DNA of 64,000 bases from NCBI RefSeq assembly GCF_003568845.1, contig NZ_CP030128.1, positions 186,001 through 250,000 on the forward strand, in the 5' to 3' direction. Of this stretch, positions 1 through 64,000 are shown one piece after another. Each line of letters opens with the position of its first letter. Within the stretch, counting starts at the first letter, position 1. The DNA comes from Indioceanicola profundi (GTDB lineage Bacteria; Pseudomonadota; Alphaproteobacteria; Azospirillales; Azospirillaceae). Both the position numbers and the translations under genes were made by a program. The notes under the pieces were generated by a model that worked only from the letters and a program-made list of their open reading frames with translations, searched no databases and was not told the origin of the DNA.

Positions 1-588
1 GAGCAAAAGTTCAGGATTGCACAGGGTATGGTCTGTGAAGCGGGGCAGCGATAAGCCTTGAAGTATCCGCGCTTGTAATGTGTCGGACAGATGCGCCAGG
101 AACAGCTTTCCCATTGCTGTACAGTGCAGCGGGACGCGCGATCCAACGCCGAAATTGAGCCGGAGAGGCGAGTTGCCGGCTTCAACGCGGTCGAGATAGA
201 CAACATCGCCCCCGTCAAAAACACCAACGTTGCAAGTCTCGCCAAGTTCAAAGCTCAGATTGCGCAAAATCGCACGTGCAGGCGCATCGGCCAGAGCAGC
301 CCGTAGCGCATCGAGCGCCAAGTGTCTAAGCCGCGGCCCGATCATTATTGCGCGACGATCCAGATTCCGCGTCAGATATCCCTTCTCCTCAAGGGCTCCA
401 ACCAGCCGATGTGCAGTTGGCTTTGGCAACTCGAGCCGGTCGATGATTTCCCGAATGAGGATAGGCCGGCCGGCTGCGGCAACAGTTTCGAGCACGGCAA
501 GGATCCGCTCTCCCGCCCCCTTTAGGTCTACCGGGTCGGAGGCAGCAGGCGGTGTTTCAGTCTGGTAATCCGCAGTCAGACGGATCAT
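1..588 (-). CDS. IclR-family transcriptional regulator, C-terminus cut by window edge
   Basis: Read on the minus strand from ATG at 588, an open frame of about 196 codons runs off the window without a stop. The N-terminus has the IclR winged helix (residues ~25-85, with LPKPTAHRLV as recognition helix). The effector domain follows, with ETCNVGVFDGGDVVYLDRV and FGVGSRVPLHCTAMGKLFLA, the segment that shapes the small-molecule pocket in IclR proteins. A GGGAGG ribosome site lies 7 nt before this ATG; the ATG at 595 is in another frame that stops at once. The protein closely resembles the second IclR protein at 8441-9256. Its position next to xsc suggests a regulator of sulfonate or C2 metabolism, which is inference. 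Confidence 0.9.
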   Translation of the reverse strand, partial: MIRLTADYQTETPPAASDPVDLKGAGERILAVLETVAAAGRPILIREIIDRLELPKPTAHRLVGALEEKGYLTRNLDRRAIMIGPRLRHLALDALRAALADAPARAILRNLSFELGETCNVGVFDGGDVVYLDRVEAGNSPLRLNFGVGSRVPLHCTAMGKLFLAHLSDTLQARILQGLSLPRFTDHTLCNPELLL

Positions 589-1748
589 AGCGCATCCTCC
601 CAGCCAAGAGCTATCCGCTCGCTTTCGAGAGCTTTTCGCCCGCATTCTGGAGACTATGGCTCCACGTCACGGTCTGCTCTTTTTCGGCCAATCGTCTCAT
701 GTAGAGAGACGTTGTGTTTCATCAATCCACCTGTCTGCCGGTGAGCGCAAGGAAAAATAACATCCTACCCATTTTGCCCGTTTGCTCAGGGAGAACATTA
801 CATTCTGCCAAGGAAGGCAAACCGGGCCGGGGATCTGGAGATTCGGTTAGCGAAGCGGAATTGCGCTGCTCGCCGGATCGCGAGACCCCTCAAGCAAGCG
901 CCTTCCGTCTCTGGAAGAATCTGGAGCAAGGCTGGCGACATGTGAAAAATGGCGACCAGCGTAGGACTCCGTGTCTGGACAATATGCGCCAGCTTTGTGT
1001 CGGGAACACTCGCGGGCTACGTGTCGGATAGCAACTCCGGTAAGTCAGGCCTCTGGCCAGCAAGCAGCTGAAAAGCCGCACTATCCGGACCATAATATTT
1101 GGTCACACGCTTTCAGGAATCGGCAGTTCATCAAGGCTAATTACCGCCGATGCCATTCCTGCTGATCAGACCGCCGGGCCGCTCATGCTCACCTAGTCAG
1201 ACAGGCGAAACCTCAGGCTCAGCGTGCCGGCAGCCAGCATCGCCGACGTGGCGCGATACTAAAAGTAGGTAGGGCCATATTTCTGCTTGCGCAAGGAGCA
1301 GCGGCGGTGATTTATGAAACAGAATGTCTCTTTCAATGAGACCAGAAGCCGTAAAGGCGGTAGCCCACGGATCAGGTGGGCAGTTGGCTGAAAAACAGGC
1401 CAACAGTGCCTGGCTGGGAGGACGCATCATGATCTGCCAAGACCCAAATTCGCATATCAGTATGCCATCTGAGATTCGTTCGGATCATATCGCTCCGGCA
1501 TCTAAGTCGCCTGTTGGCGACGCAAAGAAATCGCGATAGTTCCGCGTGTGGTCGCCTGGACCGGCGGAACGGGAGCGTACAGAGATGGCGCCGAAAATGG
1601 TAGTTTCACGATTTGGCGAATATGCCGCTCTGCTCCGCTTATACCGTAAGGGAATCTAGCTCCGGGCCGGGTTCATCTTTGCATGTACGTCCAGGTCCTC
1701 TGCCCGCGCCCAGAATACAAGGGTCAAGTGGGAAAGGGATAGCAGAAG
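589..1748. other. Gene-poor stretch, no feature recognised
   Basis: About 1.16 kb upstream of the partial IclR gene. Short open frames exist on both strands, but none has a convincing ribosome site, codon bias or family resemblance. Promoters for the IclR gene and for the small gene at 1749 must lie here; I could not point to a particular -35/-10 pair. Confidence 0.5.
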
Positions 1749-2129
1749 ATGAAAAGTGAGATCTTTGATCGATCCTCACCCGATCCAACGGTCGCGCTCT
1801 GGCGCGCCGTTGTCCGCCAAGCCATTCTTGATGCTGTGGCTTCCAGTACAGCCGATCACGTTTGGGCTGCCCGACGCTGGCTACTTGAGCAGGATGAGGA
1901 CTTTCTTGAGGTCTGCTGCCATGCCAGCCTTGATCCTGGGGCAGTACGGCAGCGGGCGCGGTACGTTGCAGAGGTGAAAGAATGGCGCCTGCCGCGCGAT
2001 CGTGTGCAGTGGGACCGCGAAGGTCGCCGACGGCGGTTAAGTGCTACAAGCCGAACCGGCCAACCAGACCAAGATCAACGGCGCCGCCAAGCTGTCAGCG
2101 CTCTAGCGCGTACTGATAACACTACCTAA
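1749..2129 (+). CDS. Small hypothetical protein
   Basis: A 126-residue frame begins at ATG 1749, after a weak AGAAG ribosome site. Residues ~15-75 read as a compact helical segment (ALWRAVVRQAILDAV, then AARRWLLEQDEDFLEV and LDPGAVRQRARYV). This resembles small alphaproteobacterial proteins often found in phage or mobile regions, but I cannot name the family. The last 40 residues are rich in Arg, Gln and Ser and low in complexity, so the true C-terminus may have been altered by a frameshift. It ends about 60 bp before xsc on the same strand. Function unknown. Confidence 0.45.
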   Translation: MKSEIFDRSSPDPTVALWRAVVRQAILDAVASSTADHVWAARRWLLEQDEDFLEVCCHASLDPGAVRQRARYVAEVKEWRLPRDRVQWDREGRRRRLSATSRTGQPDQDQRRRQAVSALARTDNTT

Positions 2130-2187
2130 CGCGCTACGATCTGCGCCGACAGGGCCACCGAATACTTTCAACGAAAGGGTTACCGTC

Positions 2188-3963
2188 ATGAAAATGACCA
2201 CTGAAGAAGCTTTCATCAAGGTCCTACAGATGCACGGGATCCAGCATGCCTTCGGCATTATCGGATCAGCTATGATGCCTGTCTCGGACCTATTTCCGAA
2301 GGCTGGAATCACCTTTTGGGACTGCGCGCACGAAAGCAATGCGGCCTTGATTTGCGACGGCTATACCCGTGTCACTGGTAAGATGGCCATGGCCATCGCC
2401 CAGAATGGGCCCGGCGTAACGGGCTTTGTTACCGCAATCAAAACAGCCTACTGGAACCACACCCCTATGCTCTTGGTAACCCCACAAGCTGCCAATAAAA
2501 CGATAGGGCAGGGTGGGTTCCAAGAGGTCGAACAGATGGCCCTGTTTGAAGATATGGTGTGCTACCAGGAGGAGGTGCGTGATCCAAACCGTGTTCCGGA
2601 GGTTCTTAACCGCGTCATCGAGAAGGCATGGCGCGGCTGTGCACCAGCGCAAATCAACATTCCTCGGGATTACTGGACCCACGTCATTGATGTCGAGCTG
2701 CCACAGATCGTCCGATTGGAGCGTCCTGCTGGTGGTAGGCACGCCATCGCCGAAGCTGCCCGGTTGCTTTCAGAAGCGCGATTTCCTGTCATTCTTAATG
2801 GTGCCGGCGTCGTCATCGGCGGGGCCATTCCGGAGTCGGTGGCGCTTGCCGAACGGTTGGACGCGCCGGTTTGCTGTGGGTACCAGCACAATGATGCGTT
2901 CCCCGGAAGTCACCCTCTGGCTGCTGGACCCCTTGGCTACAATGGCTCTAAGGCCGCTATGGAGCTTATCGCCAGGGCTGATGTTGTTTTGGCGCTTGGC
3001 ACACGTCTTAATCCCTTCTCCACGCTGCCCGGTTACGGAATCGATTACTGGCCCAAGCAGGCCAAGATCATTCAAGTGGATATCAACCCTGACCGGATCG
3101 GCCTGACTAAGCGGGTAACCGTCGGTATTTGTGGCGACGCCAAGCAGGTGGCGCAGCAACTCTTGGAACAGCTTGCGGCTACGGCAGGGGATCTCGATCG
3201 CGAAGCGCGGCGAAATTTGATTCACCAGACCAAGTCCGCTTGGCTGCAAATGCTGTCCTCTCTGGACCATGAGGAGGATGATCCCGGTACTAGCTGGAAT
3301 GCCGAGGCCCGTGAGCGAGACGCCGACCGGATGTCGCCGCGCCAAGCTTGGCGTGCTATTCAGGCCGCCTTGCCACGGAACGCTATTATTTCGACAGACA
3401 TCGGTAATAACTGTGCTATCGGAAATGCTTATCCCTCGTTCGATGAAGGGCGCAAGTACCTGGCACCTGGAATGTTTGGACCTTGTGGCTACGGTTTTCC
3501 GGCCATCATCGGTGCGAAAATCGGTGCTCCCGACGTTCCTGTGATTGGTTTCGCCGGTGACGGTGCATTTGGCATCTCAATGAACGAGATGACTTCAATC
3601 GGGCGTCCGGAATGGCCGGGCGTCACGATGGTAATCTTCCGCAACTATCAATGGGGCGCAGAAAAACGCAATACCACGCTTTGGTATGATAACAATTTTG
3701 TTGGAACTGAGCTCGATCCAGCGCTCAGCTATGCAAAGGTCGCGGAAGGATGTGGTCTGAAAGGCGTTACGGTGCGCACCCAAACCGATCTCACCACATC
3801 ACTTAATCAAGCCGTTGAAGATCAAGCTCGAGGAATCACCACCTTCATCGAGGTGGTTCTCAATCAGGAGCTTGGCGAACCATTTCGGCGCGACGCTATG
3901 AAAAAGCCGGTGGTTGTTGCCGGGATCAATCCGTCTGACATGCGCCCGCAGCAGGTTACTTGA
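2188..3963 (+). CDS. xsc: Sulfoacetaldehyde acetyltransferase
   Basis: Xsc is a thiamine-diphosphate enzyme that converts sulfoacetaldehyde and phosphate to acetyl phosphate and sulfite, the desulfonation step in taurine, isethionate and sulfoacetate use. The 591-residue product has the normal length. The N-terminal pyrimidine-binding domain contains GIIGSAMMPVSDLFPKAG and CAHESNAALICDGYTR with the activating Glu. FVTAIKTAYWNHTPMLLVTP and ANKTIGQGGFQEVEQM are Xsc hallmarks. The C-terminal cofactor motif is GFAGDGAFGISMNEM. A GAAAGGG ribosome site precedes ATG 2188. No taurine or isethionate oxidation gene and no phosphotransacetylase gene lies nearby, so the rest of the pathway must be elsewhere. 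The flanking IclR proteins are plausible regulators. Confidence 0.95.
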   Translation: MKMTTEEAFIKVLQMHGIQHAFGIIGSAMMPVSDLFPKAGITFWDCAHESNAALICDGYTRVTGKMAMAIAQNGPGVTGFVTAIKTAYWNHTPMLLVTPQAANKTIGQGGFQEVEQMALFEDMVCYQEEVRDPNRVPEVLNRVIEKAWRGCAPAQINIPRDYWTHVIDVELPQIVRLERPAGGRHAIAEAARLLSEARFPVILNGAGVVIGGAIPESVALAERLDAPVCCGYQHNDAFPGSHPLAAGPLGYNGSKAAMELIARADVVLALGTRLNPFSTLPGYGIDYWPKQAKIIQVDINPDRIGLTKRVTVGICGDAKQVAQQLLEQLAATAGDLDREARRNLIHQTKSAWLQMLSSLDHEEDDPGTSWNAEARERDADRMSPRQAWRAIQAALPRNAIISTDIGNNCAIGNAYPSFDEGRKYLAPGMFGPCGYGFPAIIGAKIGAPDVPVIGFAGDGAFGISMNEMTSIGRPEWPGVTMVIFRNYQWGAEKRNTTLWYDNNFVGTELDPALSYAKVAEGCGLKGVTVRTQTDLTTSLNQAVEDQARGITTFIEVVLNQELGEPFRRDAMKKPVVVAGINPSDMRPQQVT

Positions 3964-4025
3964 TCCGGTCTCGGGACATCGTCAGCGAGATTGATGAAGA
4001 AGGTGCCACAGCAAGTTCGCAAACA

Positions 4026-4053
4026 CCTCGCCCACTTTTACCGGTGGGCGAGG
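4026..4053 (+). terminator. Hairpin downstream of xsc
   Basis: A perfect 10-bp inverted repeat, CCTCGCCCAC / GTGGGCGAGG, with an 8-nt loop, sits about 60 bp after the xsc stop codon. No T-run follows, so intrinsic termination is uncertain; it may mark the 3' end of the transcript. Confidence 0.4.
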
Positions 4054-4265
4054 GTCGTCCCGGAATGGTAGCTGTTTATGGCTCGAGTGCAATTCGCGTT
4101 TTGGACGGATCCTCGTCGAGCTTTCCTTTGAAGCAGAGGGGACGCTGGCGACCATCCTTGCCTTGCTGTTGCGGGATTTTGTGTGCGTTGGCAATTTATT
4201 CCGACGCCTTGGTGAACTGCTCCCTGTTTCGACCGGACACCGGGCGAGCCCGGAGGTATAGGCGT

Positions 4266-4824
4266 ATGCCTGTGGCCAAACCTGTATATGAGCCGATTCA
4301 GCGGATTGAGGTCTTCACCGGTGTCCAGCTTCGGAGGCGGTTCTCCCTTGAGGAGAAGCTCCGGTTTGTGGCGGATTCCAGCCAGCTCGGAATGTCGGTC
4401 AGCTATATCGCCCACAAGCACGGCATTGCGCCGAGCATGCTGTTTCACTGGCGACGTCGCTTGGCCAAGGGTGGCAGGGAAGCGGTACGTGTGGATGACG
4501 AGGTCATTGGAGCGGCTGAAGCGCGCCGAACCGAAGGAGCGAGTGCGTGAACTGGAGCGCATTCTCGGCTGCAAGACCGCGGAGAACGAGATCCTGCGTG
4601 AGGCGCTCGACACTGCGCTGGCAAAAAACAGATTTCGCTGCCGATCTGGCCGGACGAAACGCTGGCCGATGACCGCCATCCCCGGAACTCTCGGAGTTTC
4701 CCGGTCCGGCCTGTACGGCCGCCTAATCGGGCAGTCCGAGCCCAGAGGACCCTACCGGAAGGCCGGTGACGTCAAGCTGTCGCCAGACGTCCCAGCTACG
4801 GCCATCGCCGGATCGCGGCAGTGC
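4266..4824 (+). pseudogene. Remnant of IS3-family (IS2-group) transposase OrfA and start of OrfB
   Basis: From ATG 4266 the frame encodes an OrfA-type helix-turn-helix protein (RRFSLEEKLRFVADSSQLG, then YIAHKHGIAPSMLFHWRRRL). The frame is broken near 4520-4540. In the next frame it continues as ERVRELERILGCKTAENEIL, the leucine-zipper segment of IS2-group OrfA. Further along, another frame gives RPSYGHRRIAAVLG, typical of the beginning of OrfB, immediately before the left end of the IS5 element at 4827. The rest of OrfB is not found on the far side of that element, so the IS3 copy is both frameshifted and truncated. Confidence 0.75.
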
Positions 4825-5000
4825 TAGGTCATGAACTCATAAAGGGGTAGCGGCGTGGGGGGAGGAGCCTTGATGAGTACGGCGCGCCGCTATGAACTGA
4901 CCGACTTCGAATGGTCGATCATCAAACCCTTGCTTCCGAACAAGCCACGTGGCATGCCGCGGGCCGACGACCAGAGGGTGCTGAACGGCATCTGTTGGCG

Positions 5001-5008
5001 GCTCAGGA
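5001..5008. repeat. Left copy of IS66 target-site duplication
   Basis: The octamer GCTCAGGA occurs directly before the left IS66 end and again directly after the right end (7785-7792). An 8-bp duplication is what IS66 elements produce. Confidence 0.93.
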
Positions 5009-5035
5009 GTACTCATCCGGTGAGCACCGCGGAGA

Positions 5036-5275
5036 TCATGTGCTGTGGTGCCGCCTGAGCTGGTCGGGATGGGCTTTGTAGTACTCGATCAGGTCCTGAA
5101 GGTTCTCAAGGCCGAACGGCGTGAATGCGATGGTCTGCTCCTCGCCCGGGCCGTAGACCCAGAGGCAGCCATCCTCGGCGTTCATCTCGGTACAGACATC
5201 CCAGAGCCAGTCCTCGTCTTCGCCCAGCTGTTCGGCGGCCCGCGCAATGGTGCAGACGGACGAAATGGCCGGCAT
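5036..5275 (-). CDS. IS66 accessory small protein
   Basis: A 79-residue acidic protein starts at ATG 5275, four bases after the tnpC stop codon. It contains AAEQLGEDEDWLWDVCTEMN, then LWVYGPGEEQTIAFTPFGLE and LIEYYKAHPD. The ending of the gene lies inside the left terminal region of the element. Small proteins of this type are carried downstream of tnpC in many alphaproteobacterial IS66 elements; their role in transposition is not known to me. A longer frame starting at 5377 would overlap tnpC and is less likely. Confidence 0.7.
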   Translation of the reverse strand: MPAISSVCTIARAAEQLGEDEDWLWDVCTEMNAEDGCLWVYGPGEEQTIAFTPFGLENLQDLIEYYKAHPDQLRRHHST

Positions 5276-5279
5276 AGGC

Positions 5280-6905
5280 TCAGGCTGCGAGGGCTGGGGC
5301 CCGCCGCTGCTTCCATTCCCAGGGGAGCAGCTCGTGCAGGCGGTTCTGGGGCAGGTCGTTGATGCGAGCCAGGACATCGGCCAGCCAGGCTTGTGGATCG
5401 ATGCCGTTCAGCTTGGCGGAGATCACCAGACCGTACATGAACGCAGCACGCTGGCCGCCCCGGTCGCTGCCCGCGAACATCCAGGCCCGGCGCCCGAGAG
5501 CCACACCGCGCAGCGCTCTTTCGGCCGCATTGTTGGTCAGGCAGACGCGGCCGTCCGTCAGGAACCGGGTGAACCGGGGCCAGCGGGTCAGCATATAATC
5601 CAGCGCCTTCGCCACAGGAGCGTGTCTCGACATCGCCGCGCGATGGTCGCGCATCCAGGTCTCGAGCTCATCGACCAGGGGCTTCGCCTTCTCCTGCCGG
5701 ATGTCCAGGCGCTGCACCGCCGGCAGGCCGTTGATCTCGCGCTCCAGGCTGAACAGCACGTCGATGCGCGTCACCGCCTCCAGCGCCACCGGAGAAATCT
5801 CCGGCGCCTTCCCGCCGCGGCGCGCCTTGGCGGCGATGTCCGCCAGCTCGAAAAACTTCCGACGTGCATGTGCCCAACAAAGGGCGTCGGTGACCGGTCC
5901 CGGCTTCCGGGTCGGCGCGTACAGCCGGTCGTAGCCGGCATAGGCGTCGGCTTGGAGCAGGCCCGCATAGCCGGCCAGGTGCGCCTCCGGATGCGAGCCG
6001 CTGCGGTCGCGTGAGTAGTAGAACACCGCCGCCGGCGGGGCCTGGCCGGCAAAGGGACGATCATCGCGGGCATAGACCCAGAGCCGGCCGGTATCGGTCT
6101 TGTCCTTCGCCAGCACCGGCACCGTGGTGTCGTCGCCGTGCAGGCGTTCAGCCGCCAGGACGTGTTTTTCCAGCAGGGTATGGAGCGGCCTCAAGGTGGC
6201 GCAGGCATGGCCGACCTGATCGGCGGCGGTGGACAGGCTGACCGGCAGCCCCTCGCGGGCAAAGCGCTCACACTGGCGGTTCAGCGGCAAGTGATGGGCG
6301 AACTTGTCGACCAGGATGGTGGCCAGCAGGTTCGGTCCGGCCCAGCCCCGGGGCGTGGCATGGAACGGCGCCGGCGCCTGGCTGATCCGCTCGCAATCCC
6401 GGCAGCTCACCTTCTCCCGCACGGTCTGGATGATCTTGTAGGAGGCGGGAATGCGCTCGGCACTCTCCGTCACCGTCTCGCCCAACTTGCTCAGCCGCGT
6501 CGACCCGCAGCACGGGCAGCTGGTCGGCGCCGGGATGACGACACGCTCGCGGGGCAGATGCTCAGGGAACGCTCTGCGTGCCGGTCGCTTGCGGGCGAAC
6601 GCTGCCACTGTCGTGGTCCTGGCCGCGGCCTGTTCGGCAATAAGCTCGTCCTCGCTGGCGCTGGTCTCCAACTCTTCCAGCTCCAGCTCGAGCTGATCCA
6701 GCAGCCGGGCCTTGCGCTCCGAGCGCTGGCCATAGAGCTCGCGCTGGAGCTTCTCGATCTGGAGGGTCAGGGTGGCGATCCGGGCCTGATCGTCGGAGCG
6801 CTTGGCCTCCGCCTGGGCCAGCCGGGCCTCGGCGTCAGCTGCCTTCGCCTGCGCTTCAGCAAGCGCGGCGCGCAAGGCGGCGATGTCGTCGGGCAGGCTG
6901 TCCAT
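5280..6905 (-). CDS. tnpC: IS66 transposase TnpC (DDE)
   Basis: TnpC is the catalytic transposase of IS66. From ATG 6905 it has about 541 residues. It opens with a heptad-rich coiled coil (~10-65), followed by the family segment ELYGQRSERKARLLDQLELE, a zinc-binding motif (CPCCGSTRL, then CRDCERI), and a DDE core with LHGDDTTVPVL, LQADAYAGYDRLY and the C-terminal LTNNAAERALRGVALGRRAW. A GTG two codons upstream (6911) is an alternative start. The gene appears complete and undamaged. Confidence 0.93.
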   Translation of the reverse strand: MDSLPDDIAALRAALAEAQAKAADAEARLAQAEAKRSDDQARIATLTLQIEKLQRELYGQRSERKARLLDQLELELEELETSASEDELIAEQAAARTTTVAAFARKRPARRAFPEHLPRERVVIPAPTSCPCCGSTRLSKLGETVTESAERIPASYKIIQTVREKVSCRDCERISQAPAPFHATPRGWAGPNLLATILVDKFAHHLPLNRQCERFAREGLPVSLSTAADQVGHACATLRPLHTLLEKHVLAAERLHGDDTTVPVLAKDKTDTGRLWVYARDDRPFAGQAPPAAVFYYSRDRSGSHPEAHLAGYAGLLQADAYAGYDRLYAPTRKPGPVTDALCWAHARRKFFELADIAAKARRGGKAPEISPVALEAVTRIDVLFSLEREINGLPAVQRLDIRQEKAKPLVDELETWMRDHRAAMSRHAPVAKALDYMLTRWPRFTRFLTDGRVCLTNNAAERALRGVALGRRAWMFAGSDRGGQRAAFMYGLVISAKLNGIDPQAWLADVLARINDLPQNRLHELLPWEWKQRRAPALAA

Positions 6906-6985
6906 GCCCACCAGTATACTCCGGAAAGCCGCAGCAATCCTGGACTTTCCACGCCCGCGGGACCCCCTGATTCACCCTGTCGCAG

Positions 6986-7333
6986 CTATCCCGCCGACCG
7001 TGGCCGAAACGTGTGTTGTGGGTTGCGCCAATCGATCGCGTCGAGCAGATAGCCCAGCTGCGCCGCCGAAATCGCGACAGCGCCGTCCGCCGGGGTGGGC
7101 CAGACGAACCGTCCTTTCTCCAAACGCTTCACGTACAAGGACATGCCCAGGCCGTCGTGCCAGAGACATTTCACCAGGTCACCCCGGCGGCCGCGAAAGA
7201 CGAACAGATCACCGGCATGGGGATCGCGGCCCAGGCCTTCCTGCACCTTCAGCGCCAGCGAGTTCATCCCGCAGCGCATGTCAGTGACCCCGCCCGCCAG
7301 CCAGACCCGCACCCCGCTCGGCACCACGATCAT
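6986..7333 (-). CDS. tnpB: IS66 accessory protein TnpB
   Basis: A 115-residue protein of the IS66 Orf2 family, required with TnpA for transposition in studied members. Diagnostic segments are VWLAGGVTDMRCGMNSLAL, GDLFVFRGRRGDLVKCLWHD and GMSLYVKRLEKGRFVWP. Its ATG overlaps the end of tnpA by 4 bp (ATGA), so the two are probably translationally coupled. Confidence 0.93.
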   Translation of the reverse strand: MIVVPSGVRVWLAGGVTDMRCGMNSLALKVQEGLGRDPHAGDLFVFRGRRGDLVKCLWHDGLGMSLYVKRLEKGRFVWPTPADGAVAISAAQLGYLLDAIDWRNPQHTFRPRSAG

Positions 7334-7719
7334 GCCGACCGCTCCGCCAGGACGACCAGGGCTGCCGTCACGACCGACGCTTCCACGGCTCCGCTGATCC
7401 GCACGCGCGTCCCGCTCGCGAACTCCACCTCCATGACACCGGCTGAGGTCGGCGGCGCCGTCGTCGACAACTCCGTTACCGTGACCGGCGTGAAGGCTGG
7501 GAGACGCGGTGGGTCGCCGAACAACTGACGACGCCAGCGATACAGGAGGCTCTGGTCAATTCCGAGCCGCCGGGCAACGCTCGCCACCTGCACTCCAGGC
7601 GCAAACGCCTCCTCCACCAGCCGGACTTTCTCGTCGGCGCTGAACCGGCGACGACCCGCCAGCCCGGTGATCACTTCTACACGCTGCGAAGCCATAGGGA
7701 CTGCCATAGGGATAGTCAC
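7330..7719 (-). CDS. tnpA: IS66 accessory protein TnpA
   Basis: A 129-residue small DNA-binding protein of the IS66 Orf1 (transposase_8-like) type. The N-terminal half contains a helix-turn-helix: RRRFSADEKVRLVEEAF, then VARRLGIDQSLLYRWRRQLF. The C-terminal half (VMEVEFASGTRVRISGAVEA) is the usual beta-rich tail. Several in-frame ATGs (7719, 7707, 7695) could serve as start; MASQRVEVITG at 7695 is the form most often seen in the family. Confidence 0.9.
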   Translation of the reverse strand: MTIPMAVPMASQRVEVITGLAGRRRFSADEKVRLVEEAFAPGVQVASVARRLGIDQSLLYRWRRQLFGDPPRLPAFTPVTVTELSTTAPPTSAGVMEVEFASGTRVRISGAVEASVVTAALVVLAERSA

Positions 7720-7784
7720 AGGGATATCCCTATGACTCTCACATCACCCCACACCCAAACAGGCGACCCTCACCGGAGGCGTAC

Positions 7785-7792
7785 GCTCAGGA
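7785..7792. repeat. Right copy of IS66 target-site duplication
   Basis: GCTCAGGA, identical to 5001-5008, directly after the right terminal repeat of the IS66 element. Confidence 0.93.
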
Positions 7793-8440
7793 CAGGCTCG
7801 CCCTGGGCCGGTATCCCCGAGCGCTATGGTCCGGCAACGACCTGCGCCAACCGCTTCCGCCGCTGGGTGAAGATCGGGGTGTGGGACCGCGTCTTCGAGG
7901 CGGTGTCCAAGGCCTATGACGGCGACCTGCAGATGATCGACTCGTCTTCGATCCGGGTCCACCAACATGGTGGGAACGTAAAAAAGGGGGGCCGCACGCC
8001 ACGCCGGCCGCCGCTCGAAACGACGCTCGAACCCAGTGCATGGGGCGCTCGCGAGGCGGACTGACGACCAAGATCCACGCGCTCGTCGACGCCAACGGAC
8101 TGCCGGTGGCGCTGAAACTCACCGAGGGCCAGGCTCACGACGGCGTCAGCGCCGCCGATATGCTGGAGGGGCTGGGCGACGGTCAAATCCTGCTCGCCGA
8201 CCGAACCTACGACAGCGATCGTCTCCGCCAGAGCCTTAGCGACCGCGGGGCCTTCGCCGACGTTAAGCCGATGAAGGGCCGCAAGCGAACGCTCGCCTTC
8301 AGCCCATGGCTCTATCGCCAGCGCAACCTCGTTGAGCGCTTCTTTTCAAAGCTCAAACACGATCGCGCCGTCGATACCCGATACGAAAAGCACGCCACAA
8401 ACTTCCTCGCCGCCGTCAAAATGAGCCGGTGACCTAGAGT

Positions 8441-9256
8441 TCAGCTGGTCGTGGTTTTAAGCAATACTGCGAAGAGCTCTGCCCCTCGTTGTAAGCACTG
8501 TAGTACTTCAGGAAGGCGATTGTGTGATAATCTAGCTTTAGGGCCCTGCGCAGCAATTGCTACCATCGATCTGCCGGTTACCGCTGGAACAGGCACCGCA
8601 ACACAGAATACTCCTGCAATAAATTCCTCATCGTCGATTGCGTAGCCATTCGCACGAATGCGCTGAAGCTCGGGTGTTAATGCATTCTCGTCAAGTAACG
8701 TATATCCTGTGTAGCGAGTAAAGCTTAGCTGCTGGATCGTGCGCATCCGTTTGCTGTCGGGCAGGTATGCCAGGAAAAGCTTCCCAAGGGCAGAACAGTG
8801 CAACGGAACTCGCGAGCCCACTCCAAACTGGAGGCGCAAGGGGGAGTGTTCTACCTCGACACGATCGACGTAAATTGCTGCATCGCCGTCTAGTACGCCT
8901 ATATTGCACGTTTCACCAATTTCAGCACTGATCTGGCGAAGAGCGGCACGCCGCGGGGCAAGCAGCAGGGATGAACGCAGAATTTTCATTCCGAGCTTTG
9001 TGGCTTCAGGACCGATAGTAACGTCCCGAGTTCCAGCAGTGCGGGCAAGGAATTTTTTTTCCAGCAAGTTATTGACCAGACGGTGCGCTGTTGGCTTCGG
9101 CAGGCCAAGACGAGTGCCGATTGCCTTGACGGGAACGGCTTCGTTCGCGGAGGCAATCAGTTCAAGAACTGACAGCGTCCGATCAGCCGCGGCGCGACGA
9201 ACCGGATTAAAGTCGTTTTCCGGTTCGCTATTCAATATTTCACTTGCTTCCACCAT
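8441..9256 (-). CDS. IclR-family transcriptional regulator
   Basis: A full-length IclR protein of 271 residues. The winged helix covers residues ~25-90, with LPKPTAHRLVNNLLEKKFLA, and the effector domain ~100-265, with ETCNIGVLDGDAAIYVDRV, FGVGSRVPLHCSALGKLFLA and GYAIDDEEFIAGVFCVAVPV. It shares long identical stretches with the partial IclR at 1-588, so the two are paralogues. AAGGAA lies about 10 nt before ATG 9256. The 3' end stops 5 bp from the IS5 right end, so the insertion spared the gene. Its ligand is unknown; closeness to xsc suggests sulfonate catabolism. Confidence 0.9.
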   Translation of the reverse strand: MVEASEILNSEPENDFNPVRRAAADRTLSVLELIASANEAVPVKAIGTRLGLPKPTAHRLVNNLLEKKFLARTAGTRDVTIGPEATKLGMKILRSSLLLAPRRAALRQISAEIGETCNIGVLDGDAAIYVDRVEVEHSPLRLQFGVGSRVPLHCSALGKLFLAYLPDSKRMRTIQQLSFTRYTGYTLLDENALTPELQRIRANGYAIDDEEFIAGVFCVAVPVPAVTGRSMVAIAAQGPKARLSHNRLPEVLQCLQRGAELFAVLLKTTTS

Positions 9257-10179
9257 CTAGAGCAATTCCTTGTTTTCGTAGCCGGTGCGCTAATATGCAT
9301 CTCTTTTGATGCGCTCAATGCGTTGACCTAGACTGCCGTAGGTCTAAGACAACTGCCGACCAGAGCTGGTTTTCACCGGAGCAAGAAGCCCAAGCGAACC
9401 TTACGGTGACGGCGGCCGACTTCATAGCTTTCAGTGCGGCAGGACCTGCTACTTCTGCCGGGTCGCATGTGAGATGCCTGTGCCGGTATATCGGTCGGCT
9501 ATGGCGGAAATCGTGCCTCATCGATACAGGCCAGATATGAGTTCCAGAGTAAGCACGTAATGTTAAGATGTTATTCCAAGCATTGCCATTCTGCGCCACC
9601 GATTGACCCGGTAGGGCGGGAAGTTTTCAGATTGCGCGGATTCTGCTTTAAGTTCTGCGCCGACAAGTCAATACGACGAGCTAAGCTTATGTTGGTCTCG
9701 ACTATTGCACTTATGACGATAAGAGGAATCGAGTCAACCAACTGTTCGAACATCTTAACTCCATGGCATGGGCATTGCAGCTTACTCGAGCGCTATGTCT
9801 CAAGATGGGAATCAACTCGGCTTTTGGCAATGCAGCAAAGGTGGATCTGTTGCGAAGCTTGAGGATGGACCCAGATCCCCCACCTTAGTTGTGTGATGGC
9901 GGAGCGTTGTTGGGATCCGGTGTGTTGGGCCATTCAGGACTACAGCTGCTGGATCAAAGGGCGTCTGGCTGCGGCCCGGTCGTGAGGCGGGTCGCGGCGC
10001 GGTGCCCTCTGTCGTCGCCATGACGAGCCCCAAGCGCCCGCCGCGCGACGGCCGGTCAACCCCGAAGCCGCCTGTGGCGGTGGCCCGCTAGGGCCAGGGT
10101 TGAGGGGCCGACCGCGGCGGGCATCATCCCTCGTGGCGGCGCCGGGGAGCCCTTGGGTGCCAGCCGGAAGGGGGCCGCC
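9257..10179. other. Intergenic region before IS481, no gene recognised
   Basis: About 920 bp. Its left part should hold the promoter of the IclR gene. The right part (from roughly 9840) is GC-rich and probably belongs to the IS481 element, but I could not find its terminal inverted repeat by eye. Open frames here lack ribosome sites and family resemblance. Confidence 0.4.
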
Positions 10180-11184
10180 ATGTTCCAGATCCACCCCAAC
10201 GCCCGCACCACGCCGGCCGTGCGCGCCGCCATTGCCGCCTCCGCGGAGCCCTCGGGTGTGCTGGCCAAGCGCTACGGCGTCAGCACCGAAACCATCCGCA
10301 AGTGGCGCAAGCGCGGTCCGGATGACGTCCAAGACCATACCTCGCGGCCCAAACATCTGCGCTGGAGAGCCTCGGACGAAGAACGGGCCATCGTCTGCGA
10401 GCTGCGCCGGAGCACCGGCTTTGCTCTGGACGACCTCACCTTTACGCTGCGCCACTTCCTGCCCCACCTCAACCGTGACTCCATCTACCGCATCCTGAAA
10501 GCTGAAGGCCTGGGCCAGCTGCCGGCCCCAACGGTCACGGCGCCCAAGAAGGGCACCAAACAGTTCAAGGAGTACGACCGCGGCTTCGTGCACATCGACA
10601 TCAAGCACCTGCCCAAACTGCACGTGATCGGCTCCGGGGCCCGCAAACGCTATCTCTATGTCGCCATCGACCGCGCCTCGCGCATGGTCCACCTGGCGGT
10701 CAAGGACGAGGAAACCGAAGCCTGCGCCACCGCCTTCCTCAGAGAAGCCGTGGCCGCCTTTCCCTTCCGGGTCACCCACGTCTTGACCGACCGCGGCAGC
10801 TGCTTCACCGCCGACGGCTTCGAGGCCGCCTGCCGGGCGCTGGACGTGCAGCACCGCACGACCAAGCCCTACAGGCCGCAGACCAACGGCATGGTCGAAC
10901 GCTTCAACGGCCGCATCGGGCGGAAGGTGCTGGTCATGTGCATCGGCACCCATGATGCCCTGGAGCGCCTGCTGAGCGGCTACAGGCTCGGCTACAACGC
11001 CCGCCGACAGCGTGTCCTCACCGGCCGCTCCCCCAACGACGTCGTCCATGAGCGCCTCGCCGACAAACCCAATCTGGCCAACCCGGCCTATCGGCCGTCC
11101 AGTCCGTGCGACCTCACGAAAACCAAGCTTGCCGCCCAGCTCACGGTGTACACCGCCAAGGACGTGTCGCCACCGGACAACTAG
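10180..11184 (+). CDS. IS481-family transposase
   Basis: A 334-residue transposase from ATG 10180. The N-terminal helix-turn-helix (AKRYGVSTETIRKWRKRG) is followed by an rve/DDE integrase core: FVHIDIKHLPKL with the first Asp, HVLTDRGSCFTADGFEAACR with the second, and PYRPQTNGMVERFNGRIGRK with the catalytic Glu. The C-terminal LSGYRLGYNARRQRVLTGRSP is the usual tail. The frame is intact. Codons 27 bp upstream are also open, but FQIHPNARTTPAVRAAI starts like known members. Element ends were not determined. Confidence 0.9.
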   Translation: MFQIHPNARTTPAVRAAIAASAEPSGVLAKRYGVSTETIRKWRKRGPDDVQDHTSRPKHLRWRASDEERAIVCELRRSTGFALDDLTFTLRHFLPHLNRDSIYRILKAEGLGQLPAPTVTAPKKGTKQFKEYDRGFVHIDIKHLPKLHVIGSGARKRYLYVAIDRASRMVHLAVKDEETEACATAFLREAVAAFPFRVTHVLTDRGSCFTADGFEAACRALDVQHRTTKPYRPQTNGMVERFNGRIGRKVLVMCIGTHDALERLLSGYRLGYNARRQRVLTGRSPNDVVHERLADKPNLANPAYRPSSPCDLTKTKLAAQLTVYTAKDVSPPDN

Positions 11185-11318
11185 GGCGCGGGCTCGGCCG
11201 CAGGTGCAGCCCTCCCACCACTACTCTCGTCCTCACTGCCTCCCGCGTCCCGGCGACGGGACATCCCCGGGGACAGGGCCAGCGCCCCGTCTGAACCCTT
11301 CCTTTTGTGGCAGCCGCG

Positions 11319-12350
11319 TCACGCCGCCACCGCCTCCTTGCCCCAGCGGAACTCGCTGCCGTCAACCCATATCCGGTGCAGCACGGTTGCCAGCTTGCGG
11401 GCCAGGGCCACCTTGGCCCGCTTCACGCCCCGGCGCCGTGCCACCTCCGCCGCCCAGTGCTTCAGGGCGGAGAACCGGGTCGTCCGGCTCAGCAGCACAT
11501 TGGCCGCCTCATAAAGTGCTGTGCGCACCATGGCGTCGCCTGCCTTGCTCACCCCGCCCACAATGTCGGTCTCGCCCGACTGGTAGCGCTTGGGCGTCAG
11601 GCCCACATGTGCACCCACAGCCCGTGACCTGGCGAACCGGCCGGGATCGTCGATGGTGGCCGTGAAGGTGAGAGCCACCACCGCGCCAACACCGGGCACC
11701 GTCATCAGCCGCCGGCAGATCGCATCGGCCCGCACGGCCGCCAGTACCCGCCGGTGCAGCGCCATGAACTCCGTCTGCAATCCGGCCCGCGCCGTCAGCA
11801 TCGAGCCGGTCACCGCTTCCAGCATCTCGTGCCCGGCCACCAGCTCGCGGACCCGCCTCTCGAACCGGCCCTTGCTCACCTCGCCGACCTTCAGCCCGAA
11901 CCCGCGCAGGAGGCCGCGGATGGAAAACTCCACGTCGCGCAGTTTGGCCTGCAGCAGCTTGCGCCCAACCAGCAGGGCCCGCAGTTCCTGCGCGCCAGGG
12001 GACTTGCGGTGCACCGGCCGGTACCAGCCCATGCGCAGCAGCTGGGCGATGCCGCGGGCGTCTTTGCGATCCGTCTTCACCACCATGGCCGACAGTGCCG
12101 CCTTGACGTGCCGGGTCTCCAGCAGTACCGCGTCAAACCCGGCAGCCACCAGGCCTGCGTGCAGCCACTGCGACAAGGGACCGGCCTCCAGCCCGACCCG
12201 CACCGGCACCGGGCACAGGCTCCGCAGGAAAGTCACCAGCGCACCGGGCTCGCTGGCCACCTTGGCCTCGCGCACCACCCGGCCCTTGGCGTCCACCACG
12301 CACACGCTGCTCAGTTCCAACGACACGTCGATCCCGGCATACTGCTCCAT
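11319..12350 (-). CDS. IS110-family transposase (DEDD)
   Basis: A 343-residue protein with the two domains of IS110 recombinases. The N-terminal RuvC-like DEDD domain has YAGIDVSLELSSVCVVDAKG, RVGLEAGPLSQWL and VVKTDRKDARGIAQLLRMGW. The C-terminal transposase_20 domain has RLMTVPGVGAVVALTFTATI and the conserved Ser region VGLTPKRYQSGETDIVGG, then ISKAGD-like VSKAGDAMVRTALYEAANVL. GGAGAGCAGCC precedes ATG 12350. These elements lack terminal inverted repeats and use a structured bridge RNA from a non-coding end to choose the target. Confidence 0.92.
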   Translation of the reverse strand: MEQYAGIDVSLELSSVCVVDAKGRVVREAKVASEPGALVTFLRSLCPVPVRVGLEAGPLSQWLHAGLVAAGFDAVLLETRHVKAALSAMVVKTDRKDARGIAQLLRMGWYRPVHRKSPGAQELRALLVGRKLLQAKLRDVEFSIRGLLRGFGLKVGEVSKGRFERRVRELVAGHEMLEAVTGSMLTARAGLQTEFMALHRRVLAAVRADAICRRLMTVPGVGAVVALTFTATIDDPGRFARSRAVGAHVGLTPKRYQSGETDIVGGVSKAGDAMVRTALYEAANVLLSRTTRFSALKHWAAEVARRRGVKRAKVALARKLATVLHRIWVDGSEFRWGKEAVAA

Positions 12351-12520
12351 GGCTGCTCTCCGATGATGCTCGGGGCCGACCCGCTCGGGCCCCGTTCCTC
12401 ACACCATCACTCTGGGGGACAGCCACCCAGCACGCCATCCTTTGGCCCAAGCCCATTACGGCATCTAACGGTGCCGTTGCGCCGCAGCGGTGGTCCACAT
12501 ATGACAGTGCACTCTGAAAT
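12351..12520 (-). other. Non-coding end of the IS110 element, candidate bridge-RNA region
   Basis: About 170 bp of non-coding DNA lie between the transposase start and the stop codon of the histidine kinase gene at 12521. In IS110-group elements the bridge RNA is encoded in the non-coding end upstream of the transposase. This stretch has the right position and approximate length. The loops have not been identified, and the exact element boundary is unknown. The 3' flank (11185-11318) is the alternative location if this is an IS1111-type member. Confidence 0.35.
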
Positions 12521-15500
12521 TCAATGAGCCTTAATGTTCATAATGCGGTCAATTGGTAGTGAGACCGTGACCTGCGTACCCGCTCCAGGCTTGCTCTCAA
12601 GCTTGAGGCTGCCGCCATGCAGTTCAACCAGCACACGGCTGATATGGAGGCTCATCCCGGAACCCTGGTGTTGTCGGGCCAGCACGTTGTCGGCGATCTG
12701 GACAAAAGGCTGTCCAAGGTTCGGGATCCGATCCGGCGGGATGCCGATGCCGGTATCGATGACCGTGATGTCCACCGTCGCCGGCTTCACCTCCACGATG
12801 ATGCTGATGGTGCCTCCCGGCGGGGTGAACTTGATGGCATTGCCCAACAGGTTCAACAGGACCTGTCGGAGACGACGATGATCAGCCCGGATCACCGGAG
12901 CCGGGGACGGCAGGGTCAGTGCGACCGTCAACCCGGCTGATTCAGCTTGCTGCTGAAGCAACCTGATCACTTCGCCGGTGAGCCGCTCTGTTTCAACAAG
13001 CTCTTCCTGCAGGGCGATCTGGCCCGCGTCAATTCGGGCTGCATCTAGCACATCATTGATCAGGCTCAGCAGGTGGCGGCCGCTGGCGTGGATGTCTTCG
13101 GCGTATTCGCGATACTGGACCTGCCCGACAGGGCCAAGGGCCTCATGGGATATCAGGTCGCTAAAACCGATGATGGCGTTCAGCGGCGTCCGGAGTTCGT
13201 GGCTCATGCTGGTGAGGAAGATCGTCTTGGCCCGGTTCGCGGCCTCGGCTTCCTCCTTGGCAATCTTGAGCCTTTCCTGCATCCGGCGTTGCTCTGTCAC
13301 GTCCTGGACAATGCCAAAGACAGCGGTGACGCCGCCTGTGCTGTCGAACTCAAGTTCGCCGTCAACCCAGTGAACCCGCTCCTCACCGGTCAGAGTGCGG
13401 ATTCTAAACTCCCGTTGTCCTGGTTGCCGGTCCGTTATAGTCCGCCTCAAATGCTCGGCAAGGCCGTCCCGGTCCTCATAATGGACGCGGGCCATGTACT
13501 CGTCGATAGTGGGGGAGTAGCCCGGTTGCGATCCCATGAGGTCGTGAGTGCCGGTGGACCATTCCAGTCTGCCGGTGTCCACGAGCAGTCGCCAATGACC
13601 CATGCCGGCGATCTGCTGAGCCTTCAGGAGTTCCCGCTCCCGGCGTTCCAAGGCTTGCTGCTGCCGTACGCGGTCGGTCACGTCCTGACAGATGCCAAAG
13701 ATATGGGTGACCTCCCCTGATTCTGAAAGCTCGCAACGGCTTTCGGCCCACATGATCCGTTCTTCGCCATGGGGAAGGCAGAAGCGGTATTCGGTCTCGA
13801 ATGTGCTTTGTTCGCTCACACAGCGGTTGAGAGCCTCAATCATGCGGTCCCGATCTTCAGGAACGATCCGGGCATGCCAATTGTCGATGGTGGGTTGGAA
13901 GGTATCTCGGTCGAAGCCGAAAATCCGAAAGACTTCGTCCGACCACACCACCTCTGTGGTACCGACCTGCCATCGCCAGTTTCCGAGCTTGGCGATCCGC
14001 TGAGCGTCTGATAGCTGCTGTTCGCGATCCATGAGAGCAGCCAGCGTCTGCCTCTCGGCTGTAATGTCCGTACCTGTACCACGGTGGCCCAAGAACAAGC
14101 CGTCCTTGGAGAACATCGGCTTTCCGTTGATCCGGAAATGGCGGATGTCGCCATCTGCGGTCCGGAAGCCGAACTCAAAGTTTCGGATCGGCCGGTGCAG
14201 GCGGAGATCTTCGGCATGCTTAGCCCACCTCGGTGCCGTGGTGTCCTCCTCCACGATCTCCGTAGGGAGCCGTCCCAAAATGTCTGCCGGGCTGAGCCCG
14301 AACCGCTCGAGGCCTCGCTCTGAGATGAAGGAGAGGCGGTGATCAGCATCACTCTCCCAGAACCAGTCCGACGCCGTTTCAGCGAAGTCACGGAACCGCT
14401 GCTCACTGAGACGGAGCCGCTCCATGGCCATCATCTGGTCAGTGATGTCATAGAGAGAGCCGGCCATCAGGACCGGCTGTCCCTTCTCGTCCCAGATCGC
14501 CTGTCCCTTGGCATGGAACCAGCGATACTGCCCATCCGGCTGAAGCAGGCGGTACTGAGCATTATAGTGACCGAAACCATCCAGGTGCCGACGCATCACG
14601 GCAGTCGTTCTGTCCCGGTCCTCGGGATGCATCCGCTCCAGAAGGTAGGCCGGAAGACTTTCCTCAGGGTAGGCCCAGGTGATGCTGGCCTCATCTTCCT
14701 GGTCCAGACCGACCATGGTCCGGTACAGGGGGGAGGTGAACATCGAGGCCCGCTGGAAGTCCATTTCCCACAGACCAACGCTGGCCCCTTGTATGGCCAA
14801 GTCGTGCCGTTGGATGCTTCGCTGTAGTGCTGCCTCCCCCTGAGCCTTCCTGGCCACAATGGCAGCCAGCCGGGAGAGCCGGTGAGCCAACTCCAGTTCC
14901 CATTCGTCGGGGGCATGGGGAATGGGATGGTAAATGGCGAAGGTGCCGTAGACCGTGCCGTCCACCATAACCGGGAAGGACCAGCAGGCCCGAAGGCCGT
15001 GCGACAAGGCGAGGGAACGGAATCTGCTCCAGCGGTGATCCGTGCCGATGTCGGTGACGATCACCGGCTCCCCAGTGTGGGCAGCAGTCCCACACGATCC
15101 AGCATCCGGGCCGATGGCGACGCCATCAACAGCTTCATTATAGGCCGGCGGTAGGCTGGGACCGGCTCCGCTTCGTAGACGCAGGCCGCTCTCATCCAGC
15201 AACAGGATGGAACAGCGACTGCCCGCAATAAGGTCTTCATAGAGTAGGCATATCTGATTGAGCAGGATCTGCTGCGTGGCCCCATTGGCCATCGCTTCCA
15301 GAACGGCCTGTTCACCTTGGCTGAGATCCTCGGCCCGCTTCCGTTTGCTGAGATCCGTGACTGTCCCGAATAGCTGGACGACGTGTCCGTCCGGCGACGT
15401 CAATGCTTGGGTCTGGACTTCAACCCAGCGGTAACTGCCATTCCGACACTGGGCACGGTATTCGCCAGTCGTAGAAGTAACCTGCCCTGAGATCAGGCCG

Positions 15501-15718
15501 AGGAGCCTCTTGCTTAGCCGAACCTGATCATCCGGATGGACGAACTCCCGGCAGGAACGGCCGAGGCACTCGGCAGGATCAAAGCCAGTGATGGTGGCCC
15601 AGGCTGGATTGAGGAACTGGAACCGCCCATTGGCATCCACAGCGAACTGGGCCGCCGGGTTGGACATGACGATCTGATGTGTCAAATCCGCCGGAGGCAG
15701 TAGGCTCGAGGACGACAT
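12521..15718 (-). CDS. Multi-PAS/GAF sensor histidine kinase
   Basis: A 1065-residue, apparently soluble kinase; no membrane helix is visible. Domain order is roughly PAS (15-130), GAF (140-290), four PAS/PAC units (305-430, 435-560, 565-690, 695-820), HisKA (835-900, SMSHELRTPLNAIIGFSDLI with the phospho-acceptor His) and HATPase (945-1055, with the N box LLNLLGNAIKF and the G1 box DTGIGIPPDRI). The G2 box reads GSGMSLHIS where GTGLGL is usual, a departure that could alter nucleotide handling. No response regulator lies nearby, so it is an orphan kinase. PAS units carrying no visible cofactor ligand suggest sensing of internal redox or small molecules. The IS110 element adjoins its 3' end. 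Confidence 0.93.
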   Translation of the reverse strand: MSSSSLLPPADLTHQIVMSNPAAQFAVDANGRFQFLNPAWATITGFDPAECLGRSCREFVHPDDQVRLSKRLLGLISGQVTSTTGEYRAQCRNGSYRWVEVQTQALTSPDGHVVQLFGTVTDLSKRKRAEDLSQGEQAVLEAMANGATQQILLNQICLLYEDLIAGSRCSILLLDESGLRLRSGAGPSLPPAYNEAVDGVAIGPDAGSCGTAAHTGEPVIVTDIGTDHRWSRFRSLALSHGLRACWSFPVMVDGTVYGTFAIYHPIPHAPDEWELELAHRLSRLAAIVARKAQGEAALQRSIQRHDLAIQGASVGLWEMDFQRASMFTSPLYRTMVGLDQEDEASITWAYPEESLPAYLLERMHPEDRDRTTAVMRRHLDGFGHYNAQYRLLQPDGQYRWFHAKGQAIWDEKGQPVLMAGSLYDITDQMMAMERLRLSEQRFRDFAETASDWFWESDADHRLSFISERGLERFGLSPADILGRLPTEIVEEDTTAPRWAKHAEDLRLHRPIRNFEFGFRTADGDIRHFRINGKPMFSKDGLFLGHRGTGTDITAERQTLAALMDREQQLSDAQRIAKLGNWRWQVGTTEVVWSDEVFRIFGFDRDTFQPTIDNWHARIVPEDRDRMIEALNRCVSEQSTFETEYRFCLPHGEERIMWAESRCELSESGEVTHIFGICQDVTDRVRQQQALERRERELLKAQQIAGMGHWRLLVDTGRLEWSTGTHDLMGSQPGYSPTIDEYMARVHYEDRDGLAEHLRRTITDRQPGQREFRIRTLTGEERVHWVDGELEFDSTGGVTAVFGIVQDVTEQRRMQERLKIAKEEAEAANRAKTIFLTSMSHELRTPLNAIIGFSDLISHEALGPVGQVQYREYAEDIHASGRHLLSLINDVLDAARIDAGQIALQEELVETERLTGEVIRLLQQQAESAGLTVALTLPSPAPVIRADHRRLRQVLLNLLGNAIKFTPPGGTISIIVEVKPATVDITVIDTGIGIPPDRIPNLGQPFVQIADNVLARQHQGSGMSLHISRVLVELHGGSLKLESKPGAGTQVTVSLPIDRIMNIKAH

Positions 15719-15994
15719 TGATATCGAGTCCTTCGACAGGTCGCTTTTGGTGGATCAGGCTGTGTGAGGCATCATTCGTTAAACTGGCCCTAACGACATG
15801 TCGGTCGGACAAGGAGGTAGGCAATGGGACCATGTCCACCAAGCTGCTCAGGCGGTATCCTGATGACACCATCAACTCGATGGGCTTGGTGGCTTGCCGG
15901 TATAGCGCTGGCATGACAAGCACGACAATGTCGTCAACTTGCCGGCCGTCGGTCGCAAAGAGGGCTGGTGCATTCTCTCAGATGGCGAAGGCCG

Positions 15995-16041
15995 CGCCGA
16001 CACAGGGCCCAGGCCTGGAAGGCCTGGGCCCTGTGTCGGCG
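15995..16041. repeat. Perfect 21-bp inverted repeat with 5-nt loop
   Basis: The arms 15995-16015 and 16021-16041 are exact reverse complements around the loop TGGAA. The core of the arms, GCCCAGGCC/GGCCTGGGC, is inherent in the IS6 coding sequence; the outer 12 bp of the lower-coordinate arm are an added inverted copy. Confidence 0.95.
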
Positions 16042-16190
16042 ATGACCGGTATGGGAGAGATCAGCAGGGCGGCGGAAGAGGTTCGTAACCTGGTCGTGAA
16101 CGGACAGGAACCGTTGGGCCTGCCCTGGTGATTTGAACTTCTTCATGGTGCGGTCCCGTCGTCGGGTTGGCTGATGACTGTTCTCGGCTG
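15995..16190 (-). pseudogene. 3' fragment of IS6-family transposase
   Basis: On the minus strand AENSHQPTRRRDRTMKKFKSPG and then RFLSVHDQVTNLFRRPADLS match the C-terminal end of IS6 transposases. Other fragments of the same family lie at 27.5, 29.3, 36 and 39.5 kb. The normal ending (TWAEVTG in the copy at 27.5 kb) is replaced after FQAWA by an inverted copy of the preceding sequence. Confidence 0.7.
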
Positions 16191-16344
16191 TATTTCCGAA
16201 CCTAAGTTTGACCCATCAGTTCCTTGTTGAATCAAAAACTTAGTCGCGCCGATCGGCACAAGGCCCCACACCGATTCACACGATGAGAACAGAACGGCAC
16301 GTGCCTTGGCCTGTTGAGAGGGGACAACAAAGGAGGCAAGACAC

Positions 16345-16563
16345 ATGCGGATCAGCGCGAGGAATGCCCTGAAGGGCAAGGTGGTCGGGATCGAGAAGGG
16401 CGTCACCACGGCCCATGTCCGGATTGATGTCGGCAACGGCACGATCGTCACCGCGGCGATCACCAACGGCTCGGTGGACACTCTCGGACTCGAGGTCGGC
16501 AAAGACGCCTACGCCGTGATCAAGGCGTCCGACGTCATGGTGGGCGTGGATCACGCTCAGTAG
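16345..16563 (+). CDS. mop: Molbindin (Mop/TOBE-domain protein)
   Basis: A 72-residue single-domain TOBE protein. Mop-type molbindins assemble into hexamers that bind several molybdate or tungstate ions in the cytoplasm, serving as a buffer. Diagnostic stretches are MRISARNALKGKVVGIEKG, VTAAITNGSVDTLGLEVG and AYAVIKASDVMVGV. An excellent ribosome site (AAAGGAGG) precedes ATG 16345. Its stop codon overlaps the 3' end of the convergent transporter ATPase gene by 7 bp. The neighbouring molybdate/tungstate uptake operon supports the role. Confidence 0.93.
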   Translation: MRISARNALKGKVVGIEKGVTTAHVRIDVGNGTIVTAAITNGSVDTLGLEVGKDAYAVIKASDVMVGVDHAQ

Positions 16564-17327
16564 CGCGGCACCACGGCCACAAGATCGGCGTTGGCGAGCC
16601 GTTCCACCGCGACGCTGACGCCGTACAGCCGGGCCAGAGTCTGAGCGGTGGCCACCTCTTGCGGCGGTCCCAGGGCCATGATCCCGCCCTGCTCCAGCAG
16701 CGCCACCCGATCGGCCAAGGCATGGGCCTGCGCCGGGTCGTGGGTGGAGAGGATGATGGCCTGTCCTTCCCGCTTCAGGGCCCGTATGCGTTCCAGCACA
16801 CGGACCTGATTGCCGAAATCCAGGCTGGAGGTGGGTTCGTCCATGACCAGAATGGGGGCGGCCTGGGCCAGGGCGCGGGCGATCAGCGCCAGCTGCCGCT
16901 CCCCGCCGGAAAGTTGGGTGTAGGCACGGTTGGCGAGGTGGGCGATGCCCATGGCCGAGAGCGCCCTCCCGGCAACGGCGTGATCGATGCTGCCCGGGCT
17001 GGCGAAGGGCCCGAGATGGGCCGTACGGCCCATCAACACCACCTCGGCCACGGAATACGGGAAATAGGCCGTATGGGATTGCGGCACATAGGCGATGCGC
17101 CGGGCCACCTCCGCCCGCGTCAGGCTGGACAGGTCGGCCCCGCCCAGGAGCACGCGACCGGCCCGCGGCGGCAGAAGGCCCAGCAGGGTCTTGAACAAAG
17201 TGGTCTTCCCGCTCCCGTTCGGACCCAGCAGGCAGAGCAGCTCGCCGGAGCCAAGCGTAAGGGAGACCCTCTCTCCGAGGGTGCGCCCCGGATAGCCATA
17301 GGCGAGATCCCGTAGCTCCAGCCTCAT
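16557..17327 (-). CDS. ABC transporter ATPase, FecE/MolC type
   Basis: A 256-residue ATPase that would power the permease encoded immediately upstream. Motifs in order are Walker A GPNGSGKTT (~35-43), the Q-loop region YVPQSHTAYFPYS, signature LSGGERQ, Walker B ILVMDEPTSSLD and the H-loop STHDPA. ATG 17327 overlaps the permease stop (ATGA); the longer upstream frame has no family resemblance. The family includes siderophore, cobalamin and molybdate (MolBCA, as in Haemophilus) importers. The neighbouring molbindin and oxyanion-binding proteins make molybdate or tungstate the best guess. Confidence 0.92.
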   Translation of the reverse strand: MRLELRDLAYGYPGRTLGERVSLTLGSGELLCLLGPNGSGKTTLFKTLLGLLPPRAGRVLLGGADLSSLTRAEVARRIAYVPQSHTAYFPYSVAEVVLMGRTAHLGPFASPGSIDHAVAGRALSAMGIAHLANRAYTQLSGGERQLALIARALAQAAPILVMDEPTSSLDFGNQVRVLERIRALKREGQAIILSTHDPAQAHALADRVALLEQGGIMALGPPQEVATAQTLARLYGVSVAVERLANADLVAVVPRY

Positions 17328-18361
17328 AGCCAGCCCCTGCGCCCCGAGGCCATCAGCCAGAGGAAGAAGGGGGCGCCGAGGCAGGCGGTCAGGATGCCGA
17401 GCGGCACCTCCACGGCGGCCATTGTGCGGGCCAGCGTGTCCACCGCGAGCAGGAAGCCCGCCCCGGTCAGGGCCGCGGCCGGCAGCAGCCGGGTGAAATC
17501 CGGTCCCACCAGCATGCGGGCCACATGCGGCACCAGCAGCCCCACCCAGCCAACCGCCCCGGCAATGGAGACGCTGGCCGCCGTTACCAGCGTTGCCGCC
17601 GCCACGTAGAGCAGCCTGAGGCGACCGGTCTCGACCCCGAGCGCCCGGGCCTCCTCCTCGCCAAGCGTCAGCAGGTTCATGCGCCAGCGCAGCAGCCACA
17701 GCGGCACAAGTCCCAGCAGGAGGGCCGGAGCGATCGACCAGGCGTCCAATGGCGTGGTGGACGCCAAGCTGCCCAGCAGCCAGTAGGTAATCGCGGGCAG
17801 CTGGTCATACGGGTCGGCCAGCACCTTCAGCATGGAGATGGCGGCGCTCAGCAGGGCGCCCACGGCGATGCCCGCCAGCACCAGCAGCAGCACCGGGTCA
17901 TGGCCCCGGACGGCAGCCCCGACGGCGTAGACCACGCCAACCGCGACCAGGCCGCCGGCAAAGGCGAAGCCCTGGATCAGGACGAGCGGCAGGGACAGCA
18001 CGATGCCCAGGATGGCCCCCAGGCTGGCGCCGGCGGAGACACCCAGCAGGTCGGGGCTGACCAGGGGGTTCCGGAACATGGCCTGATAGGCCGCCCCGGC
18101 GGTGGCCAGCGCCGCCCCGACCATCAAAGCGGCGGCTACGCGCGGCAGCCGGACCTGCCAGATCACCGTTTCCGCCGCCGGAGCCAATCCGCTGCTGGCA
18201 CTGGTGAGCCGCGCCCATACCGAGGCCAGCAGATCGACCGGGGAGATCGGATAGGCGCCGACGCCGAAAGCGATCAGGACCAGCAGCAGCACGGCCAGCA
18301 GCGGGCTCCAGCGCCGCCAGGCCGGCACGCGGATTTGGAGCGATGCCGCATCCGTGGTCAC
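17324..18361 (-). CDS. ABC transporter permease, FecCD/MolB type
   Basis: A 345-residue inner-membrane protein with about ten hydrophobic helices. Family signatures include LPRVAAALMVGAALATAGAA, MFRNPLVSPDLLGVSAGASL, GSLASTTPLDAW and AGAVGWVGLLVPHVARMLVG, the last being the cytoplasmic coupling loop region of FecCD permeases. It overlaps the binding-protein gene upstream and the ATPase gene downstream by 4 bp each, so all three are coupled. Such permeases function as homodimers with two ATPase subunits. Substrate is inferred from context only. Confidence 0.92.
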   Translation of the reverse strand: MTTDAASLQIRVPAWRRWSPLLAVLLLVLIAFGVGAYPISPVDLLASVWARLTSASSGLAPAAETVIWQVRLPRVAAALMVGAALATAGAAYQAMFRNPLVSPDLLGVSAGASLGAILGIVLSLPLVLIQGFAFAGGLVAVGVVYAVGAAVRGHDPVLLLVLAGIAVGALLSAAISMLKVLADPYDQLPAITYWLLGSLASTTPLDAWSIAPALLLGLVPLWLLRWRMNLLTLGEEEARALGVETGRLRLLYVAAATLVTAASVSIAGAVGWVGLLVPHVARMLVGPDFTRLLPAAALTGAGFLLAVDTLARTMAAVEVPLGILTACLGAPFFLWLMASGRRGWL

Positions 18362-19413
18362 CGCTCCACCTCTTCGGCTTCGGCGACGCTGAGCAGTTGG
18401 TCAGCCTGCTCCGGCGAGAGCTCGACATGATAGAATCGCTTGTAGAAATCCTGGACGATGGGGCGGATGTCCTCGGGGAAGAGGTCCGGATAGAGGATGG
18501 AAGCCAACCAGCGGGCGCCGATCAGGCGGTTGACGCCGGGCGGGAAATCCACCCAGCCGAAGGGCAGCTTCGGTGCCAGATGCACGCGGCCCGCCTGGAC
18601 GGCGGCCACACCGGACCAGCGCGGATCGGTGCGGGCGTGTTGGAAGAAATGCGGGTCGGTGGTGATGATCACGTCGGGGTTCCAGGCCAGCACCTGTTCC
18701 AGCGACACCTGTGCCAGCCCGCCGGACCCGCCGCCCGCCGCCACATTCACAGCTCCAACCCGCTCGATGATCTCCGTGTTGATGGACCCGGCGAGGCCGG
18801 TCTCCAGCCCGTCGGGACCGCGGCCATAGTAAACCCGGGGCCGCGCGGAGGCGGGGAGCGCGGCAATGCGGCGGTCGATCTCGGCCATCAGGCTATCCGT
18901 ATAGGCGGCCAGTGCTTCCGCCCTTGCCTCGACCCCGAGAATCCTGCCCAGGGACCGGTAGGTGCCGGCCATGTCCTCGAAACGGCCGCTGAGCAGGATG
19001 TAAGGGATGCCGGTCTGCGCCTGGACGCGGCTGGCGAGATCCGCAAAGGTGGCGCGGGTGGAGCCGACATCCAGGATCAGGTCGGGGCCGAGCGCCAGGA
19101 TGGTCTCGGGGCCGGCGCTGCTGCCGCGCCCGGTCAAGCGTCCGGTGGCCGGAAGGCTGGCATAGGGCTCGGCCATGTATGCCTTTTCCAGCATCCGGTT
19201 TTCCCGCGGCCAGCCAAGCATCATCTCCGGCGCCAGGGTGTAGAGCAGGATGGCGGCCGGCGGCCCCGCCGTGAACACCCTGGACACCGCGCCCGGCAGG
19301 GTCACCGTGCGACCGGCATCATCGGTGAGGGTCCGGGCCTCAGCTGCTGCTGTGGACGAGCTACCCGCCATGCCCGCAACCAGGACAGCCAGGGTGAGAA
19401 ACAGTTGCCGCAT
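18358..19413 (-). CDS. Periplasmic binding protein, FecB/MolA type
   Basis: A 351-residue periplasmic protein with a clear signal peptide (MRQLFLTLAVLVAGMAG, cleavage after AAAEA). The mature part has the two-lobe fold of class III binding proteins: RTVTLPGAVSRVFTAGP, ALGPDLILDVGS, LEQVLAWNPDVIITTDPHFF and PFGWVDFPPGVNRLIGARWL. ATG 19413 is preferred over the upstream codon at 19440 because it has AGAGG 9 nt ahead and begins directly with the signal peptide. The gene belongs to the same operon as the permease and ATPase. Family members bind siderophores, vitamin B12 or molybdate; context favours molybdate/tungstate. Confidence 0.88.
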   Translation of the reverse strand: MRQLFLTLAVLVAGMAGSSSTAAAEARTLTDDAGRTVTLPGAVSRVFTAGPPAAILLYTLAPEMMLGWPRENRMLEKAYMAEPYASLPATGRLTGRGSSAGPETILALGPDLILDVGSTRATFADLASRVQAQTGIPYILLSGRFEDMAGTYRSLGRILGVEARAEALAAYTDSLMAEIDRRIAALPASARPRVYYGRGPDGLETGLAGSINTEIIERVGAVNVAAGGGSGGLAQVSLEQVLAWNPDVIITTDPHFFQHARTDPRWSGVAAVQAGRVHLAPKLPFGWVDFPPGVNRLIGARWLASILYPDLFPEDIRPIVQDFYKRFYHVELSPEQADQLLSVAEAEEVER

Positions 19414-19460
19414 CGCATTACCTCTAGAGCGTGGAGCCATGGCCGCCGCGTGGCTGGTGG

Positions 19461-19958
19461 TCAGCTGTCACCGGCGTGGCTGTCGCCCGGCTGCGGCGCT
19501 GCCAGTGGCGTGTAGGCGCAGCGGTCCGGCTTCAGGTCGAGCAAGGGCGTGCCGTCCACACAGTCGAGACCGCGGACATGAAGCACCGGCCCGTCGATCC
19601 CGACCAGGGCCGCCATCTGCGTGCCGATGGGGTTGGGCCGGAGCGGCGTGCGCAGGGAGAAGGCCCCCTGGGCCACCCCGTCATTGCGCGGGCTCTGCCG
19701 GATGATGGTGCGCGGCGACAGGTGCAGCCAGTACAGCACCTCGATCCGTTCATAGGCGGCAAGCCCGTCCAGGGCTGCCGCCCAGGGCTCGAACAGTTCG
19801 ATCCGGCAGACCGGGCCGTCCAGCCGGCCCTGGCGCGGGCACTCCGCGCGCCGCGTCCAGGGGGTGCGGATGCGGCCGATGAAGTAGATCCCGGCATTGA
19901 AATCTCCAGGGGCGTTGACGGCGGTTTCGCCGGGCCGGAGTTCCATCGGGCTGGACAT
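19461..19958 (-). CDS. TrmO/TsaA-family tRNA-modifying methyltransferase
   Basis: A 165-residue protein of the TsaA-like beta-barrel family whose studied bacterial member (TrmO) methylates N6 of t6A37 in threonine tRNAs using S-adenosylmethionine. Visible family segments are IGRIRTPWTRRAECPRQG, YERIEVLYWLHLSPRTIIRQ, GAFSLRTPLRPNPIGTQMA and LDCVDGTPLLDLKP. It is shorter than enterobacterial TrmO, lacking the C-terminal domain. The gene sits between oxyanion-binding protein genes in a transporter operon, so its role might differ from tRNA modification. The binding of AdoMet is a family property, not something visible here. Confidence 0.85.
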   Translation of the reverse strand: MSSPMELRPGETAVNAPGDFNAGIYFIGRIRTPWTRRAECPRQGRLDGPVCRIELFEPWAAALDGLAAYERIEVLYWLHLSPRTIIRQSPRNDGVAQGAFSLRTPLRPNPIGTQMAALVGIDGPVLHVRGLDCVDGTPLLDLKPDRCAYTPLAAPQPGDSHAGDS

Positions 19959-19982
19959 GGCGGTTCCTTCCTCTGGCCCGGG

Positions 19983-20804
19983 TCAGGACCCCGGGCTGCT
20001 GAAGCCATATCCGCGCAATATGGCCCGGCCCTCCGGGGATTGCAGGTAATTGACAAAATGCCCTGCGGCGTCCGGCGCGCCCTTCAGAAGGGTGACGCCA
20101 TATTCGGCCCCGACGGACACTTCGTTGGGCACAGCGATGGACCGCAATTCCGGCACCTGCCGAGCGGCTTCCAAGCTGTTGGTGCAGTAGGTGAGGAAGA
20201 TGTCGGCCGCTCCCGTCTCCACCAGATGGGCATAGATGTTCCGCCCCGCGGATGGGGTGGGGGCGTCCGGCCCGCCGGTCAGGCGCTGCGCCTTGGCGTC
20301 CAGAGCCGCGGCGCTGCCCGGCCGTACAGCCTCGACCTTGGCGAACAGGGCGAGGGCATAGTCTCCTGACGGGTCGGCCTTGGGCGTGGAGATGCCGAGC
20401 CGTGTGTCCGGGGCGAGCATCATATCCAGCAGCTGTGCGCTGCCGATATCCGCAAGATCCGGCCCGACCAGGGCACACAAGGTGTTGCGGGCGAACGGGC
20501 GCACGGGACCCGTCAGCCCGGCCGCGTGCAGGGCCTGTGGGTGCTCCATGTTGGCGGAGGCGAAAACATGTCCTGGCTCGCCGCCGGCCAGTCGGTCGCG
20601 CAGCAGGCCGGACGGCCCGAAGACCGGATCGACGGCGATCCCGGTATCGGTGGTGAAGGCCATAGCAAGTTCGGTCAGGGCGCTTTTCAGGCTGCCGGCG
20701 GCATGCAGCTTCACGGCATCGGCGGCGGACGCCATGCCGGGCAGCATGGCAAACATGGCGGCGGCCAGGATCAGGCGGCGGCGGCGGGGCATGTCCGGGC
20801 TCAT
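19983..20804 (-). CDS. ModA-like molybdate-binding periplasmic protein
   Basis: A 273-residue class II binding protein with a signal peptide (RRRRLILAAAMFAMLPG, cleaved near ASA-AD). The mature sequence has the ModA pattern: LHAAGSLKSALTELAMAF, the VFGPSGLLRDRLAGGEPGHV loop, ASANMEHPQAL, then GDYALALFAK and AVPNEVSVGAEYGVTLLKGA near the hinge. Ser and backbone amides in these loops bind the oxyanion in known members. It begins 4 bp inside the preceding tungstate-type gene. No ModB or ModC homologue lies in the window, so it either uses the adjacent FecCD-type permease or a remote one. Confidence 0.87.
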   Translation of the reverse strand: MSPDMPRRRRLILAAAMFAMLPGMASAADAVKLHAAGSLKSALTELAMAFTTDTGIAVDPVFGPSGLLRDRLAGGEPGHVFASANMEHPQALHAAGLTGPVRPFARNTLCALVGPDLADIGSAQLLDMMLAPDTRLGISTPKADPSGDYALALFAKVEAVRPGSAAALDAKAQRLTGGPDAPTPSAGRNIYAHLVETGAADIFLTYCTNSLEAARQVPELRSIAVPNEVSVGAEYGVTLLKGAPDAAGHFVNYLQSPEGRAILRGYGFSSPGS

Positions 20805-21625
20805 TCCCCGGCGTTGGGGAAGAACAGCTGCTCGCCCCCGATCTTGAAATCGGCAATGGCGGCCTGGCCCTCGGGCGAGACCACCCAGTCTGCAAAGCGC
20901 TTGGCTTCGGTGGCCTTCACATGCGGGTGCTTCTCGGGGCTGACCACCATGACGCCATACTGGTTGAAGAGGCGCTCATCCCCTTCAACAAGAATGGCAA
21001 GGTCCTGGCGGTTCTTGAAGCTGAGCCAGGTGCCGCGGTCGGTGAGGGCATAGGCGTCCATGCCGGCGGCCGTGTTCAGCGTCGGCCCCATGCCGGAGCC
21101 GGTGGAGCGATACCAGGAGCCGCTGCTCTTCACGTCCACGTCCGCCTGCGTCCAGAGCCGCAATTCGGCCTTGTGGGTGCCGCTGTCGTCCCCGCGCGAG
21201 GCGAAGGGAGCTTTTGCTTCCGCGATGCGCTTCAGGGCGGCTGTGGCGTCCCTCATGCCTTTGACACCGGCCGGGTCGTCCTTCGGGCCGACGATCACGA
21301 AGTCATTGTACATGACGTCAAGGCGCTCCTCGGCATGCCCCTCGGCCAGGAACTTCTCCTCCGACGGCTTGTCGTGCACGAACACCACGTCGGCGTCGCC
21401 GCGCCGACCAACATCCAGGGCCTGCCCGGTCCCCAGTGCCACGACCTTGACCTCGATGCCGGTCTCCTCGGTGAAGATGGGCAGGATATGCCCAAACAGG
21501 CCAGACTGCTCGGTCGATGTGGTCGAGGCCACGGTAATTGCAGGTTGCTGGGCCGCGACGCTCATCGGCGCCAGCAGGGTAGCTGCGATGGTCATTGCCC
21601 CAAGCATTCTGCGCGTGATCGTCAT
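20801..21625 (-). CDS. TupA-like tungstate-binding periplasmic protein
   Basis: A 274-residue periplasmic protein with signal peptide (MTITRRMLGAMTIAATLLAP, cleaved after VAAQ). The TupA pattern is clear: ASTTSTEQSGLFGHILPIF with the TTST oxyanion-binding loop, VVALGTGQALDVGRRGDADV, VFVHDKPSEEKFLAEG, FASRGDDSGTHKAELRLW and YALTDRGTWLSFKNR. TupA proteins bind tungstate very tightly and normally work with TupB and TupC, which are absent here. AAAGGAGAG precedes ATG 21625. This is the first gene of the six-gene operon. Confidence 0.88.
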   Translation of the reverse strand: MTITRRMLGAMTIAATLLAPMSVAAQQPAITVASTTSTEQSGLFGHILPIFTEETGIEVKVVALGTGQALDVGRRGDADVVFVHDKPSEEKFLAEGHAEERLDVMYNDFVIVGPKDDPAGVKGMRDATAALKRIAEAKAPFASRGDDSGTHKAELRLWTQADVDVKSSGSWYRSTGSGMGPTLNTAAGMDAYALTDRGTWLSFKNRQDLAILVEGDERLFNQYGVMVVSPEKHPHVKATEAKRFADWVVSPEGQAAIADFKIGGEQLFFPNAGE

Positions 21626-22081
21626 CGTCCCTCTCCTTTATTCAGACCCGGGCGGAGGCCCAGAGTTGCAGAATTTTGCGAACGTTCCGCTATTTGCGTA
21701 GAATCTGCAAGAGTGAGGCTGTGACGAACAGCTGGACCATGGTGCACTGGGGCAGGCTTCTTGACCGTGGCGAGCCGGCACGGAAGCGCGCATTGTGCTT
21801 CAGCTGTGTAGACCGGTCAGATGATCCGGCCCGTCTCGCCCTAGATGCCGTAATGGGCTGAGGCCAGAGGATAGGGTGCCACTTCAGTTCATCAACCGCA
21901 CCGCCATCCTGCGCCGCCGCATGGCGCCAGTCAGGACAAGAACCCCTCCTCGACCACCAATGCTTTCGGACCGACGGCCCGGCGCGCTGTACACAAGAGC
22001 TGGCGCGCTGGTGATTCCAACCCCGCCCCCGCTTTTATGAGGCCGCAAAGTTCCGCGAATGACAGGTGTGCCACACCGACA
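21626..22081. other. Intergenic region upstream of the Mo/W operon
   Basis: About 455 bp between the tungstate-type gene and the DUF389 gene, both on the minus strand. It must hold the operon promoter and the DUF389 3' end. No ModE-like palindrome or molybdenum riboswitch fold was recognised, and short open frames here have no support. Confidence 0.4.
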
Positions 22082-23068
22082 TCAGATCGAGTTCGCATGC
22101 GTTCGCCGATGCACGAGCGCCTGCTTGGCAGCAAGAGTGAGACCACCGCCAACAAGCACGCAGAGTGCTTCGACACCCCACCGTGCCAGCGCATCCAGCG
22201 CAAGATCAAGGTTACCGGACCCCAGCCCCATCCCGACGATCGCCATGCTCGGCACCAGGGCGAGGGCCACCATGACGCCTGTGGCGAGGACGGTCTGCCG
22301 GGACGACGTTATGACGCCGCCGGCGATGCCGGCGAGCAAGGAGGTGGCAACTCCCGTCGCGGTGATTTTCGACCAGTAATCCACCCAGTACAGGCTGGTC
22401 AGGTCCGTCGCGGCGTTCTTGTGCAGCCAGAGGGCAAGGCCAGTACCAATAAGCCCGCCTGCTCCCAGCAGCAGATACCCGACACAGGTCGACCATATTC
22501 CGGCCCTCGCACTGTATCTATGGCCCAGCAATCCAAATGCGATGCGCAGCAGGGGGGCGTATCCGGGCGCAACCAGCATGGCGCCAATCACGATGTGCAG
22601 GGTGTCCGTGACCAGCCCGAAGGCGGCGATAGCGCCGGAGAGCGTCATCAGAAGAAGATAGTTGATGGAGAGATTGGACTCCCGGCGCATCAGCGCTCCC
22701 ATCTCCTCCCAGATCGCTTCGTTGCCCTCGTCGTCCAAGGACCGCGCCTGACCGGACGAGATCACCACGGAAGGCTCACTGATCGTCACGGAGCCGACCC
22801 TCAATGCTCCGATCTGGTCGAGATACTTGATCGCTGCCAGAGCGGCATTGTTGGATGTGTCGATAGATAGGACGTCATCATCAGAGCCCAGAGAAGCGCC
22901 GCGGTGCAAGGTGATGCTCGCCACACCTGACTGGCCTTTGAGATGGTCGACGATCCGGGTGCGCATCTCCGGCGAAATCGTGACGTTGATCCTGCGCGGC
23001 ACTTGGTCTCTCCCTGTCTCAAGGGCTTGGGCCCTGTCCCAACCAGCGCAGGGAGGTTTCTGATCCAT
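22082..23068 (-). CDS. DUF389-family membrane protein
   Basis: A protein of about 328 residues. The N-terminal ~130 residues form a soluble domain with a predicted ferredoxin-like repeat (ISPEMRTRIVDHLKGQSGVA). Then comes the DUF389 membrane domain with about six helices: SNLSINYLLLMTLSGAIAAF, VIGAMLVAPGYAPLLRIAFG, YLLLGAGGLIGTGLAL, AGIAGGVITSSRQTVLATGV and MVALALVPSMAIVGMGLGSG. The family is common and its function is unknown. The start is uncertain: ATG 23068 lacks a good ribosome site and a TTG lies 27 bp upstream. Confidence 0.82.
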   Translation of the reverse strand: MDQKPPCAGWDRAQALETGRDQVPRRINVTISPEMRTRIVDHLKGQSGVASITLHRGASLGSDDDVLSIDTSNNAALAAIKYLDQIGALRVGSVTISEPSVVISSGQARSLDDEGNEAIWEEMGALMRRESNLSINYLLLMTLSGAIAAFGLVTDTLHIVIGAMLVAPGYAPLLRIAFGLLGHRYSARAGIWSTCVGYLLLGAGGLIGTGLALWLHKNAATDLTSLYWVDYWSKITATGVATSLLAGIAGGVITSSRQTVLATGVMVALALVPSMAIVGMGLGSGNLDLALDALARWGVEALCVLVGGGLTLAAKQALVHRRTHANSI

Positions 23069-23423
23069 TAGGTGCCGCTGATTTTCCGACGGCAACCCGC
23101 GGGGTGACTGACAAAGGGGCCAGGAGGATACCAGCCTGCGATGGCTGATCCTGATAGGAGGCCCCGATCAGATCTGCAGAGTGAGGTGCATCCCGAACAG
23201 CTCCAGCCCGCGAGGAAGCGATCGCGTTGGCCGGCCGCCACGATGCTGGACAGCAAGACGGCCTCATGACAGGGCTTGCTAAGGCAACCAAGCGCCGCAT
23301 AGCGATTGGCCCGGGCCTGCTCCACCTGGCCTGTTACGAACAGCGACGGGATCATGCAGCAGGTCTAGGCATAACGTGCCGGCTCGACCCCTTCTCCACG
23401 TCCATCGGGCAGGCGTACATCCG
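23069..23423. other. Intergenic region, no gene recognised
   Basis: About 355 bp upstream of the DUF389 gene. Nothing beyond a presumed promoter could be supported. Confidence 0.4.
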
Positions 23424-23639
23424 TCATGTGGCCCTCCGTTTCGAGTGCCGGGCATTTCCGTCGAGCATGTGACGGAGTTGGCGCTCCGCCGATGCCACGC
23501 TGGCGAAGCGGTGCTGGTCAAGTGGAGATGTCCCTTTGGCAGCGAAGAAAACATAGCCTCGCGCCTCCTTGACCAGGATGCCGGCAGCCACCCCGCCGAC
23601 CTCGACAATACACCTGTCCATGGCTTCCCCAGATTCCAT
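23424..23639 (-). CDS. Small conserved-looking hypothetical protein
   Basis: A 71-residue protein begins at ATG 23639, with a strong TGGAGGAG ribosome site a few bases upstream. It contains a short beta-rich segment (CIVEVGGVAAGILVKEARGY, VFFAAKGTSPLDQHRFAS) and a helical end (ASAERQLRHMLDG). Similar small proteins, which pair a V-G-G...G-V strand with an F-F-A-A strand, occur in related genera. I do not know a function. The good ribosome site is the main argument that it is real. Confidence 0.55.
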   Translation of the reverse strand: MESGEAMDRCIVEVGGVAAGILVKEARGYVFFAAKGTSPLDQHRFASVASAERQLRHMLDGNARHSKRRAT

Positions 23640-23876
23640 GGCTCCTCCAGAGTGCCCCCATCATAAGAGAGAACGGAGACCCCTCCGGCAGGGGTAGTCC
23701 GCTTCGGGCAATGTAAATGGAGATTCCACCCGCTGTCTGTCTCCAGGAAGAGAGCGATGTCCGGCCAGATCAATTAGGCGGCGCTGTGGCGATCAGCAGG
23801 AGGGTGCCCAGCAGGATCATGGTCAAGCGCAGCGCTCGTTCGAGCGTCTTCCCGGGCCGCTCTATGCTTCTGGTTG

Positions 23877-23963
23877 TTAGAAAATCAGCGCGAAGATGCC
23901 GATGACGACAATCAGCCCGATGAGAAAGATGATGCCAATGGCGCTGCCCAAGAACTTCAACAT
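23877..23963 (-). CDS. 28-residue single-span membrane miniprotein
   Basis: The minus strand from ATG 23963 encodes MLKFLGSAIGIIFLIGLIVV followed by IGIFALIF and a TAA stop. Apart from one Lys near the N-terminus the whole peptide is hydrophobic and long enough to span the membrane once. A good GAGAGGAG ribosome site lies 8 nt upstream. It is encoded downstream of the CsbD-like gene on the same strand, about 75 bp away. Short hydrophobic stress-associated peptides often accompany such genes, but the role here is unknown. Confidence 0.65.
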   Translation of the reverse strand: MLKFLGSAIGIIFLIGLIVVIGIFALIF

Positions 23964-24038
23964 GTCCAGGCTCCTCTCTTGAATGCGAGAATGCGGCCCC
24001 GCGGGAGGCCGCATTCCATTCTCATGGTCTCACCAGGC

Positions 24039-24221
24039 TCAGGCGCGGTCCTTGCCTGTAAGGGCATCCTTCACGTTGCCGACGGTATTCTGGATCTTAC
24101 CCTCGGCTTTGTCCGCCTTGCCCTCGGACTGGAGCTTGCTGTCTCCGGTCAGGTTGCCAGCGCCCTCCTTGAGGTCGCCTTTCATCTTCTTCATCGAGCC
24201 TTCGGTCCGGTCGTCGTTCAT
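24039..24221 (-). CDS. CsbD-like stress protein
   Basis: A 60-residue hydrophilic protein that matches the CsbD pattern: MKKMKGDLKEGAGNLTGDSK, then EGKADKAEGKIQNTVGNVKD. CsbD proteins are small, highly charged, induced by general stress in many bacteria, and biochemically uncharacterised. The start at ATG 24221 follows AAGGAG at a good distance; an ATG 33 bp upstream would add a non-homologous extension. The miniprotein gene lies just downstream. Confidence 0.88.
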   Translation of the reverse strand: MNDDRTEGSMKKMKGDLKEGAGNLTGDSKLQSEGKADKAEGKIQNTVGNVKDALTGKDRA

Positions 24222-24476
24222 CTCATGCTCCTTGGCAGGAAAATGCCGACGCAATCGCCGGCAGGAACGTTACATCAACAGCATTAGGGAGAAACCGTCC
24301 CTGGTGAATCGAAGTAAGAGGCTGAAAACTGACATTCACAGCCAGATGGCGGGGTTGTGGCTTACCTCATGAACTGACGCTCTGCCCATGCCGGCAGGCG
24401 TGCTAGCGCCGGAGACTTGCGATTCCCAGCCTGCACTGGAGCGGCTATTTGAAATCTATGGGATGCATACCTTGGA

Positions 24477-24695
24477 TCAAAGCGGCAGCCCTACTATCCG
24501 CATCCGCCTGGTCAGTTCCTGCGCCTTCGCGCAGCACGGCTCCCCGCGCAGGATGTGGCGGACATCTGCAGGCTTGGTGCTGAACTGATTAGCGGGCGAT
24601 TGCACAGTGTAGCCGTGCCAGATCAGGGGCGGTTCCAAGTCTTCAAGACGCCGGGAGAGGATGCTCTCCTCCACTGGCACCGTAACCGGCCGCAC
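24477..24695 (-). CDS. Small hypothetical protein
   Basis: A possible 72-residue protein starting at GTG 24695. The C-terminal half (KPADVRHILRGEPCCAKAQE, then LTRRMRIVGLPL) looks like a real helical domain with an adjacent Cys pair, whereas the N-terminal third is featureless. No strong ribosome site is visible, and an internal GTG may be the real start. I cannot name a family. Confidence 0.4.
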   Translation of the reverse strand: MRPVTVPVEESILSRRLEDLEPPLIWHGYTVQSPANQFSTKPADVRHILRGEPCCAKAQELTRRMRIVGLPL

Positions 24696-24997
24696 CTGCG
24701 GCGGCTCCGGGTTTTAAACGGACCTGGAAAGACATGCAGGTCGCATAAAGAAGACTACCCGGTTTTCCCTTGCCAATCGCGAACGTTGATCCTACATACC
24801 ACTTCGACCGGGCTCATCAAGACTGCACGGGTAGTAAAGCACCCCGATATCTCCGAAAGTAAATCTACTTTCGAAATTAACGGCAGTTCAACGCCTGGAC
24901 TGCGACTCTCGATCTTGCGAGGTGCGGCGCAAGGCAGACCGTCCGGCTGCTGTGAACGCACATGGCTCGGATAGGCGGAGCAAGGAACAGGGGTGGA

Positions 24998-25249
24998 ATG
25001 TGGGTACCTGAATGTCATCACCGCATAGTGCGCTTGACCTTCGACCAGGCATTCACGGCTCTCTGGGCCAAGGGCATTGAGGAGGATGTCGCACGGTTTG
25101 CGGCGGTCGAATTTATCACTGCGTATTTGTCCCGCAACCTGGCAATGACGCTCTCGGGATGCCGTCCTGACGAGTGTCGCCGCGTCCAGAGATCAATGAT
25201 GGCTCGGATGGGGGGCTATTCCGAACGATTTGTCTCGCGTAAAACTTGA
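24998..25249 (+). CDS. Hypothetical protein, first of a coupled gene set
   Basis: An 83-residue protein from ATG 24998 (AGGGG a few bases ahead). It contains VRLTFDQAFTALWAKGIEED and FAAVEFITAYLSRNL, which read as amphipathic helices, and a basic C-terminus. It has no recognisable family. Its stop codon overlaps the next start codon by one base (TGATG), which makes translational coupling with the two following genes likely. Confidence 0.55.
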   Translation: MWVPECHHRIVRLTFDQAFTALWAKGIEEDVARFAAVEFITAYLSRNLAMTLSGCRPDECRRVQRSMMARMGGYSERFVSRKT

Positions 25250-25863
25250 TGATCCAGGCCAATACTGAAGCCTTGGTGGTCTGCGTTGTGATTGCCGGGG
25301 TTTCGTACTTGGCGGACATGGCCATCGCGTATGGGGCTGAGGCGAAAATCCGGGCCGATCTCAAGCAGGACAGGGTGGACGAGCGGATTCAGCAGCGCAG
25401 TACTCTGGCCCTGCGTCTGCAAGCCCGGCGGGAAAGCATGCTGCCCCGGCTTGTTAAACTCGAGGCAGAGGTCAAATCGGCACGTCGGCGCCAGTACATG
25501 GTGACCAAGCGGTTGGCCGACCTTTCCGCCGGCCGCTCCGCGCTGATCCGGGTTGTCGGCGAAGAGGAGGCTTTCGCGCGCCCTGAGCGCCCGGGGCGGC
25601 GTTTTGAAGCCCATCTGATCATCCGGCATGTGCAACGGGCCTTGCTTGAGCAGAAGGAGCACCCGTTCCTAGCCCCTTGGTGGGCGCGCTCCCAAAGGGT
25701 AGAGGTGTGGGCACTGTCGATCGCGGAGGCGAAAGCAGTTGTCGAGAAGGCGTTTCCCCCTGCAACAGGGTTCTACCTGATCGAGATTATGGAGCCGGAG
25801 GACGATACGAATTCCGCCTCATCAGGGCTCCCGACCAGGCTTGCAGCCCAATTGGACCAGTGA
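25249..25863 (+). CDS. Membrane-anchored coiled-coil hypothetical protein
   Basis: A 204-residue protein. The N-terminus (ALVVCVVIAGVSYLADMAIA) is one hydrophobic segment and could act as membrane anchor. Residues ~35-100 are charged and helical with heptad character (RIQQRSTLALRLQARRESML, LEAEVKSARRRQYMVTKRLA). The rest forms a small alpha/beta segment ending near GFYLIEIMEPED. TGATG overlaps on both sides couple it to its neighbours. No family was recognised. Confidence 0.65.
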   Translation: MIQANTEALVVCVVIAGVSYLADMAIAYGAEAKIRADLKQDRVDERIQQRSTLALRLQARRESMLPRLVKLEAEVKSARRRQYMVTKRLADLSAGRSALIRVVGEEEAFARPERPGRRFEAHLIIRHVQRALLEQKEHPFLAPWWARSQRVEVWALSIAEAKAVVEKAFPPATGFYLIEIMEPEDDTNSASSGLPTRLAAQLDQ

Positions 25864-26399
25864 TGATGGACGGGCTACCGTTCTGGTTCGGTATAGTTGC
25901 CAGCATCGCTGCTGCCGCACATATTGCCGATCTTGTCAGCAAGCGCATTCGCCACGCCAAGGCGCTCTATGCCGCGCGGCACCGCCAGCTGCAGGAGATC
26001 ACGCACCAGATGCGGGACAAGGCCAAGATCACCCTGGCGCTCCGGCGCGAGGAACAGGCCATGGCTGCGGAGCTTGAAAGCCTGTCTCGCAGCATTCACA
26101 CCGGTGAAGACGCTGTGGTCCAGCAGAAGAGCCAAGAAAGCCTGCTCTATGTGCTGGAAGAGAACAGGAATGCAGGCGATCAGGCCTTCCTAGCCCGGAT
26201 CACGCACCGAGCCTTCGCCCGTGTGGCGCCAGCGGCTCCGCAGCGGGTGCTGGACAGCTGGAGCCAGGGCCGGCAGTTTCTGGTCTGGGGTGCGATGGCG
26301 CAAGCCGCCCAGGCGAAAGCCGCGATGCGCTATCCCCATGGTCGTGGCTTCACCGTCGGTGCTGCGGATGCCTACAAGGGCAATGCCGATGAACTTTGA
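25863..26399 (+). CDS. Paralogue-like membrane-anchored coiled-coil hypothetical protein
   Basis: A 178-residue protein built like the gene product before it: an N-terminal hydrophobic segment (FWFGIVASIAAAAHIADLVS), a charged helical region (RQLQEITHQMRDKAKITLAL, EEQAMAAELESLSRSIHTGE) and a C-terminal domain with QGRQFLVWGAMAQAAQAKAA. The shared plan (LxD/IADL after the anchor, then KR-rich coiled coil, then WS/WA...A-A-K-A segment) suggests the two genes arose by duplication or encode partners. Function unknown. Confidence 0.65.
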   Translation: MMDGLPFWFGIVASIAAAAHIADLVSKRIRHAKALYAARHRQLQEITHQMRDKAKITLALRREEQAMAAELESLSRSIHTGEDAVVQQKSQESLLYVLEENRNAGDQAFLARITHRAFARVAPAAPQRVLDSWSQGRQFLVWGAMAQAAQAKAAMRYPHGRGFTVGAADAYKGNADEL

Positions 26400-26507
26400 T
26401 CATCTCCACCCAATCCGCGCCGGGTAGGAGTGCGCTCAGTCCTGACGACATGGCGGCATCAGCGCACGGGACTAGTCCCTCCTCTTTGATGATCCTCGCA
26501 GGCTTGT

Positions 26508-27038
26508 ATGATAGTTTCCAACTCTCTGGGCTTCCTTGACACCCCGCCACTCCGGGAGGGCTTCCGCTATTGGCAGTCGCTCTGCTCGCCTCAGGGGTTG
26601 CCACAGACCCAGGATCTGGATCCTGTCACGATGCCGATGGCTGTCCTGCCCTGGATGCTGCTCTATCATCGTACGAGCAGCGGCCGGTATCTCTGCCTGC
26701 GGATGGGAGCGGGTGCTTGCTGCGTATTCGGATATGACCCGACCGGGCGCCATATGGATGAGCTGCTGTCGTCAGAAATCTATGAGGGGCATCGCCGCCT
26801 TTTCGACGAATGTCTCCTTACGGCGCAGCCGGTCGGCTATGGCGGCCGGCTCAGCCTGCCGGGAGAGGAGCACATCCCGTACCGCCGTTTGCTGCTTCCG
26901 GTCTGCACTGCCCGGGTTGCCGACCATGTCTTCGGCCTGATTGTCTTTCCCAACCAAAACAGTGCAGCCCTGCCATCCCACGCCAGCCAGAGTGCAGCGT
27001 GGGAGGCGAGTGTCTGGCGATATGATGTCGGTGCCTGA
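26508..27038 (+). CDS. PAS_5-type PAS domain protein
   Basis: A 176-residue cytoplasmic protein with the pattern of the PAS_5 (PF07310) family abundant in Rhodospirillales: FLDTPPLREGFRYWQSLCSP, LPWMLLYHRTSSGRYLCLRM, FGYDPTGRHMDELLSSEIYE and YGGRLSLPGEEHIPYRRLLL. The ligand and signalling partner of this family are unknown. It starts about 110 bp after the coupled set above on the same strand, so co-expression is possible but not certain. Confidence 0.82.
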   Translation: MIVSNSLGFLDTPPLREGFRYWQSLCSPQGLPQTQDLDPVTMPMAVLPWMLLYHRTSSGRYLCLRMGAGACCVFGYDPTGRHMDELLSSEIYEGHRRLFDECLLTAQPVGYGGRLSLPGEEHIPYRRLLLPVCTARVADHVFGLIVFPNQNSAALPSHASQSAAWEASVWRYDVGA

Positions 27039-27274
27039 ATGCATCACGACGGTGCAGGCTCTGACGACCCATAGGGCGTTTTGTATTCAGAAGCAGGAGC
27101 CTGCAGCACCAGTAAGGTGGAGCGCACTGGCTCTTGCACCATCCGCATCCGCGACCACGAATGCAGTCTCCTCTTTCAGGGCAAGGGCTTCTGACCCCTT
27201 CCCGGAAAATGCCTCCAGTCAGATTGAGAGTCGTTCGGCATGATTGTTGACCCAAGGATGGGGAGTGCCGGTCG

Positions 27275-27462
27275 ATGAGGACGTCGAAGTACACGGATGA
27301 GCAGATCGCCTTTGCCCTGCGTCAAGCGGAGCTGGGCACGGGGGTGGACGAGGCCTGAGCCAAGATGGGGATCAGCCAGGCGACGTTTTCCGCTGGAAGC
27401 AGAAGTACGACGGCCTGGGTCCGTCGGAGCTCAGGAAGCTGCGCCGGCTGGAAGAGGAGAAT
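27275..27462 (+). pseudogene. Remnant of IS3-family (IS407-group) OrfA
   Basis: Translation from ATG 27275 gives MRTSKYTDEQIAFALRQAEL, GTGVDEA, a TGA where the family has Cys, then AKMGISQATF. One base is then missing, and the frame continues as RWKQKYDGLGPSELRKLRRL. A stop and a frameshift make it dead. It is cut off near 27462, where IS6 sequence begins. Confidence 0.78.
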
Positions 27463-27752
27463 TGGTCAGCTACGGTGCCGTAAAGCGGACAATCATGCCC
27501 GGCACCGAACACCGGCACCATAAAGAGCTGAACAAGAGGGCCGAGAACAGCCATCAGCCGACCCGACGACGGAAGCGCATGATGAAGCGGTTCAAATCAC
27601 CAGGCCAGGCGCAGCGGTTCCTGTCCGCTCATGAGCCAATCGCCAATCTCTTCCGCCGACCCGCTAATCTCTCCAATGCCGACCATCGCTGCCATCGGGC
27701 TCAGGCTTTCCTGACCTGGGCTGAGGTGACCGGGGCGGTCTTCAAGGTCTGA
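27463..27752 (+). pseudogene. 3' fragment of IS6-family transposase
   Basis: SYGAVKRTIMPGTEHRHHKE, LNKRAENSHQPTRRRKRMMK and RFLSAHEPIANLFRRPANLS, ending AFLTWAEVTGAVFKV, correspond to the last third of IS6 transposases. The N-terminal two-thirds with the first catalytic residues are missing. It follows the IS407 remnant without a gap. Confidence 0.78.
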
Positions 27753-27763
27753 GAGAGAACGCA

Positions 27764-28225
27764 TCAGCCCTCTTTGCGACCTACGGCCGGCAGGTTGACG
27801 GCACCGGTCCAGGCGTCCCGTTCGGCAAAAACCCGGCTCACCTCCTCCATGTGCTCCGTGCCCCAGGAACAGAGCGGCACGAGGGCCTCGGCCAAGCTGC
27901 GGCCCAGAGCGGTGAGGCTGTAGTCTACCCGCGGGGGAATCTCCTTGTAATCGGTCCGCTTCACGAGACCATCGGCCTCCAGTTCTTTGAGCTGCTGGAT
28001 CAGCATCTTGTCGCTGACATCGCGCACCGCTCGCCGGAGTTCGCCATAGCGGTACGGGCCACCTTGAGCGAGGAAGTACAGGATCAGCGGCTTCCACTTG
28101 CCGGCGATGATCCGCAAGGTCGCGTCAAGGCCGCAGGTGAAGCCGGGCAAAGTCGGGGTGCAACTCGGCTCGGGCCGCGGGGGCTGCGGCGGTGGCTGGA
28201 TCGGGTTTGAAGGATGTCTTGTCAT
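27764..28225 (-). CDS. HxlR-family transcriptional regulator
   Basis: A 153-residue winged-helix protein. The HxlR domain spans residues ~30-125: CGLDATLRIIAGKWKPLILY, FLAQGGPYRYGELRRAVRDV, SDKMLIQQLKELEADGLVKR and PPRVDYSLTALGRSLAEALV. The N-terminal ~28 residues are Pro-rich. It is divergent from the short-chain dehydrogenase gene, 86 bp away, the usual arrangement when a HxlR protein controls a neighbouring oxidoreductase. Such regulators typically respond to electrophiles or oxidation; the Cys at residue ~31 and another near the C-terminus could serve, which is speculation. Confidence 0.92.
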   Translation of the reverse strand: MTRHPSNPIQPPPQPPRPEPSCTPTLPGFTCGLDATLRIIAGKWKPLILYFLAQGGPYRYGELRRAVRDVSDKMLIQQLKELEADGLVKRTDYKEIPPRVDYSLTALGRSLAEALVPLCSWGTEHMEEVSRVFAERDAWTGAVNLPAVGRKEG

Positions 28226-28234
28226 TTTCCAGGG

Positions 28235-28257
28235 TACTTACAAAAAGGTGCATACTT
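28235..28257. promoter_or_regulatory. Candidate HxlR operator in the divergent promoter
   Basis: Between the two divergent genes, TACTT occurs twice in the same orientation (28235-28239 and 28253-28257), 18 bp apart, within GTACTTACAAAAAGGTGCAT. The region overlaps the only space available for both promoters. A spacing near two helical turns and AT-rich middle fit an HxlR dimer site, but no binding data exist. Confidence 0.35.
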
Positions 28258-28311
28258 GTTGTTAGGTGGGTGTGTCGCCAGCTCAGTGCAACCTCAATCA
28301 AGGAGCACATC

Positions 28312-29046
28312 ATGAGCAGGCTTCAGGGCAAGACGGCGGTGGTGACGGGCGGCAGCAGCGGCATCGGGTTCGGGGCCGCCGAACGGTTCATCGAAGAAGG
28401 CGCCTTCGTCTACATCTTCGGCCGGCGGCAGGAGGCGCTCGACGCCGCTGTGGCGCGGCTAGGCTCCTCGGCGCGGGCGGTAGCGGGCTCGGTGACGGAC
28501 CTGTCCGACCTCGACCGGTTGTTCGACACGGTCAAAGCCGAACGGGGCGGGCTGGACATTCTCTTCGCCAATGCCGGCACGGGAGCGTTCGCGCCGCTCG
28601 GGGAAATCACGCCCGAGCATTACGACCAGCTCTTCGATGTCAATGTGAAGGGGCTCGTCTTCACGGCGCAGAAGGGGCTGCCGCTGATGAAAGCGGGGTC
28701 GTCGATCATCCTGACCGGCTCGAGCACGGGCGTGATGGGAACGCCGCAGTTCAGCATCTATAGCGCGACCAAGGCCGCGATCCGCAATCTGGCGCGCAGC
28801 TGGGCGCTGGATCTGCGCGGCACGGGAATCCGGGTCAACGTGCTGTCTCCCGGGCCGACCAAGACGGAGTTGGCGCTTGAGGTGCTGGGCGAGGAGGGGA
28901 TGGCTGCGCTCGGCCGCACGACGCCCCTCGGGCGCATGGGCGACCCGGCGGAGACGGGGGCGGTGGCCGCGTTCCTGGCATCCTCGGACAGCAGCTTCAT
29001 GACCGGCGGCGAGGTGTTCGTCGATGGTGGACTTGCGCAGGTCTGA
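28312..29046 (+). CDS. Short-chain dehydrogenase/reductase
   Basis: A 244-residue classical SDR oxidoreductase with an N-terminal Rossmann fold: VVTGGSSGIGFGAAERFIEE (TGxxxGxG), IFGRRQEALDAAV with Arg residues that favour NADP(H), FANAGTG, catalytic Ser in ILTGSSTGVMG and YSATKAAIRN (YxxxK). The C-terminal FMTGGEVFVDGGLAQV is typical. AAGGAG lies 8 nt before ATG 28312. Proteins of this kind divergent from HxlR regulators usually reduce ketones or quinone-like compounds; the substrate here is unknown. Confidence 0.93.
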   Translation: MSRLQGKTAVVTGGSSGIGFGAAERFIEEGAFVYIFGRRQEALDAAVARLGSSARAVAGSVTDLSDLDRLFDTVKAERGGLDILFANAGTGAFAPLGEITPEHYDQLFDVNVKGLVFTAQKGLPLMKAGSSIILTGSSTGVMGTPQFSIYSATKAAIRNLARSWALDLRGTGIRVNVLSPGPTKTELALEVLGEEGMAALGRTTPLGRMGDPAETGAVAAFLASSDSSFMTGGEVFVDGGLAQV

Positions 29047-29238
29047 TACCTGGAGCGTCTGAGCGTGAGGGCTTCGGTACCCGGGATCGAAGCCCTTCAT
29101 GCGCTGTCTCCCTTGCAACCTGGTCTATGTCGCTGTTCTCCCAATGCAGCCGGAGTGGCCGGCGTGCACCGTCAAGTTGATGGCCCATGCGGGTAACCAG
29201 GAACGCACTGATGCCCAGGGAGTAGGAACGGGGTTGGC

Positions 29239-29412
29239 TTAAGCAGCCAATCGGCTACCAGCAATCTCCGTCCAGGCCGTGAAGCCCTGAGCGCGTGCGA
29301 TACGAAACCTAGTAGCGGTGTGCTGGCTGCGGCGGAGGTGGAAAAGATTGCTAAGCCGGTCGTGAATAGACAGGAAGCGTTGCACCTGCCGAGGTGATTT
29401 GTAGCGCTTCAT
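29239..29412 (-). pseudogene. 3' fragment of IS6-family transposase
   Basis: The minus strand encodes MKRYKSPRQVQRFLSIHDRL, SNLFHLRRSQHTATRFRIAR and AQGFTAWTEIAGSRLAA before a TAA stop. This is the C-terminal tail of IS6 transposases; the upstream part is lost. It marks an old recombination point just downstream of the PYP operon. Confidence 0.7.
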
Positions 29413-29532
29413 CTGGCCAAGCTTTGTGTCAGCGGCGTCCCGGAGGATCCGACCCAGTATGGAGGGCCGAAATCGTGCCGGAGGCCCTGATCGGCGTTTC
29501 TGTCCGAAGCCCCGCCGCGCGGGTGAAAGTGT

Positions 29533-30855
29533 CTATGAGGCTGGCGCAAATGCGGCCCTTATACAGTTCCGTCCCTGCGTCTTGGCGGCATAGAGCAGCC
29601 GGTCGGCTCGCCGCAGCAGCTGCTCCAAGGTTTCGCCGGTCTCCAAGGCGGCGACCCCGGCGCTGGCGGTGACTGCAATATGCCCCGGTCCGGAGACCGC
29701 GTCCTCGTCCAGGCGGATTGCTTCCTGCTCGATCCGCCGGCGCAGGCGCTCCGCTATGGCTCTCCCGACCTCCAAATCGCACCCGGGCAGGAGAACCAAG
29801 AACTCCTCTCCGCCAATGCGTCCCAGCAGGTCGATGCTCCGGATTTCCTCACGGCATAGAGTTGCGAACCGCTGCAGCACCCGGTCGCCGACAGGATGAC
29901 CAAAGCGGTCGTTGATGGTCTTGAAATGGTCCAGGTCGAGCATGATCATCGACAGCGGCTCGCTCCGCTGCGTGGACTGGACAAGCTGCCGGCCGGCCAG
30001 TTCGAAAAGCCGAGCCCGATTGAGAACTCCGGTCAGATGATCGGTCGTGGCGAGCCTGACCAGCGCATCGGCCTCAACGTACTCGCCATGAAGGCGCCGG
30101 GCTATGAAAAGGTACTGGCGGTTCTTCGGCTCCGCATCGAGAACGGAGACAAGACAGTCCCCGCTGAACCGCTGCCCGTCCTGGGTCAGCATCGGGCCGG
30201 TGGAGAGATGCCAGCCCTGGTCCTGGGCCGTCGCGAAACGCTCCCGCATCTGATGGTCCAATTGGGGGCCTGGTGGGAAGATGACGCGGATCGGCATGCC
30301 GAGCATCGTTTCCTGCCTCCAACCGAGCAGGTTTTCGCCGGACCTGTTCCAGTCCAGCACCCGGCCGAAATCATCGACCGTGCAATGCATGTATCCGGTG
30401 GCCCCCTGCAGGATGGCGGCGAACCAAGCGTCTGTCAGGCGGGTCCGTTGCTCCTGGCGGACCAACTCCGAAATGTCGGTGAGCGTGCCGACATAGCGAT
30501 GCGGGCTGATCTTCGTCACTGTGAGTGAGGCCCAGATCGTCCGTTGGGCGGGACCGAGGCTGCCGATATAGATGCGCCGGTTCTCGCATACAGAGCCGCT
30601 AGGCAGAGCCTGACTGCCCACCAGATGCGGCAGATCTGGAACACAAGTCTCCAGAATGCTGAACAGATTGTCCGGGTCGGCGCAGCTCGCCAGCAATGGC
30701 ATCAGCAGGCGCGGCACTTCGGGATTGATAAGCTCGATGCGGCCGGTGCTGTCAAACTGGACGATGCCAATCGGCACCTGGTAGAGAAGCCGCAGCAGGC
30801 TTTCATCTGCTTCGCCCGACGCGGGAAGCTCGCATGGGGGCATGTCCGCCAGCAT
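29533..30855 (-). CDS. PAS-GGDEF diguanylate cyclase
   Basis: A 440-residue protein with two PAS-like regions (~20-135 and ~145-260; the second has FGRVLDWNRSGENLLGWRQE) and a C-terminal GGDEF domain (~265-435). The active-site motif is intact as GGEEF (348-352). RSID (339-342), exactly five residues upstream, matches the RxxD inhibitory site, so the enzyme should make cyclic-di-GMP with product feedback. There is no membrane segment. Its ATG overlaps the stop of the PYP-like gene by one base (TGATG). Co-translation with the chromophore pathway suggests light input through the PYP or PYP-like protein, which is inference. Confidence 0.93.
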   Translation of the reverse strand: MLADMPPCELPASGEADESLLRLLYQVPIGIVQFDSTGRIELINPEVPRLLMPLLASCADPDNLFSILETCVPDLPHLVGSQALPSGSVCENRRIYIGSLGPAQRTIWASLTVTKISPHRYVGTLTDISELVRQEQRTRLTDAWFAAILQGATGYMHCTVDDFGRVLDWNRSGENLLGWRQETMLGMPIRVIFPPGPQLDHQMRERFATAQDQGWHLSTGPMLTQDGQRFSGDCLVSVLDAEPKNRQYLFIARRLHGEYVEADALVRLATTDHLTGVLNRARLFELAGRQLVQSTQRSEPLSMIMLDLDHFKTINDRFGHPVGDRVLQRFATLCREEIRSIDLLGRIGGEEFLVLLPGCDLEVGRAIAERLRRRIEQEAIRLDEDAVSGPGHIAVTASAGVAALETGETLEQLLRRADRLLYAAKTQGRNCIRAAFAPAS

Positions 30856-31229
30856 CAGGTCCGTCCAACAAGAACGAAACGCAAAGGTGCTGACGCCCGT
30901 TGCAGCAGGCGCAGCTGCACCCGGGTCGGGCGCATGCGCAAGGTCAGCACATAGGGAACCGTCTCGTCGAGCTCGGCCTCGCTCTCGAAGCGCTCAGCCA
31001 CCATGAAATTGTTCATGCAAGGCGCCACCGCTGTAAACAGCGGCTGGCCCAACACAGCGCCGTGCGACAGCCCGGCAGCCCCAGCCTCGTACCGGTTGTA
31101 GAGGCGGACGAGACCGATCCGGTCGAAGCCGATCACGCCCAGCTCAAGGCTGTCCGGATCGATTGTTCCGTCGAAGAGCTGCTCTTTGAGACGGGGGCAG
31201 CCAATCAGGCTCCGCTCCGGAAGCGTCAT
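30855..31229 (-). CDS. Divergent photoactive-yellow-protein-like PAS protein
   Basis: A 124-residue single PAS domain. Aligned with the true PYP encoded nearby, it keeps Tyr44, Glu48 and Cys71 in the same spacing as Tyr46, Glu50 and Cys73 there (H. halophila Tyr42, Glu46, Cys69). The Cys motif is TAVAPCMNNF, the chromophore-attachment context in PYP. The Thr and Arg that complete the PYP pocket are Ala52 and Leu54 here, and the C-terminal MKKAL...SYWVFVKRV block is not conserved. It could bind p-coumarate with shifted properties, act as a docking protein, or have lost the chromophore. TGATG overlaps join it to tal and to the diguanylate cyclase gene. Confidence 0.75.
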   Translation of the reverse strand: MTLPERSLIGCPRLKEQLFDGTIDPDSLELGVIGFDRIGLVRLYNRYEAGAAGLSHGAVLGQPLFTAVAPCMNNFMVAERFESEAELDETVPYVLTLRMRPTRVQLRLLQRASAPLRFVLVGRT

Positions 31230-32839
31230 CAGATCTCTCCAGGCATATCGTGTTGCGGCAGGGTCGGGCGCCAGCGGGTAGACAGGAACAGAGACGCCAA
31301 TGCCGCGATGTCCGGCGACAGCGGGCGGTCGCGATCCAGCGGGAGAACCGTCTGACGAACCCTTGCCAGGAGCTCCCGGCTGGAGACCGCGAAGGCCTTT
31401 ATTGAGCCTTCGGTCATCTCCATGGCCTGGGCCAGGGCGATTGCCTGGATCGCCAGCACATAGGCGGCAAGTTCCACCAGACGCGCCGTTCTGCGCGCCG
31501 CGATGGTGCCCATGGTGACAACATCCTGGTTTTCGGCATTGGTTGAAATGGATTGGATCGAGGCTGGAACGGCCAGGCTGCGCATTTCCGCCACGAGTGC
31601 CGTTGCCGTGACCTGCGCCCCCATCAGTCCGCTGTCCAGCCCCACGGTCCCGCCGGTCAGGAAGGCGGGCCGGCCGCCATTGCGCCGCGGGTCCGTAAGC
31701 CGTGCCAAACAGCGCTCGGCATGCACCGCGATCCCGGTCACGGCCAGGGCCAAGCTGTCCGACGCGTAGGCCACATGCTGGCCGAAGAAGTTGCCGCCGT
31801 GCAGAACATGACCATCCGCGGCAAAGATCAGGGGATTGTCGGTCGCGCTGACAAGCTCGGTTTCAACGATCCCGTTGTGATGGTCGAGCTGGTCCTTGGC
31901 TGCGCCGAACAGCTGGGGCAGGCAGCGGATTGTATAGGGGTCCTGGAGCAGGGGACGATTGTGCAAGACGCCGCTTTGGGCATCCACTTTTTCCAGCACG
32001 GGCGGTGGTTGCTGGGGTGCTTGAAGCCGGCTGCTGCTGCGGCACAGCCGCGCAAGCTCGGCATGGGCCCAGCGTTGGCCCGGATGCGGGCGCACCATCC
32101 CGAAGCGCGGATCAAACGCCTCGCTGTACCCGTGGAACAGCTCGGCGTTGCAGACGGCCATCTGGAGTGCGAGGTCCAGCAGGCGTCCGCAGCGGCTGCC
32201 GTTCAGCGCGGCGATCCCGGTCATCGCCGAAGTCCCGTTCACGAGGGCCAAGCCCTCCTTATGCCCCAATTGGGCGGGAATCAATCCGGCGTGTGCCAGG
32301 GCTTCGGCGCCCGCAACCCGCCTTCCGGCGACAAAAGCCTCGCCCTCGCCGATCATCACAAGGGCGACATGAGCCAATGGCGTCAGATCGCCGCTCGCCC
32401 CCACAGTGCCCATTTCCGGCACCACGGGCACCACATCCCGGTTCAGCATATCCAGCAGCAGCGCAAAGCTTGACGCCCCAATCCCGGAGTAGCCCTGGGC
32501 AAGGTTTGCGGCCCGCACGGCCATCAGGGCGCGCACCTGGTCGGAGGGCAACGGAGCGCCCACACCGCTGGCCAGATGGTAGATCAGGCCGCGCTGCAGC
32601 GCCTCGGCACATTCCGGCAGCACATGATGCTCGGCCAACGGCCCGTACCCGGTGGTCACGCCGTAAATCCGGCGGCGTTCCTCGACATGGCCCGACAGGG
32701 CTGCGCCGGCGGCGGCCATGCGCTCCCTCGCGGCAGGGTTGACTGTGACCGCTGCCCCGTGGGCGACGCGCTCGATCTCATCCAGGACAAGCGGTCCCCC
32801 AAGGTCGATTGCGCCTTCGCCTGCATGATGGCCGGGCAT
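31229..32839 (-). CDS. tal: Tyrosine ammonia-lyase for PYP chromophore
   Basis: A 536-residue member of the aromatic amino acid lyase family. The Ala-Ser-Gly triad that cyclises to the MIO cofactor is at 148-150 (GTVGASGDLTPLAH), the catalytic Tyr at 59 (RIYGVTTGYG). The selectivity pair is His88-Leu89 (LIYHLASGVG), as in Rhodobacter tyrosine ammonia-lyase, not the SH of histidine lyases or FL of phenylalanine lyases. It would deaminate tyrosine to p-coumarate. ATG 32839 overlaps the pcl stop by one base; the longer upstream frame is a shadow of pcl. The gene order supports the role fully. Confidence 0.93.
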   Translation of the reverse strand: MPGHHAGEGAIDLGGPLVLDEIERVAHGAAVTVNPAARERMAAAGAALSGHVEERRRIYGVTTGYGPLAEHHVLPECAEALQRGLIYHLASGVGAPLPSDQVRALMAVRAANLAQGYSGIGASSFALLLDMLNRDVVPVVPEMGTVGASGDLTPLAHVALVMIGEGEAFVAGRRVAGAEALAHAGLIPAQLGHKEGLALVNGTSAMTGIAALNGSRCGRLLDLALQMAVCNAELFHGYSEAFDPRFGMVRPHPGQRWAHAELARLCRSSSRLQAPQQPPPVLEKVDAQSGVLHNRPLLQDPYTIRCLPQLFGAAKDQLDHHNGIVETELVSATDNPLIFAADGHVLHGGNFFGQHVAYASDSLALAVTGIAVHAERCLARLTDPRRNGGRPAFLTGGTVGLDSGLMGAQVTATALVAEMRSLAVPASIQSISTNAENQDVVTMGTIAARRTARLVELAAYVLAIQAIALAQAMEMTEGSIKAFAVSSRELLARVRQTVLPLDRDRPLSPDIAALASLFLSTRWRPTLPQHDMPGEI

Positions 32840-34077
32840 CAGCGCATCTCCGGGGACATAAGAGGATGCCAATCCGCGGCTTTTCCAAGCGGGGTGCGCG
32901 GCAATGCCTCTCCCACAGTCCAGGATTTCGGGCATTCGGGGATGGAAAGGCGCGTTTCCGCCCAGTCGCGCAGCTCGGCTGCAAAAACCGGCCCCGCGGC
33001 CTTGTCGCGCGGGACGATGAAGGCTTTCAGGCGGAGCGCACCCGGGCCGCCAAAGCTCCGGACAGCGGCATCCTGGACGCCGGGATGCAGCCGGAGCACG
33101 GCGGCAACGCGGTCTGGAAAGACGTTCACGCCTCCGACCTGCACGGCTCCGTCCAGGCGCCCGGCAACATGGAATTGTCCAGGCGAGAGCAGATGGATCT
33201 TGTCCTGCAAGGCGACAGCGAGGCTTGAGCCGGTGTGCGAAATCTCTGTCCCGTCTGCGCGCAGCTGCCAATATGGGAAGAGCTGATAGGGTTCATCGGC
33301 GCTGGCGCGCCATCCGATGCCTGCGGTTTCACTGGAGCCGTACACCTCCAGAATTTTGTCCAAACCCTGCGCTTCGAGAGCCCTGAACACCTCCAGCGCC
33401 AGCGGGCCCGTGGAGGTCACGGCTCGCACGCCGGGAGCGAAGCGTATTCCGGATTGCGCCACGCTGGTCCAGAGCTCAGGCACGCCGACGAGGAGATCGC
33501 CACTGCGGAGATCCGCCGCAACCCTGGCCGGTAGGCGCCCGCGCCCGTCCAGGATCGGAATCCCGAGCTGCTGCGGCAAAAGCGCCGTGAAGAGAAAGCC
33601 GTAGATGTGATGACTGGGCACAAGGCTGACGATGCGCCGGACCGGGCCGAGAATGCGCGCCAGGTGCTCCGTCTCCTCGAGCAAGCGGTTCAGACCGTGC
33701 TGGCATGGCTTCGGCTGGCCTGTGCTTCCGGATGTGCGGAAGGTGACTGTTTCGGCGTAGTGGCTGAGGCCAACCGCCGCGATATCGATCCACTCGGAGA
33801 GTTGTCGGCGCGCAAGGAGGAGGTCCTCAACGCCCGACCGGTGCAGATGCAGCGCCTCCGTCAACGCCGTCGCCAGCGTGATCAGTTCCAAACTGTCCGC
33901 ACCCAGCCCAGCTGGGCCGATCTCGAGGTTCTCGGTCCGGTCCTTCAGCAGGGCGTCCCCGGCTCCCGGCCGGAGGCGTTGCAGCTCGCCCTCCACGAGA
34001 TCCTTGACGAAACGACCAAGAATGGACCGGTTTTGCCACCAGCCTGGTGTCGCAATGTCAGCTGGTGCGGTCGTCAT
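32839..34077 (-). CDS. pcl: p-Coumarate:CoA ligase of the PYP pathway, with ACP-like N-terminus
   Basis: A 412-residue adenylate-forming enzyme of the type found beside pyp genes; it activates p-coumarate before thioester attachment to PYP. Motifs are the P-loop TSGSTGQPK (115-123), VYGSSETAG, VAGRLDGAVQVGGVNVFPD and the catalytic Lys in RTPLGKA. Before the adenylation domain, residues ~20-100 look like an acyl carrier protein: LGADSLELITLATAL carries the DSL motif (Ser62) that receives phosphopantetheine. ATG 34077 has GGAG 9 nt upstream and is preferred over 34257. tal follows with a TGATG overlap. Confidence 0.9.
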   Translation of the reverse strand: MTTAPADIATPGWWQNRSILGRFVKDLVEGELQRLRPGAGDALLKDRTENLEIGPAGLGADSLELITLATALTEALHLHRSGVEDLLLARRQLSEWIDIAAVGLSHYAETVTFRTSGSTGQPKPCQHGLNRLLEETEHLARILGPVRRIVSLVPSHHIYGFLFTALLPQQLGIPILDGRGRLPARVAADLRSGDLLVGVPELWTSVAQSGIRFAPGVRAVTSTGPLALEVFRALEAQGLDKILEVYGSSETAGIGWRASADEPYQLFPYWQLRADGTEISHTGSSLAVALQDKIHLLSPGQFHVAGRLDGAVQVGGVNVFPDRVAAVLRLHPGVQDAAVRSFGGPGALRLKAFIVPRDKAAGPVFAAELRDWAETRLSIPECPKSWTVGEALPRTPLGKAADWHPLMSPEMR

Positions 34078-34300
34078 GCCAGCAGCTCCGGAATGCTTGA
34101 TCCGGCGCCGCCCGCGATCCACGCCCCAAAGCCGTTGGTCTGCCGTTGAAGCTGTGGACCGTACAGAGCCGGGGTGCCAGAAAAGGAAAATCTTCCGAAT
34201 CCGTACATGACGATTCCCACGCAAGGAGGAGCCCTGCCGGAAGGCCGGCCCGGACAAAGCAGACTGGCTGCACGGGTTGTGGTTGGAGATGCGGGCCGGA

Positions 34301-34690
34301 CTATACCCGCTTTACAAAGACCCAGTAGCTGTCTCCGACCAAAGCCTTCTTCATGTGGACCTTCACCTTGGTCGGCTTCATGTTGTAGTCGAACGTGTAT
34401 TCGATCATTGTATTGAGATTGCCCGCCTTCACGCCGGCATCGAACGCGCCCTTGAAGGCCGGCGTGTTTGTGCACGGAGCGACCTCGGTGAAGAAGTTCT
34501 TTCCGATCGCGGCCTTGGGATCGCGGCCGGTGATCGCGCCTTCCGCCGCATTGTATTGCAGAATTCGCCCCTGGGCATCGAGCTGAACGGCCCCGAAGGC
34601 CAGACCGTCAATGTCCTTGACGGACATCTTGGCCATGACGTTCTCAATATCGGCCTTGCCGAATTCCACAAGCTGCATGCCCCCGATCAT
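34301..34690 (-). CDS. pyp: Photoactive yellow protein
   Basis: PYP is a small cytoplasmic blue-light receptor with a p-coumaroyl thioester on Cys. The 129-residue product has every key residue: Tyr46 and Glu50 (hydrogen bonds to the phenolate), Thr54, Arg56 and Cys73, equal to Y42, E46, T50, R52 and C69 in Halorhodospira. Blocks LDGLAFG-like [47 protein letters not shown] and SYWVFVKRV are almost canonical. GGGAGG lies 8 nt before ATG 34690. The gene heads the pcl-tal-PYP-like-GGDEF series; the 220-bp gap to pcl leaves room for separate regulation or processing. Confidence 0.97.
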
Positions 34691-34849
34691 GAACTTTCCT
34701 CCCGTTTAATGCCGCCAGCACGGCGCTGGAGTGGCCTGACAGCAAAATAGAGTTAGTTTTTCCCCATCCATACCCGTTACGTTTTAGACACCTAATACTT
34801 TCGATATAATTACTGGACGGGGGTCTGGCGCGATTCCCGACCTACTGCC

Positions 34850-35845
34850 ATGACCTTGGGACATTGTGGGGACCTGTCTGGCCAACCGGTGAGGGTCATC
34901 AAGTTCGCGTTGGATGTGACGGTCCAGGCTCTGGCCCGGCAGCGCAGCGAGCACGTCGCCAGTCTCAAGGAAAGCGTTGCGGCGGGCGCGCACGAACTCA
35001 ACCTCTCCATGGAGGAAATTGCCGCCAGCATGGTCCGGGCGAAGGACACCACGGATGGCGCCTCCGCCATGGTGGCGGGTGCCGACAGCTCGGCACAACG
35101 CCAGCACGATTACATCAAAAATGAAGGGGCAGCACCCGAGGGACAGACGGTCAAGGGCGGCGGGCCGAAGATGTTGCGCTACCTGCTCGGCAGGCGGAAG
35201 GTCTGGGGAGCGGCCCTCGGCTTCGCGGCCTATGGCTACGTCTTCTTCCTGTTCCTGACTTGGTTGCCAAACTAGTTGGGCATCAGCATCATTAAGTCGG
35301 CCGGGCACGCTGCCATTCCGTGGCTCTGCGGCACGGTGGCGGAACTGATCGTCGGCGGCTGGCTTGTCGACCGGCTGATCCGCCGCGGCGCGGACGAGGC
35401 CAAGGTGCGCAAGACGGTACTGATAGCGGGTCTGCTGGTGGGATTGAGCGTGATCGGCGCGGTCTTCACCAAGGACCCGGCCTGGGCGATCTTCTGGATC
35501 TCCCTGTCCCTCAGCGGCCTCTCCTGCGCCGCCCCGGTCTGCTGGACCGTTCCGGCCCTGATCACACCAAAGGGCGCCGGCGGCACGGTGAGCGGCATCA
35601 CCAACGTCTTCAACAACATGTCCGGCGCTGCGGCCCCGGTGATCACCGGCTATATCATCAGCGGAACCGGTTCCTTCGCGCTGGCCTTCGCCTGCGCCGG
35701 CGTTGCCCAGCTGATTGGCATCCTGTCCTTCACGATGGTGCTGGGCTCCTTCGATCCTGTTCCGGACCCGGAATTCGTGAAGTCTCCGGAGGACGACCTG
35801 GACCGGCAGTCCACCGGCGTGTTGAGCCAGTCCAAGGCGGTCTGA
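34850..35845 (+). pseudogene. Chimeric remnant: chemoreceptor fragment joined to MFS transporter with internal stop
   Basis: One frame holds parts of two unrelated genes. The first part (to ~35100) reads VIKFALDVTVQALARQRSEH, SLKESVAAGAHELNLSMEEI and AASMVRAKDTTDGASAMV, the post-PAS segment of a methyl-accepting chemotaxis protein. Near 35110 it changes to a major-facilitator transporter (RYLLGRRKVWGAALGFAAYG, FLFLTWLPN). An in-frame TAG at 35273-35275 follows, after which the transporter continues (LCGTVAELIVGGWLVDRLIR, FWISLSLSGLSCAAPVCWTV, GGTVSGITNVFNNMSG) to 35845. The MFS part resembles sugar-acid (glucarate/galactonate-type) carriers and lacks its N-terminal half. Confidence 0.75.
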
Positions 35846-35865
35846 CGCCGGACCGGTAGACAGCA

Positions 35866-35895
35866 GGGGCGGGTCCGATCGGACCCGCCCCTTTT
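35866..35895 (+). terminator. Intrinsic terminator after the MFS remnant
   Basis: A perfect 11-bp inverted repeat GGGGCGGGTCC / GGACCCGCCCC with the loop GATC is followed directly by TTTT, 21 bp after the MFS stop codon. Confidence 0.88.
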
Positions 35896-35995
35896 CGCGT
35901 AAGGATCGGGCAATCGCCCTTGTCGGTGCGGGGCGCTGTCAAGTTGCTGGCGCGATGGGGGATTTTGGCCCGCCGATCCGTAGTCGTCTCGCGGA

Positions 35996-36860
35996 TCAGC
36001 CCACCTGGGCAAGGCCGGCGTCTACGCCCCAGGTGATAAGGGCGCAGCTGTGGGCGGCGCGGTACTCGAAGGCAGAGGTGAGCTGTCGACGCACCTGAAA
36101 GTGGTTGTGGATCAGGCTATGGGAGGAGAGGATCCGCTGGGCGTGGCCGGCGGATCTGAACCGTCTCATGTGCCGCTTGCGCCGTCGGGTGCGGGACTTC
36201 GCAGCGAGTATTCAGGCAGCGGCTCTGCCATGCTTGCCGTCGAGCTTCAACTCCCTTTTCGCGGCCGCGTATGATCTCAGCCGGTCGGTGATGATGACCC
36301 GCGGCGCAAAGCGCGGCGCTTTCAGCAGTTTGCGAAAGAAGCACTTGGTCGCCCTCGTGTTGCGCCAGCTCTGGACCAGGATGTCGAGGACGAGTCCGTT
36401 CTGGTCGATCGCGCGCTATATGTAATGCTTGCCGCGGATGCGGATAAACACTTCATCCAGGAAATGCTTGTTGCCCGGATTGAGCCGACGGCGCTAAGGG
36501 CGGCGGCGAAGTCCCGACCGAAATGCAGTCCCCCGCTCCCGGATGGTCTTGTTACCGACCTCAATGCCGCGCCGCCTGGATCAGCTCGACCTCGCGCGGG
36601 CTCTAGCTGAAGCAGTGGTACAGCATACGGGTTCGCTGATGATCTCGACCGTGAAGCGGATGCAGCAGCAGGGACCGGGCGCCGGCAACCTGACAGCTCC
36701 ATTTGGAAAGGCTGCACATCGGCGCATCCCAGGGCGGGAGCAAATGGTTCATCTCCTCCGGGCAGAGACTGTTGACCCAGGCGGCGGGGCAGGGGCCTCT
36801 GCTGGACCGCCCGATGCCATCGGCAGAAGCACCCCGACGGCGAGGGCAACCGCCGAAGTC
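35996..36860 (-). pseudogene. Decayed IS6-family transposase gene
   Basis: On the minus strand, in shifting frames, the sequence gives pieces of a nearly full-length IS6 transposase: GNKHFLDEVFIRIRGKHYI with the first catalytic Asp, AIDQNGLVLDILVQSWRNTR, CFFRKLLKAPRFAPRVIITD with the second, then TRRRKRHMRRFRSAGHAQRI and ALITWGVDAGLAQVG at the end. Internal stops (for example after HYI) and frameshifts in the N-terminal part make it inactive. The sequence GGCGCTGTCAAGTTGC at ~35932, beyond its 3' end, resembles an IS6 terminal repeat. Confidence 0.72.
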
Positions 36861-36972
36861 GCTCAGGGCTGCTTCATAGGGTCAAATCCTTGAGAGTTGC
36901 TCTCTTCTCAGCCCCGTTTCCGGCTCAGGTCCACAGGCTGGAGCAAGTGGGACCAAAGCTATCTGGTTCTTA

Positions 36973-39120
36973 TTAGAACCTTACCTTTATGGCCGCCCGC
37001 GCGGAGCGAGGCTCCACCGGATGGAAATGTACGTCCGCAACAGAGGCGTCCTCGCCTGGCAATCGAGATGCGAAGTAGTAGGTTATGTCGTAATCGTTAG
37101 CATCAAACAGGTTGAAGATATCGAAGCTGAACTCGAACGCGCCGACTTTGTACGCTAGGCCGAGATTGACCAGGGTTGTTGCTCCCGAGCGCAGGGAACC
37201 GTCCTCGATCAGGGGCATGCTGCCGAAATGGCGCAGACGGAGGCTGCCGTTCAGGCCGGTGTCAAAAGTGGCGACGGCACCGACCCCAAGAACCTCTTTG
37301 ATGCTGCCAGGGATTCGGTTCTCACCATCTGGTGCGTTTCGGAACCTCGCCCGCGTGGTGGCTGCAGATAAGTCGAGAGTCAACCAGTCTGCCAGCTGCC
37401 AGAAAGCCGCGACCTCTACCCCATAACGGCGGGATCCCAGGTTTGGTTCGGTTGTGCCGGCATCGCCCACGAACACCAGTTCAGAGTCCAGGTCGAGCCA
37501 GAAGGCGGAGAGTGTCACAAGCAGCGTTTCGGCAAGGCGGGTGCGGACACCAAGTTCGGCAGCTTCGGATTTTACTAGCGGTTCTACCTGGTCAACCGCC
37601 GCGCCCGTGGCGGGATCTATCGTCGTTGTCGCGCCGCGGACATCATTGGAGTGGAAACTCTGCCCGTAGTTACCATAAAATTCCGTCGCGCTTCCGGCGA
37701 GATATGCAATTGAAAGCTTTGGGCTGAGGATGCTGTCATTCCCATCCCCGCTATTTTCCCCCACATGCGAGGCAACGTCGAACCGGTAATGATCCGCGCG
37801 TATGCCGGTCATCGTCCGCAGCCGATCGGTCCAATTTGCCTCCAGCTCCACATAGCCTCCTATGCTGAATTCGTCCACGGCATCTTTACGGACCGTGGAG
37901 ATCCTGCGGCGCGATACCGTCTGATACAAACCGACATGATCGATTTGATCGTGGCGCACATCCGTTCCGATCCTCACCACTGCCTCTCGGCCGACCAGAC
38001 CGAAATCATGCGCATAGTCGGCGGAGCTACCCCAGATCGTGCGCTTATCACGCTGTTCGAATTCGTCTCCATTCACCGGATCGGTGAGAAAATAGGTGAA
38101 ATTGGAGAACAGTCGGAAATCGTAGGCAACGGCATAGACGCTGGCCGTGAGACCACCAATTTCAATTTGTCCGGTTAGACTCGCTCGAGTGGTCTCGCCC
38201 CCCAGATCGGGGTCAATGAAGCCATATCTTGAGATGAGGCCTTGCTCCACCGCCCGCTCGGGAATCTGGTCACTCCCGCGCCAGTCCGATTGGTAGAAAG
38301 TACCGGCAAGTTCCATCCGCCCGCGCTCAAGGGGTATGGTGTACTTGATCAGGCTATTCACCTTTTCCAAGTCCTCCTCCAGCTTCCACGGCCCGTCGTA
38401 TGCTTCCCCTTCGACTGCGAGCAGCAGGGTGGCCGGGCCGAGTCCGAAAGAGTCGGCAGCGATGCCGCGGTAATAGTCGTTGGATCCCACGGTTAGTTCC
38501 ACAAATCCTTTTTCCAGCTGGTCATATGTTCGGATCCGGGCGGTACCGGCTGAGGAGAAGTCGCCGTTGGCGGCGTGGTGGGTTCCCTTGCTGTACTCAA
38601 CCACCTCCACAAGCTCGGGAATAACGAAGTTAAGATCGAGGTATCCTTGCCCATGTCCATGGGTCCGGAGGTTGACGGGTACAGCGTCGAAATAGGCGGC
38701 GAAGTCCGTTCCATGATCCAGGTTGAAGCCGCGGAGGAAATACTGGTTGGCTTTGCCACTGCCGGAATGCTGAGTAGCGATAAGACCGGGTACAACTTCA
38801 ACCAGTTCTCCCACGCGCATGATGGGCCGGGTAGAGAAGTCCGCATAGCCGATGACGCCCTGGGACGCCGCACTGGCCTTGCCGGTCAGGTCCAAAGCCC
38901 GTCCCCAGATGATGAGTTCATCCTCTCCCCCGTGCTCAAGCATCTGTGCGTGAGCAGTGGAAATGCTCATCCCTGCCAGGGTCGCCAGAACCCACTTTCT
39001 GGTTAGGATCGGTTCAAGTGGGAAGCTGAGTGCCGACGGCAGGGCCAATCGGCCTTTCACGCTGGATCTGATGAAGTCAGAGGGGATCACTGATGTGGCG
39101 CATGAGAAGGCAACGCTCAT
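36973..39120 (-). CDS. TonB-dependent outer-membrane receptor
   Basis: A 715-residue outer-membrane receptor. A long N-terminus ends in a signal peptide (TRKWVLATLAGMSISTAHAQ). The plug domain follows (~85-200: MRVGELVEVVPGLIATQHSG, NQYFLRGFNLDHGTDFAAYF, VEVVEYSKGTHHAANGDFSS), then the beta-barrel, which ends in Phe (SARAAIKVRF) as required for insertion. GGAGGAGCCC precedes ATG 39120. No obvious TonB box or N-terminal signalling domain was identified. Substrate is unknown; no siderophore or cobalamin gene adjoins. The secreted hydrolase gene nearby raises the option of uptake of breakdown products. Confidence 0.93.
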   Translation of the reverse strand: MSVAFSCATSVIPSDFIRSSVKGRLALPSALSFPLEPILTRKWVLATLAGMSISTAHAQMLEHGGEDELIIWGRALDLTGKASAASQGVIGYADFSTRPIMRVGELVEVVPGLIATQHSGSGKANQYFLRGFNLDHGTDFAAYFDAVPVNLRTHGHGQGYLDLNFVIPELVEVVEYSKGTHHAANGDFSSAGTARIRTYDQLEKGFVELTVGSNDYYRGIAADSFGLGPATLLLAVEGEAYDGPWKLEEDLEKVNSLIKYTIPLERGRMELAGTFYQSDWRGSDQIPERAVEQGLISRYGFIDPDLGGETTRASLTGQIEIGGLTASVYAVAYDFRLFSNFTYFLTDPVNGDEFEQRDKRTIWGSSADYAHDFGLVGREAVVRIGTDVRHDQIDHVGLYQTVSRRRISTVRKDAVDEFSIGGYVELEANWTDRLRTMTGIRADHYRFDVASHVGENSGDGNDSILSPKLSIAYLAGSATEFYGNYGQSFHSNDVRGATTTIDPATGAAVDQVEPLVKSEAAELGVRTRLAETLLVTLSAFWLDLDSELVFVGDAGTTEPNLGSRRYGVEVAAFWQLADWLTLDLSAATTRARFRNAPDGENRIPGSIKEVLGVGAVATFDTGLNGSLRLRHFGSMPLIEDGSLRSGATTLVNLGLAYKVGAFEFSFDIFNLFDANDYDITYYFASRLPGEDASVADVHFHPVEPRSARAAIKVRF

Positions 39121-39469
39121 GGGCTCCTCCAGCCTTGATATGGCCCCGATATAGTAGGCGATCGGGCATGGCTGACCTGCCGGATTTTGTCGAGAAAGTG
39201 CGGTACCTCTGGGGCTGGGCCAAGGGCTGATGCTCTACTTTGTATGATCTGCCATTCTTCCCTGACCGGCCTGGACCGGGCGTGTGACGGCTTTCTGGAG
39301 CTACTGTCAACGTGCCGACGAGGTGATACGTTATGGTGCAGTAGTTCTTCGGTGGCCTTCCGAGTCAGCCCACTTGGGAAATGTCGGTCGCGGCACCATC
39401 AACTTCTTGGTCGTTGGGATTCCGTTGCAAAATTTGACGGAGGGCATCGGGGCTTTGGCTTCAGCCGAT

Positions 39470-39880
39470 TCTCCGAGAGGATCCTGAAGGCGGTTCGCTG
39501 GTATCTGCAATTCCCGATCAGCTATCCCGATCTTGAGCGCATGCTGGCCAGCCGTGGAATCATGCTTGCCCACACCACCCTTAACCGCTGGAGCCGAACG
39601 AGTACAGGCGGATCGATGAGACCTAAAATCAGGTGAAGGGCTGCTGGATATCCCTGTACCGTGCTGCGGGATGCACGCGGGGCAGACCATCGACTTCCTG
39701 CTTAGCGCGAAGCGCCAAGCGTGATGCCGCGATCGCTCGGCCCTCTTCCGCAAGCTGTGGCAATGCAAGTACCTGAACAACAGCGCAGCGGCCAGCCACC
39801 GGTTGCGACGTTCTGATCATGGTCCGCAAAGGCCAGGTCGCTGCCATCCCCGCCAGCCTGTTCGGTGTCGTCGCCTGAAG
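39470..39880 (+). pseudogene. Decayed IS6-family transposase fragment
   Basis: Pieces of an IS6 transposase in several frames: RILKAVRWYLQFPISYPDLE, RMLASRGIMLAHTTLNRW, then QVKGCWISLYRAA, GQTIDFLLSAKR and the C-terminal VRKGQVAAIPASLFGVVA. Frameshifts and stops break the gene at several points. It lies between the TonB-receptor gene and the hydrolase gene. Confidence 0.7.
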
Positions 39881-39956
39881 CGGCTGAATACCCTGCTGTC
39901 GACATTTCAAAAACAGTGCCACATCCGTTGATGCATTTGCATCATCGGTTCAGGTA

Positions 39957-41033
39957 TCACTTGCCCCGTTTGTCGCCGTGCCGGTGGTCGACATGATCTC
40001 GAATCCATTGGAGCAAGAAATCTGCGACCCGCAGATGGTTACGGTCCTGCATAAACATGTGAGTGTTGCCGTGCAGGCCGACATCCGGCAAGAAGACGAC
40101 AGCCGCATCGCCTCCTTCCGCATTGATCCTCTCGGCATATTGGCGGCAGTCGCGCAAGGCATTTGCCCATATTCCGGACGTGTCCTCCTCGATAAAATCA
40201 CCGAAGACGACAAGGGTTGGGATTCTAGCCAGCGACTCATACTCCTGATCAGTTAATGCTGTGGCCGCACAGTTGCCGGGCTCCAGTGAGATCAGCCCTT
40301 TTATGTCGTTGGTCGCGTTCTCCGACAAGGCCGCACGTTGCGGAAAGAACCCCGATTGCGAATGTCCCATGAGAATGGCGCCGTTCAGATTATCGGACAG
40401 TGTGGCAAGTCGCGCCCAGGTCGGATTTGGCGTCGGTAACCAGCCTATCAGATCAGGCACCATCTGCTGGAACAGTTCGTCAAATCCATCCTCCGGAAAC
40501 TGCTGACCGGGGAAAAGTTGATCATATTCAGGGCCAAATCGAAAGATCTGCCAGGCCCGCTGATAACTAGCTTGGTTGATGCGCGGCAGGTCGGAGAGAG
40601 GACGCTCTCCGGCCCTGACCTGCTCATAGATGGTGGCATTGAAACCAGACCGTCCGCGGCCAACCTGGTCGGGTACATAAACCGGATAGCCTTTGCGCAC
40701 GAAGTACTCGTCCCAGCCCATGCGCCCGTCCGGGGTGGTCTCATAGGTCTTTCCGGTCAGGCAGCATCCATGCAACATAACCACCGGCAGCCTGCGTCGC
40801 TTGGTTGCGGGGATCATGTACTCCACATACATCTGCCCCACGGTGATATCGTCGTCCGGCCCGCGCGACATGGTTTCGCCGCCCACAAAGAAGCTGCCCT
40901 GGTCTTTGAGGATAAGCGGCGAGTGGCCACGGCCTTGGTTGCTGCCCCCCTTTGCTTCTACGCTTAGGGGGGCAGCCGCCATCAGGCAGAAGGCTGAAAC
41001 GGCGGTAAGGACCCCTGTGATGGACCTACGCAT
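39957..41033 (-). CDS. Secreted alpha/beta-hydrolase (esterase-like)
   Basis: A 358-residue alpha/beta-hydrolase with a signal peptide (MRRSITGVLTAVSAFCLMAA, cleaved near VEA-K). The oxyanion-hole strand is VVMLHGCCLTGKTYETTPDG, the nucleophile elbow GHSQSG (ILMGHSQSGFFPQR), a likely acid lies near VVFGDFIEEDTS, and the catalytic His is in GLHGNTHMFMQDRNHL. Asp- and Tyr-rich inserts between the core strands suggest a lid. GGGAGG precedes ATG 41033. Export by Sec followed by passage through the nearby T2SS would place it outside the cell. Substrate unknown; an ester is likely. Confidence 0.88.
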   Translation of the reverse strand: MRRSITGVLTAVSAFCLMAAAPLSVEAKGGSNQGRGHSPLILKDQGSFFVGGETMSRGPDDDITVGQMYVEYMIPATKRRRLPVVMLHGCCLTGKTYETTPDGRMGWDEYFVRKGYPVYVPDQVGRGRSGFNATIYEQVRAGERPLSDLPRINQASYQRAWQIFRFGPEYDQLFPGQQFPEDGFDELFQQMVPDLIGWLPTPNPTWARLATLSDNLNGAILMGHSQSGFFPQRAALSENATNDIKGLISLEPGNCAATALTDQEYESLARIPTLVVFGDFIEEDTSGIWANALRDCRQYAERINAEGGDAAVVFLPDVGLHGNTHMFMQDRNHLRVADFLLQWIRDHVDHRHGDKRGK

Positions 41034-41966
41034 TCCTGTGTCCTCCCGAATTGTGACTTCCCGGAAAGCCGGATGCTCATCAGCGCTCGCGGTTGAGCGT
41101 GATTAGCGGCAACATGAAGAAACCGGCGCTTTCTTGCGCACCAGCGCTGCAGATCTGTGCAGCTCGAGCAAGACACGGCAGTCTGCCAACACAGTATGCC
41201 GCATCTTTGGAGAACATGCGGCGTGTTGAAGTCGCATGTGAACTTACCGTAGCAGGAGTGCTACCCGTCCCCACAGGGACATAGGCATAATCACATCTGC
41301 TATCTTGAGCATCTTCAGAATATCAAAGAATGCGCGGAACTTTTCACATCGCGCTCTATGGATAAGCACGGGATACTTACATATTTGCGTAAGCCCACCC
41401 TCTTAGGGTGCGCATAGGGTGCGGATGTGAATATAATTGCGGGGTGATGCGGCTTTTGCGGCCGAAATGATGGACATTTCGACTGGTTCGACCCAGCGAG
41501 CGTGGAGAATGCATATTTGTTTGTATGTTTTTGACGGCCTGCACCTGCTTCTATTGACAGGTTGCACTTGGCGTCTTGCAGCTACGGTAGAAGGAGGCCT
41601 GACAATGTTGTGTTCTGGGCATTGCCCCAGATCGGGGAGAACGGAGATCGTATCATGTGCCAAGGGCTGCCAGGAAGCGCAGCAGTAAGAGCTTGCTTGA
41701 GCAGTTCACGTCGGAGGTGACGTCTCAAGCGATGCGCTGCTATTTGCAGGATGGTGCCAGAGCGGAGAATGGCCACGCCCTCTTCGTACCTCGCAGTAGA
41801 GCTTGCAAGCCCCGAGTGTGGCCACGGATTTCGCAAAGAACCAATCACAGCAGGCCCGCGTCGGACGGCGTAGACCGAATGATTGCCACAGCTTGCTTGT
41901 ACCCCCATCCTGTCCAGACTAGCCTGCATCGAAGATCGTCAGATTCCGCGCCTGTGGAGAGAGTAC
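41034..41966. other. Intergenic region upstream of gspC and the hydrolase
   Basis: About 930 bp between two divergent genes, partly AT-richer than its surroundings (41290-41420). It must contain promoters for both. No convincing coding frame, repeat or RNA motif was recognised. Confidence 0.45.
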
Positions 41967-42572
41967 ATGATCGGGCACATAATCCAGGCGAACCGATTGA
42001 AGATTCTTCTTGGCACAGCTTGCATCGCGCTTGCGTCGATCATCGGGCTGCAGATTGGGACAGACGAGAAGAGGCCTGTGCGAGCGGCGCCGGTGCAGGT
42101 CGTTGAAGAGCCGGAAGATGAGGAGGCGGTGGAGATCGAAGTGGCTGACTTCGATATGAACCCGCGGTCAGATTATGATGAGGTGGTCGAGCGCCCGCTG
42201 TTTCACGAAAGCAGGCGACCAGTCGTGGCGGAAGAGGCTGAACCCGCGCCCGACGTGGCGCTAAGTGCGATCCGCTTGGTCGGCATCCTAGATATGCCAC
42301 CGACAAAGGTCGTCCTGATCGAGAGCGACGGATCGCCCCGCATCGAACGCGTTCCGGTCGGCGAAAAAATCGGTGCCTGGTCCGTCGAGGAGATCGCACG
42401 CGACCGCGTCATCCTTGTCAAGGGCGAGCAACGGTCCGAAATCAAGATCAAGGACCGGGCACCGCCACCGGTCCAGGACCAGAGGCCGCCCCCGCGCGCC
42501 AAAAATGAGGTTGCGTCAGTGCCGCCGACCGGGGCTCAACTCGGCGCTGAGGTGCAGTCGAAACAACGCTGA
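41967..42572 (+). CDS. gspC: Type II secretion protein GspC-like
   Basis: A 201-residue inner-membrane protein. One N-terminal helix (LKILLGTACIALASIIGLQI) is followed by an acidic linker and the HR domain (~65-165): YDEVVERPLFHESRRPVV, IRLVGILDMPPTKVVLIESD and KIGAWSVEEIARDRVILVKG. The HR domain of GspC contacts the secretin. A Pro-rich tail replaces the PDZ domain found in many GspC proteins. GGAGAGAG lies before ATG 41967. gspK follows with a TGATG overlap. Confidence 0.87.
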   Translation: MIGHIIQANRLKILLGTACIALASIIGLQIGTDEKRPVRAAPVQVVEEPEDEEAVEIEVADFDMNPRSDYDEVVERPLFHESRRPVVAEEAEPAPDVALSAIRLVGILDMPPTKVVLIESDGSPRIERVPVGEKIGAWSVEEIARDRVILVKGEQRSEIKIKDRAPPPVQDQRPPPRAKNEVASVPPTGAQLGAEVQSKQR

Positions 42573-43450
42573 TGCCAAACCCGCTTCGACAGGAACAGGG
42601 GTTCGCACTCTTACTCGTCCTGTGGACGCTAGCCCTCGCATCCGTCGTGCTGGTTGGCTACGCGATGAACACCCGCAGCGAACTCACGGTGGCCAAGAAT
42701 CAGATCGCAGCCGCCAAGGCCCGCTTGTTGGCTGATTCCGGCATCGAGATTGGGATACTTGGGCTGATCGGAGATTTTGGAGATGGCCAGCCCTGGCCGC
42801 GCGACGGCAAGGTACAGGAGTTCGACTTCGAGAACGGCACCGTCTGGCTCAGTTTGCAGGACGAGTCCGGCAAAATCGACCTGAATCAAACCACCGACGA
42901 AGTTCTGGCGGCTCTCTTTGCCCGGCAAGGTCGAACCGATGGAGATGCGGCCGTCGCGGCCGTCAATGCATGGCGACAAGTGCGGCGGAGCCAGTGGAAG
43001 CAAGCATTGGGTGGGCGGATCATCGATGAAGAAATCGATCTTCCAGCCTTCCTCGACGTTGAGGAGCTCCGTCAAGTGCCTGGAATAACTCCGGAAGTCT
43101 ATGCGCGAATACGGCCTTTCCTCACCATCCATTCCGGTATGGCGACAGTAAATCCGCTGGTTGCCCCCGCGGAGGTGCTGAGGGCCCTACCTGGGATCGA
43201 TGTTGATCAGGTCGAGGCGTTTCTCGCCAGTCGCGACGATTATGATAGCTGGCTCGACGCCCCGGACGCACAGGATTATCTGGCGGACACTGAAGCGGGC
43301 GCGGTAACGATTCAAGCTGTTGCTGTGGAAAGAACCGGGGCGCGCTTCGTTCGAGAAGCGGTCGTGGCGGAAGGGGAAAGCGCTACGCGTCCTTACCGAA
43401 TCCTAGAATGGCGCACCGTGCCGGACGAGCCAATCTCAGGCACGGAATAG
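42572..43450 (+). CDS. gspK: Type II secretion minor pseudopilin GspK
   Basis: A 292-residue minor pseudopilin that with GspI and GspJ caps the T2SS pseudopilus. The prepilin segment is QEQGFALLLVLWTLALASVV; GspK lacks the usual Glu5, here Leu/Leu, as is typical. Family blocks are ARLLADSGIEIGILGL, DESGKIDLNQTTDEVLAALF, GRIIDEEIDLPAFLDVEELR and ATVNPLVAPAEVLRALPGID. It overlaps gspC by one base. The remaining pseudopilin genes are about 6 kb away on the opposite strand. Confidence 0.92.
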   Translation: MPNPLRQEQGFALLLVLWTLALASVVLVGYAMNTRSELTVAKNQIAAAKARLLADSGIEIGILGLIGDFGDGQPWPRDGKVQEFDFENGTVWLSLQDESGKIDLNQTTDEVLAALFARQGRTDGDAAVAAVNAWRQVRRSQWKQALGGRIIDEEIDLPAFLDVEELRQVPGITPEVYARIRPFLTIHSGMATVNPLVAPAEVLRALPGIDVDQVEAFLASRDDYDSWLDAPDAQDYLADTEAGAVTIQAVAVERTGARFVREAVVAEGESATRPYRILEWRTVPDEPISGTE

Positions 43451-44076
43451 ACCGATCCAGGTTGGCTGGCCGAATGGCTCGGCACGCGCGCAGCTGTTCA
43501 GGACCCGGCACATGCATCGACTTGTTTCCGGGTAGCTGGCCCGTCGAACACGCCGTGTTTCATTCGACGCAGCAGCCGGTTGAGCACCGGAAGTGCCGCT
43601 CTGCTGGACGACCTGACCAGTCTGGCGGAGATCGAGGGCATCTCTGGAGGATGTGGCCAAGCAGAGGATAGGGCCTGGTTGGAATGTCCACCTCTGTCAC
43701 AGGTCCAAGGCTTGCACAGCAATGCCCGCCTGCCTTCACCGGCCGTGGCGCGAAATTGAGCGGTGGTCGCACATCTCTGTCCGAGCAGATGTCGGCCCAT
43801 CCTTATCCGACGGAGAAAAGGCACAGCAACCTCTACAAAGCCGCGCCTTACCACGTGCCATATCCATTTTCACCCTGAGCGCCCTGGTGTTTATGTGCCT
43901 ACTGAGTAGCCATCCAAGCGGTATGTGGAGCGTAATCAGAGTTGAGTCGCTACGGTGCCAGTCAGGACACCGCAGCAGCTTTCATTCAAGGGGGACTGCC
44001 ACTGACTGGCGAAGCCGGTGGATGCGCATTGTCGCGCACCCACCGCGATTCCACCGCACCAGGACAGGCATGCGGA
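43451..44076. other. Intergenic region after gspK, no gene recognised
   Basis: About 625 bp between the convergent gspK and SGNH hydrolase genes. Open frames have no ribosome site or family likeness. It may be degraded coding DNA, but I could not identify a parent. Confidence 0.4.
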
Positions 44077-45408
44077 CTAGTATCGGTCCTTCTTTCCGCC
44101 CTTGCCGTTGTGGAAGAGGCGCAGGTCTATGGAGTTTGCCATTGCCTCGTAGCCAGCATCGCTGGGATGGAGATTGTCGCCGCTGTCATATGCCGGCAGC
44201 AGGCGGCGCGGGTTCGCGGGGTCACGCGTCACCTTGTCAAAATCAATGACGGCGTCGAAGGCTCCACTTGTGCGAATCCAATTGTTGACGGCCTGACGCT
44301 TGGCCTCGCCCTCCTCGCTAAAGTAGCCGGCCCCCTCGAAAGGTGTGAGGGTTGCGCCATAAATTTTCAGGCCCTTCGAGTGCGCACGCTCGATCAGCTG
44401 GCGGTATCCAGCGATAATGTCTTCCGCGTTTACTTCCTGATCGGGAAGGAATTCGGAGAAGCCGATGTCGTTAATGCCTTCGAGCACAACAACATACTCA
44501 GCTCCGGGCTGGGCCAATACATCCCGGTCAAAACGCGCCAGCGCGTTGGGACCGATGATATCGTGCAGCACGCGATTGCCGCTGATGCCGGCATTTGCCA
44601 CGGCGCGCTCTGGCCCCTTATTGTTCACATTGAGGCGCTCAGCCAGAACGTCGGGCCACCGGTTATTCTGATCCGTAGTAGCGGCGAAGCCGTCGGTGAT
44701 GGAGTCTCCTAGGGTCACGATGGTCGCGGCATCCTCTTCAGCCGTAACCTGGACGCCGGTAAGAAAGTATCGGCTTCCAGTCAGCTCCGCTCCCTCCATC
44801 CTGATGGTCTCGGTTGTGTCTCCTGCGGCGATGAAGGATGTTTGGCGGCCGAGCAGGTGAGCCGTTGCTGGACCAGTCTGCTCCGGCAGATACAGGCTGA
44901 CCGCGAGGCTTGCCAGATCCGGAATGGTGAGGTCGACAGGATCGCTAAGTACCGGTGCTCCGGGCGGAATAACAGTGGAGGTATTTCCGCCGAAGGTGAG
45001 CTGGCGCAGGCTCCCTTCCCTTATCCCGGAACCGACCTCGTGCAGCCCGATGCTGGCGGCGCCGATCTTCAGGGGTTGGTCTCCGATCTCGTTGGAGACG
45101 CGGATGCGAACCTGCGTACCGCCGGCGCTGACCCTAACGACGTGCCGGATCGTCTGATTGTTGAAGGTGTGCGGCTGTTCTTCAGGGTTCAAGCCGATAA
45201 CAGACGTCTGGGGACTGGCGTACCAGGTACTGACCCAGTGCTCGTCATGCCCATAGCGGCGGTAATCGTCGCGAGCAAATGCGCCGTCGGCCGGCGGCAT
45301 GGCCATAATTGCTAGCGCTAGCGACGTGGTCGCCAGCCGGAGCAGGCCGCGACGGCTTAACCAGCCGGTTCGCGAAGTTGGGGCAGACTGCGTATCTTTG
45401 GTTCGCAT
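44077..45408 (-). CDS. Secreted SGNH/GDSL hydrolase
   Basis: A 443-residue exported esterase-type protein. The N-terminus has a twin-arginine pattern (LSRRGLLRLATTSLALAIMA, cleaved near AFA-RD), so export in folded form is possible. An N-terminal beta domain (~55-215) precedes the SGNH core: block I VTLGDSITDGFA (Ser), block II Gly in NAGISGNRVL, block III LEGINDIG (Asn) and block V DNLHPSDAGYEAMA (Asp/His). GGGGGAA lies before ATG 45408. Two other SGNH genes in the window share this plan. Likely cargo of the surrounding T2SS. Confidence 0.92.
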   Translation of the reverse strand: MRTKDTQSAPTSRTGWLSRRGLLRLATTSLALAIMAMPPADGAFARDDYRRYGHDEHWVSTWYASPQTSVIGLNPEEQPHTFNNQTIRHVVRVSAGGTQVRIRVSNEIGDQPLKIGAASIGLHEVGSGIREGSLRQLTFGGNTSTVIPPGAPVLSDPVDLTIPDLASLAVSLYLPEQTGPATAHLLGRQTSFIAAGDTTETIRMEGAELTGSRYFLTGVQVTAEEDAATIVTLGDSITDGFAATTDQNNRWPDVLAERLNVNNKGPERAVANAGISGNRVLHDIIGPNALARFDRDVLAQPGAEYVVVLEGINDIGFSEFLPDQEVNAEDIIAGYRQLIERAHSKGLKIYGATLTPFEGAGYFSEEGEAKRQAVNNWIRTSGAFDAVIDFDKVTRDPANPRRLLPAYDSGDNLHPSDAGYEAMANSIDLRLFHNGKGGKKDRY

Positions 45409-45561
45409 AAGACGTTCCCCCGATTTTCGTTACTAGGATGCACGAAGGCATTCCGGCCCTATAGAGAGTCCGGTTGCTAAGGGCCCCGCGGAGCCAGCGA
45501 TCGCCGCGCCCTGACATGTTGGGCACCAGCGTGATAAAGGGCTACGATGGGGCGGACGCCG

Positions 45562-45873
45562 CTAGTCATGGCGACGGGACGGCTCACGATGGTGATTGCG
45601 CGCGAACAAGTCCAAGGGAATGAACTCACTCATCGCCCTTATCCCTTCGTCGTCGGAATGCAAATAATCGCCGCTGTCGGTGCCCCAACTCCCGTTCCAG
45701 CGACTATCGCCGCCGGGAAAGCCTCCATGAAGGCGCTCCCGGTCGCCAGATTGCGTGGCAACCGGGACAGAGGTTAATACAAATGTTTGTGCGGCGGCTC
45801 CCGTGACAAGCAATATGTGCCAACTGGGCGTGGCCAAACCAGCGGCGAAGCGAGACCGCGAATCTTTCTTCAT
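45562..45873 (-). pseudogene. Internally deleted SGNH hydrolase remnant
   Basis: A 103-codon frame starts like an exported protein (MKKDSRSRFAAGLATPSWHI, LLVTGAAAQTFVLTSVPVAT) and passes after a short junction to SGDYLHSDDEGIRAMSEFIP, which matches the C-terminal block V of the SGNH hydrolases (compare GDNLHPSDAGYEAMA in the neighbour at 44077). The entire catalytic core between is missing and Pro of the HPSD motif is Ser. This looks like the two ends of a fourth SGNH gene fused by deletion. Confidence 0.55.
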
Positions 45874-46147
45874 TTGTATTTCTCCAAAGTATCTATCTGC
45901 TGCGAGCGGAATTTTGAGAGAGAAAAAACTTTCCCAGCACCAACGCTGAGATCGGGATACTTATTGCGGGGGACAAGCCTGGTGCGCGGACAGATGGAAG
46001 ATGCATCAGGCCGCCCTCTTGTTCGGGAATGGCTGGAAGCCCGGCAAGCACGATTATTGGACAGGACATAGGGAATTTAGCTGCTCTGATATCCTTTGGC
46101 TCAGCCGGAGTTCCCAAGGTTACTCGCCCGTCCGGATCGAGCGCGCA

Positions 46148-47560
46148 TTATTCCTGACGGATATAAGCTGCCGTGACAGGCTTCGACGGGAACAGCCCAC
46201 CTATATCGCTGCCGTCGCCTGAGCCGCGCCTCCGCTGTCGGCCGATCCAGAATCGAGTACCCGATATGGCCATAACGGCAATTCCGAGCGGCAGTGCAAT
46301 CAAGATGATTGCCGCGATATCCACATCCGGCCACTGGACATATTCTAGCCCAGCGAAACGTTCGAGCATCCAATGCCAAGCCGTATGCGCAACGAGCGCC
46401 GACAACAGTGCGATGCAAGCGCGGCGCGCCCGTTCGCCGTTAAAGACCAGAGATAGAACAGGCAGCACGAGTATCAGGAACAGAACCTGGCCAAGCTCGA
46501 CGCCGACATTGAAGGAAACCAGCGATAGCATGACATGGCTTCCCGCGAACTGCAGCTCCTCGCGAAGAAGGAATGAGAATCCGAATCCGTGCACAAGGCC
46601 GAACAGACCCGTGACGACCCAGCGTCGGCGACGCGCCGTATCCGCCACATCAGGGAACCAGGCGCTGACGATGTTCTCCGCGGCCATGTAGACGATGGAA
46701 AGCGCAATCAGGGCTTCAATCAGCGGCGGAAACCAGTTGCCGGACGGCGCGATGCCGAATGCGGCAGCCACCAGCGTGACGGAATGCCCGATGGTGAAAG
46801 ATGTGACCACCGCCAGAAGCGGCCAGAATTGGCGCAACCGGAACGGCAACGCCAGGCAGAGCAGAAAAAGGAGGTGATCAATTCCCTCGAGAATATGATG
46901 AAATCCAAGGGATACAAAGCTGCCTGCGGCATAACGCCAGCTTGGGTCGAGCGGTATCCAACGCTTGTCGCCATGGATCTGAAGAAGGCGTGCGGGCCTG
47001 CCCGGCGAGCGGAATTCTACGAACATTTTCATGCGCCCTGACAAGCCGAAGGCGCTGTCTATGGACAACGCGAATTCCGACCGATCGGACTGGATCGGAT
47101 AGTTCAATAGGACATCAAGATAACCCTGGTTCCAGAATACATTTGTTTCGGGCGGCAAGGCCGGACCGCGAATGTGGTCCCTGGCCTGTTCAAAACTGGT
47201 GAAACTATCTTCGGAGGGTAGAGAGATACGGCTTTGCGCATGTATTGGCGTCAGTTCGACGCTGTTCTCATAGAGAGAAAATTCGGTCGCCGTGGCGCGC
47301 ATAGCCTGATCCAAGCCGGTCTGGAGCTTGGGCAGGTCGAGATATCCTGGCCCGCGCTTGGGCAGGCTCATGCCTTCCATCACGGCTAGCGGAATTCGGT
47401 GCATAACGGTAAGAGAATTGCCTTCCGGCTTAACGTAGGACCGAATCAAGATTTCGTCTGGGATATCGTGAGCCGCACTTGTCTTCGCGAGGCACAGCGA
47501 AGCAAGAACAACGCAAAACAGCAAGGATAGATGCCATTGCTGGAAAAGGATTCTATACAC
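46148..47560 (-). CDS. HupE/UreJ_2-family membrane protein
   Basis: A 470-residue protein from GTG 47560 (GGGGAGGACA ahead). A signal peptide (LSLLFCVVLASLCLAKTSAA) and a ~200-residue exported beta domain precede the HupE/UreJ_2 membrane domain with about seven helices. Conserved motifs are GFHHILEGIDHLLFLLCLAL, SFTIGHSVTLVAAAFG, GLVHGFGFSFLLREEL and SFNVGVELGQVLFL. The His- and Asp-rich motif HHILEGIDH suggests metal binding; related HupE/UreJ proteins are linked to nickel or cobalt. Why it lies in a T2SS locus is unclear. Confidence 0.87.
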   Translation of the reverse strand: MYRILFQQWHLSLLFCVVLASLCLAKTSAAHDIPDEILIRSYVKPEGNSLTVMHRIPLAVMEGMSLPKRGPGYLDLPKLQTGLDQAMRATATEFSLYENSVELTPIHAQSRISLPSEDSFTSFEQARDHIRGPALPPETNVFWNQGYLDVLLNYPIQSDRSEFALSIDSAFGLSGRMKMFVEFRSPGRPARLLQIHGDKRWIPLDPSWRYAAGSFVSLGFHHILEGIDHLLFLLCLALPFRLRQFWPLLAVVTSFTIGHSVTLVAAAFGIAPSGNWFPPLIEALIALSIVYMAAENIVSAWFPDVADTARRRRWVVTGLFGLVHGFGFSFLLREELQFAGSHVMLSLVSFNVGVELGQVLFLILVLPVLSLVFNGERARRACIALLSALVAHTAWHWMLERFAGLEYVQWPDVDIAAIILIALPLGIAVMAISGTRFWIGRQRRRGSGDGSDIGGLFPSKPVTAAYIRQE

Positions 47561-47618
47561 TATTGTCCTCCCCGCAGATGCAGGCCCTTATTTGGATTTT
47601 TTGGGCGCGTGCCGCAGA

Positions 47619-47646
47619 ACGGCCTGGCACCCAAGTGCCAGGCCGT
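47619..47646 (-). terminator. Hairpin downstream of the NHL-repeat gene
   Basis: A perfect 12-bp inverted repeat ACGGCCTGGCAC / GTGCCAGGCCGT with a 4-nt loop starts 10 bp after the NHL-repeat stop codon on the minus strand. No long T-run follows directly, but position and strength suggest a transcription end or attenuator before the HupE-like gene. Confidence 0.6.
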
Positions 47647-47655
47647 ATTCACTCA

Positions 47656-49146
47656 TTATTTGTTGCTCGTGCGGCAGCCACGTGAGCCGTAGCGCAGAAA
47701 CTTCTGGGCTCTCTTGCCGGTATCGACTTCGGCCGTATACATGTTGCCGTCGGAGTCGGTTGCGACGTTGTGAACCCAGTGGAATTCGCCGGCATGCCGA
47801 CCGTGCCGCGAGAAGGTGGAGAGAAGCTCCAGGCTCGTGCGATGCAGCGTGTCGGCATATTGATTGGTGCCGTCCACATTGTGCAGGCAGCTCTGCCGCC
47901 GGTCGGAGGAGGTGTCGAGATCCCAAACAGACCCGTTCCCCAGCGTGTCAGCACGAATGTATTTTTCTGTGACGAAGCCGCAAGTACCTTCGTTTCCGTT
48001 CTGGTTGGTACATGCCCGTCCGACTTCGTTCTTTTTGAAGACCTGAATGCGGTTATTCACGCGGTCGCACACATAGACGAGATTATCGTCAGTGATGCGC
48101 ACGCAGTGCACTGGGTTCCGGAAATAGGGGATGATCTGTTCCCCGCGATCATTGGCGTAGGGCCCAGCATCGTCCGAAGCCGCGTCATTGACGGGATTCT
48201 GCCCGTAAGCGCCCCAATGCCGCTTGTACTCGCCGGTTTCGGCATCGACCACCACGATGCGATGGTTGCCATAACCGTCGGCGATATAGAGCTCATTGGT
48301 CTTGGGGTCGACCTCCATATCGGCGGGCAGGTAGAGACGCGGTGTTCCGTTGTCAGCACCGTTGGTGTCGTTGCTGTCCGGGCCAACGAATCCGGGCTGG
48401 CCGACCCGCATCAGGAACGTACCATCAGCGGAGAATTTGAGCACATGAGAGTCTGCCCCATGCGTCCCGGCCCACGGGAAACCACCTTGCCCGCTGCCAT
48501 TGCCGGCGATGTAAACATTGTCATTGTGATCAACGTAAATCCCATGCTCGCCGGCCGGCCAGACGCAGCCTTCGTCCTCTTTACAGCGCCCGCCGATAAA
48601 ACCTGGATCGGCCGGGCCACCCCAGGCGCGAAGCAGATTTCCCTCGCGGTCGAACTGCATCACGGCAGGGGCCGGATTGCAGCAATCCGCTAAGGGCCCG
48701 TTCGGACGCGGGTGTCCCAAGGCACTGATAGGAACGCCTGCATCGTTGGTGGCTTCCTCTCCGGTAGTGGGATCGGTGTAAGCGCCCATGGCCGCCGCCT
48801 CGTCGCTGGTAAGGCTGCGGGCACGCTGGACGATCCAGATACGATCGCGCCGATCTACCGCGATGCCGCCAACCTGGCCCACTGTCCATTGGTTGGGCAG
48901 TGCCTTCGGCCATCCCGCGTCAACGACGAAGTTCGGAGCGTTGCGGATTGCCCCATCTTCCGGCAAGGTGCGATCCACCAGTCGTTTCAGCGAGTCCAAG
49001 ACATCACTGAAATCGAGCCCTCCGCCGCGCACCAAGCCATAGTGGCGCGAGTCCGTTGACTCCGCGAATGCGGACCCGGCGCTCATAGCGTTGACCGCCA
49101 GGAGCGCAGTAACTGTAGCCGCACGCATAAGCATGCTATTTTTCAT
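47656..49146 (-). CDS. Exported NHL-repeat beta-propeller protein
   Basis: A 496-residue exported protein: signal peptide MKNSMLMRAATVTALLAVNA, cleaved near AFA-ES, then a chain of NHL-type blades: VGGIAVDRRDRIWIVQRA, VMQFDREGNLLRAWGG, HGIYVDHNDNVYIAGNG, VLKFSADGTFLMRVGQPG, DMEVDPKTNELYIADGYGNH, VRITDDNLVYVCDRVNNRIQ and VHNVATDSDGNMYTAEVDTG. Several Cys pairs would form disulfides outside the cytoplasm. ATG 49146 is 6 nt after GGGAGGAA; upstream codons add a non-signal extension. NHL propellers bind ligands or act as lyases (peptidylglycine type), and the function here is unknown. A T2SS cargo role is possible. Confidence 0.88.
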   Translation of the reverse strand: MKNSMLMRAATVTALLAVNAMSAGSAFAESTDSRHYGLVRGGGLDFSDVLDSLKRLVDRTLPEDGAIRNAPNFVVDAGWPKALPNQWTVGQVGGIAVDRRDRIWIVQRARSLTSDEAAAMGAYTDPTTGEEATNDAGVPISALGHPRPNGPLADCCNPAPAVMQFDREGNLLRAWGGPADPGFIGGRCKEDEGCVWPAGEHGIYVDHNDNVYIAGNGSGQGGFPWAGTHGADSHVLKFSADGTFLMRVGQPGFVGPDSNDTNGADNGTPRLYLPADMEVDPKTNELYIADGYGNHRIVVVDAETGEYKRHWGAYGQNPVNDAASDDAGPYANDRGEQIIPYFRNPVHCVRITDDNLVYVCDRVNNRIQVFKKNEVGRACTNQNGNEGTCGFVTEKYIRADTLGNGSVWDLDTSSDRRQSCLHNVDGTNQYADTLHRTSLELLSTFSRHGRHAGEFHWVHNVATDSDGNMYTAEVDTGKRAQKFLRYGSRGCRTSNK

Positions 49147-49628
49147 CATTTCCTCCCATAGCGTTTCTGTAGGCGGACCTACAGTCTTGCTTACCCGACG
49201 CAGGGCCGATGCGTGGTGAAAGCGCGCCACGGAATGGTCCCGCGGGATGTTGGCATTCAAGAGATTAAATCGGATGCTCGGGACCGAGCGGCAAATAACT
49301 GTTCCTGCTCCCAGAGCAACAGAAACTCGTATGCGGCGGCCCTCAGCCTAAAGTGCGAGAGGCAGTCATGCTGAAAAGCACCTGCACAGTCGCAGGATAT
49401 GACTATCGGACCAAGTTCACATGTTAGAAGGCGACGATGCTGCTGTCAAAACCTTTAAGTAAAGGAATCGAATCTATTCAGAGTGGGCGTGTAGAAAACG
49501 GAGGATGACTTTTGTCGTTAGCGTCTCGCCATGAGTCGTTTGCGAGGCAGGGCGGTCGCATAAATATACGATAGAATCTGGTTTCCCCGCCCCTTTCTGG
49601 CGGCGAGCAGAAGGCAGGGTTGATCACT
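49147..49628. other. Intergenic region between NHL gene and gspJ
   Basis: About 480 bp. The part next to 49146 should hold the NHL promoter; the other end is the 3' flank of the gspJ operon. No gene or clear terminator hairpin was recognised. Confidence 0.4.
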
Positions 49629-50234
49629 TTATCTTGAGATACGGGGCGCCGCCAACACGGAAGGAAGCACATTCCCATCCGCGTCGGCCATATCTATCCG
49701 GACAAGAAGGGGCAGTGCTGTGGCGTCGCGCCAGCTGTTATGCCAGCTAAGGCCCGCTTCATCCCTAACTCGCCCAAAATAGGCGAAACGGACTGAGATG
49801 ATGCCGGCATGAAGGACAGTTTCACGTTCCGCTTTCCCGGGCGGCAGGCCGGTGTAGGGCTGCCAAGTAATGACGAGACCCCGCTCGTTCGCGGTGACAG
49901 CGTAGACCTGCAGGCCACCGGCAGGCACGCTTTGCGGAGCCGGCCCGACAAAGGACAGATGGTCTGCGGCGCCGTCAAAAAGGATGATGTCGCCCGACCA
50001 TGAAATCGGAACGGCAGGATCGGCAGCGGCAATTCGGGTCCGTAGAAATGATTGGGCTGCCGCCAAACGACCGGCACCGTCGAGGCGGTCGGCATAGCGT
50101 CCGACATGATTGGTCGCCAGTTGGAAGGCTGCCGCGAGGACAACCCCGAGCAAGGACAGCAGCAGCATCGCAACCAGGAGCTCGACCAACGTAAACCCCT
50201 GTTCCCTTGGATCAGTCCAGAAGGGCTTGTTCAT
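49629..50234 (-). CDS. gspJ: Type II secretion minor pseudopilin GspJ
   Basis: A 201-residue minor pseudopilin. The class III prepilin signal is EQGFTLVELLVAMLLLSLLG, with Gly-Phe cleavage and Glu5. Downstream are features of GspJ: AGRLAAAQSFLRTRIAAADP, DGAADHLSFVGPAP and VLHAGIISVRFAYFGRV. It overlaps gspI by 4 bp and ends the gspO-E-F-G-H-I-J transcription unit. Within the pseudopilus tip it would bind GspI and GspK. Confidence 0.92.
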   Translation of the reverse strand: MNKPFWTDPREQGFTLVELLVAMLLLSLLGVVLAAAFQLATNHVGRYADRLDGAGRLAAAQSFLRTRIAAADPAVPISWSGDIILFDGAADHLSFVGPAPQSVPAGGLQVYAVTANERGLVITWQPYTGLPPGKAERETVLHAGIISVRFAYFGRVRDEAGLSWHNSWRDATALPLLVRIDMADADGNVLPSVLAAPRISR

Positions 50235-50623
50235 TCCGCGGCCCCTGACATAAGGGCGGAAAGGGTAATGTTTCGCTGCCGAGGACCTTCCGACCAGAGC
50301 ACTGAAACAGTGACCAGATAAGGGCGCAAGCTTGCATCCTGGGGCTGGGGCAGGAAGTCCCAGAGCTGGACCTTGAACCTGCGCTCATAACGACTATCGA
50401 TCTGCTCGATATCCTCGCCCGGAACGAGATGTAGGCGCGCCCGATATAGCTCAAGACCGGATTCTGCCAGGAGAAGAGCGCGGCTGGTGTTCTCGGCCAG
50501 CGCGCCTGCCCGCAGGCCAAGCGAGAACAGGCTCTGTAAAGGCAACAAAACGACCATCGCCACGACGAGGGCGACCAGCACTTCGACAAGGGTGAAACCG
50601 CGCTGCCACGCCCTAGTTTGCAC
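50231..50623 (-). CDS. gspI: Type II secretion minor pseudopilin GspI
   Basis: A 130-residue minor pseudopilin. The start is set at GTG 50623, which gives VQTRAWQRGFTLVEVLVALV, a prepilin leader of normal length; a frame from 50731 would add an implausible leader overlapping gspH. After the hydrophobic helix come ENTSRALLLAESGLELYRAR and VSVLWSEGPRQRNITLSALM, as in GspI. The start overlaps the gspH end by 11 bp and the stop overlaps gspJ by 4 bp. Confidence 0.85.
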   Translation of the reverse strand: MQTRAWQRGFTLVEVLVALVVAMVVLLPLQSLFSLGLRAGALAENTSRALLLAESGLELYRARLHLVPGEDIEQIDSRYERRFKVQLWDFLPQPQDASLRPYLVTVSVLWSEGPRQRNITLSALMSGAAE

Positions 50624-51065
50624 GCTCCACCTGTTCCCGGATGGTAATGCCGCCGTCCAGCCAATCCACCAGGATGTCATAGGCGACATCTCGAACTGCC
50701 AAGGTGATGCCGCCGCCGCTGGAGCTACCATCCGGGTAGAAGCGAATGGTCGCCGATCCCTCCAGAATCTGCTCCTCCGCTGTCCGCACGCTCATCGCTA
50801 GCCCAGGAGGGAGCATGTTGCGGGCCTCGCCCTGCGCCCAGAACGAATTGGTGGAGAGGTCGGCATGGAAATACCGGCTATGATTGGCAATCAACGCTTG
50901 GCTCCTGGCCTCGCGCAGGGTTGCGGCAATGTCGTGGGCGGCATTGAGCAAGTCTCTGCGGCCGGGTCCCATCGACAGGCTGGGCAGTGCGACGGCAAGC
51001 ACAGCTCCCACGATGGCGAGCACCACCAGAAGCTCGACCAGGGTAAAGCCTTGCTGCCGCCGCAT
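50613..51065 (-). CDS. gspH: Type II secretion minor pseudopilin GspH
   Basis: A 150-residue pseudopilin with leader RRQQGFTLVELLVVLAIVGA and the GspH/FimT-like globular part: HDIAATLREARSQALIANHS, then ATIRFYPDGSSSGGGITLAV. It links the pseudopilus tip to the GspG shaft. The DGSSSGGxI turn is the typical GspH signature. It lies 16 bp after gspG. Confidence 0.92.
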   Translation of the reverse strand: MRRQQGFTLVELLVVLAIVGAVLAVALPSLSMGPGRRDLLNAAHDIAATLREARSQALIANHSRYFHADLSTNSFWAQGEARNMLPPGLAMSVRTAEEQILEGSATIRFYPDGSSSGGGITLAVRDVAYDILVDWLDGGITIREQVERAN

Positions 51066-51081
51066 TTCCGTTCACCTGCAT

Positions 51082-51531
51082 TTACCGGCCCATCACGATG
51101 TCCGCATCATCGCCGGAGCCGCCGGGGGCGTTGTCGGCGCCAAGACTGAAGATTTCGTATTTGCCGCTCTGGCCGGGCTGACGGTACTGGTACGGGCGGC
51201 CCCAAGGATCCTGCGGCAGGCTATCTACCTCCAGATACGGCCCGTTCCAGCCCGAGACGCGCTGGGGTGCCGCCATCAGCGCGTCGAGTCCCTCTTGCTG
51301 CGTCGGATAGCGCCCAACATCAATCACGAACATGTCCAGAGCCGTTTGGAAATTGCGCATTTCCAGCTTGGCGGTGTCGGTCCGCGCCCGGCCCAAATAT
51401 CCGAGCACGCGTGGGGCGGCCACGGAGGTGAGCAGGCCGAGAATAACCAGGACCACGAGCAACTCCACCATGGTGAAGCCCTCCTGTCCGCATCGCCGAG
51501 CCGCAACGTTCCTAGCGTCGGTCCGTAGCAT
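51082..51531 (-). CDS. gspG: Type II secretion major pseudopilin GspG
   Basis: A 149-residue major pseudopilin. The prepilin signal is GQEGFTMVELLVVLVILGLL; the signature of GspG follows: RTDTAKLEMRNFQTALDMFV, GRYPTQQEGLDALMAAPQ, WNGPYLEVDSLPQDPWGRPY and YEIFSLGADNAPGGSGDDAD, with acidic residues that bind calcium in known members. GspG subunits form the shaft of the pseudopilus. Confidence 0.96.
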   Translation of the reverse strand: MLRTDARNVAARRCGQEGFTMVELLVVLVILGLLTSVAAPRVLGYLGRARTDTAKLEMRNFQTALDMFVIDVGRYPTQQEGLDALMAAPQRVSGWNGPYLEVDSLPQDPWGRPYQYRQPGQSGKYEIFSLGADNAPGGSGDDADIVMGR

Positions 51532-51546
51532 GGATATTCCCCCTGA

Positions 51547-52764
51547 TCACATGGTTATATCGTAGACGCTGAGCATGGCCGTCAGAATCACCATGATCAC
51601 GCCTGCCACGACCAGACCCAGCGCGATCGTAATGGCAGGCGTTAAAAGAGCCAGGGCGCGATCAATAGCGCGCTTTGTATCCGTTTCTAGAATATCAGCC
51701 AACTTGAGCAGCATCTCGTCCTGCCGTCCGGTCTCTTCACCGACCCGGAGCATATGGCTCACCAGGGCCGGAAAGACGTCGGTTCTGCGCATGGGTTCGG
51801 CGAACCCGCGGCCAGCGCGCACCTCATTGGCGACTGTATCCAGCGCATCGGCAAAGACCCGGCTACGCGTCACGTCGCGGGTCAACCCGATCGCCGCCGG
51901 AAGGGCGACACCGTTGCGCAGCATGGAACCGAGCGCACGACAGATATGGGCAGACTCTGCTTTGGCGGCCAGTTCGCCGACCACGGGAGCGGCATAGAGC
52001 CGCCGCTCCCAATTTACGCGAGCCGTGGGATTCCTCAGGTGACGCATAAACACCAAGACAGTGATGAGAGGGACGAGCATGATCGCCCACCACCACTCAT
52101 TGATGAGCTGCGAGAATGCTAAAAGATTGGCGGCAGCTCCTGGAAGGGCGTCCCCAGCCTGCTTAAACATCGGCTTGAAACGGGGAACAACCGCACCGAA
52201 CAGAATAAAAAGGGATATCAGGCAGGTCAGGGTCACGACGGCCGGATATATGAGAGCCGACTTGATGTGTTCGCGGGTTTCTTGCGCCCGTTCAAGATAA
52301 AGAGCCAAGCGTTCGAGCGCAGTATGCAGTTGTCCTCCGGCCTCCCCGGCGCGCACCATGCTGACATATTGAGGCGGGAATGCGCTGGGTTGGGCTGCCA
52401 TCGCATCGGCGACGGAGGATCCGCCGCTTACGCTATCGAGTATCTTCCCCAGGACGGCGCGCGCGGCCGGGCGTCGGGCGGCTTCGCGTAGAACGGAAAG
52501 AGCATCGTCCAGGGCAAGACCGGCGTTGAGCAAGGTGGCCAGTTGAGCCGTTAAAGCCGCCAGCGCCGTGGGCGAAAGCCTACCAGCACGCTGCAGCGTG
52601 ATACGCATCGCGGGCAGCGCGGCTGAACCTGCTTCCTCAACGCGGATCGGGATTTGACCCAACGCGTGCAGCCGGTCGACCACCGCTGCACGCGTTTGCG
52701 CGTCGATCACGCCTTCCACCGTTTCTGTGCCGTTCTGAACGGCCATATAGCGGAACCGCGGCAT
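51547..52764 (-). CDS. gspF: Type II secretion inner-membrane platform protein GspF
   Basis: A 405-residue polytopic platform protein with two repeated GspF domains (~70-195 and ~270-395) and three membrane helices. Visible blocks are LTAQLATLLNAGLALDDALS, FPPQYVSMVRAGEAGGQLHT, IYPAVVTLTCLISLFILFG, ICRALGSMLRNGVALPAAIG and VSHMLRVGEETGRQDEMLLK. It connects the GspE ATPase to the pseudopilus. It starts 2 bp before the end of gspE. Confidence 0.95.
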   Translation of the reverse strand: MPRFRYMAVQNGTETVEGVIDAQTRAAVVDRLHALGQIPIRVEEAGSAALPAMRITLQRAGRLSPTALAALTAQLATLLNAGLALDDALSVLREAARRPAARAVLGKILDSVSGGSSVADAMAAQPSAFPPQYVSMVRAGEAGGQLHTALERLALYLERAQETREHIKSALIYPAVVTLTCLISLFILFGAVVPRFKPMFKQAGDALPGAAANLLAFSQLINEWWWAIMLVPLITVLVFMRHLRNPTARVNWERRLYAAPVVGELAAKAESAHICRALGSMLRNGVALPAAIGLTRDVTRSRVFADALDTVANEVRAGRGFAEPMRRTDVFPALVSHMLRVGEETGRQDEMLLKLADILETDTKRAIDRALALLTPAITIALGLVVAGVIMVILTAMLSVYDITM

Positions 52765-52765
52765 G

Positions 52766-54484
52766 TCAAACGTCCCTGGTCACCCGTAGGACTTCCTCAA
52801 TGGTGGTGATGCCATTCAGGGCTTTCAGCACACCATCCTGATACATGGTGCACATCCCTTCGGCCACGGCAGCCCTGTGAATATCCAAGGCCTCGGCCCG
52901 CTTCAGAACGAGGCGACGGATCTCGTCAGTCACGACCAGCACCTCGATCAAGGCGATCTGGCCATGATAACCGCTGCCGTGGCATGCCGGGCAGCCAACC
53001 GGCTCGTACAGTAGAATATCGCGGTTCGGGGATGACGGAAAGCCCATGCGACGCGCCAGCTCTGGCAGGACCCGCTTTGGGCGACGGCAGCCCGGGCAGA
53101 GCTTGCGGACCAGACGCTGGGCCGTCACGCCGGCCAGAGTCGAGGTCACCAGGTAGTCCTCGACTTTCATGTCCAGCAACCGGGTTACGGAACCGGCGGC
53201 GCCGTTAGTATGGAGGGTGGAAAGCACCAGATGGCCCGTCAGGGATGCTTGGATGGCGACCTGGGCCGTCTCCAGGTCGCGCATCTCGCCCACCATGATG
53301 ATGTTGGGATTATGGCGCAGCAGCGTGCGCAGCACCTCAGCAAAGGTCAAACCGATCTGGGACTTCACCTGTATTTGGTTGATGCCGTCAAGCTGGTACT
53401 CGATAGGATCCTCGACGGTGAAGATCTTGCGTTCGGGCCGATTGAGGCGCTGCAAGCTGGCATAGAGTGTCGTGGTTTTGCCGCTGCCGGTCGGGCCGGT
53501 GACCAGAACAATTCCTTCGGGCTTGTCGAGCAAGGCCAAATACCGGTCTAGCGCGTCCGGCGCAAAACCGAGCGCACTGAATTCACTGACCAAGCTCTCG
53601 CGGTCAAGAACCCGCATGGTGATGGCTTCGCCATGCAGCTGGGGCACGGTGGCAACCCGCAGGTCGTAGTCCTTGCCGCGGACAGCGATACGGATACGTC
53701 CGTCCTGCGGTAGGCGGCGTTCAGCGATGTTCAATTTCGCCATGATTTTTATGCGCGAGGCCACGGCAGCGCGCAAGCGGGCGGGCGGCGGTTGCACCTC
53801 TCGCAGAGCGCCATCCACGCGATAGCGGACGCGCAAGCGGTCATGACAGGGTTCAATGTGAATGTCCGAAGCCCGACTTTCGACCGCGCGGGAAATAATT
53901 GAATTAACCAGCCGGATCACAGGGGCTTCGCTTGCGAGGTCGCGAAGTCGCCCGACATCATCGTCCAGCCCATGATCCTCGCCGCCGAGATCGTCCATGA
54001 TCTCATCCACCGCATCCTTGCCGCCGCCATAGAGCCGGTCCAGGGCGATTTCCAGGTCGGAGGGCGCGGCGACATGGATCGAAACGGGCTTGCCGGCCAG
54101 GAAGGACATGGAGCGGGCGGCAAAGGCATCCAGAGGGTCCGCCATTGCCAGGATCACTCTGTCAGGCTCATTGCCAATCGGGAGTATCCTGGACTTGCGC
54201 AAGAACTTCGGACTGGCGGCCTCAAAGACGGGTTCGTCGGGAAAGCTATCGGGCAACGCCAACGGTATATTGAGTTCTTCCGCGCAGGCCTGGGCGACAT
54301 CGCGTTCCTGTACGAGGCCAAGGCGGGTCAGAACGTCTTCGATGCGGTCGCCAGCAGCGGCCAAGCGGAGTGCTCGTTCCAAGGCAGCTGTATCCAACTT
54401 TCCGGTAGACACCAGCCGAGCCGCGAGGCTGCGCTCGTAAGAGTCGCGGTCGACCGTGTCAGCATCCGTCTGCAGCATCTCCAT
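52766..54484 (-). CDS. gspE: Type II secretion ATPase GspE
   Basis: A 572-residue cytoplasmic hexameric ATPase that drives pseudopilus assembly. The N-terminal T2SSE_N domain (~20-170) binds GspL. The C-terminal domain holds Walker A GPTGSGKTTTLYASL, the Asp box FTVEDPIEYQLDGINQIQVK, Walker B IIMVGEMRDLETAQ and the His box SLTGHLVLSTLHTNGA. A tetracysteine zinc motif (CPGC...CPAC) near residue 480 is intact. ATG 54484 has AAAGG upstream and is preferred over 54673. Confidence 0.95.
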   Translation of the reverse strand: MEMLQTDADTVDRDSYERSLAARLVSTGKLDTAALERALRLAAAGDRIEDVLTRLGLVQERDVAQACAEELNIPLALPDSFPDEPVFEAASPKFLRKSRILPIGNEPDRVILAMADPLDAFAARSMSFLAGKPVSIHVAAPSDLEIALDRLYGGGKDAVDEIMDDLGGEDHGLDDDVGRLRDLASEAPVIRLVNSIISRAVESRASDIHIEPCHDRLRVRYRVDGALREVQPPPARLRAAVASRIKIMAKLNIAERRLPQDGRIRIAVRGKDYDLRVATVPQLHGEAITMRVLDRESLVSEFSALGFAPDALDRYLALLDKPEGIVLVTGPTGSGKTTTLYASLQRLNRPERKIFTVEDPIEYQLDGINQIQVKSQIGLTFAEVLRTLLRHNPNIIMVGEMRDLETAQVAIQASLTGHLVLSTLHTNGAAGSVTRLLDMKVEDYLVTSTLAGVTAQRLVRKLCPGCRRPKRVLPELARRMGFPSSPNRDILLYEPVGCPACHGSGYHGQIALIEVLVVTDEIRRLVLKRAEALDIHRAAVAEGMCTMYQDGVLKALNGITTIEEVLRVTRDV

Positions 54485-54495
54485 GGTGGAGCCTT

Positions 54496-55245
54496 TCAAA
54501 ACCAGAACGCAACAGGGCCATATAGCCAAGTAAGCCAAATGCCCATGCACAGGAATGTGCCGAAAGGGACGGGCTCGGTGGGGGACAGAGCCCTTGTTCG
54601 AAGCGACTTGAAGGCAATCATGAACAATGCCAAGAAGGATGCGATCAGCACAACGGAGGGTAAGCCGACCCATGTGACCCAGGCCCCCCCTGCGGCCAGT
54701 AGCTTGGCATCGCCGAGACCAATACCCTCACGCGCTTTGATCTGCTGGTATCCCCACCCTAGAAGGCGGATCGCGCCATAGCCGGCTACAGCTCCGATTG
54801 CGGCAGCGGAGAAGTCCTCTCGCCAGAACAAAAAGGAGGCGCCGAGTCCGAGCAAGACGAGGGGCAGGGTTAGGAAATCGGGCAGGATCAAGCGGGTGCC
54901 ATCGATGCACGCCAGAACCAGCAGGATCCAGCCGAGCAGGCAGCTGGCCCACAGGGCTGGACCCGATATGAGGGTCGCCGCCCAAAGCGCCAAGATCAGA
55001 GCCCCAATCTCGATGGCAGGGTAAAAGACGCTGACCCCGGCATTGCAGTGACGGCAGCGACCACGTGAAACCGCCCAGCTAAGCACAGGGACGAGGTCCA
55101 ATGCGCCAAGCTTGGTTCCGCAGGAAGTGCAGCAAGATCTGCCAACAACGATGCTGGAAGGCACGTCCATCCGCGCCACCACGACACCAAGAAAGCTGCC
55201 GATTACCGGCGACGCAAGAACAGGCAGCACGTCGGTTGCGGTCAT
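54496..55245 (-). CDS. gspO: Prepilin peptidase GspO/PilD
   Basis: A 249-residue inner-membrane aspartyl protease and N-methylase that processes the pseudopilins. The cytoplasmic zinc-binding loop has CTSCG and CRHC. The catalytic Asp residues lie in LACIDGTRLILPD and GIGLGDAKLLAAGGAW. About seven to eight hydrophobic helices. It heads the operon that continues with gspE; 11 bp separate the genes. Retention of all four Cys suggests a full-function enzyme. Confidence 0.94.
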   Translation of the reverse strand: MTATDVLPVLASPVIGSFLGVVVARMDVPSSIVVGRSCCTSCGTKLGALDLVPVLSWAVSRGRCRHCNAGVSVFYPAIEIGALILALWAATLISGPALWASCLLGWILLVLACIDGTRLILPDFLTLPLVLLGLGASFLFWREDFSAAAIGAVAGYGAIRLLGWGYQQIKAREGIGLGDAKLLAAGGAWVTWVGLPSVVLIASFLALFMIAFKSLRTRALSPTEPVPFGTFLCMGIWLTWLYGPVAFWF

Positions 55246-55628
55246 GGCTCACCGCTTCGGAACTTTTCGATGCTCCTCTTCTAGCATAGGCGAGTCATCC
55301 AGGAGGGCCGCTCATTCGAGGCAAACATGCACACCCTTTGAGCGGGCCACGGCACATAGTTGTGCAGCGGCAGGCACTCTCTTCAGGGTGACGACAGGAC
55401 GGATCGGTCCCATGGACCTTGATAGAGGACAGGCCCGAACGACGCCTCGTCGGGAACACCAGGATGGGGCGGCAGATGATCCAATGAAATCTTGACTTAT
55501 TTTGAGCTCGCCCCCCATACGGGCTTAGAAAGCCAACGCCGGTAAGACGGGCGAGGCCGCGTGGAACCGCCAGTGTTGACATTTGCTGTCCTCTTGGCGG
55601 ATCGGCCGGTCGATAAGGGGAGCGATCC
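55246..55628. promoter_or_regulatory. Divergent promoter region between gspO and gspD
   Basis: About 380 bp that must start both halves of the core T2SS, gspO-E-F-G-H-I-J leftwards and gspD rightwards. No specific operator or -10/-35 pair could be fixed with confidence. A single shared control region would make the two units co-regulated. Confidence 0.5.
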
Positions 55629-57932
55629 ATGCGGGGCATGTGCCGATCGGCCTTAATTAACGCTGCCATGTCCATGCAGAATATCGGGGTTCGCTTCGGT
55701 TCGACCCTGCTGGCCGTGTCAATGGCCGCGGGGCTGATCGCGGCTTGTTCCCCGCGTCCGGAGCCGAAGGGCCTCTACACGGCACAGGGCGGCCGGGCGC
55801 AGGGCAGCCCGCAGCCGGGGGGCGCCGCAACCGGGACCCCGCAGCCGGTCGCGGCGGGACTTTCCCAGCAGACAGCGCAGCCGAGGGAATTCTTTGGCAC
55901 CGGCATGCCTCCACAGGGGCGGACGGCAGACGGAACGAACAGGGCCGCCCCCGTCCGTGAATTCGAACAGGCAAATGGCACGATCGCTTTTAACTATGCC
56001 GGTGTCGAGCTGCGCGAGGTCGCACGGGACATTTTGGGCACAGGGCTGGGCTTCAATTATACAGTAGACCCACGAGCACAAGCCGCAATTACAGCGCAAA
56101 CGGCGCCGCTGCCGCGCGATGCTGTTCTGCCTGTGTTCGAAAGCATCCTGCGTACCAGCGGGCTGGCTCTGGTCGAAACCGACGGGCTGTACCGGATCAT
56201 TCCGCTGGAGGATGCCGCGCGAACGGCTGCCGCGCGCGGGAGGGAACGCGCGGGTTACGGTGTGCGCGTTATCCCCCTGCAATCTGTCCAGGCAGCGGAA
56301 CTGAAAAGCGTGCTGGATCCGTTCGTACCTGCGGGCGGCGTGCTGCAGGTCGATCCGCGGCGCAACATCCTGGTGGTGTCCGGACCGGCGACGGCGCTCA
56401 ACGATTTCGCGGATCTGGCCAACGAGTTGGACGTCGACTGGCTGGCAAGCCGGTCCTTCGGCATCTATCCCTTGAAAGTGGGGTCGGCGGAGGATATCGC
56501 CGCGGAGCTCGGCCTGATCCTGGAAGAGGGGGATGGCGGCGGGCCTCTCGCCGGGCTGGTGCGGGTTGTGCCCGTCGAGCGCCTGAACGCGGTGCTGGTG
56601 ATCGCATCGCAGCCAAGCCAGCTGCGGCAGGTAAGGGCTTGGATCGAGCGGCTGGATTATGGCGACGACCAGACCACGCCCCGTATTTTCGAATATTATG
56701 TGCAGAACAGCCGCGCCACGGATCTGGCCAGGGTTCTATCGGAGCTGCTGACATCGAGCAACGTGGTGACGACGGGCGGCGAAACCGCTCCCGGAACAAC
56801 ATCCGGCGAGATCGGCAGCTCAGACTTCTCCTTGAGTGCAACTGGAACCGGAGGCGCGAACGGTCCGGCCGGCGGGCCGCGTGAATCCCTTGCGGACGGA
56901 ACCGCGCCGGATACTGCGCAAGCGTCCGGCCCGGCCGCCAGGATCGCGGAAAGCCGCCAACGGGAACGCTCGGGCTTCGGCGACGACCAGCAGCGGAGGG
57001 GAGGGGGCGGAAGAGGCGGTCAGGATGATGCGCTCGACATGCCGGCCGTCAGGATCGTGGCTGACGAAAAGACAAACGCGCTGGTGATCCTGGCGCGGCC
57101 GCGCGATTACCCGATCGTCGAGAGCATTATCCGGAAGCTCGATATCGTACCCATGCAGGTGCTGATCGAGTCCACGATCGCGGAAGTCACGCTTAATGAT
57201 GAGCTCCGATACGGCATCCAGTACTATCTCAGGGAAGGCAACCATCAATTCCAGCTCAGCCAGGGCGAGACAGGTCCGATTGGCCCAACGGGCATCGGCG
57301 CGGTATTCCCGGGCTTCAACTATGTTCTCACCACCTCCGATGCTGTCGGCGTGATCAGTTTGCTGGACAGCGTCAGCGACGTGAATGTGATCTCGTCGCC
57401 GCAGTTGATGGTTCTGGATCACCAAACGGCGGCTCTGCAGGTCGGCGACCAGGTTCCGGTCGTGACCCAATCGGCGCAAAGCGTGGTCAATCCGGACTCG
57501 CCGATCGTCAACAGCATCGACTATCGCAATACGGGCGTGGTGCTTCAGGTTACGCCGCGGGTGAACGCCAACGGCTTGGTCACGCTGGAGATCGACCAGG
57601 AAGTCAGTGACGTGGCGCGGACAACAAGCTCTACCATCAATTCACCCACGATTTCCCAGCGGCGGATCGTTAGCTCGATTATAGTTCAAGATGGCGAAAC
57701 CATCGCGTTGGGTGGCCTGATCCGGCAGAACGAAACCAACGGGCGGAGCGGCATACCGCTGCTGTCCGATCTTCCGATCATGGGGCCTCTGTTCCGGACA
57801 ACCACCAAGGCGACAGCGCGCACAGAGCTGTTGATTCTGCTTCGACCCAAGGTGATCCGCAACACCACGGACGCACGTACGGTAACGCAGGAACTGCGGG
57901 ATAGGATGCGCGCAATCAAGCCGCTCGAGTAA
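55629..57932 (+). CDS. gspD: Type II secretion secretin GspD
   Basis: A 767-residue outer-membrane secretin. The leader has a possible lipobox (AAGLIAAC, Cys at ~40), so it may be a lipoprotein that needs no separate pilotin. N0 (~115-185: FNYAGVELREVARDILG), N1-N3 domains with a long Gly/Ser-rich insert in N3 (~375-470), and the secretin core (~490-760: VLIESTIAEVTLNDELRYGI, VISSPQLMVLDHQTAALQVG, GVVLQVTPRVNANGLVTLEI, SSIIVQDGETIALGGLIRQN, LLSDLPIMGPLFRTTTK). AGGGGAG precedes ATG 55629. Confidence 0.95.
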   Translation: MRGMCRSALINAAMSMQNIGVRFGSTLLAVSMAAGLIAACSPRPEPKGLYTAQGGRAQGSPQPGGAATGTPQPVAAGLSQQTAQPREFFGTGMPPQGRTADGTNRAAPVREFEQANGTIAFNYAGVELREVARDILGTGLGFNYTVDPRAQAAITAQTAPLPRDAVLPVFESILRTSGLALVETDGLYRIIPLEDAARTAAARGRERAGYGVRVIPLQSVQAAELKSVLDPFVPAGGVLQVDPRRNILVVSGPATALNDFADLANELDVDWLASRSFGIYPLKVGSAEDIAAELGLILEEGDGGGPLAGLVRVVPVERLNAVLVIASQPSQLRQVRAWIERLDYGDDQTTPRIFEYYVQNSRATDLARVLSELLTSSNVVTTGGETAPGTTSGEIGSSDFSLSATGTGGANGPAGGPRESLADGTAPDTAQASGPAARIAESRQRERSGFGDDQQRRGGGGRGGQDDALDMPAVRIVADEKTNALVILARPRDYPIVESIIRKLDIVPMQVLIESTIAEVTLNDELRYGIQYYLREGNHQFQLSQGETGPIGPTGIGAVFPGFNYVLTTSDAVGVISLLDSVSDVNVISSPQLMVLDHQTAALQVGDQVPVVTQSAQSVVNPDSPIVNSIDYRNTGVVLQVTPRVNANGLVTLEIDQEVSDVARTTSSTINSPTISQRRIVSSIIVQDGETIALGGLIRQNETNGRSGIPLLSDLPIMGPLFRTTTKATARTELLILLRPKVIRNTTDARTVTQELRDRMRAIKPLE

Positions 57933-58682
57933 TGGCTTTCAGGCAGCGGGCTGACGGGACACCGGCGAAGTCATGGGGGCTAACGCTCCTGGGTGGGCGA
58001 CGGGCTCTTCTCGATGAGCCAGGCATTACTTTGAACAAAGCAGGTAAAATGATCCGCAAAAAACGTATCTAGCTCGACGGAGTCACGGCCTTAAGTTCCT
58101 GTTTTCCTAAGTAGTTGAAGCATTGCTCGCAAGCAGCCGTGACGAACCTGGCGGGCGTCAAAGCAGAAACGCAACCCCTCTGGCTTACCTAGAAGGAAGG
58201 CGGCCAAATCGAACAGGCAGCGTACCGCCTCAAATCAGCTGGTCTTTCGTGTGCTCTGAATCGGCCTCCTCAAATACAGCCGCCCCTGACCAAGGTCGAG
58301 GGTTGCCAAGGAAGGAAACAGAAGTGACAATTAGGCGTCTGTGCTGATTTGCCGCTTGGCAGATTACTTGGCCACGCAGCAAACGAAGTAAAAACAGGCG
58401 CTTTGGCGCCTGGGAAACAAGCTGCACCGGAAGGATCGATGATGATCTACGTCGTGCTTGTTCCGCACCGAGTTCACCGGAACCGGACAGGGTGCGGCTA
58501 AGCCGCCGTCCTTCCCGCATAAGCAAGAACTATCTGTCCCAGTCGGGGCTCTGTGCTGAAGTAGACAGCATCGGGCTGGTCAGGGCGGGATCCATGCCAG
58601 CTCACGGCCCGTTTTGAGCACCCTCAGCGCTTCTCTTTGCGGTGGGGAGCACCAGTAGAAAACAAATCGAACGGAGGAAACC
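57933..58682. other. Intergenic region after gspD with an isolated terminator
   Basis: About 750 bp without a supported protein gene. It contains a minus-strand intrinsic terminator at 58391-58412 that belongs to no recognised gene. Confidence 0.45.
58391..58412 (-). terminator. Orphan intrinsic terminator, minus strand
   Basis: CAGGCGC / GCGCCTG form a perfect 7-bp stem with a 4-nt loop. On the minus strand it is followed by TTTTTAC. No minus-strand gene is recognised in the 270 bp upstream of it, so it may end an unannotated small RNA or be a relic. Confidence 0.6.
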
Positions 58683-59126
58683 ATGCGTGCACCAGTTGCC
58701 CTGCTTTCTGCGATCTTTCTGATGCAGGCTGTTCCAGCCTTTGCAGCTGAATACGGCACCGCCGACGAGGCAAAGGCCATGCTTCAAAAGGCCGTTGCGG
58801 AAGTGAAGGCCAACAAGGAGGAGGCGCTGCAAAAATTCAGCCAGGGGCAGGAAGGTTTCAAGGATCGCGACCTTTATCCATTTTGCGGCGGCCCGGACGG
58901 CATGTTCACGGCCCATCCCACGCTGGTCGGGAAGAGCCTTCGGGATCTGAAGGACAAAACCGGCAAAGCACTGGGCGAAGAAATCTATAAGACCGCCGAA
59001 GAAGGCGAAATCAACGAGGTCAGCTACATGTGGCCGCGGCCGGGCGAAACGGAGCCCGTCCAAAAGATCAGCTACGTGACCAAAGTCGCGGACCAGGTCT
59101 GCGCGGTTGGCTACTACAAGGAATAA
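58683..59126 (+). CDS. Exported single-Cache-domain protein
   Basis: A 147-residue periplasmic protein: signal peptide LLSAIFLMQAVPAFA, then one sCache_2-type domain (~25-145) with EAKAMLQKAVAEVKANKEEA, LQKFSQGQEGFKDRDLYPFC, MFTAHPTLVGKSLRDLKDKT and ISYVTKVADQVCAVGYYKE. Free-standing Cache proteins of this size bind small carboxylic acids and related ligands; their downstream partner is usually unknown. A strong ACGGAGGAAACC ribosome site precedes ATG 58683. It lies directly upstream of an SGNH hydrolase gene. Confidence 0.88.
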   Translation: MRAPVALLSAIFLMQAVPAFAAEYGTADEAKAMLQKAVAEVKANKEEALQKFSQGQEGFKDRDLYPFCGGPDGMFTAHPTLVGKSLRDLKDKTGKALGEEIYKTAEEGEINEVSYMWPRPGETEPVQKISYVTKVADQVCAVGYYKE

Positions 59127-59211
59127 GGGTTTCCTGACAGTCGGGTCCGAGAGGGCTTCACCATCGACGAGCGGTGCAGCCAGCAACGAACATGTCGTAT
59201 GGGAGGATATC

Positions 59212-60543
59212 ATGATGAACATTGGCTGGATCAGCCGCCGCAGCAGCTTGAAGGCAGCCGCTGCGGCAGTGGCACTCATGATGTTTGCGGGCTTTACCCC
59301 AGCTACCGCCAATGACGACGACCGGAGCTATGGTCGTGGGCATGGGCGAGGGGAGTGGGTGACAGCTTGGGGCACATCCTATCAGCGAACCAGCACGACC
59401 ACCCTCACCGACGCTACAATCCGCATGATCGTGCGACCGACCTTGGGAGGAGATCGTATCCGCATCCGGATTGACAATACCTTCGGCGGGTCCGATCTGC
59501 AGATCGGAACGGCGAGTGTCGGCGAGCGCATCCAAGGCCCGCTGTTGGCCGAAGATTCTATTCGCGTTCTGACGTTCGACGGGTCGACCAGCGTAACTGT
59601 TCCTGTCGGGGGGGTGGTTTATAGTGACCCAGTAAATTTGCGAGTCGGTGCGCAGCAAGATCTAGGCGTCAGCTTGCATGTGATGGGCAGTATCACGCCC
59701 AGCGAAGATGCCAATGGATTCACAACTAACTATTATACGGAAGACGCTGGCGGAGACCAGACCAGGAACGAGAGTGGCGAGACATTCACGCAAACCACCG
59801 TGTCACGTTGGTTTGTCAAGGCGGTCGATGTGATGCCGCATGAGCCGGCAAGCGCGATAGTGGCGCTGGCGGATTCGATTACAGACGGTACTTGCACCAC
59901 TGTAGACGCCAATGAACGTTGGGAAGACATAGTGGCCCAACGTTTCGATTTCCTGAACACGGCTAATAATGGCGCCGACAAGACGGGGAGGGGGCGCAAG
60001 CGCCAGGACGATACATACAACCGGGCTATTGTTAATGAGGGTATTGCGGGGAATACAGTGCTGACTGGGGAAACCTTGACTGAATTCCCGCCGGTAGACA
60101 ACCCACCCGGCTTGGAGCGGCTTGAGCGCGATGTGTTCTCTCATTCAGGGGTGAGTCATGTAGTGCTGTTCGAAGGCACCAATGACATCCGACGTGAAGC
60201 AACAGCCGACGAGTTGATCGCGGGCATGAAGGAGATCATCCGTCGCGTCAAGGCGGAAGGGTTGGAGATTATTGGCACGACAATCATCCCGCGCCACAAT
60301 CGCCCGCCGGTCGAAGGTAATTCGGGCTGGAACGAGGAAAAGACGGCCATCCGGAATCAGGTAAATGCCTGGATTCGGCATGAGGCGGACTTTGACGCGG
60401 TGATCGACTTTGACAAGATTGTTCGCGATCCGAGGAACCCGGACCTGCTCAAGCCAGAATTCAATTGCGGGGATGGCATCCATCCCTCTCCCTACGGCTA
60501 TTACGTGATGGGCAAGTCGGTCAACCTGGGCATTTTCAAGTAA
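59212..60543 (+). CDS. Secreted SGNH/GDSL hydrolase
   Basis: A 443-residue exported hydrolase (signal MNIGWISRRSSLKAAAAAVA with an RR pair, cleaved near ATA-ND). The layout equals the gene at 44077: an N-terminal beta domain (~45-215), then the SGNH core with block I VALADSITDG (Ala where Gly is usual before Asp-Ser), block II IAGNTVLTG, block III FEGTNDIRRE and block V DGIHPSPYGYYVMG. GGGAGGATATC precedes ATG 59212; the next codon is also ATG. A probable cargo of the adjacent T2SS. Confidence 0.9.
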   Translation: MMNIGWISRRSSLKAAAAAVALMMFAGFTPATANDDDRSYGRGHGRGEWVTAWGTSYQRTSTTTLTDATIRMIVRPTLGGDRIRIRIDNTFGGSDLQIGTASVGERIQGPLLAEDSIRVLTFDGSTSVTVPVGGVVYSDPVNLRVGAQQDLGVSLHVMGSITPSEDANGFTTNYYTEDAGGDQTRNESGETFTQTTVSRWFVKAVDVMPHEPASAIVALADSITDGTCTTVDANERWEDIVAQRFDFLNTANNGADKTGRGRKRQDDTYNRAIVNEGIAGNTVLTGETLTEFPPVDNPPGLERLERDVFSHSGVSHVVLFEGTNDIRREATADELIAGMKEIIRRVKAEGLEIIGTTIIPRHNRPPVEGNSGWNEEKTAIRNQVNAWIRHEADFDAVIDFDKIVRDPRNPDLLKPEFNCGDGIHPSPYGYYVMGKSVNLGIFK

Positions 60544-61625
60544 TGCGGGATGCGGGGCTGGCTCTTCCAGTCCCGCAGACCTCGGTGCCGGAAAATGATT
60601 CAGGCCGTACCCGCTGCGGGCTTTCCGGCAGCACAGCGGCCTCCCGCGGAGGATGGCAACAAGTTGCGTTTCAAAAGGGCGTTATGGTTGATCTGGTTCT
60701 TGCCTGCCAAATCAACTCCGCTTGCAGGCCCTAGTCGACGTGCCCTGGCTCTATGCAGCACTACGCCGGAGAATGCGGCCGTCGACGCGCCAATCTCCTT
60801 ACGCGGTACGTTCAATCCGCGCGGTCCGGAGGAAGAACCGCCAGCCTTGTGTCGTCACTTTCGATTCCGGTTCGCCGTTGGTCTGGCGTGGCGGCACTGC
60901 GCCGGCAACCGATTGTGAAGAGCCTATATGGAGCGAGTCGGACGGCACTGACGTTCCGATCGTGGCCCATGCCACAGGCCCATCCAGAAAGCGCAGCTGC
61001 TGATCACGCCCGATCTGGTCAGGCTGTTCAAGGCAGACGTCACTCTGCCAGCGCATAATAACCGAATTGCTGAAGATTCCGTCAATCCGGTCTCCGCTTG
61101 CCTCTTTGATCGCATCCAGGAAGTGCCGCCGGGCACGCGGTGCCTGCAGCCGCTCTATCGCGAGCTGGTTCCCCTAGGTGCTGAGAAGAAGGGAAATGAG
61201 GGACAGGAACAACCGCTATTAGGATAGTGGAGCGCCTTGCCCCCACGAGCAGCTGGGCACGGACAGACGATAAGATCAGTTCGGCTGATGCCTTTTCACC
61301 CCGCTGGTGCCACCATAATCGGGAAGTCACCGCCCCCCGCTTTTGCAATGCGGCCTATGCCGCTGTAGACAGGGCAGACGACATAGCCTTTTTCCCCCGT
61401 TCCATGCTGTGTCTCGTTCCCAGGCTCATCGGCTGGGACTGGCGGTTACCCCGATACCAATCCTCCTATAGCAGCTGTCATCAGCCCGGCTGAAACAAGG
61501 ACAGGAATGGTTCTTGTGGACAGGCAGAGTTTCGTCCGATTTTTTACCGGATCCATTAGACTTCCTAGTCAGGACAGCCCGATAAGGGTGCTGCTAACCT
61601 GAATGCCGCATTAGGGAGAGACACG
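60544..61625. other. Gene-poor stretch before gspL
   Basis: About 1.08 kb. Several short overlapping open frames have no ribosome site or known family. It may be decayed coding DNA. The promoter of gspL-gspM should be near its right end. Confidence 0.45.
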
Positions 61626-62702
61626 ATGGTATCCGTGGGAAGCTTCCTCCAGCCGGCTAAGGTGGCCGCGGCATGGTGGCTCTCTGAACTGGCTGGCCTG
61701 GTTCCGGATCGGCTGCGCTCGCTTCCCCGTCAAGGCGGAAGGCTGGTTCTGCGCCTCGGCACGAACGGCGCAGACTTGCTTGTCGAAGGAGGGCGGGAGA
61801 GCAAGCTAGCTGGCCATATCACCTTTCAAGAGGCAAACCGTGCGTCGGTCTGTAAGCTCGTCGTACAGCTGAATCCAGAACGCGAATGCGCGGCGCATCT
61901 GCAGCTGCCTGCGTCATCTGCGCTCCGGACGACGATACAGCTCCCGATTGCAGCGGAAACTAACCTGCAGGAGGTCATCGATTTCGAGATGGATCGACAG
62001 ACGCCGTTCCGGCCGGAACAGGTCTATACGGCCTCGAAAATCGTGAACCGAGACCCGACCAACCACATTCTTACGGTGGAACTTACGCTGGTTCTGCGCA
62101 GCCTCGCGGATGCCGCAATCCAGCGGGTCGCGACGATGGGCATCACGCCCAAGCGTATCGAGATCGCTCGGACGAAAGGCCAAGGCGCGGATCAGCTCGA
62201 AGTACCAAGCATCGCCGACCGGAGCGGAAAGGCCCGGGACCGCTTAACGCTTGTACTGGGCGGCCTCGCAGCCATACTCGCGATGACAGCACTCACCATT
62301 CCAATCCGGGAGGCGAAGAGGGCGGCCGCGGCAGCCGAACGGGAGTTCGCAGAAGTTCGGGCCACGGCCGAAGCCGTTGCGGATGTCTCACAGAAGCTCG
62401 AAGCGTTGCGCGTCGAAGCGGGTTATCTTGTGAGGCTGAAGAATGCAAAGCCGATGGCATCCGATATCCTGCTGGAGATCACACGACTGATTCCAGACGA
62501 CGCTTGGCTTACCGAACTCGAAATCGCCAGCGACGAAATCCGGGTTAGCGGCTATGCCCGCTCGGCATCCGGTTTGGTGGGGACCCTCGAGGGCTCTAGC
62601 CTTTTCCGTGAAACGGCTTTCCGGGCGCCGGTGATGCTAGATACGAAAGCCGAGCGGGAGCGTTTCAGCCTGTCGGCCCGAATCGATGGAGCAGCGCCAT
62701 GA
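61626..62702 (+). CDS. gspL: Type II secretion GspL-like protein (PilN domain)
   Basis: A 358-residue bitopic inner-membrane protein. The N-terminal ~200 residues are an actin-like cytoplasmic part (LRLGTNGADLLVEGG, NLQEVIDFEMDRQTPFRPEQ, YTASKIVNRDPTNHILTVEL). One helix (RLTLVLGGLAAILAMTALTI) follows, then a coiled coil and a ferredoxin-like periplasmic domain (ITRLIPDDAWLTELEIASDE). The domain order matches GspL, which holds GspE at the membrane. gspM overlaps by 4 bp. Confidence 0.87.
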   Translation: MVSVGSFLQPAKVAAAWWLSELAGLVPDRLRSLPRQGGRLVLRLGTNGADLLVEGGRESKLAGHITFQEANRASVCKLVVQLNPERECAAHLQLPASSALRTTIQLPIAAETNLQEVIDFEMDRQTPFRPEQVYTASKIVNRDPTNHILTVELTLVLRSLADAAIQRVATMGITPKRIEIARTKGQGADQLEVPSIADRSGKARDRLTLVLGGLAAILAMTALTIPIREAKRAAAAAEREFAEVRATAEAVADVSQKLEALRVEAGYLVRLKNAKPMASDILLEITRLIPDDAWLTELEIASDEIRVSGYARSASGLVGTLEGSSLFRETAFRAPVMLDTKAERERFSLSARIDGAAP

Positions 62703-63283
62703 TGCACAACGTATCGCCTGGCCTGCGCCGGCTTCTTGCCGTGTCCATCCTGATCGCGTTCGTCTCGCTGATTTGGAGCGCGGCGATCGAACCAGCGCTG
62801 AAATCATATACAGAGAATGTGGCGCAGACGGAGCGTATGCATGCTGCTATTGCGCGTAGCCGCGCATCGGCAAACAAGCTCGAGAAGCTGCGGGCCGATC
62901 TTGAACGGGCAAAAGAAAGCCAAGCTGGCCTCGGCGGGTTCCTCGACGCCAGCAATGAGTCAATCGCGTCGGCCGAGATGCAGGATCTTATCCGGAATGC
63001 CGTAACTGAAATGGGTGGGGACCTGCGCAGCACGCAGATGCTCAATGCCGTTGAGGAAAGCAGCTTCCGGCGGATCACGATGGAAGCGCAGCTGGCGATT
63101 GACATTGAGGGCTTCCGCGATCTCCTCTACGAGCTGGAAGCAGCAACGCCCTATCTCTTCGTCGATGCGGTGATCGTCAGTTCCCGCCCGCCACGTCGGC
63201 GGGCTTCCCAAGCAGATGGCCAGTTGGACGTCACGCTCACCGTATCGGGGTACGTTCGCCCGGTGGAACAGGTTTCAGGCTAA
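62699..63283 (+). CDS. gspM: Type II secretion GspM-like protein
   Basis: A 194-residue protein with one N-terminal helix (RRLLAVSILIAFVSLIWSAA), a charged coiled coil (HAAIARSRASANKLEKLRAD) and a small C-terminal ferredoxin-like domain (SSFRRITMEAQLAIDIEGFR, LLYELEAATPYLFVDAVIVS). This is the GspM_II plan; GspM pairs with GspL. The overlap with gspL supports the assignment. gspN is not seen. Confidence 0.87.
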   Translation: MMHNVSPGLRRLLAVSILIAFVSLIWSAAIEPALKSYTENVAQTERMHAAIARSRASANKLEKLRADLERAKESQAGLGGFLDASNESIASAEMQDLIRNAVTEMGGDLRSTQMLNAVEESSFRRITMEAQLAIDIEGFRDLLYELEAATPYLFVDAVIVSSRPPRRRASQADGQLDVTLTVSGYVRPVEQVSG

Positions 63284-63284
63284 C

Positions 63285-63315
63285 AAAAAGTCCAGAGCAG
63301 TCTCCTGCTCCGGAC
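63285..63315 (-). terminator. Intrinsic terminator for the SGNH gene, between convergent genes
   Basis: GTCCAGAGCAG and CTGCTCCGGAC pair around TCTC with one mismatch. Read on the minus strand the stem is followed by TTTTTG, so it ends the SGNH transcript; the stem may also stop gspL-M readthrough. Confidence 0.8.
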
Positions 63316-63336
63316 TCCAGCCACGCAGTCATACGC

Positions 63337-64000
63337 CTAGTCTTTGTAGGCATGCCGTTTCGGCGCAAGGATACGAATATCCACTGCCTCGGACATGGCA
63401 AGATAGCCAGGGCGGTTGGGATGAATTTTGTCGATCACAGCCGTCGTGCTGTTGGGCTGGTACTGCGGAAGCAATTCGCCGGTCGCGGGATCCGTCGTAA
63501 CGGCGTCGAAATCTGCGACGCTATCGAAAATATCTGCGGTACGGATGAACTCATTGACCGCCTTACGCTGAGCATCGGTTTCCGGGGTGCCGTAGCCCGC
63601 GTTTGCTGCTCCTAAAGTCGAGGTTACCGTGGCCTGGATCACTTTCAGACCTTCGGCCCGCATGCGGCGCACTCCATCGCGAATGCCGGCGATGATCTCT
63701 TCGGCGACGGCCCCGTTGCCAAGGTCGTTGGTGCCTTCGAGCCAGATCACGGCGGAAACACCGGAATGGCTGAAGACATCCTCATCCAAGCGTTCGAGAG
63801 CAGCCGGACCGCCGGCAGGGCTATCGGTGAGAATGCGATTCCCGCCGACGCCAGCATTTACTACCGAGACCTTATCGCCGTAGACCTCGCGAACACGGCG
63901 CGAGAGGAAGTCCGGATAGCGGTCGTCCCCGTTCAAGGTCGAACCCGTTCCGTCGGTGATGGAGTCGCCAAGGGCCACGAGAACCTTGGTGTCGGCAGAG
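63337..64000 (-). CDS. SGNH/GDSL hydrolase, N-terminus beyond window edge
   Basis: The frame is open to the window end, so the N-terminal beta domain and signal peptide are outside. The visible 220 residues hold the whole catalytic core: block I VALGDSITDGTGS (Ser), block II NAGVGGNRIL, block III LEGTNDLGNG (Asn) and block V DKIHPNRPGYLAMS (Asp/His). It resembles the genes at 44077 and 59212, so the T2SS locus holds at least three full SGNH paralogues. A strong terminator lies at its 3' end. Confidence 0.92.
   Translation of the reverse strand, partial: SADTKVLVALGDSITDGTGSTLNGDDRYPDFLSRRVREVYGDKVSVVNAGVGGNRILTDSPAGGPAALERLDEDVFSHSGVSAVIWLEGTNDLGNGAVAEEIIAGIRDGVRRMRAEGLKVIQATVTSTLGAANAGYGTPETDAQRKAVNEFIRTADIFDSVADFDAVTTDPATGELLPQYQPNSTTAVIDKIHPNRPGYLAMSEAVDIRILAPKRHAYKD

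Follow-up and report, generated by a model that had tools for sequence, protein, structure and literature searches.

The window analysed here, a stretch of 64,000 nucleotides of the Indioceanicola profundi genome (contig NZ_CP030128.1), encodes two proteins related to photoactive yellow protein (PYP): a classic PYP and, about 3 kb away as an earlier note had described, a smaller PAS protein that shares its Tyr-Glu-Cys spacing. The locus raises the question of whether this second protein is itself a pigment-bearing photoreceptor, and on what it would act.

Organisation of the operon

The genes run on the minus strand in the order pyp, pcl, tal, clade C PYP and cyclase, and are listed here by coordinate:

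29533–30855, minus strand: diguanylate cyclase of 440 residues with the architecture PAS-A (13–127), PAS-B (155–254) and GGDEF (Pfam GGDEF, E 3.8e-42, and PAS; predicted model)
30855–31229, minus strand: clade C PYP of 124 residues; Tyr44, Glu48 and Cys71 correspond to Tyr42, Glu46 and Cys69 of Halorhodospira (H.) halophila PYP, with clade motifs VAPCMNNFMVAxRF and YVLTLRMRP
31229–32839, minus strand: tyrosine ammonia-lyase (tal) of 536 residues (Pfam Lyase_aromatic, E 4.4e-153), with ASG site and selectivity motif YHL
32839–34077, ATG at 34077, minus strand: p-coumarate:CoA ligase (pCL; TIGR02372, 342.7 bits against a cut-off of 334.7)
34301–34690, minus strand: classic (clade A) PYP (TIGR02373, 194.8 bits), with Thr50, Arg52, Phe96 and Trp119 kept

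From pcl onwards, each gene shares one base with the next (TGATG): tal overlaps both its neighbours in this way, and the cyclase start overlaps the clade C PYP stop. The arrangement points to co-transcription and translational coupling. The cyclase carries a GGEEF active site, with an RSID inhibitory site five residues before it, as read from the translation. Its predicted structure (pLDDT 88) has a confident PAS-like fold at the N-terminus (PAS-A, residues 13–127), a segment for which the Pfam search returned no match. Upstream of pyp and in the opposite direction, 34850–35845 (plus strand) holds what appear to be fragments of a major-facilitator transporter, interrupted by a stop and possibly a pseudogene.

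The genome contains a single match to the PYP-type pCL and three PYP domains: the classic PYP, the clade C PYP and one within a 912-residue open frame. All three thus appear to depend on one ligase. The third domain lies outside the window (C3:82674–83000, locus L002) and has Ppr-type relatives.

The second protein is a clade C PYP

The frame at 30855–31229, which the earlier note had given without a strand, is a real PAS protein gene on the minus strand, and Tyr44, Glu48, Cys71 (within VAPC), Ala52 and Leu54 stand in its translation where that note had placed them. Its similarity to PYP is beyond chance. The NCBIfam model TIGR02373 matches residues 24–121 with an E value of 5.5e-13 and 49.1 bits, far below the equivalog cut-off of 143.05 bits for classic photoactive yellow protein; other clade C members score about 59–84 bits. 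The PYP domain of Rhodospirillum (R.) centenum Ppr (PDB 1mzu) matches with an E value of 8.6e-12, while a Pfam search of the protein gave no domain match at all.

The predicted structure (pLDDT 86) has a PYP fold, with Z scores of 15.1–16.5 over about 117 residues against solved full-length PYPs and 12.0 for the first non-PYP PAS domain, that is, about 16 against about 12 for a generic PAS domain. Together with Tyr, Glu and Cys at the right spacing, this fold places the protein in the PYP family. It resembles H. halophila PYP (clade A, e.g. PDB 2phy) in fold (Z about 16, rmsd 2.3–2.6) and in Cys/Tyr/Glu geometry, but identity is only about 26%, with Ala and Leu in place of Thr50 and Arg52, Leu in place of Phe96 and Tyr98, and no Trp119.

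The C-terminus had been described as lost. This is rejected, as the predicted model contains the last strand (residues 117–123) and the sequence aligns with PYP to its end; the strand region carries clade C residues, with Phe for Trp119 and Leu for Phe96, as across the whole clade. The exchange of Thr for Ala52 and Arg for Leu54 is correct as read, but it does not set the protein apart, since Ala50 and Leu52 are the consensus of the PYP family (Dohmen 2025, PMC12826048) and occur in 46/50 and 49/50 members, respectively, of an independent clade C sample.

Clade C, the 'group 6' of an earlier PYP classification, is marked by loss of Phe92, Phe96 and Trp119, retention of Met100 and adjacent GGDEF genes (Xing, Gumerov and Zhulin 2022, PMC9664959). 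The window protein has Val, Leu, Phe and Met at positions 92, 96, 119 and 100, so that all the published residue marks are present, and the cyclase gene (29533–30855) adjoins it with the one-base overlap. In the tree it groups with Burkholderiales clade C sequences and is separated from clade A by a 100/100 split. A clade C profile scores it at 154 bits, within the clade C range of 129–212 and above clade A (at most 87). Neither a tree position with H. halophila PYP and Ppr nor the clade A pair Phe96 and Trp119 was found for it. The protein is therefore a member of a known branch, and the suggestion that it might form a new class of chromoprotein is superseded by this phylogeny, the clade having been published in 2022.

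The terminal branch of the window protein, at 1.04 changes per column, exceeds all others in the tree, and the protein has Leu in place of the Phe found at position 28 in 79/80 relatives; this copy may thus have drifted. The clade C pocket differs from the classic one at positions 62 (Leu), 92 (Ile/Val), 96 (Leu), 97 (Thr), 98 (Leu) and 119 (Tyr/Phe). Judging from residues 62, 92, 96, 98 and 119, a colour or lifetime differing from classic PYP is plausible. Known Ala50-bearing PYPs absorb maximally at 435 to 465 nm (PMC12826048).

As of 2022, no clade C member had been thoroughly characterised (PMC9664959), and a literature search of open-access papers found no characterised clade C protein and no spectrum, holoprotein or interaction data for any member. 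Public annotation often calls clade C PYPs 'phosphonate transporter' (for example L176 5935–6297, L178 5938–6306 and similar records), apparently a misnomer, which Xing 2022 (PMC9664959) noted for PYP homologues in general; clade C PYPs are easily missed for this reason.

Distribution and related loci

A scan of genome contigs retrieved 80 relatives (49–64% identity in the best segment), nearly all from Burkholderiales. Among 385 sampled alphaproteobacterial genomes the clade C score range was reached in the window genome only; clade C proteins are also carried on plasmids of Rhizobium, Methylobacterium, Sphingomonas and Polymorphobacter. The window protein shares residues, tree clade and an adjacent GGDEF gene with the published clade C PYPs and differs from them in its Azospirillaceae-type alphaproteobacterial host, its place after tal in an operon with a classic PYP, its long branch and its Leu at position 28.

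Several known systems resemble parts of this operon. H. halophila likewise has its chromophore enzymes in an operon (pyp-pcl-tal), but its PYP is not coupled to a cyclase. Idiomarina loihiensis, for which a blue-light response of the biofilm has been reported (cited in PMC9664959 and PMC12826048), has a single-domain PYP beside a GGDEF protein, as in the window, although that PYP belongs to clade A. Four Methyloversatilis loci (L015, L031, L033, L042) have the same kinds of gene in the order lyase, pCL, clade C PYP and cyclase, with no classic PYP found in these genomes by a PYP-domain search. A Methylibium locus (L034), ordered lyase, PYP, pCL, clade C PYP and cyclase, contains every one of the five gene kinds of the window operon, so the gene set is not unique to this organism. 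Both differ from the window in gene order and in lyase lineage (YHG against YHL in the window, 38% identity). In Niveispirillum, of the same family as the window organism, pyp encodes a product 88% identical to the window classic PYP and is followed by pcl, and the 12 kb read there yielded neither tal nor a clade C gene; tal and the clade C PYP-cyclase pair accordingly look like later additions.

The cyclase as a near-constant partner

Clade C was surveyed with a profile in a sample of 294 genomes from the family that includes Massilia aurea (Burkholderiales); the search did not select on Tyr42, Glu46 or Cys69. In 50/50 of the loci examined from this survey, the gene immediately downstream of the clade C PYP encodes a PAS-GGDEF cyclase homologous to that of the window; in the set of 80 relatives, the cyclase starts within about 200 bases in 77/80 loci, around 30 of them with a 4-base overlap. 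PAS-A of the cyclase is as conserved as the GGDEF core. Beyond the pocket, conservation in clade C peaks in the stretch after Cys69 (M/L-NNFMVAQRF) and in the YVLTLRMRP strand and loop, both of them candidates for the surface that touches PAS-A. The link with the cyclase, raised in the earlier note, thus gains support from both conservation and gene linkage. Control of adjacent GGDEF/EAL proteins by clade C PYPs has already been proposed (Xing 2022, PMC9664959), and the clade C PYP probably controls the neighbouring c-di-GMP-making enzyme, presumably by contact.

Does clade C carry a chromophore?

The 80 relatives had been gathered with patterns that included APCMNNFM, which biases their conservation of Cys69 and Met70, and they were replaced for this purpose by the profile survey. 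Clade C proteins (129–212 bits, well separated from classic PYPs, which score 87 bits or less) were found in 59/294 genomes, and classic PYP in 15, all of which also have clade C; no genome among the 294 has classic PYP alone. Tyr42, Glu46 and Cys69 are kept in 50/50 clade C proteins examined, while position 70 is Leu as well as Met. PYP-type pCL was called at 250 bits or more against the 4-coumarate:CoA ligase model (matches 250–357 bits; next CoA ligases at most 130). It occurs in 36/59 genomes with clade C compared with 1/235 without any PYP (Fisher 2e-29), and in 21/44 genomes where clade C is the only PYP (Fisher 2e-18); as the genomes are related and not independent points, these values overstate certainty and serve as guides, not exact probabilities.

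Gene neighbourhoods point the same way. Ten genomes, picked because a pCL adjoins their clade C gene, yielded no further PYP domain, though some are metagenome-assembled and may be incomplete; in four of the ten (Methyloversatilis) an aromatic lyase also adjoins. Three genomes with both PYP kinds (G241, G366, G372) have two pCLs, one beside each PYP, and the Methylobacterium and Sphingomonas plasmids have the order clade C PYP, cyclase, pCL. The co-occurrence with pCL and the complete retention of Tyr, Glu and Cys make clade C itself the probable acceptor of p-coumarate, which is the simplest reading, and the window protein probably carries the same yellow pigment as the classic PYP of its operon. 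The chromoprotein or chromophore-acceptor role put forward in the earlier note is supported by these two lines of evidence.

Separately, 13 clade C proteins have Leu instead of Met at position 70, after the chromophore Cys, and all have a divergently oriented pCL adjacent (L106, L109, L111, L116–L118, L121, L122, L125, L126, L128, L130, L133); they may represent one subclade, or a link between this residue and loading.

The same survey bears on other explanations. The protein might be a degenerate PYP that has no chromophore and serves as a PAS adaptor, pairing with PAS-A of the cyclase or with the classic PYP and relaying the light signal of the latter. Such a role would suit the near-constant cyclase, the classic PYP in the window operon, the long branch of the window copy and the 23/44 clade-C-only genomes in which PYP-type pCL was not found, where loading needs another ligase or does not occur. 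It is nevertheless unlikely, given that Tyr42, Glu46 and Cys69 are invariant across the clade, and that 44/59 clade C genomes have no classic PYP from which to relay, with the ligase association persisting there.

Rather less probable still is that clade C loads another hydroxycinnamoyl or aryl thioester, or that its Cys is a redox or ligand sensor, with the cyclase controlled as in the p-coumarate reading. The altered pocket (62, 92, 96, 97, 98, 119) would allow for this, and other PYP homologues, those that lost Cys69, have been proposed to have undergone redox neofunctionalisation (PMC9664959), but the ligases linked to clade C score 250–357 bits with the 4-coumarate:CoA ligase model, where other CoA ligases reach at most 130, and the binders of the p-coumarate phenolate, Tyr42 and Glu46, are invariant. 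A p-coumaroyl carrier or loading chaperone that passes the thioester from pCL to the classic PYP, as sharing an operon with pyp, pcl and tal and keeping Cys in its VAPC context might suggest, is highly improbable: 44/59 clade C genomes lack classic PYP, Niveispirillum has pyp-pcl without a clade C gene, the constant partner is a cyclase and not a PYP, and H. halophila apoPYP forms holoPYP with p-coumaroyl-CoA with no further protein mentioned (PMC12826048).

Proposed mechanism

The favoured reading, considered likely, is that the clade C PYP of the window is a second blue-light receptor, with p-coumarate on Cys71, that switches the adjacent diguanylate cyclase by direct contact. The analysis establishes the fold and family of the protein, the conservation of its key residues, the gene overlaps, the linkage with the ligase and the near-fixed cyclase pairing, and from these we infer chromophore attachment, photocycle, colour, contact and direction of control.

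TAL would convert tyrosine to p-coumarate and pCL would convert this to the CoA thioester, from which it would be transferred to Cys71. Tyr44 and Glu48 would hold the phenolate in a PYP-like pocket whose tuning differs (Ala52, Leu54, Leu in place of Phe96, Trp119 absent). On absorbing blue light the chromophore would isomerise, and the change would reach PAS-A of the translationally coupled PAS-PAS-GGDEF cyclase through direct contact, with the RMRP loop and the clade-specific helix that follows the Cys as the probable route, and would alter c-di-GMP output. One chromophore pathway would in this way feed two receptors, the classic and the clade C PYP.

More tentatively, the clade C PYP and its PAS-PAS-GGDEF neighbour may form an obligate two-protein light switch, a photoreceptor with a dedicated receiver PAS, and so represent the missing signalling partner of single-domain PYP. 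In this organism the pair and the classic PYP, itself of another colour or lifetime, would draw on a single chromophore pathway, so that one operon would provide two light inputs; this wider proposal is a possibility somewhat short of an even chance.

Significance

Clade C and its GGDEF neighbourhood were already published (PMC9664959). New here are the co-occurrence of the ligase as evidence for loading, the near-fixed pairing with one type of cyclase, and the occurrence of a classic and a clade C PYP in one operon with a common chromophore supply. The ligase linkage provides genome-scale support for p-coumarate on clade C, and it yields a short list of genomes that have no PYP other than clade C. 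Because its partner is near-fixed and often coupled to it in translation, clade C offers a way into the question of how single-domain PYPs, a much-studied kind of photoreceptor, relay their signal.
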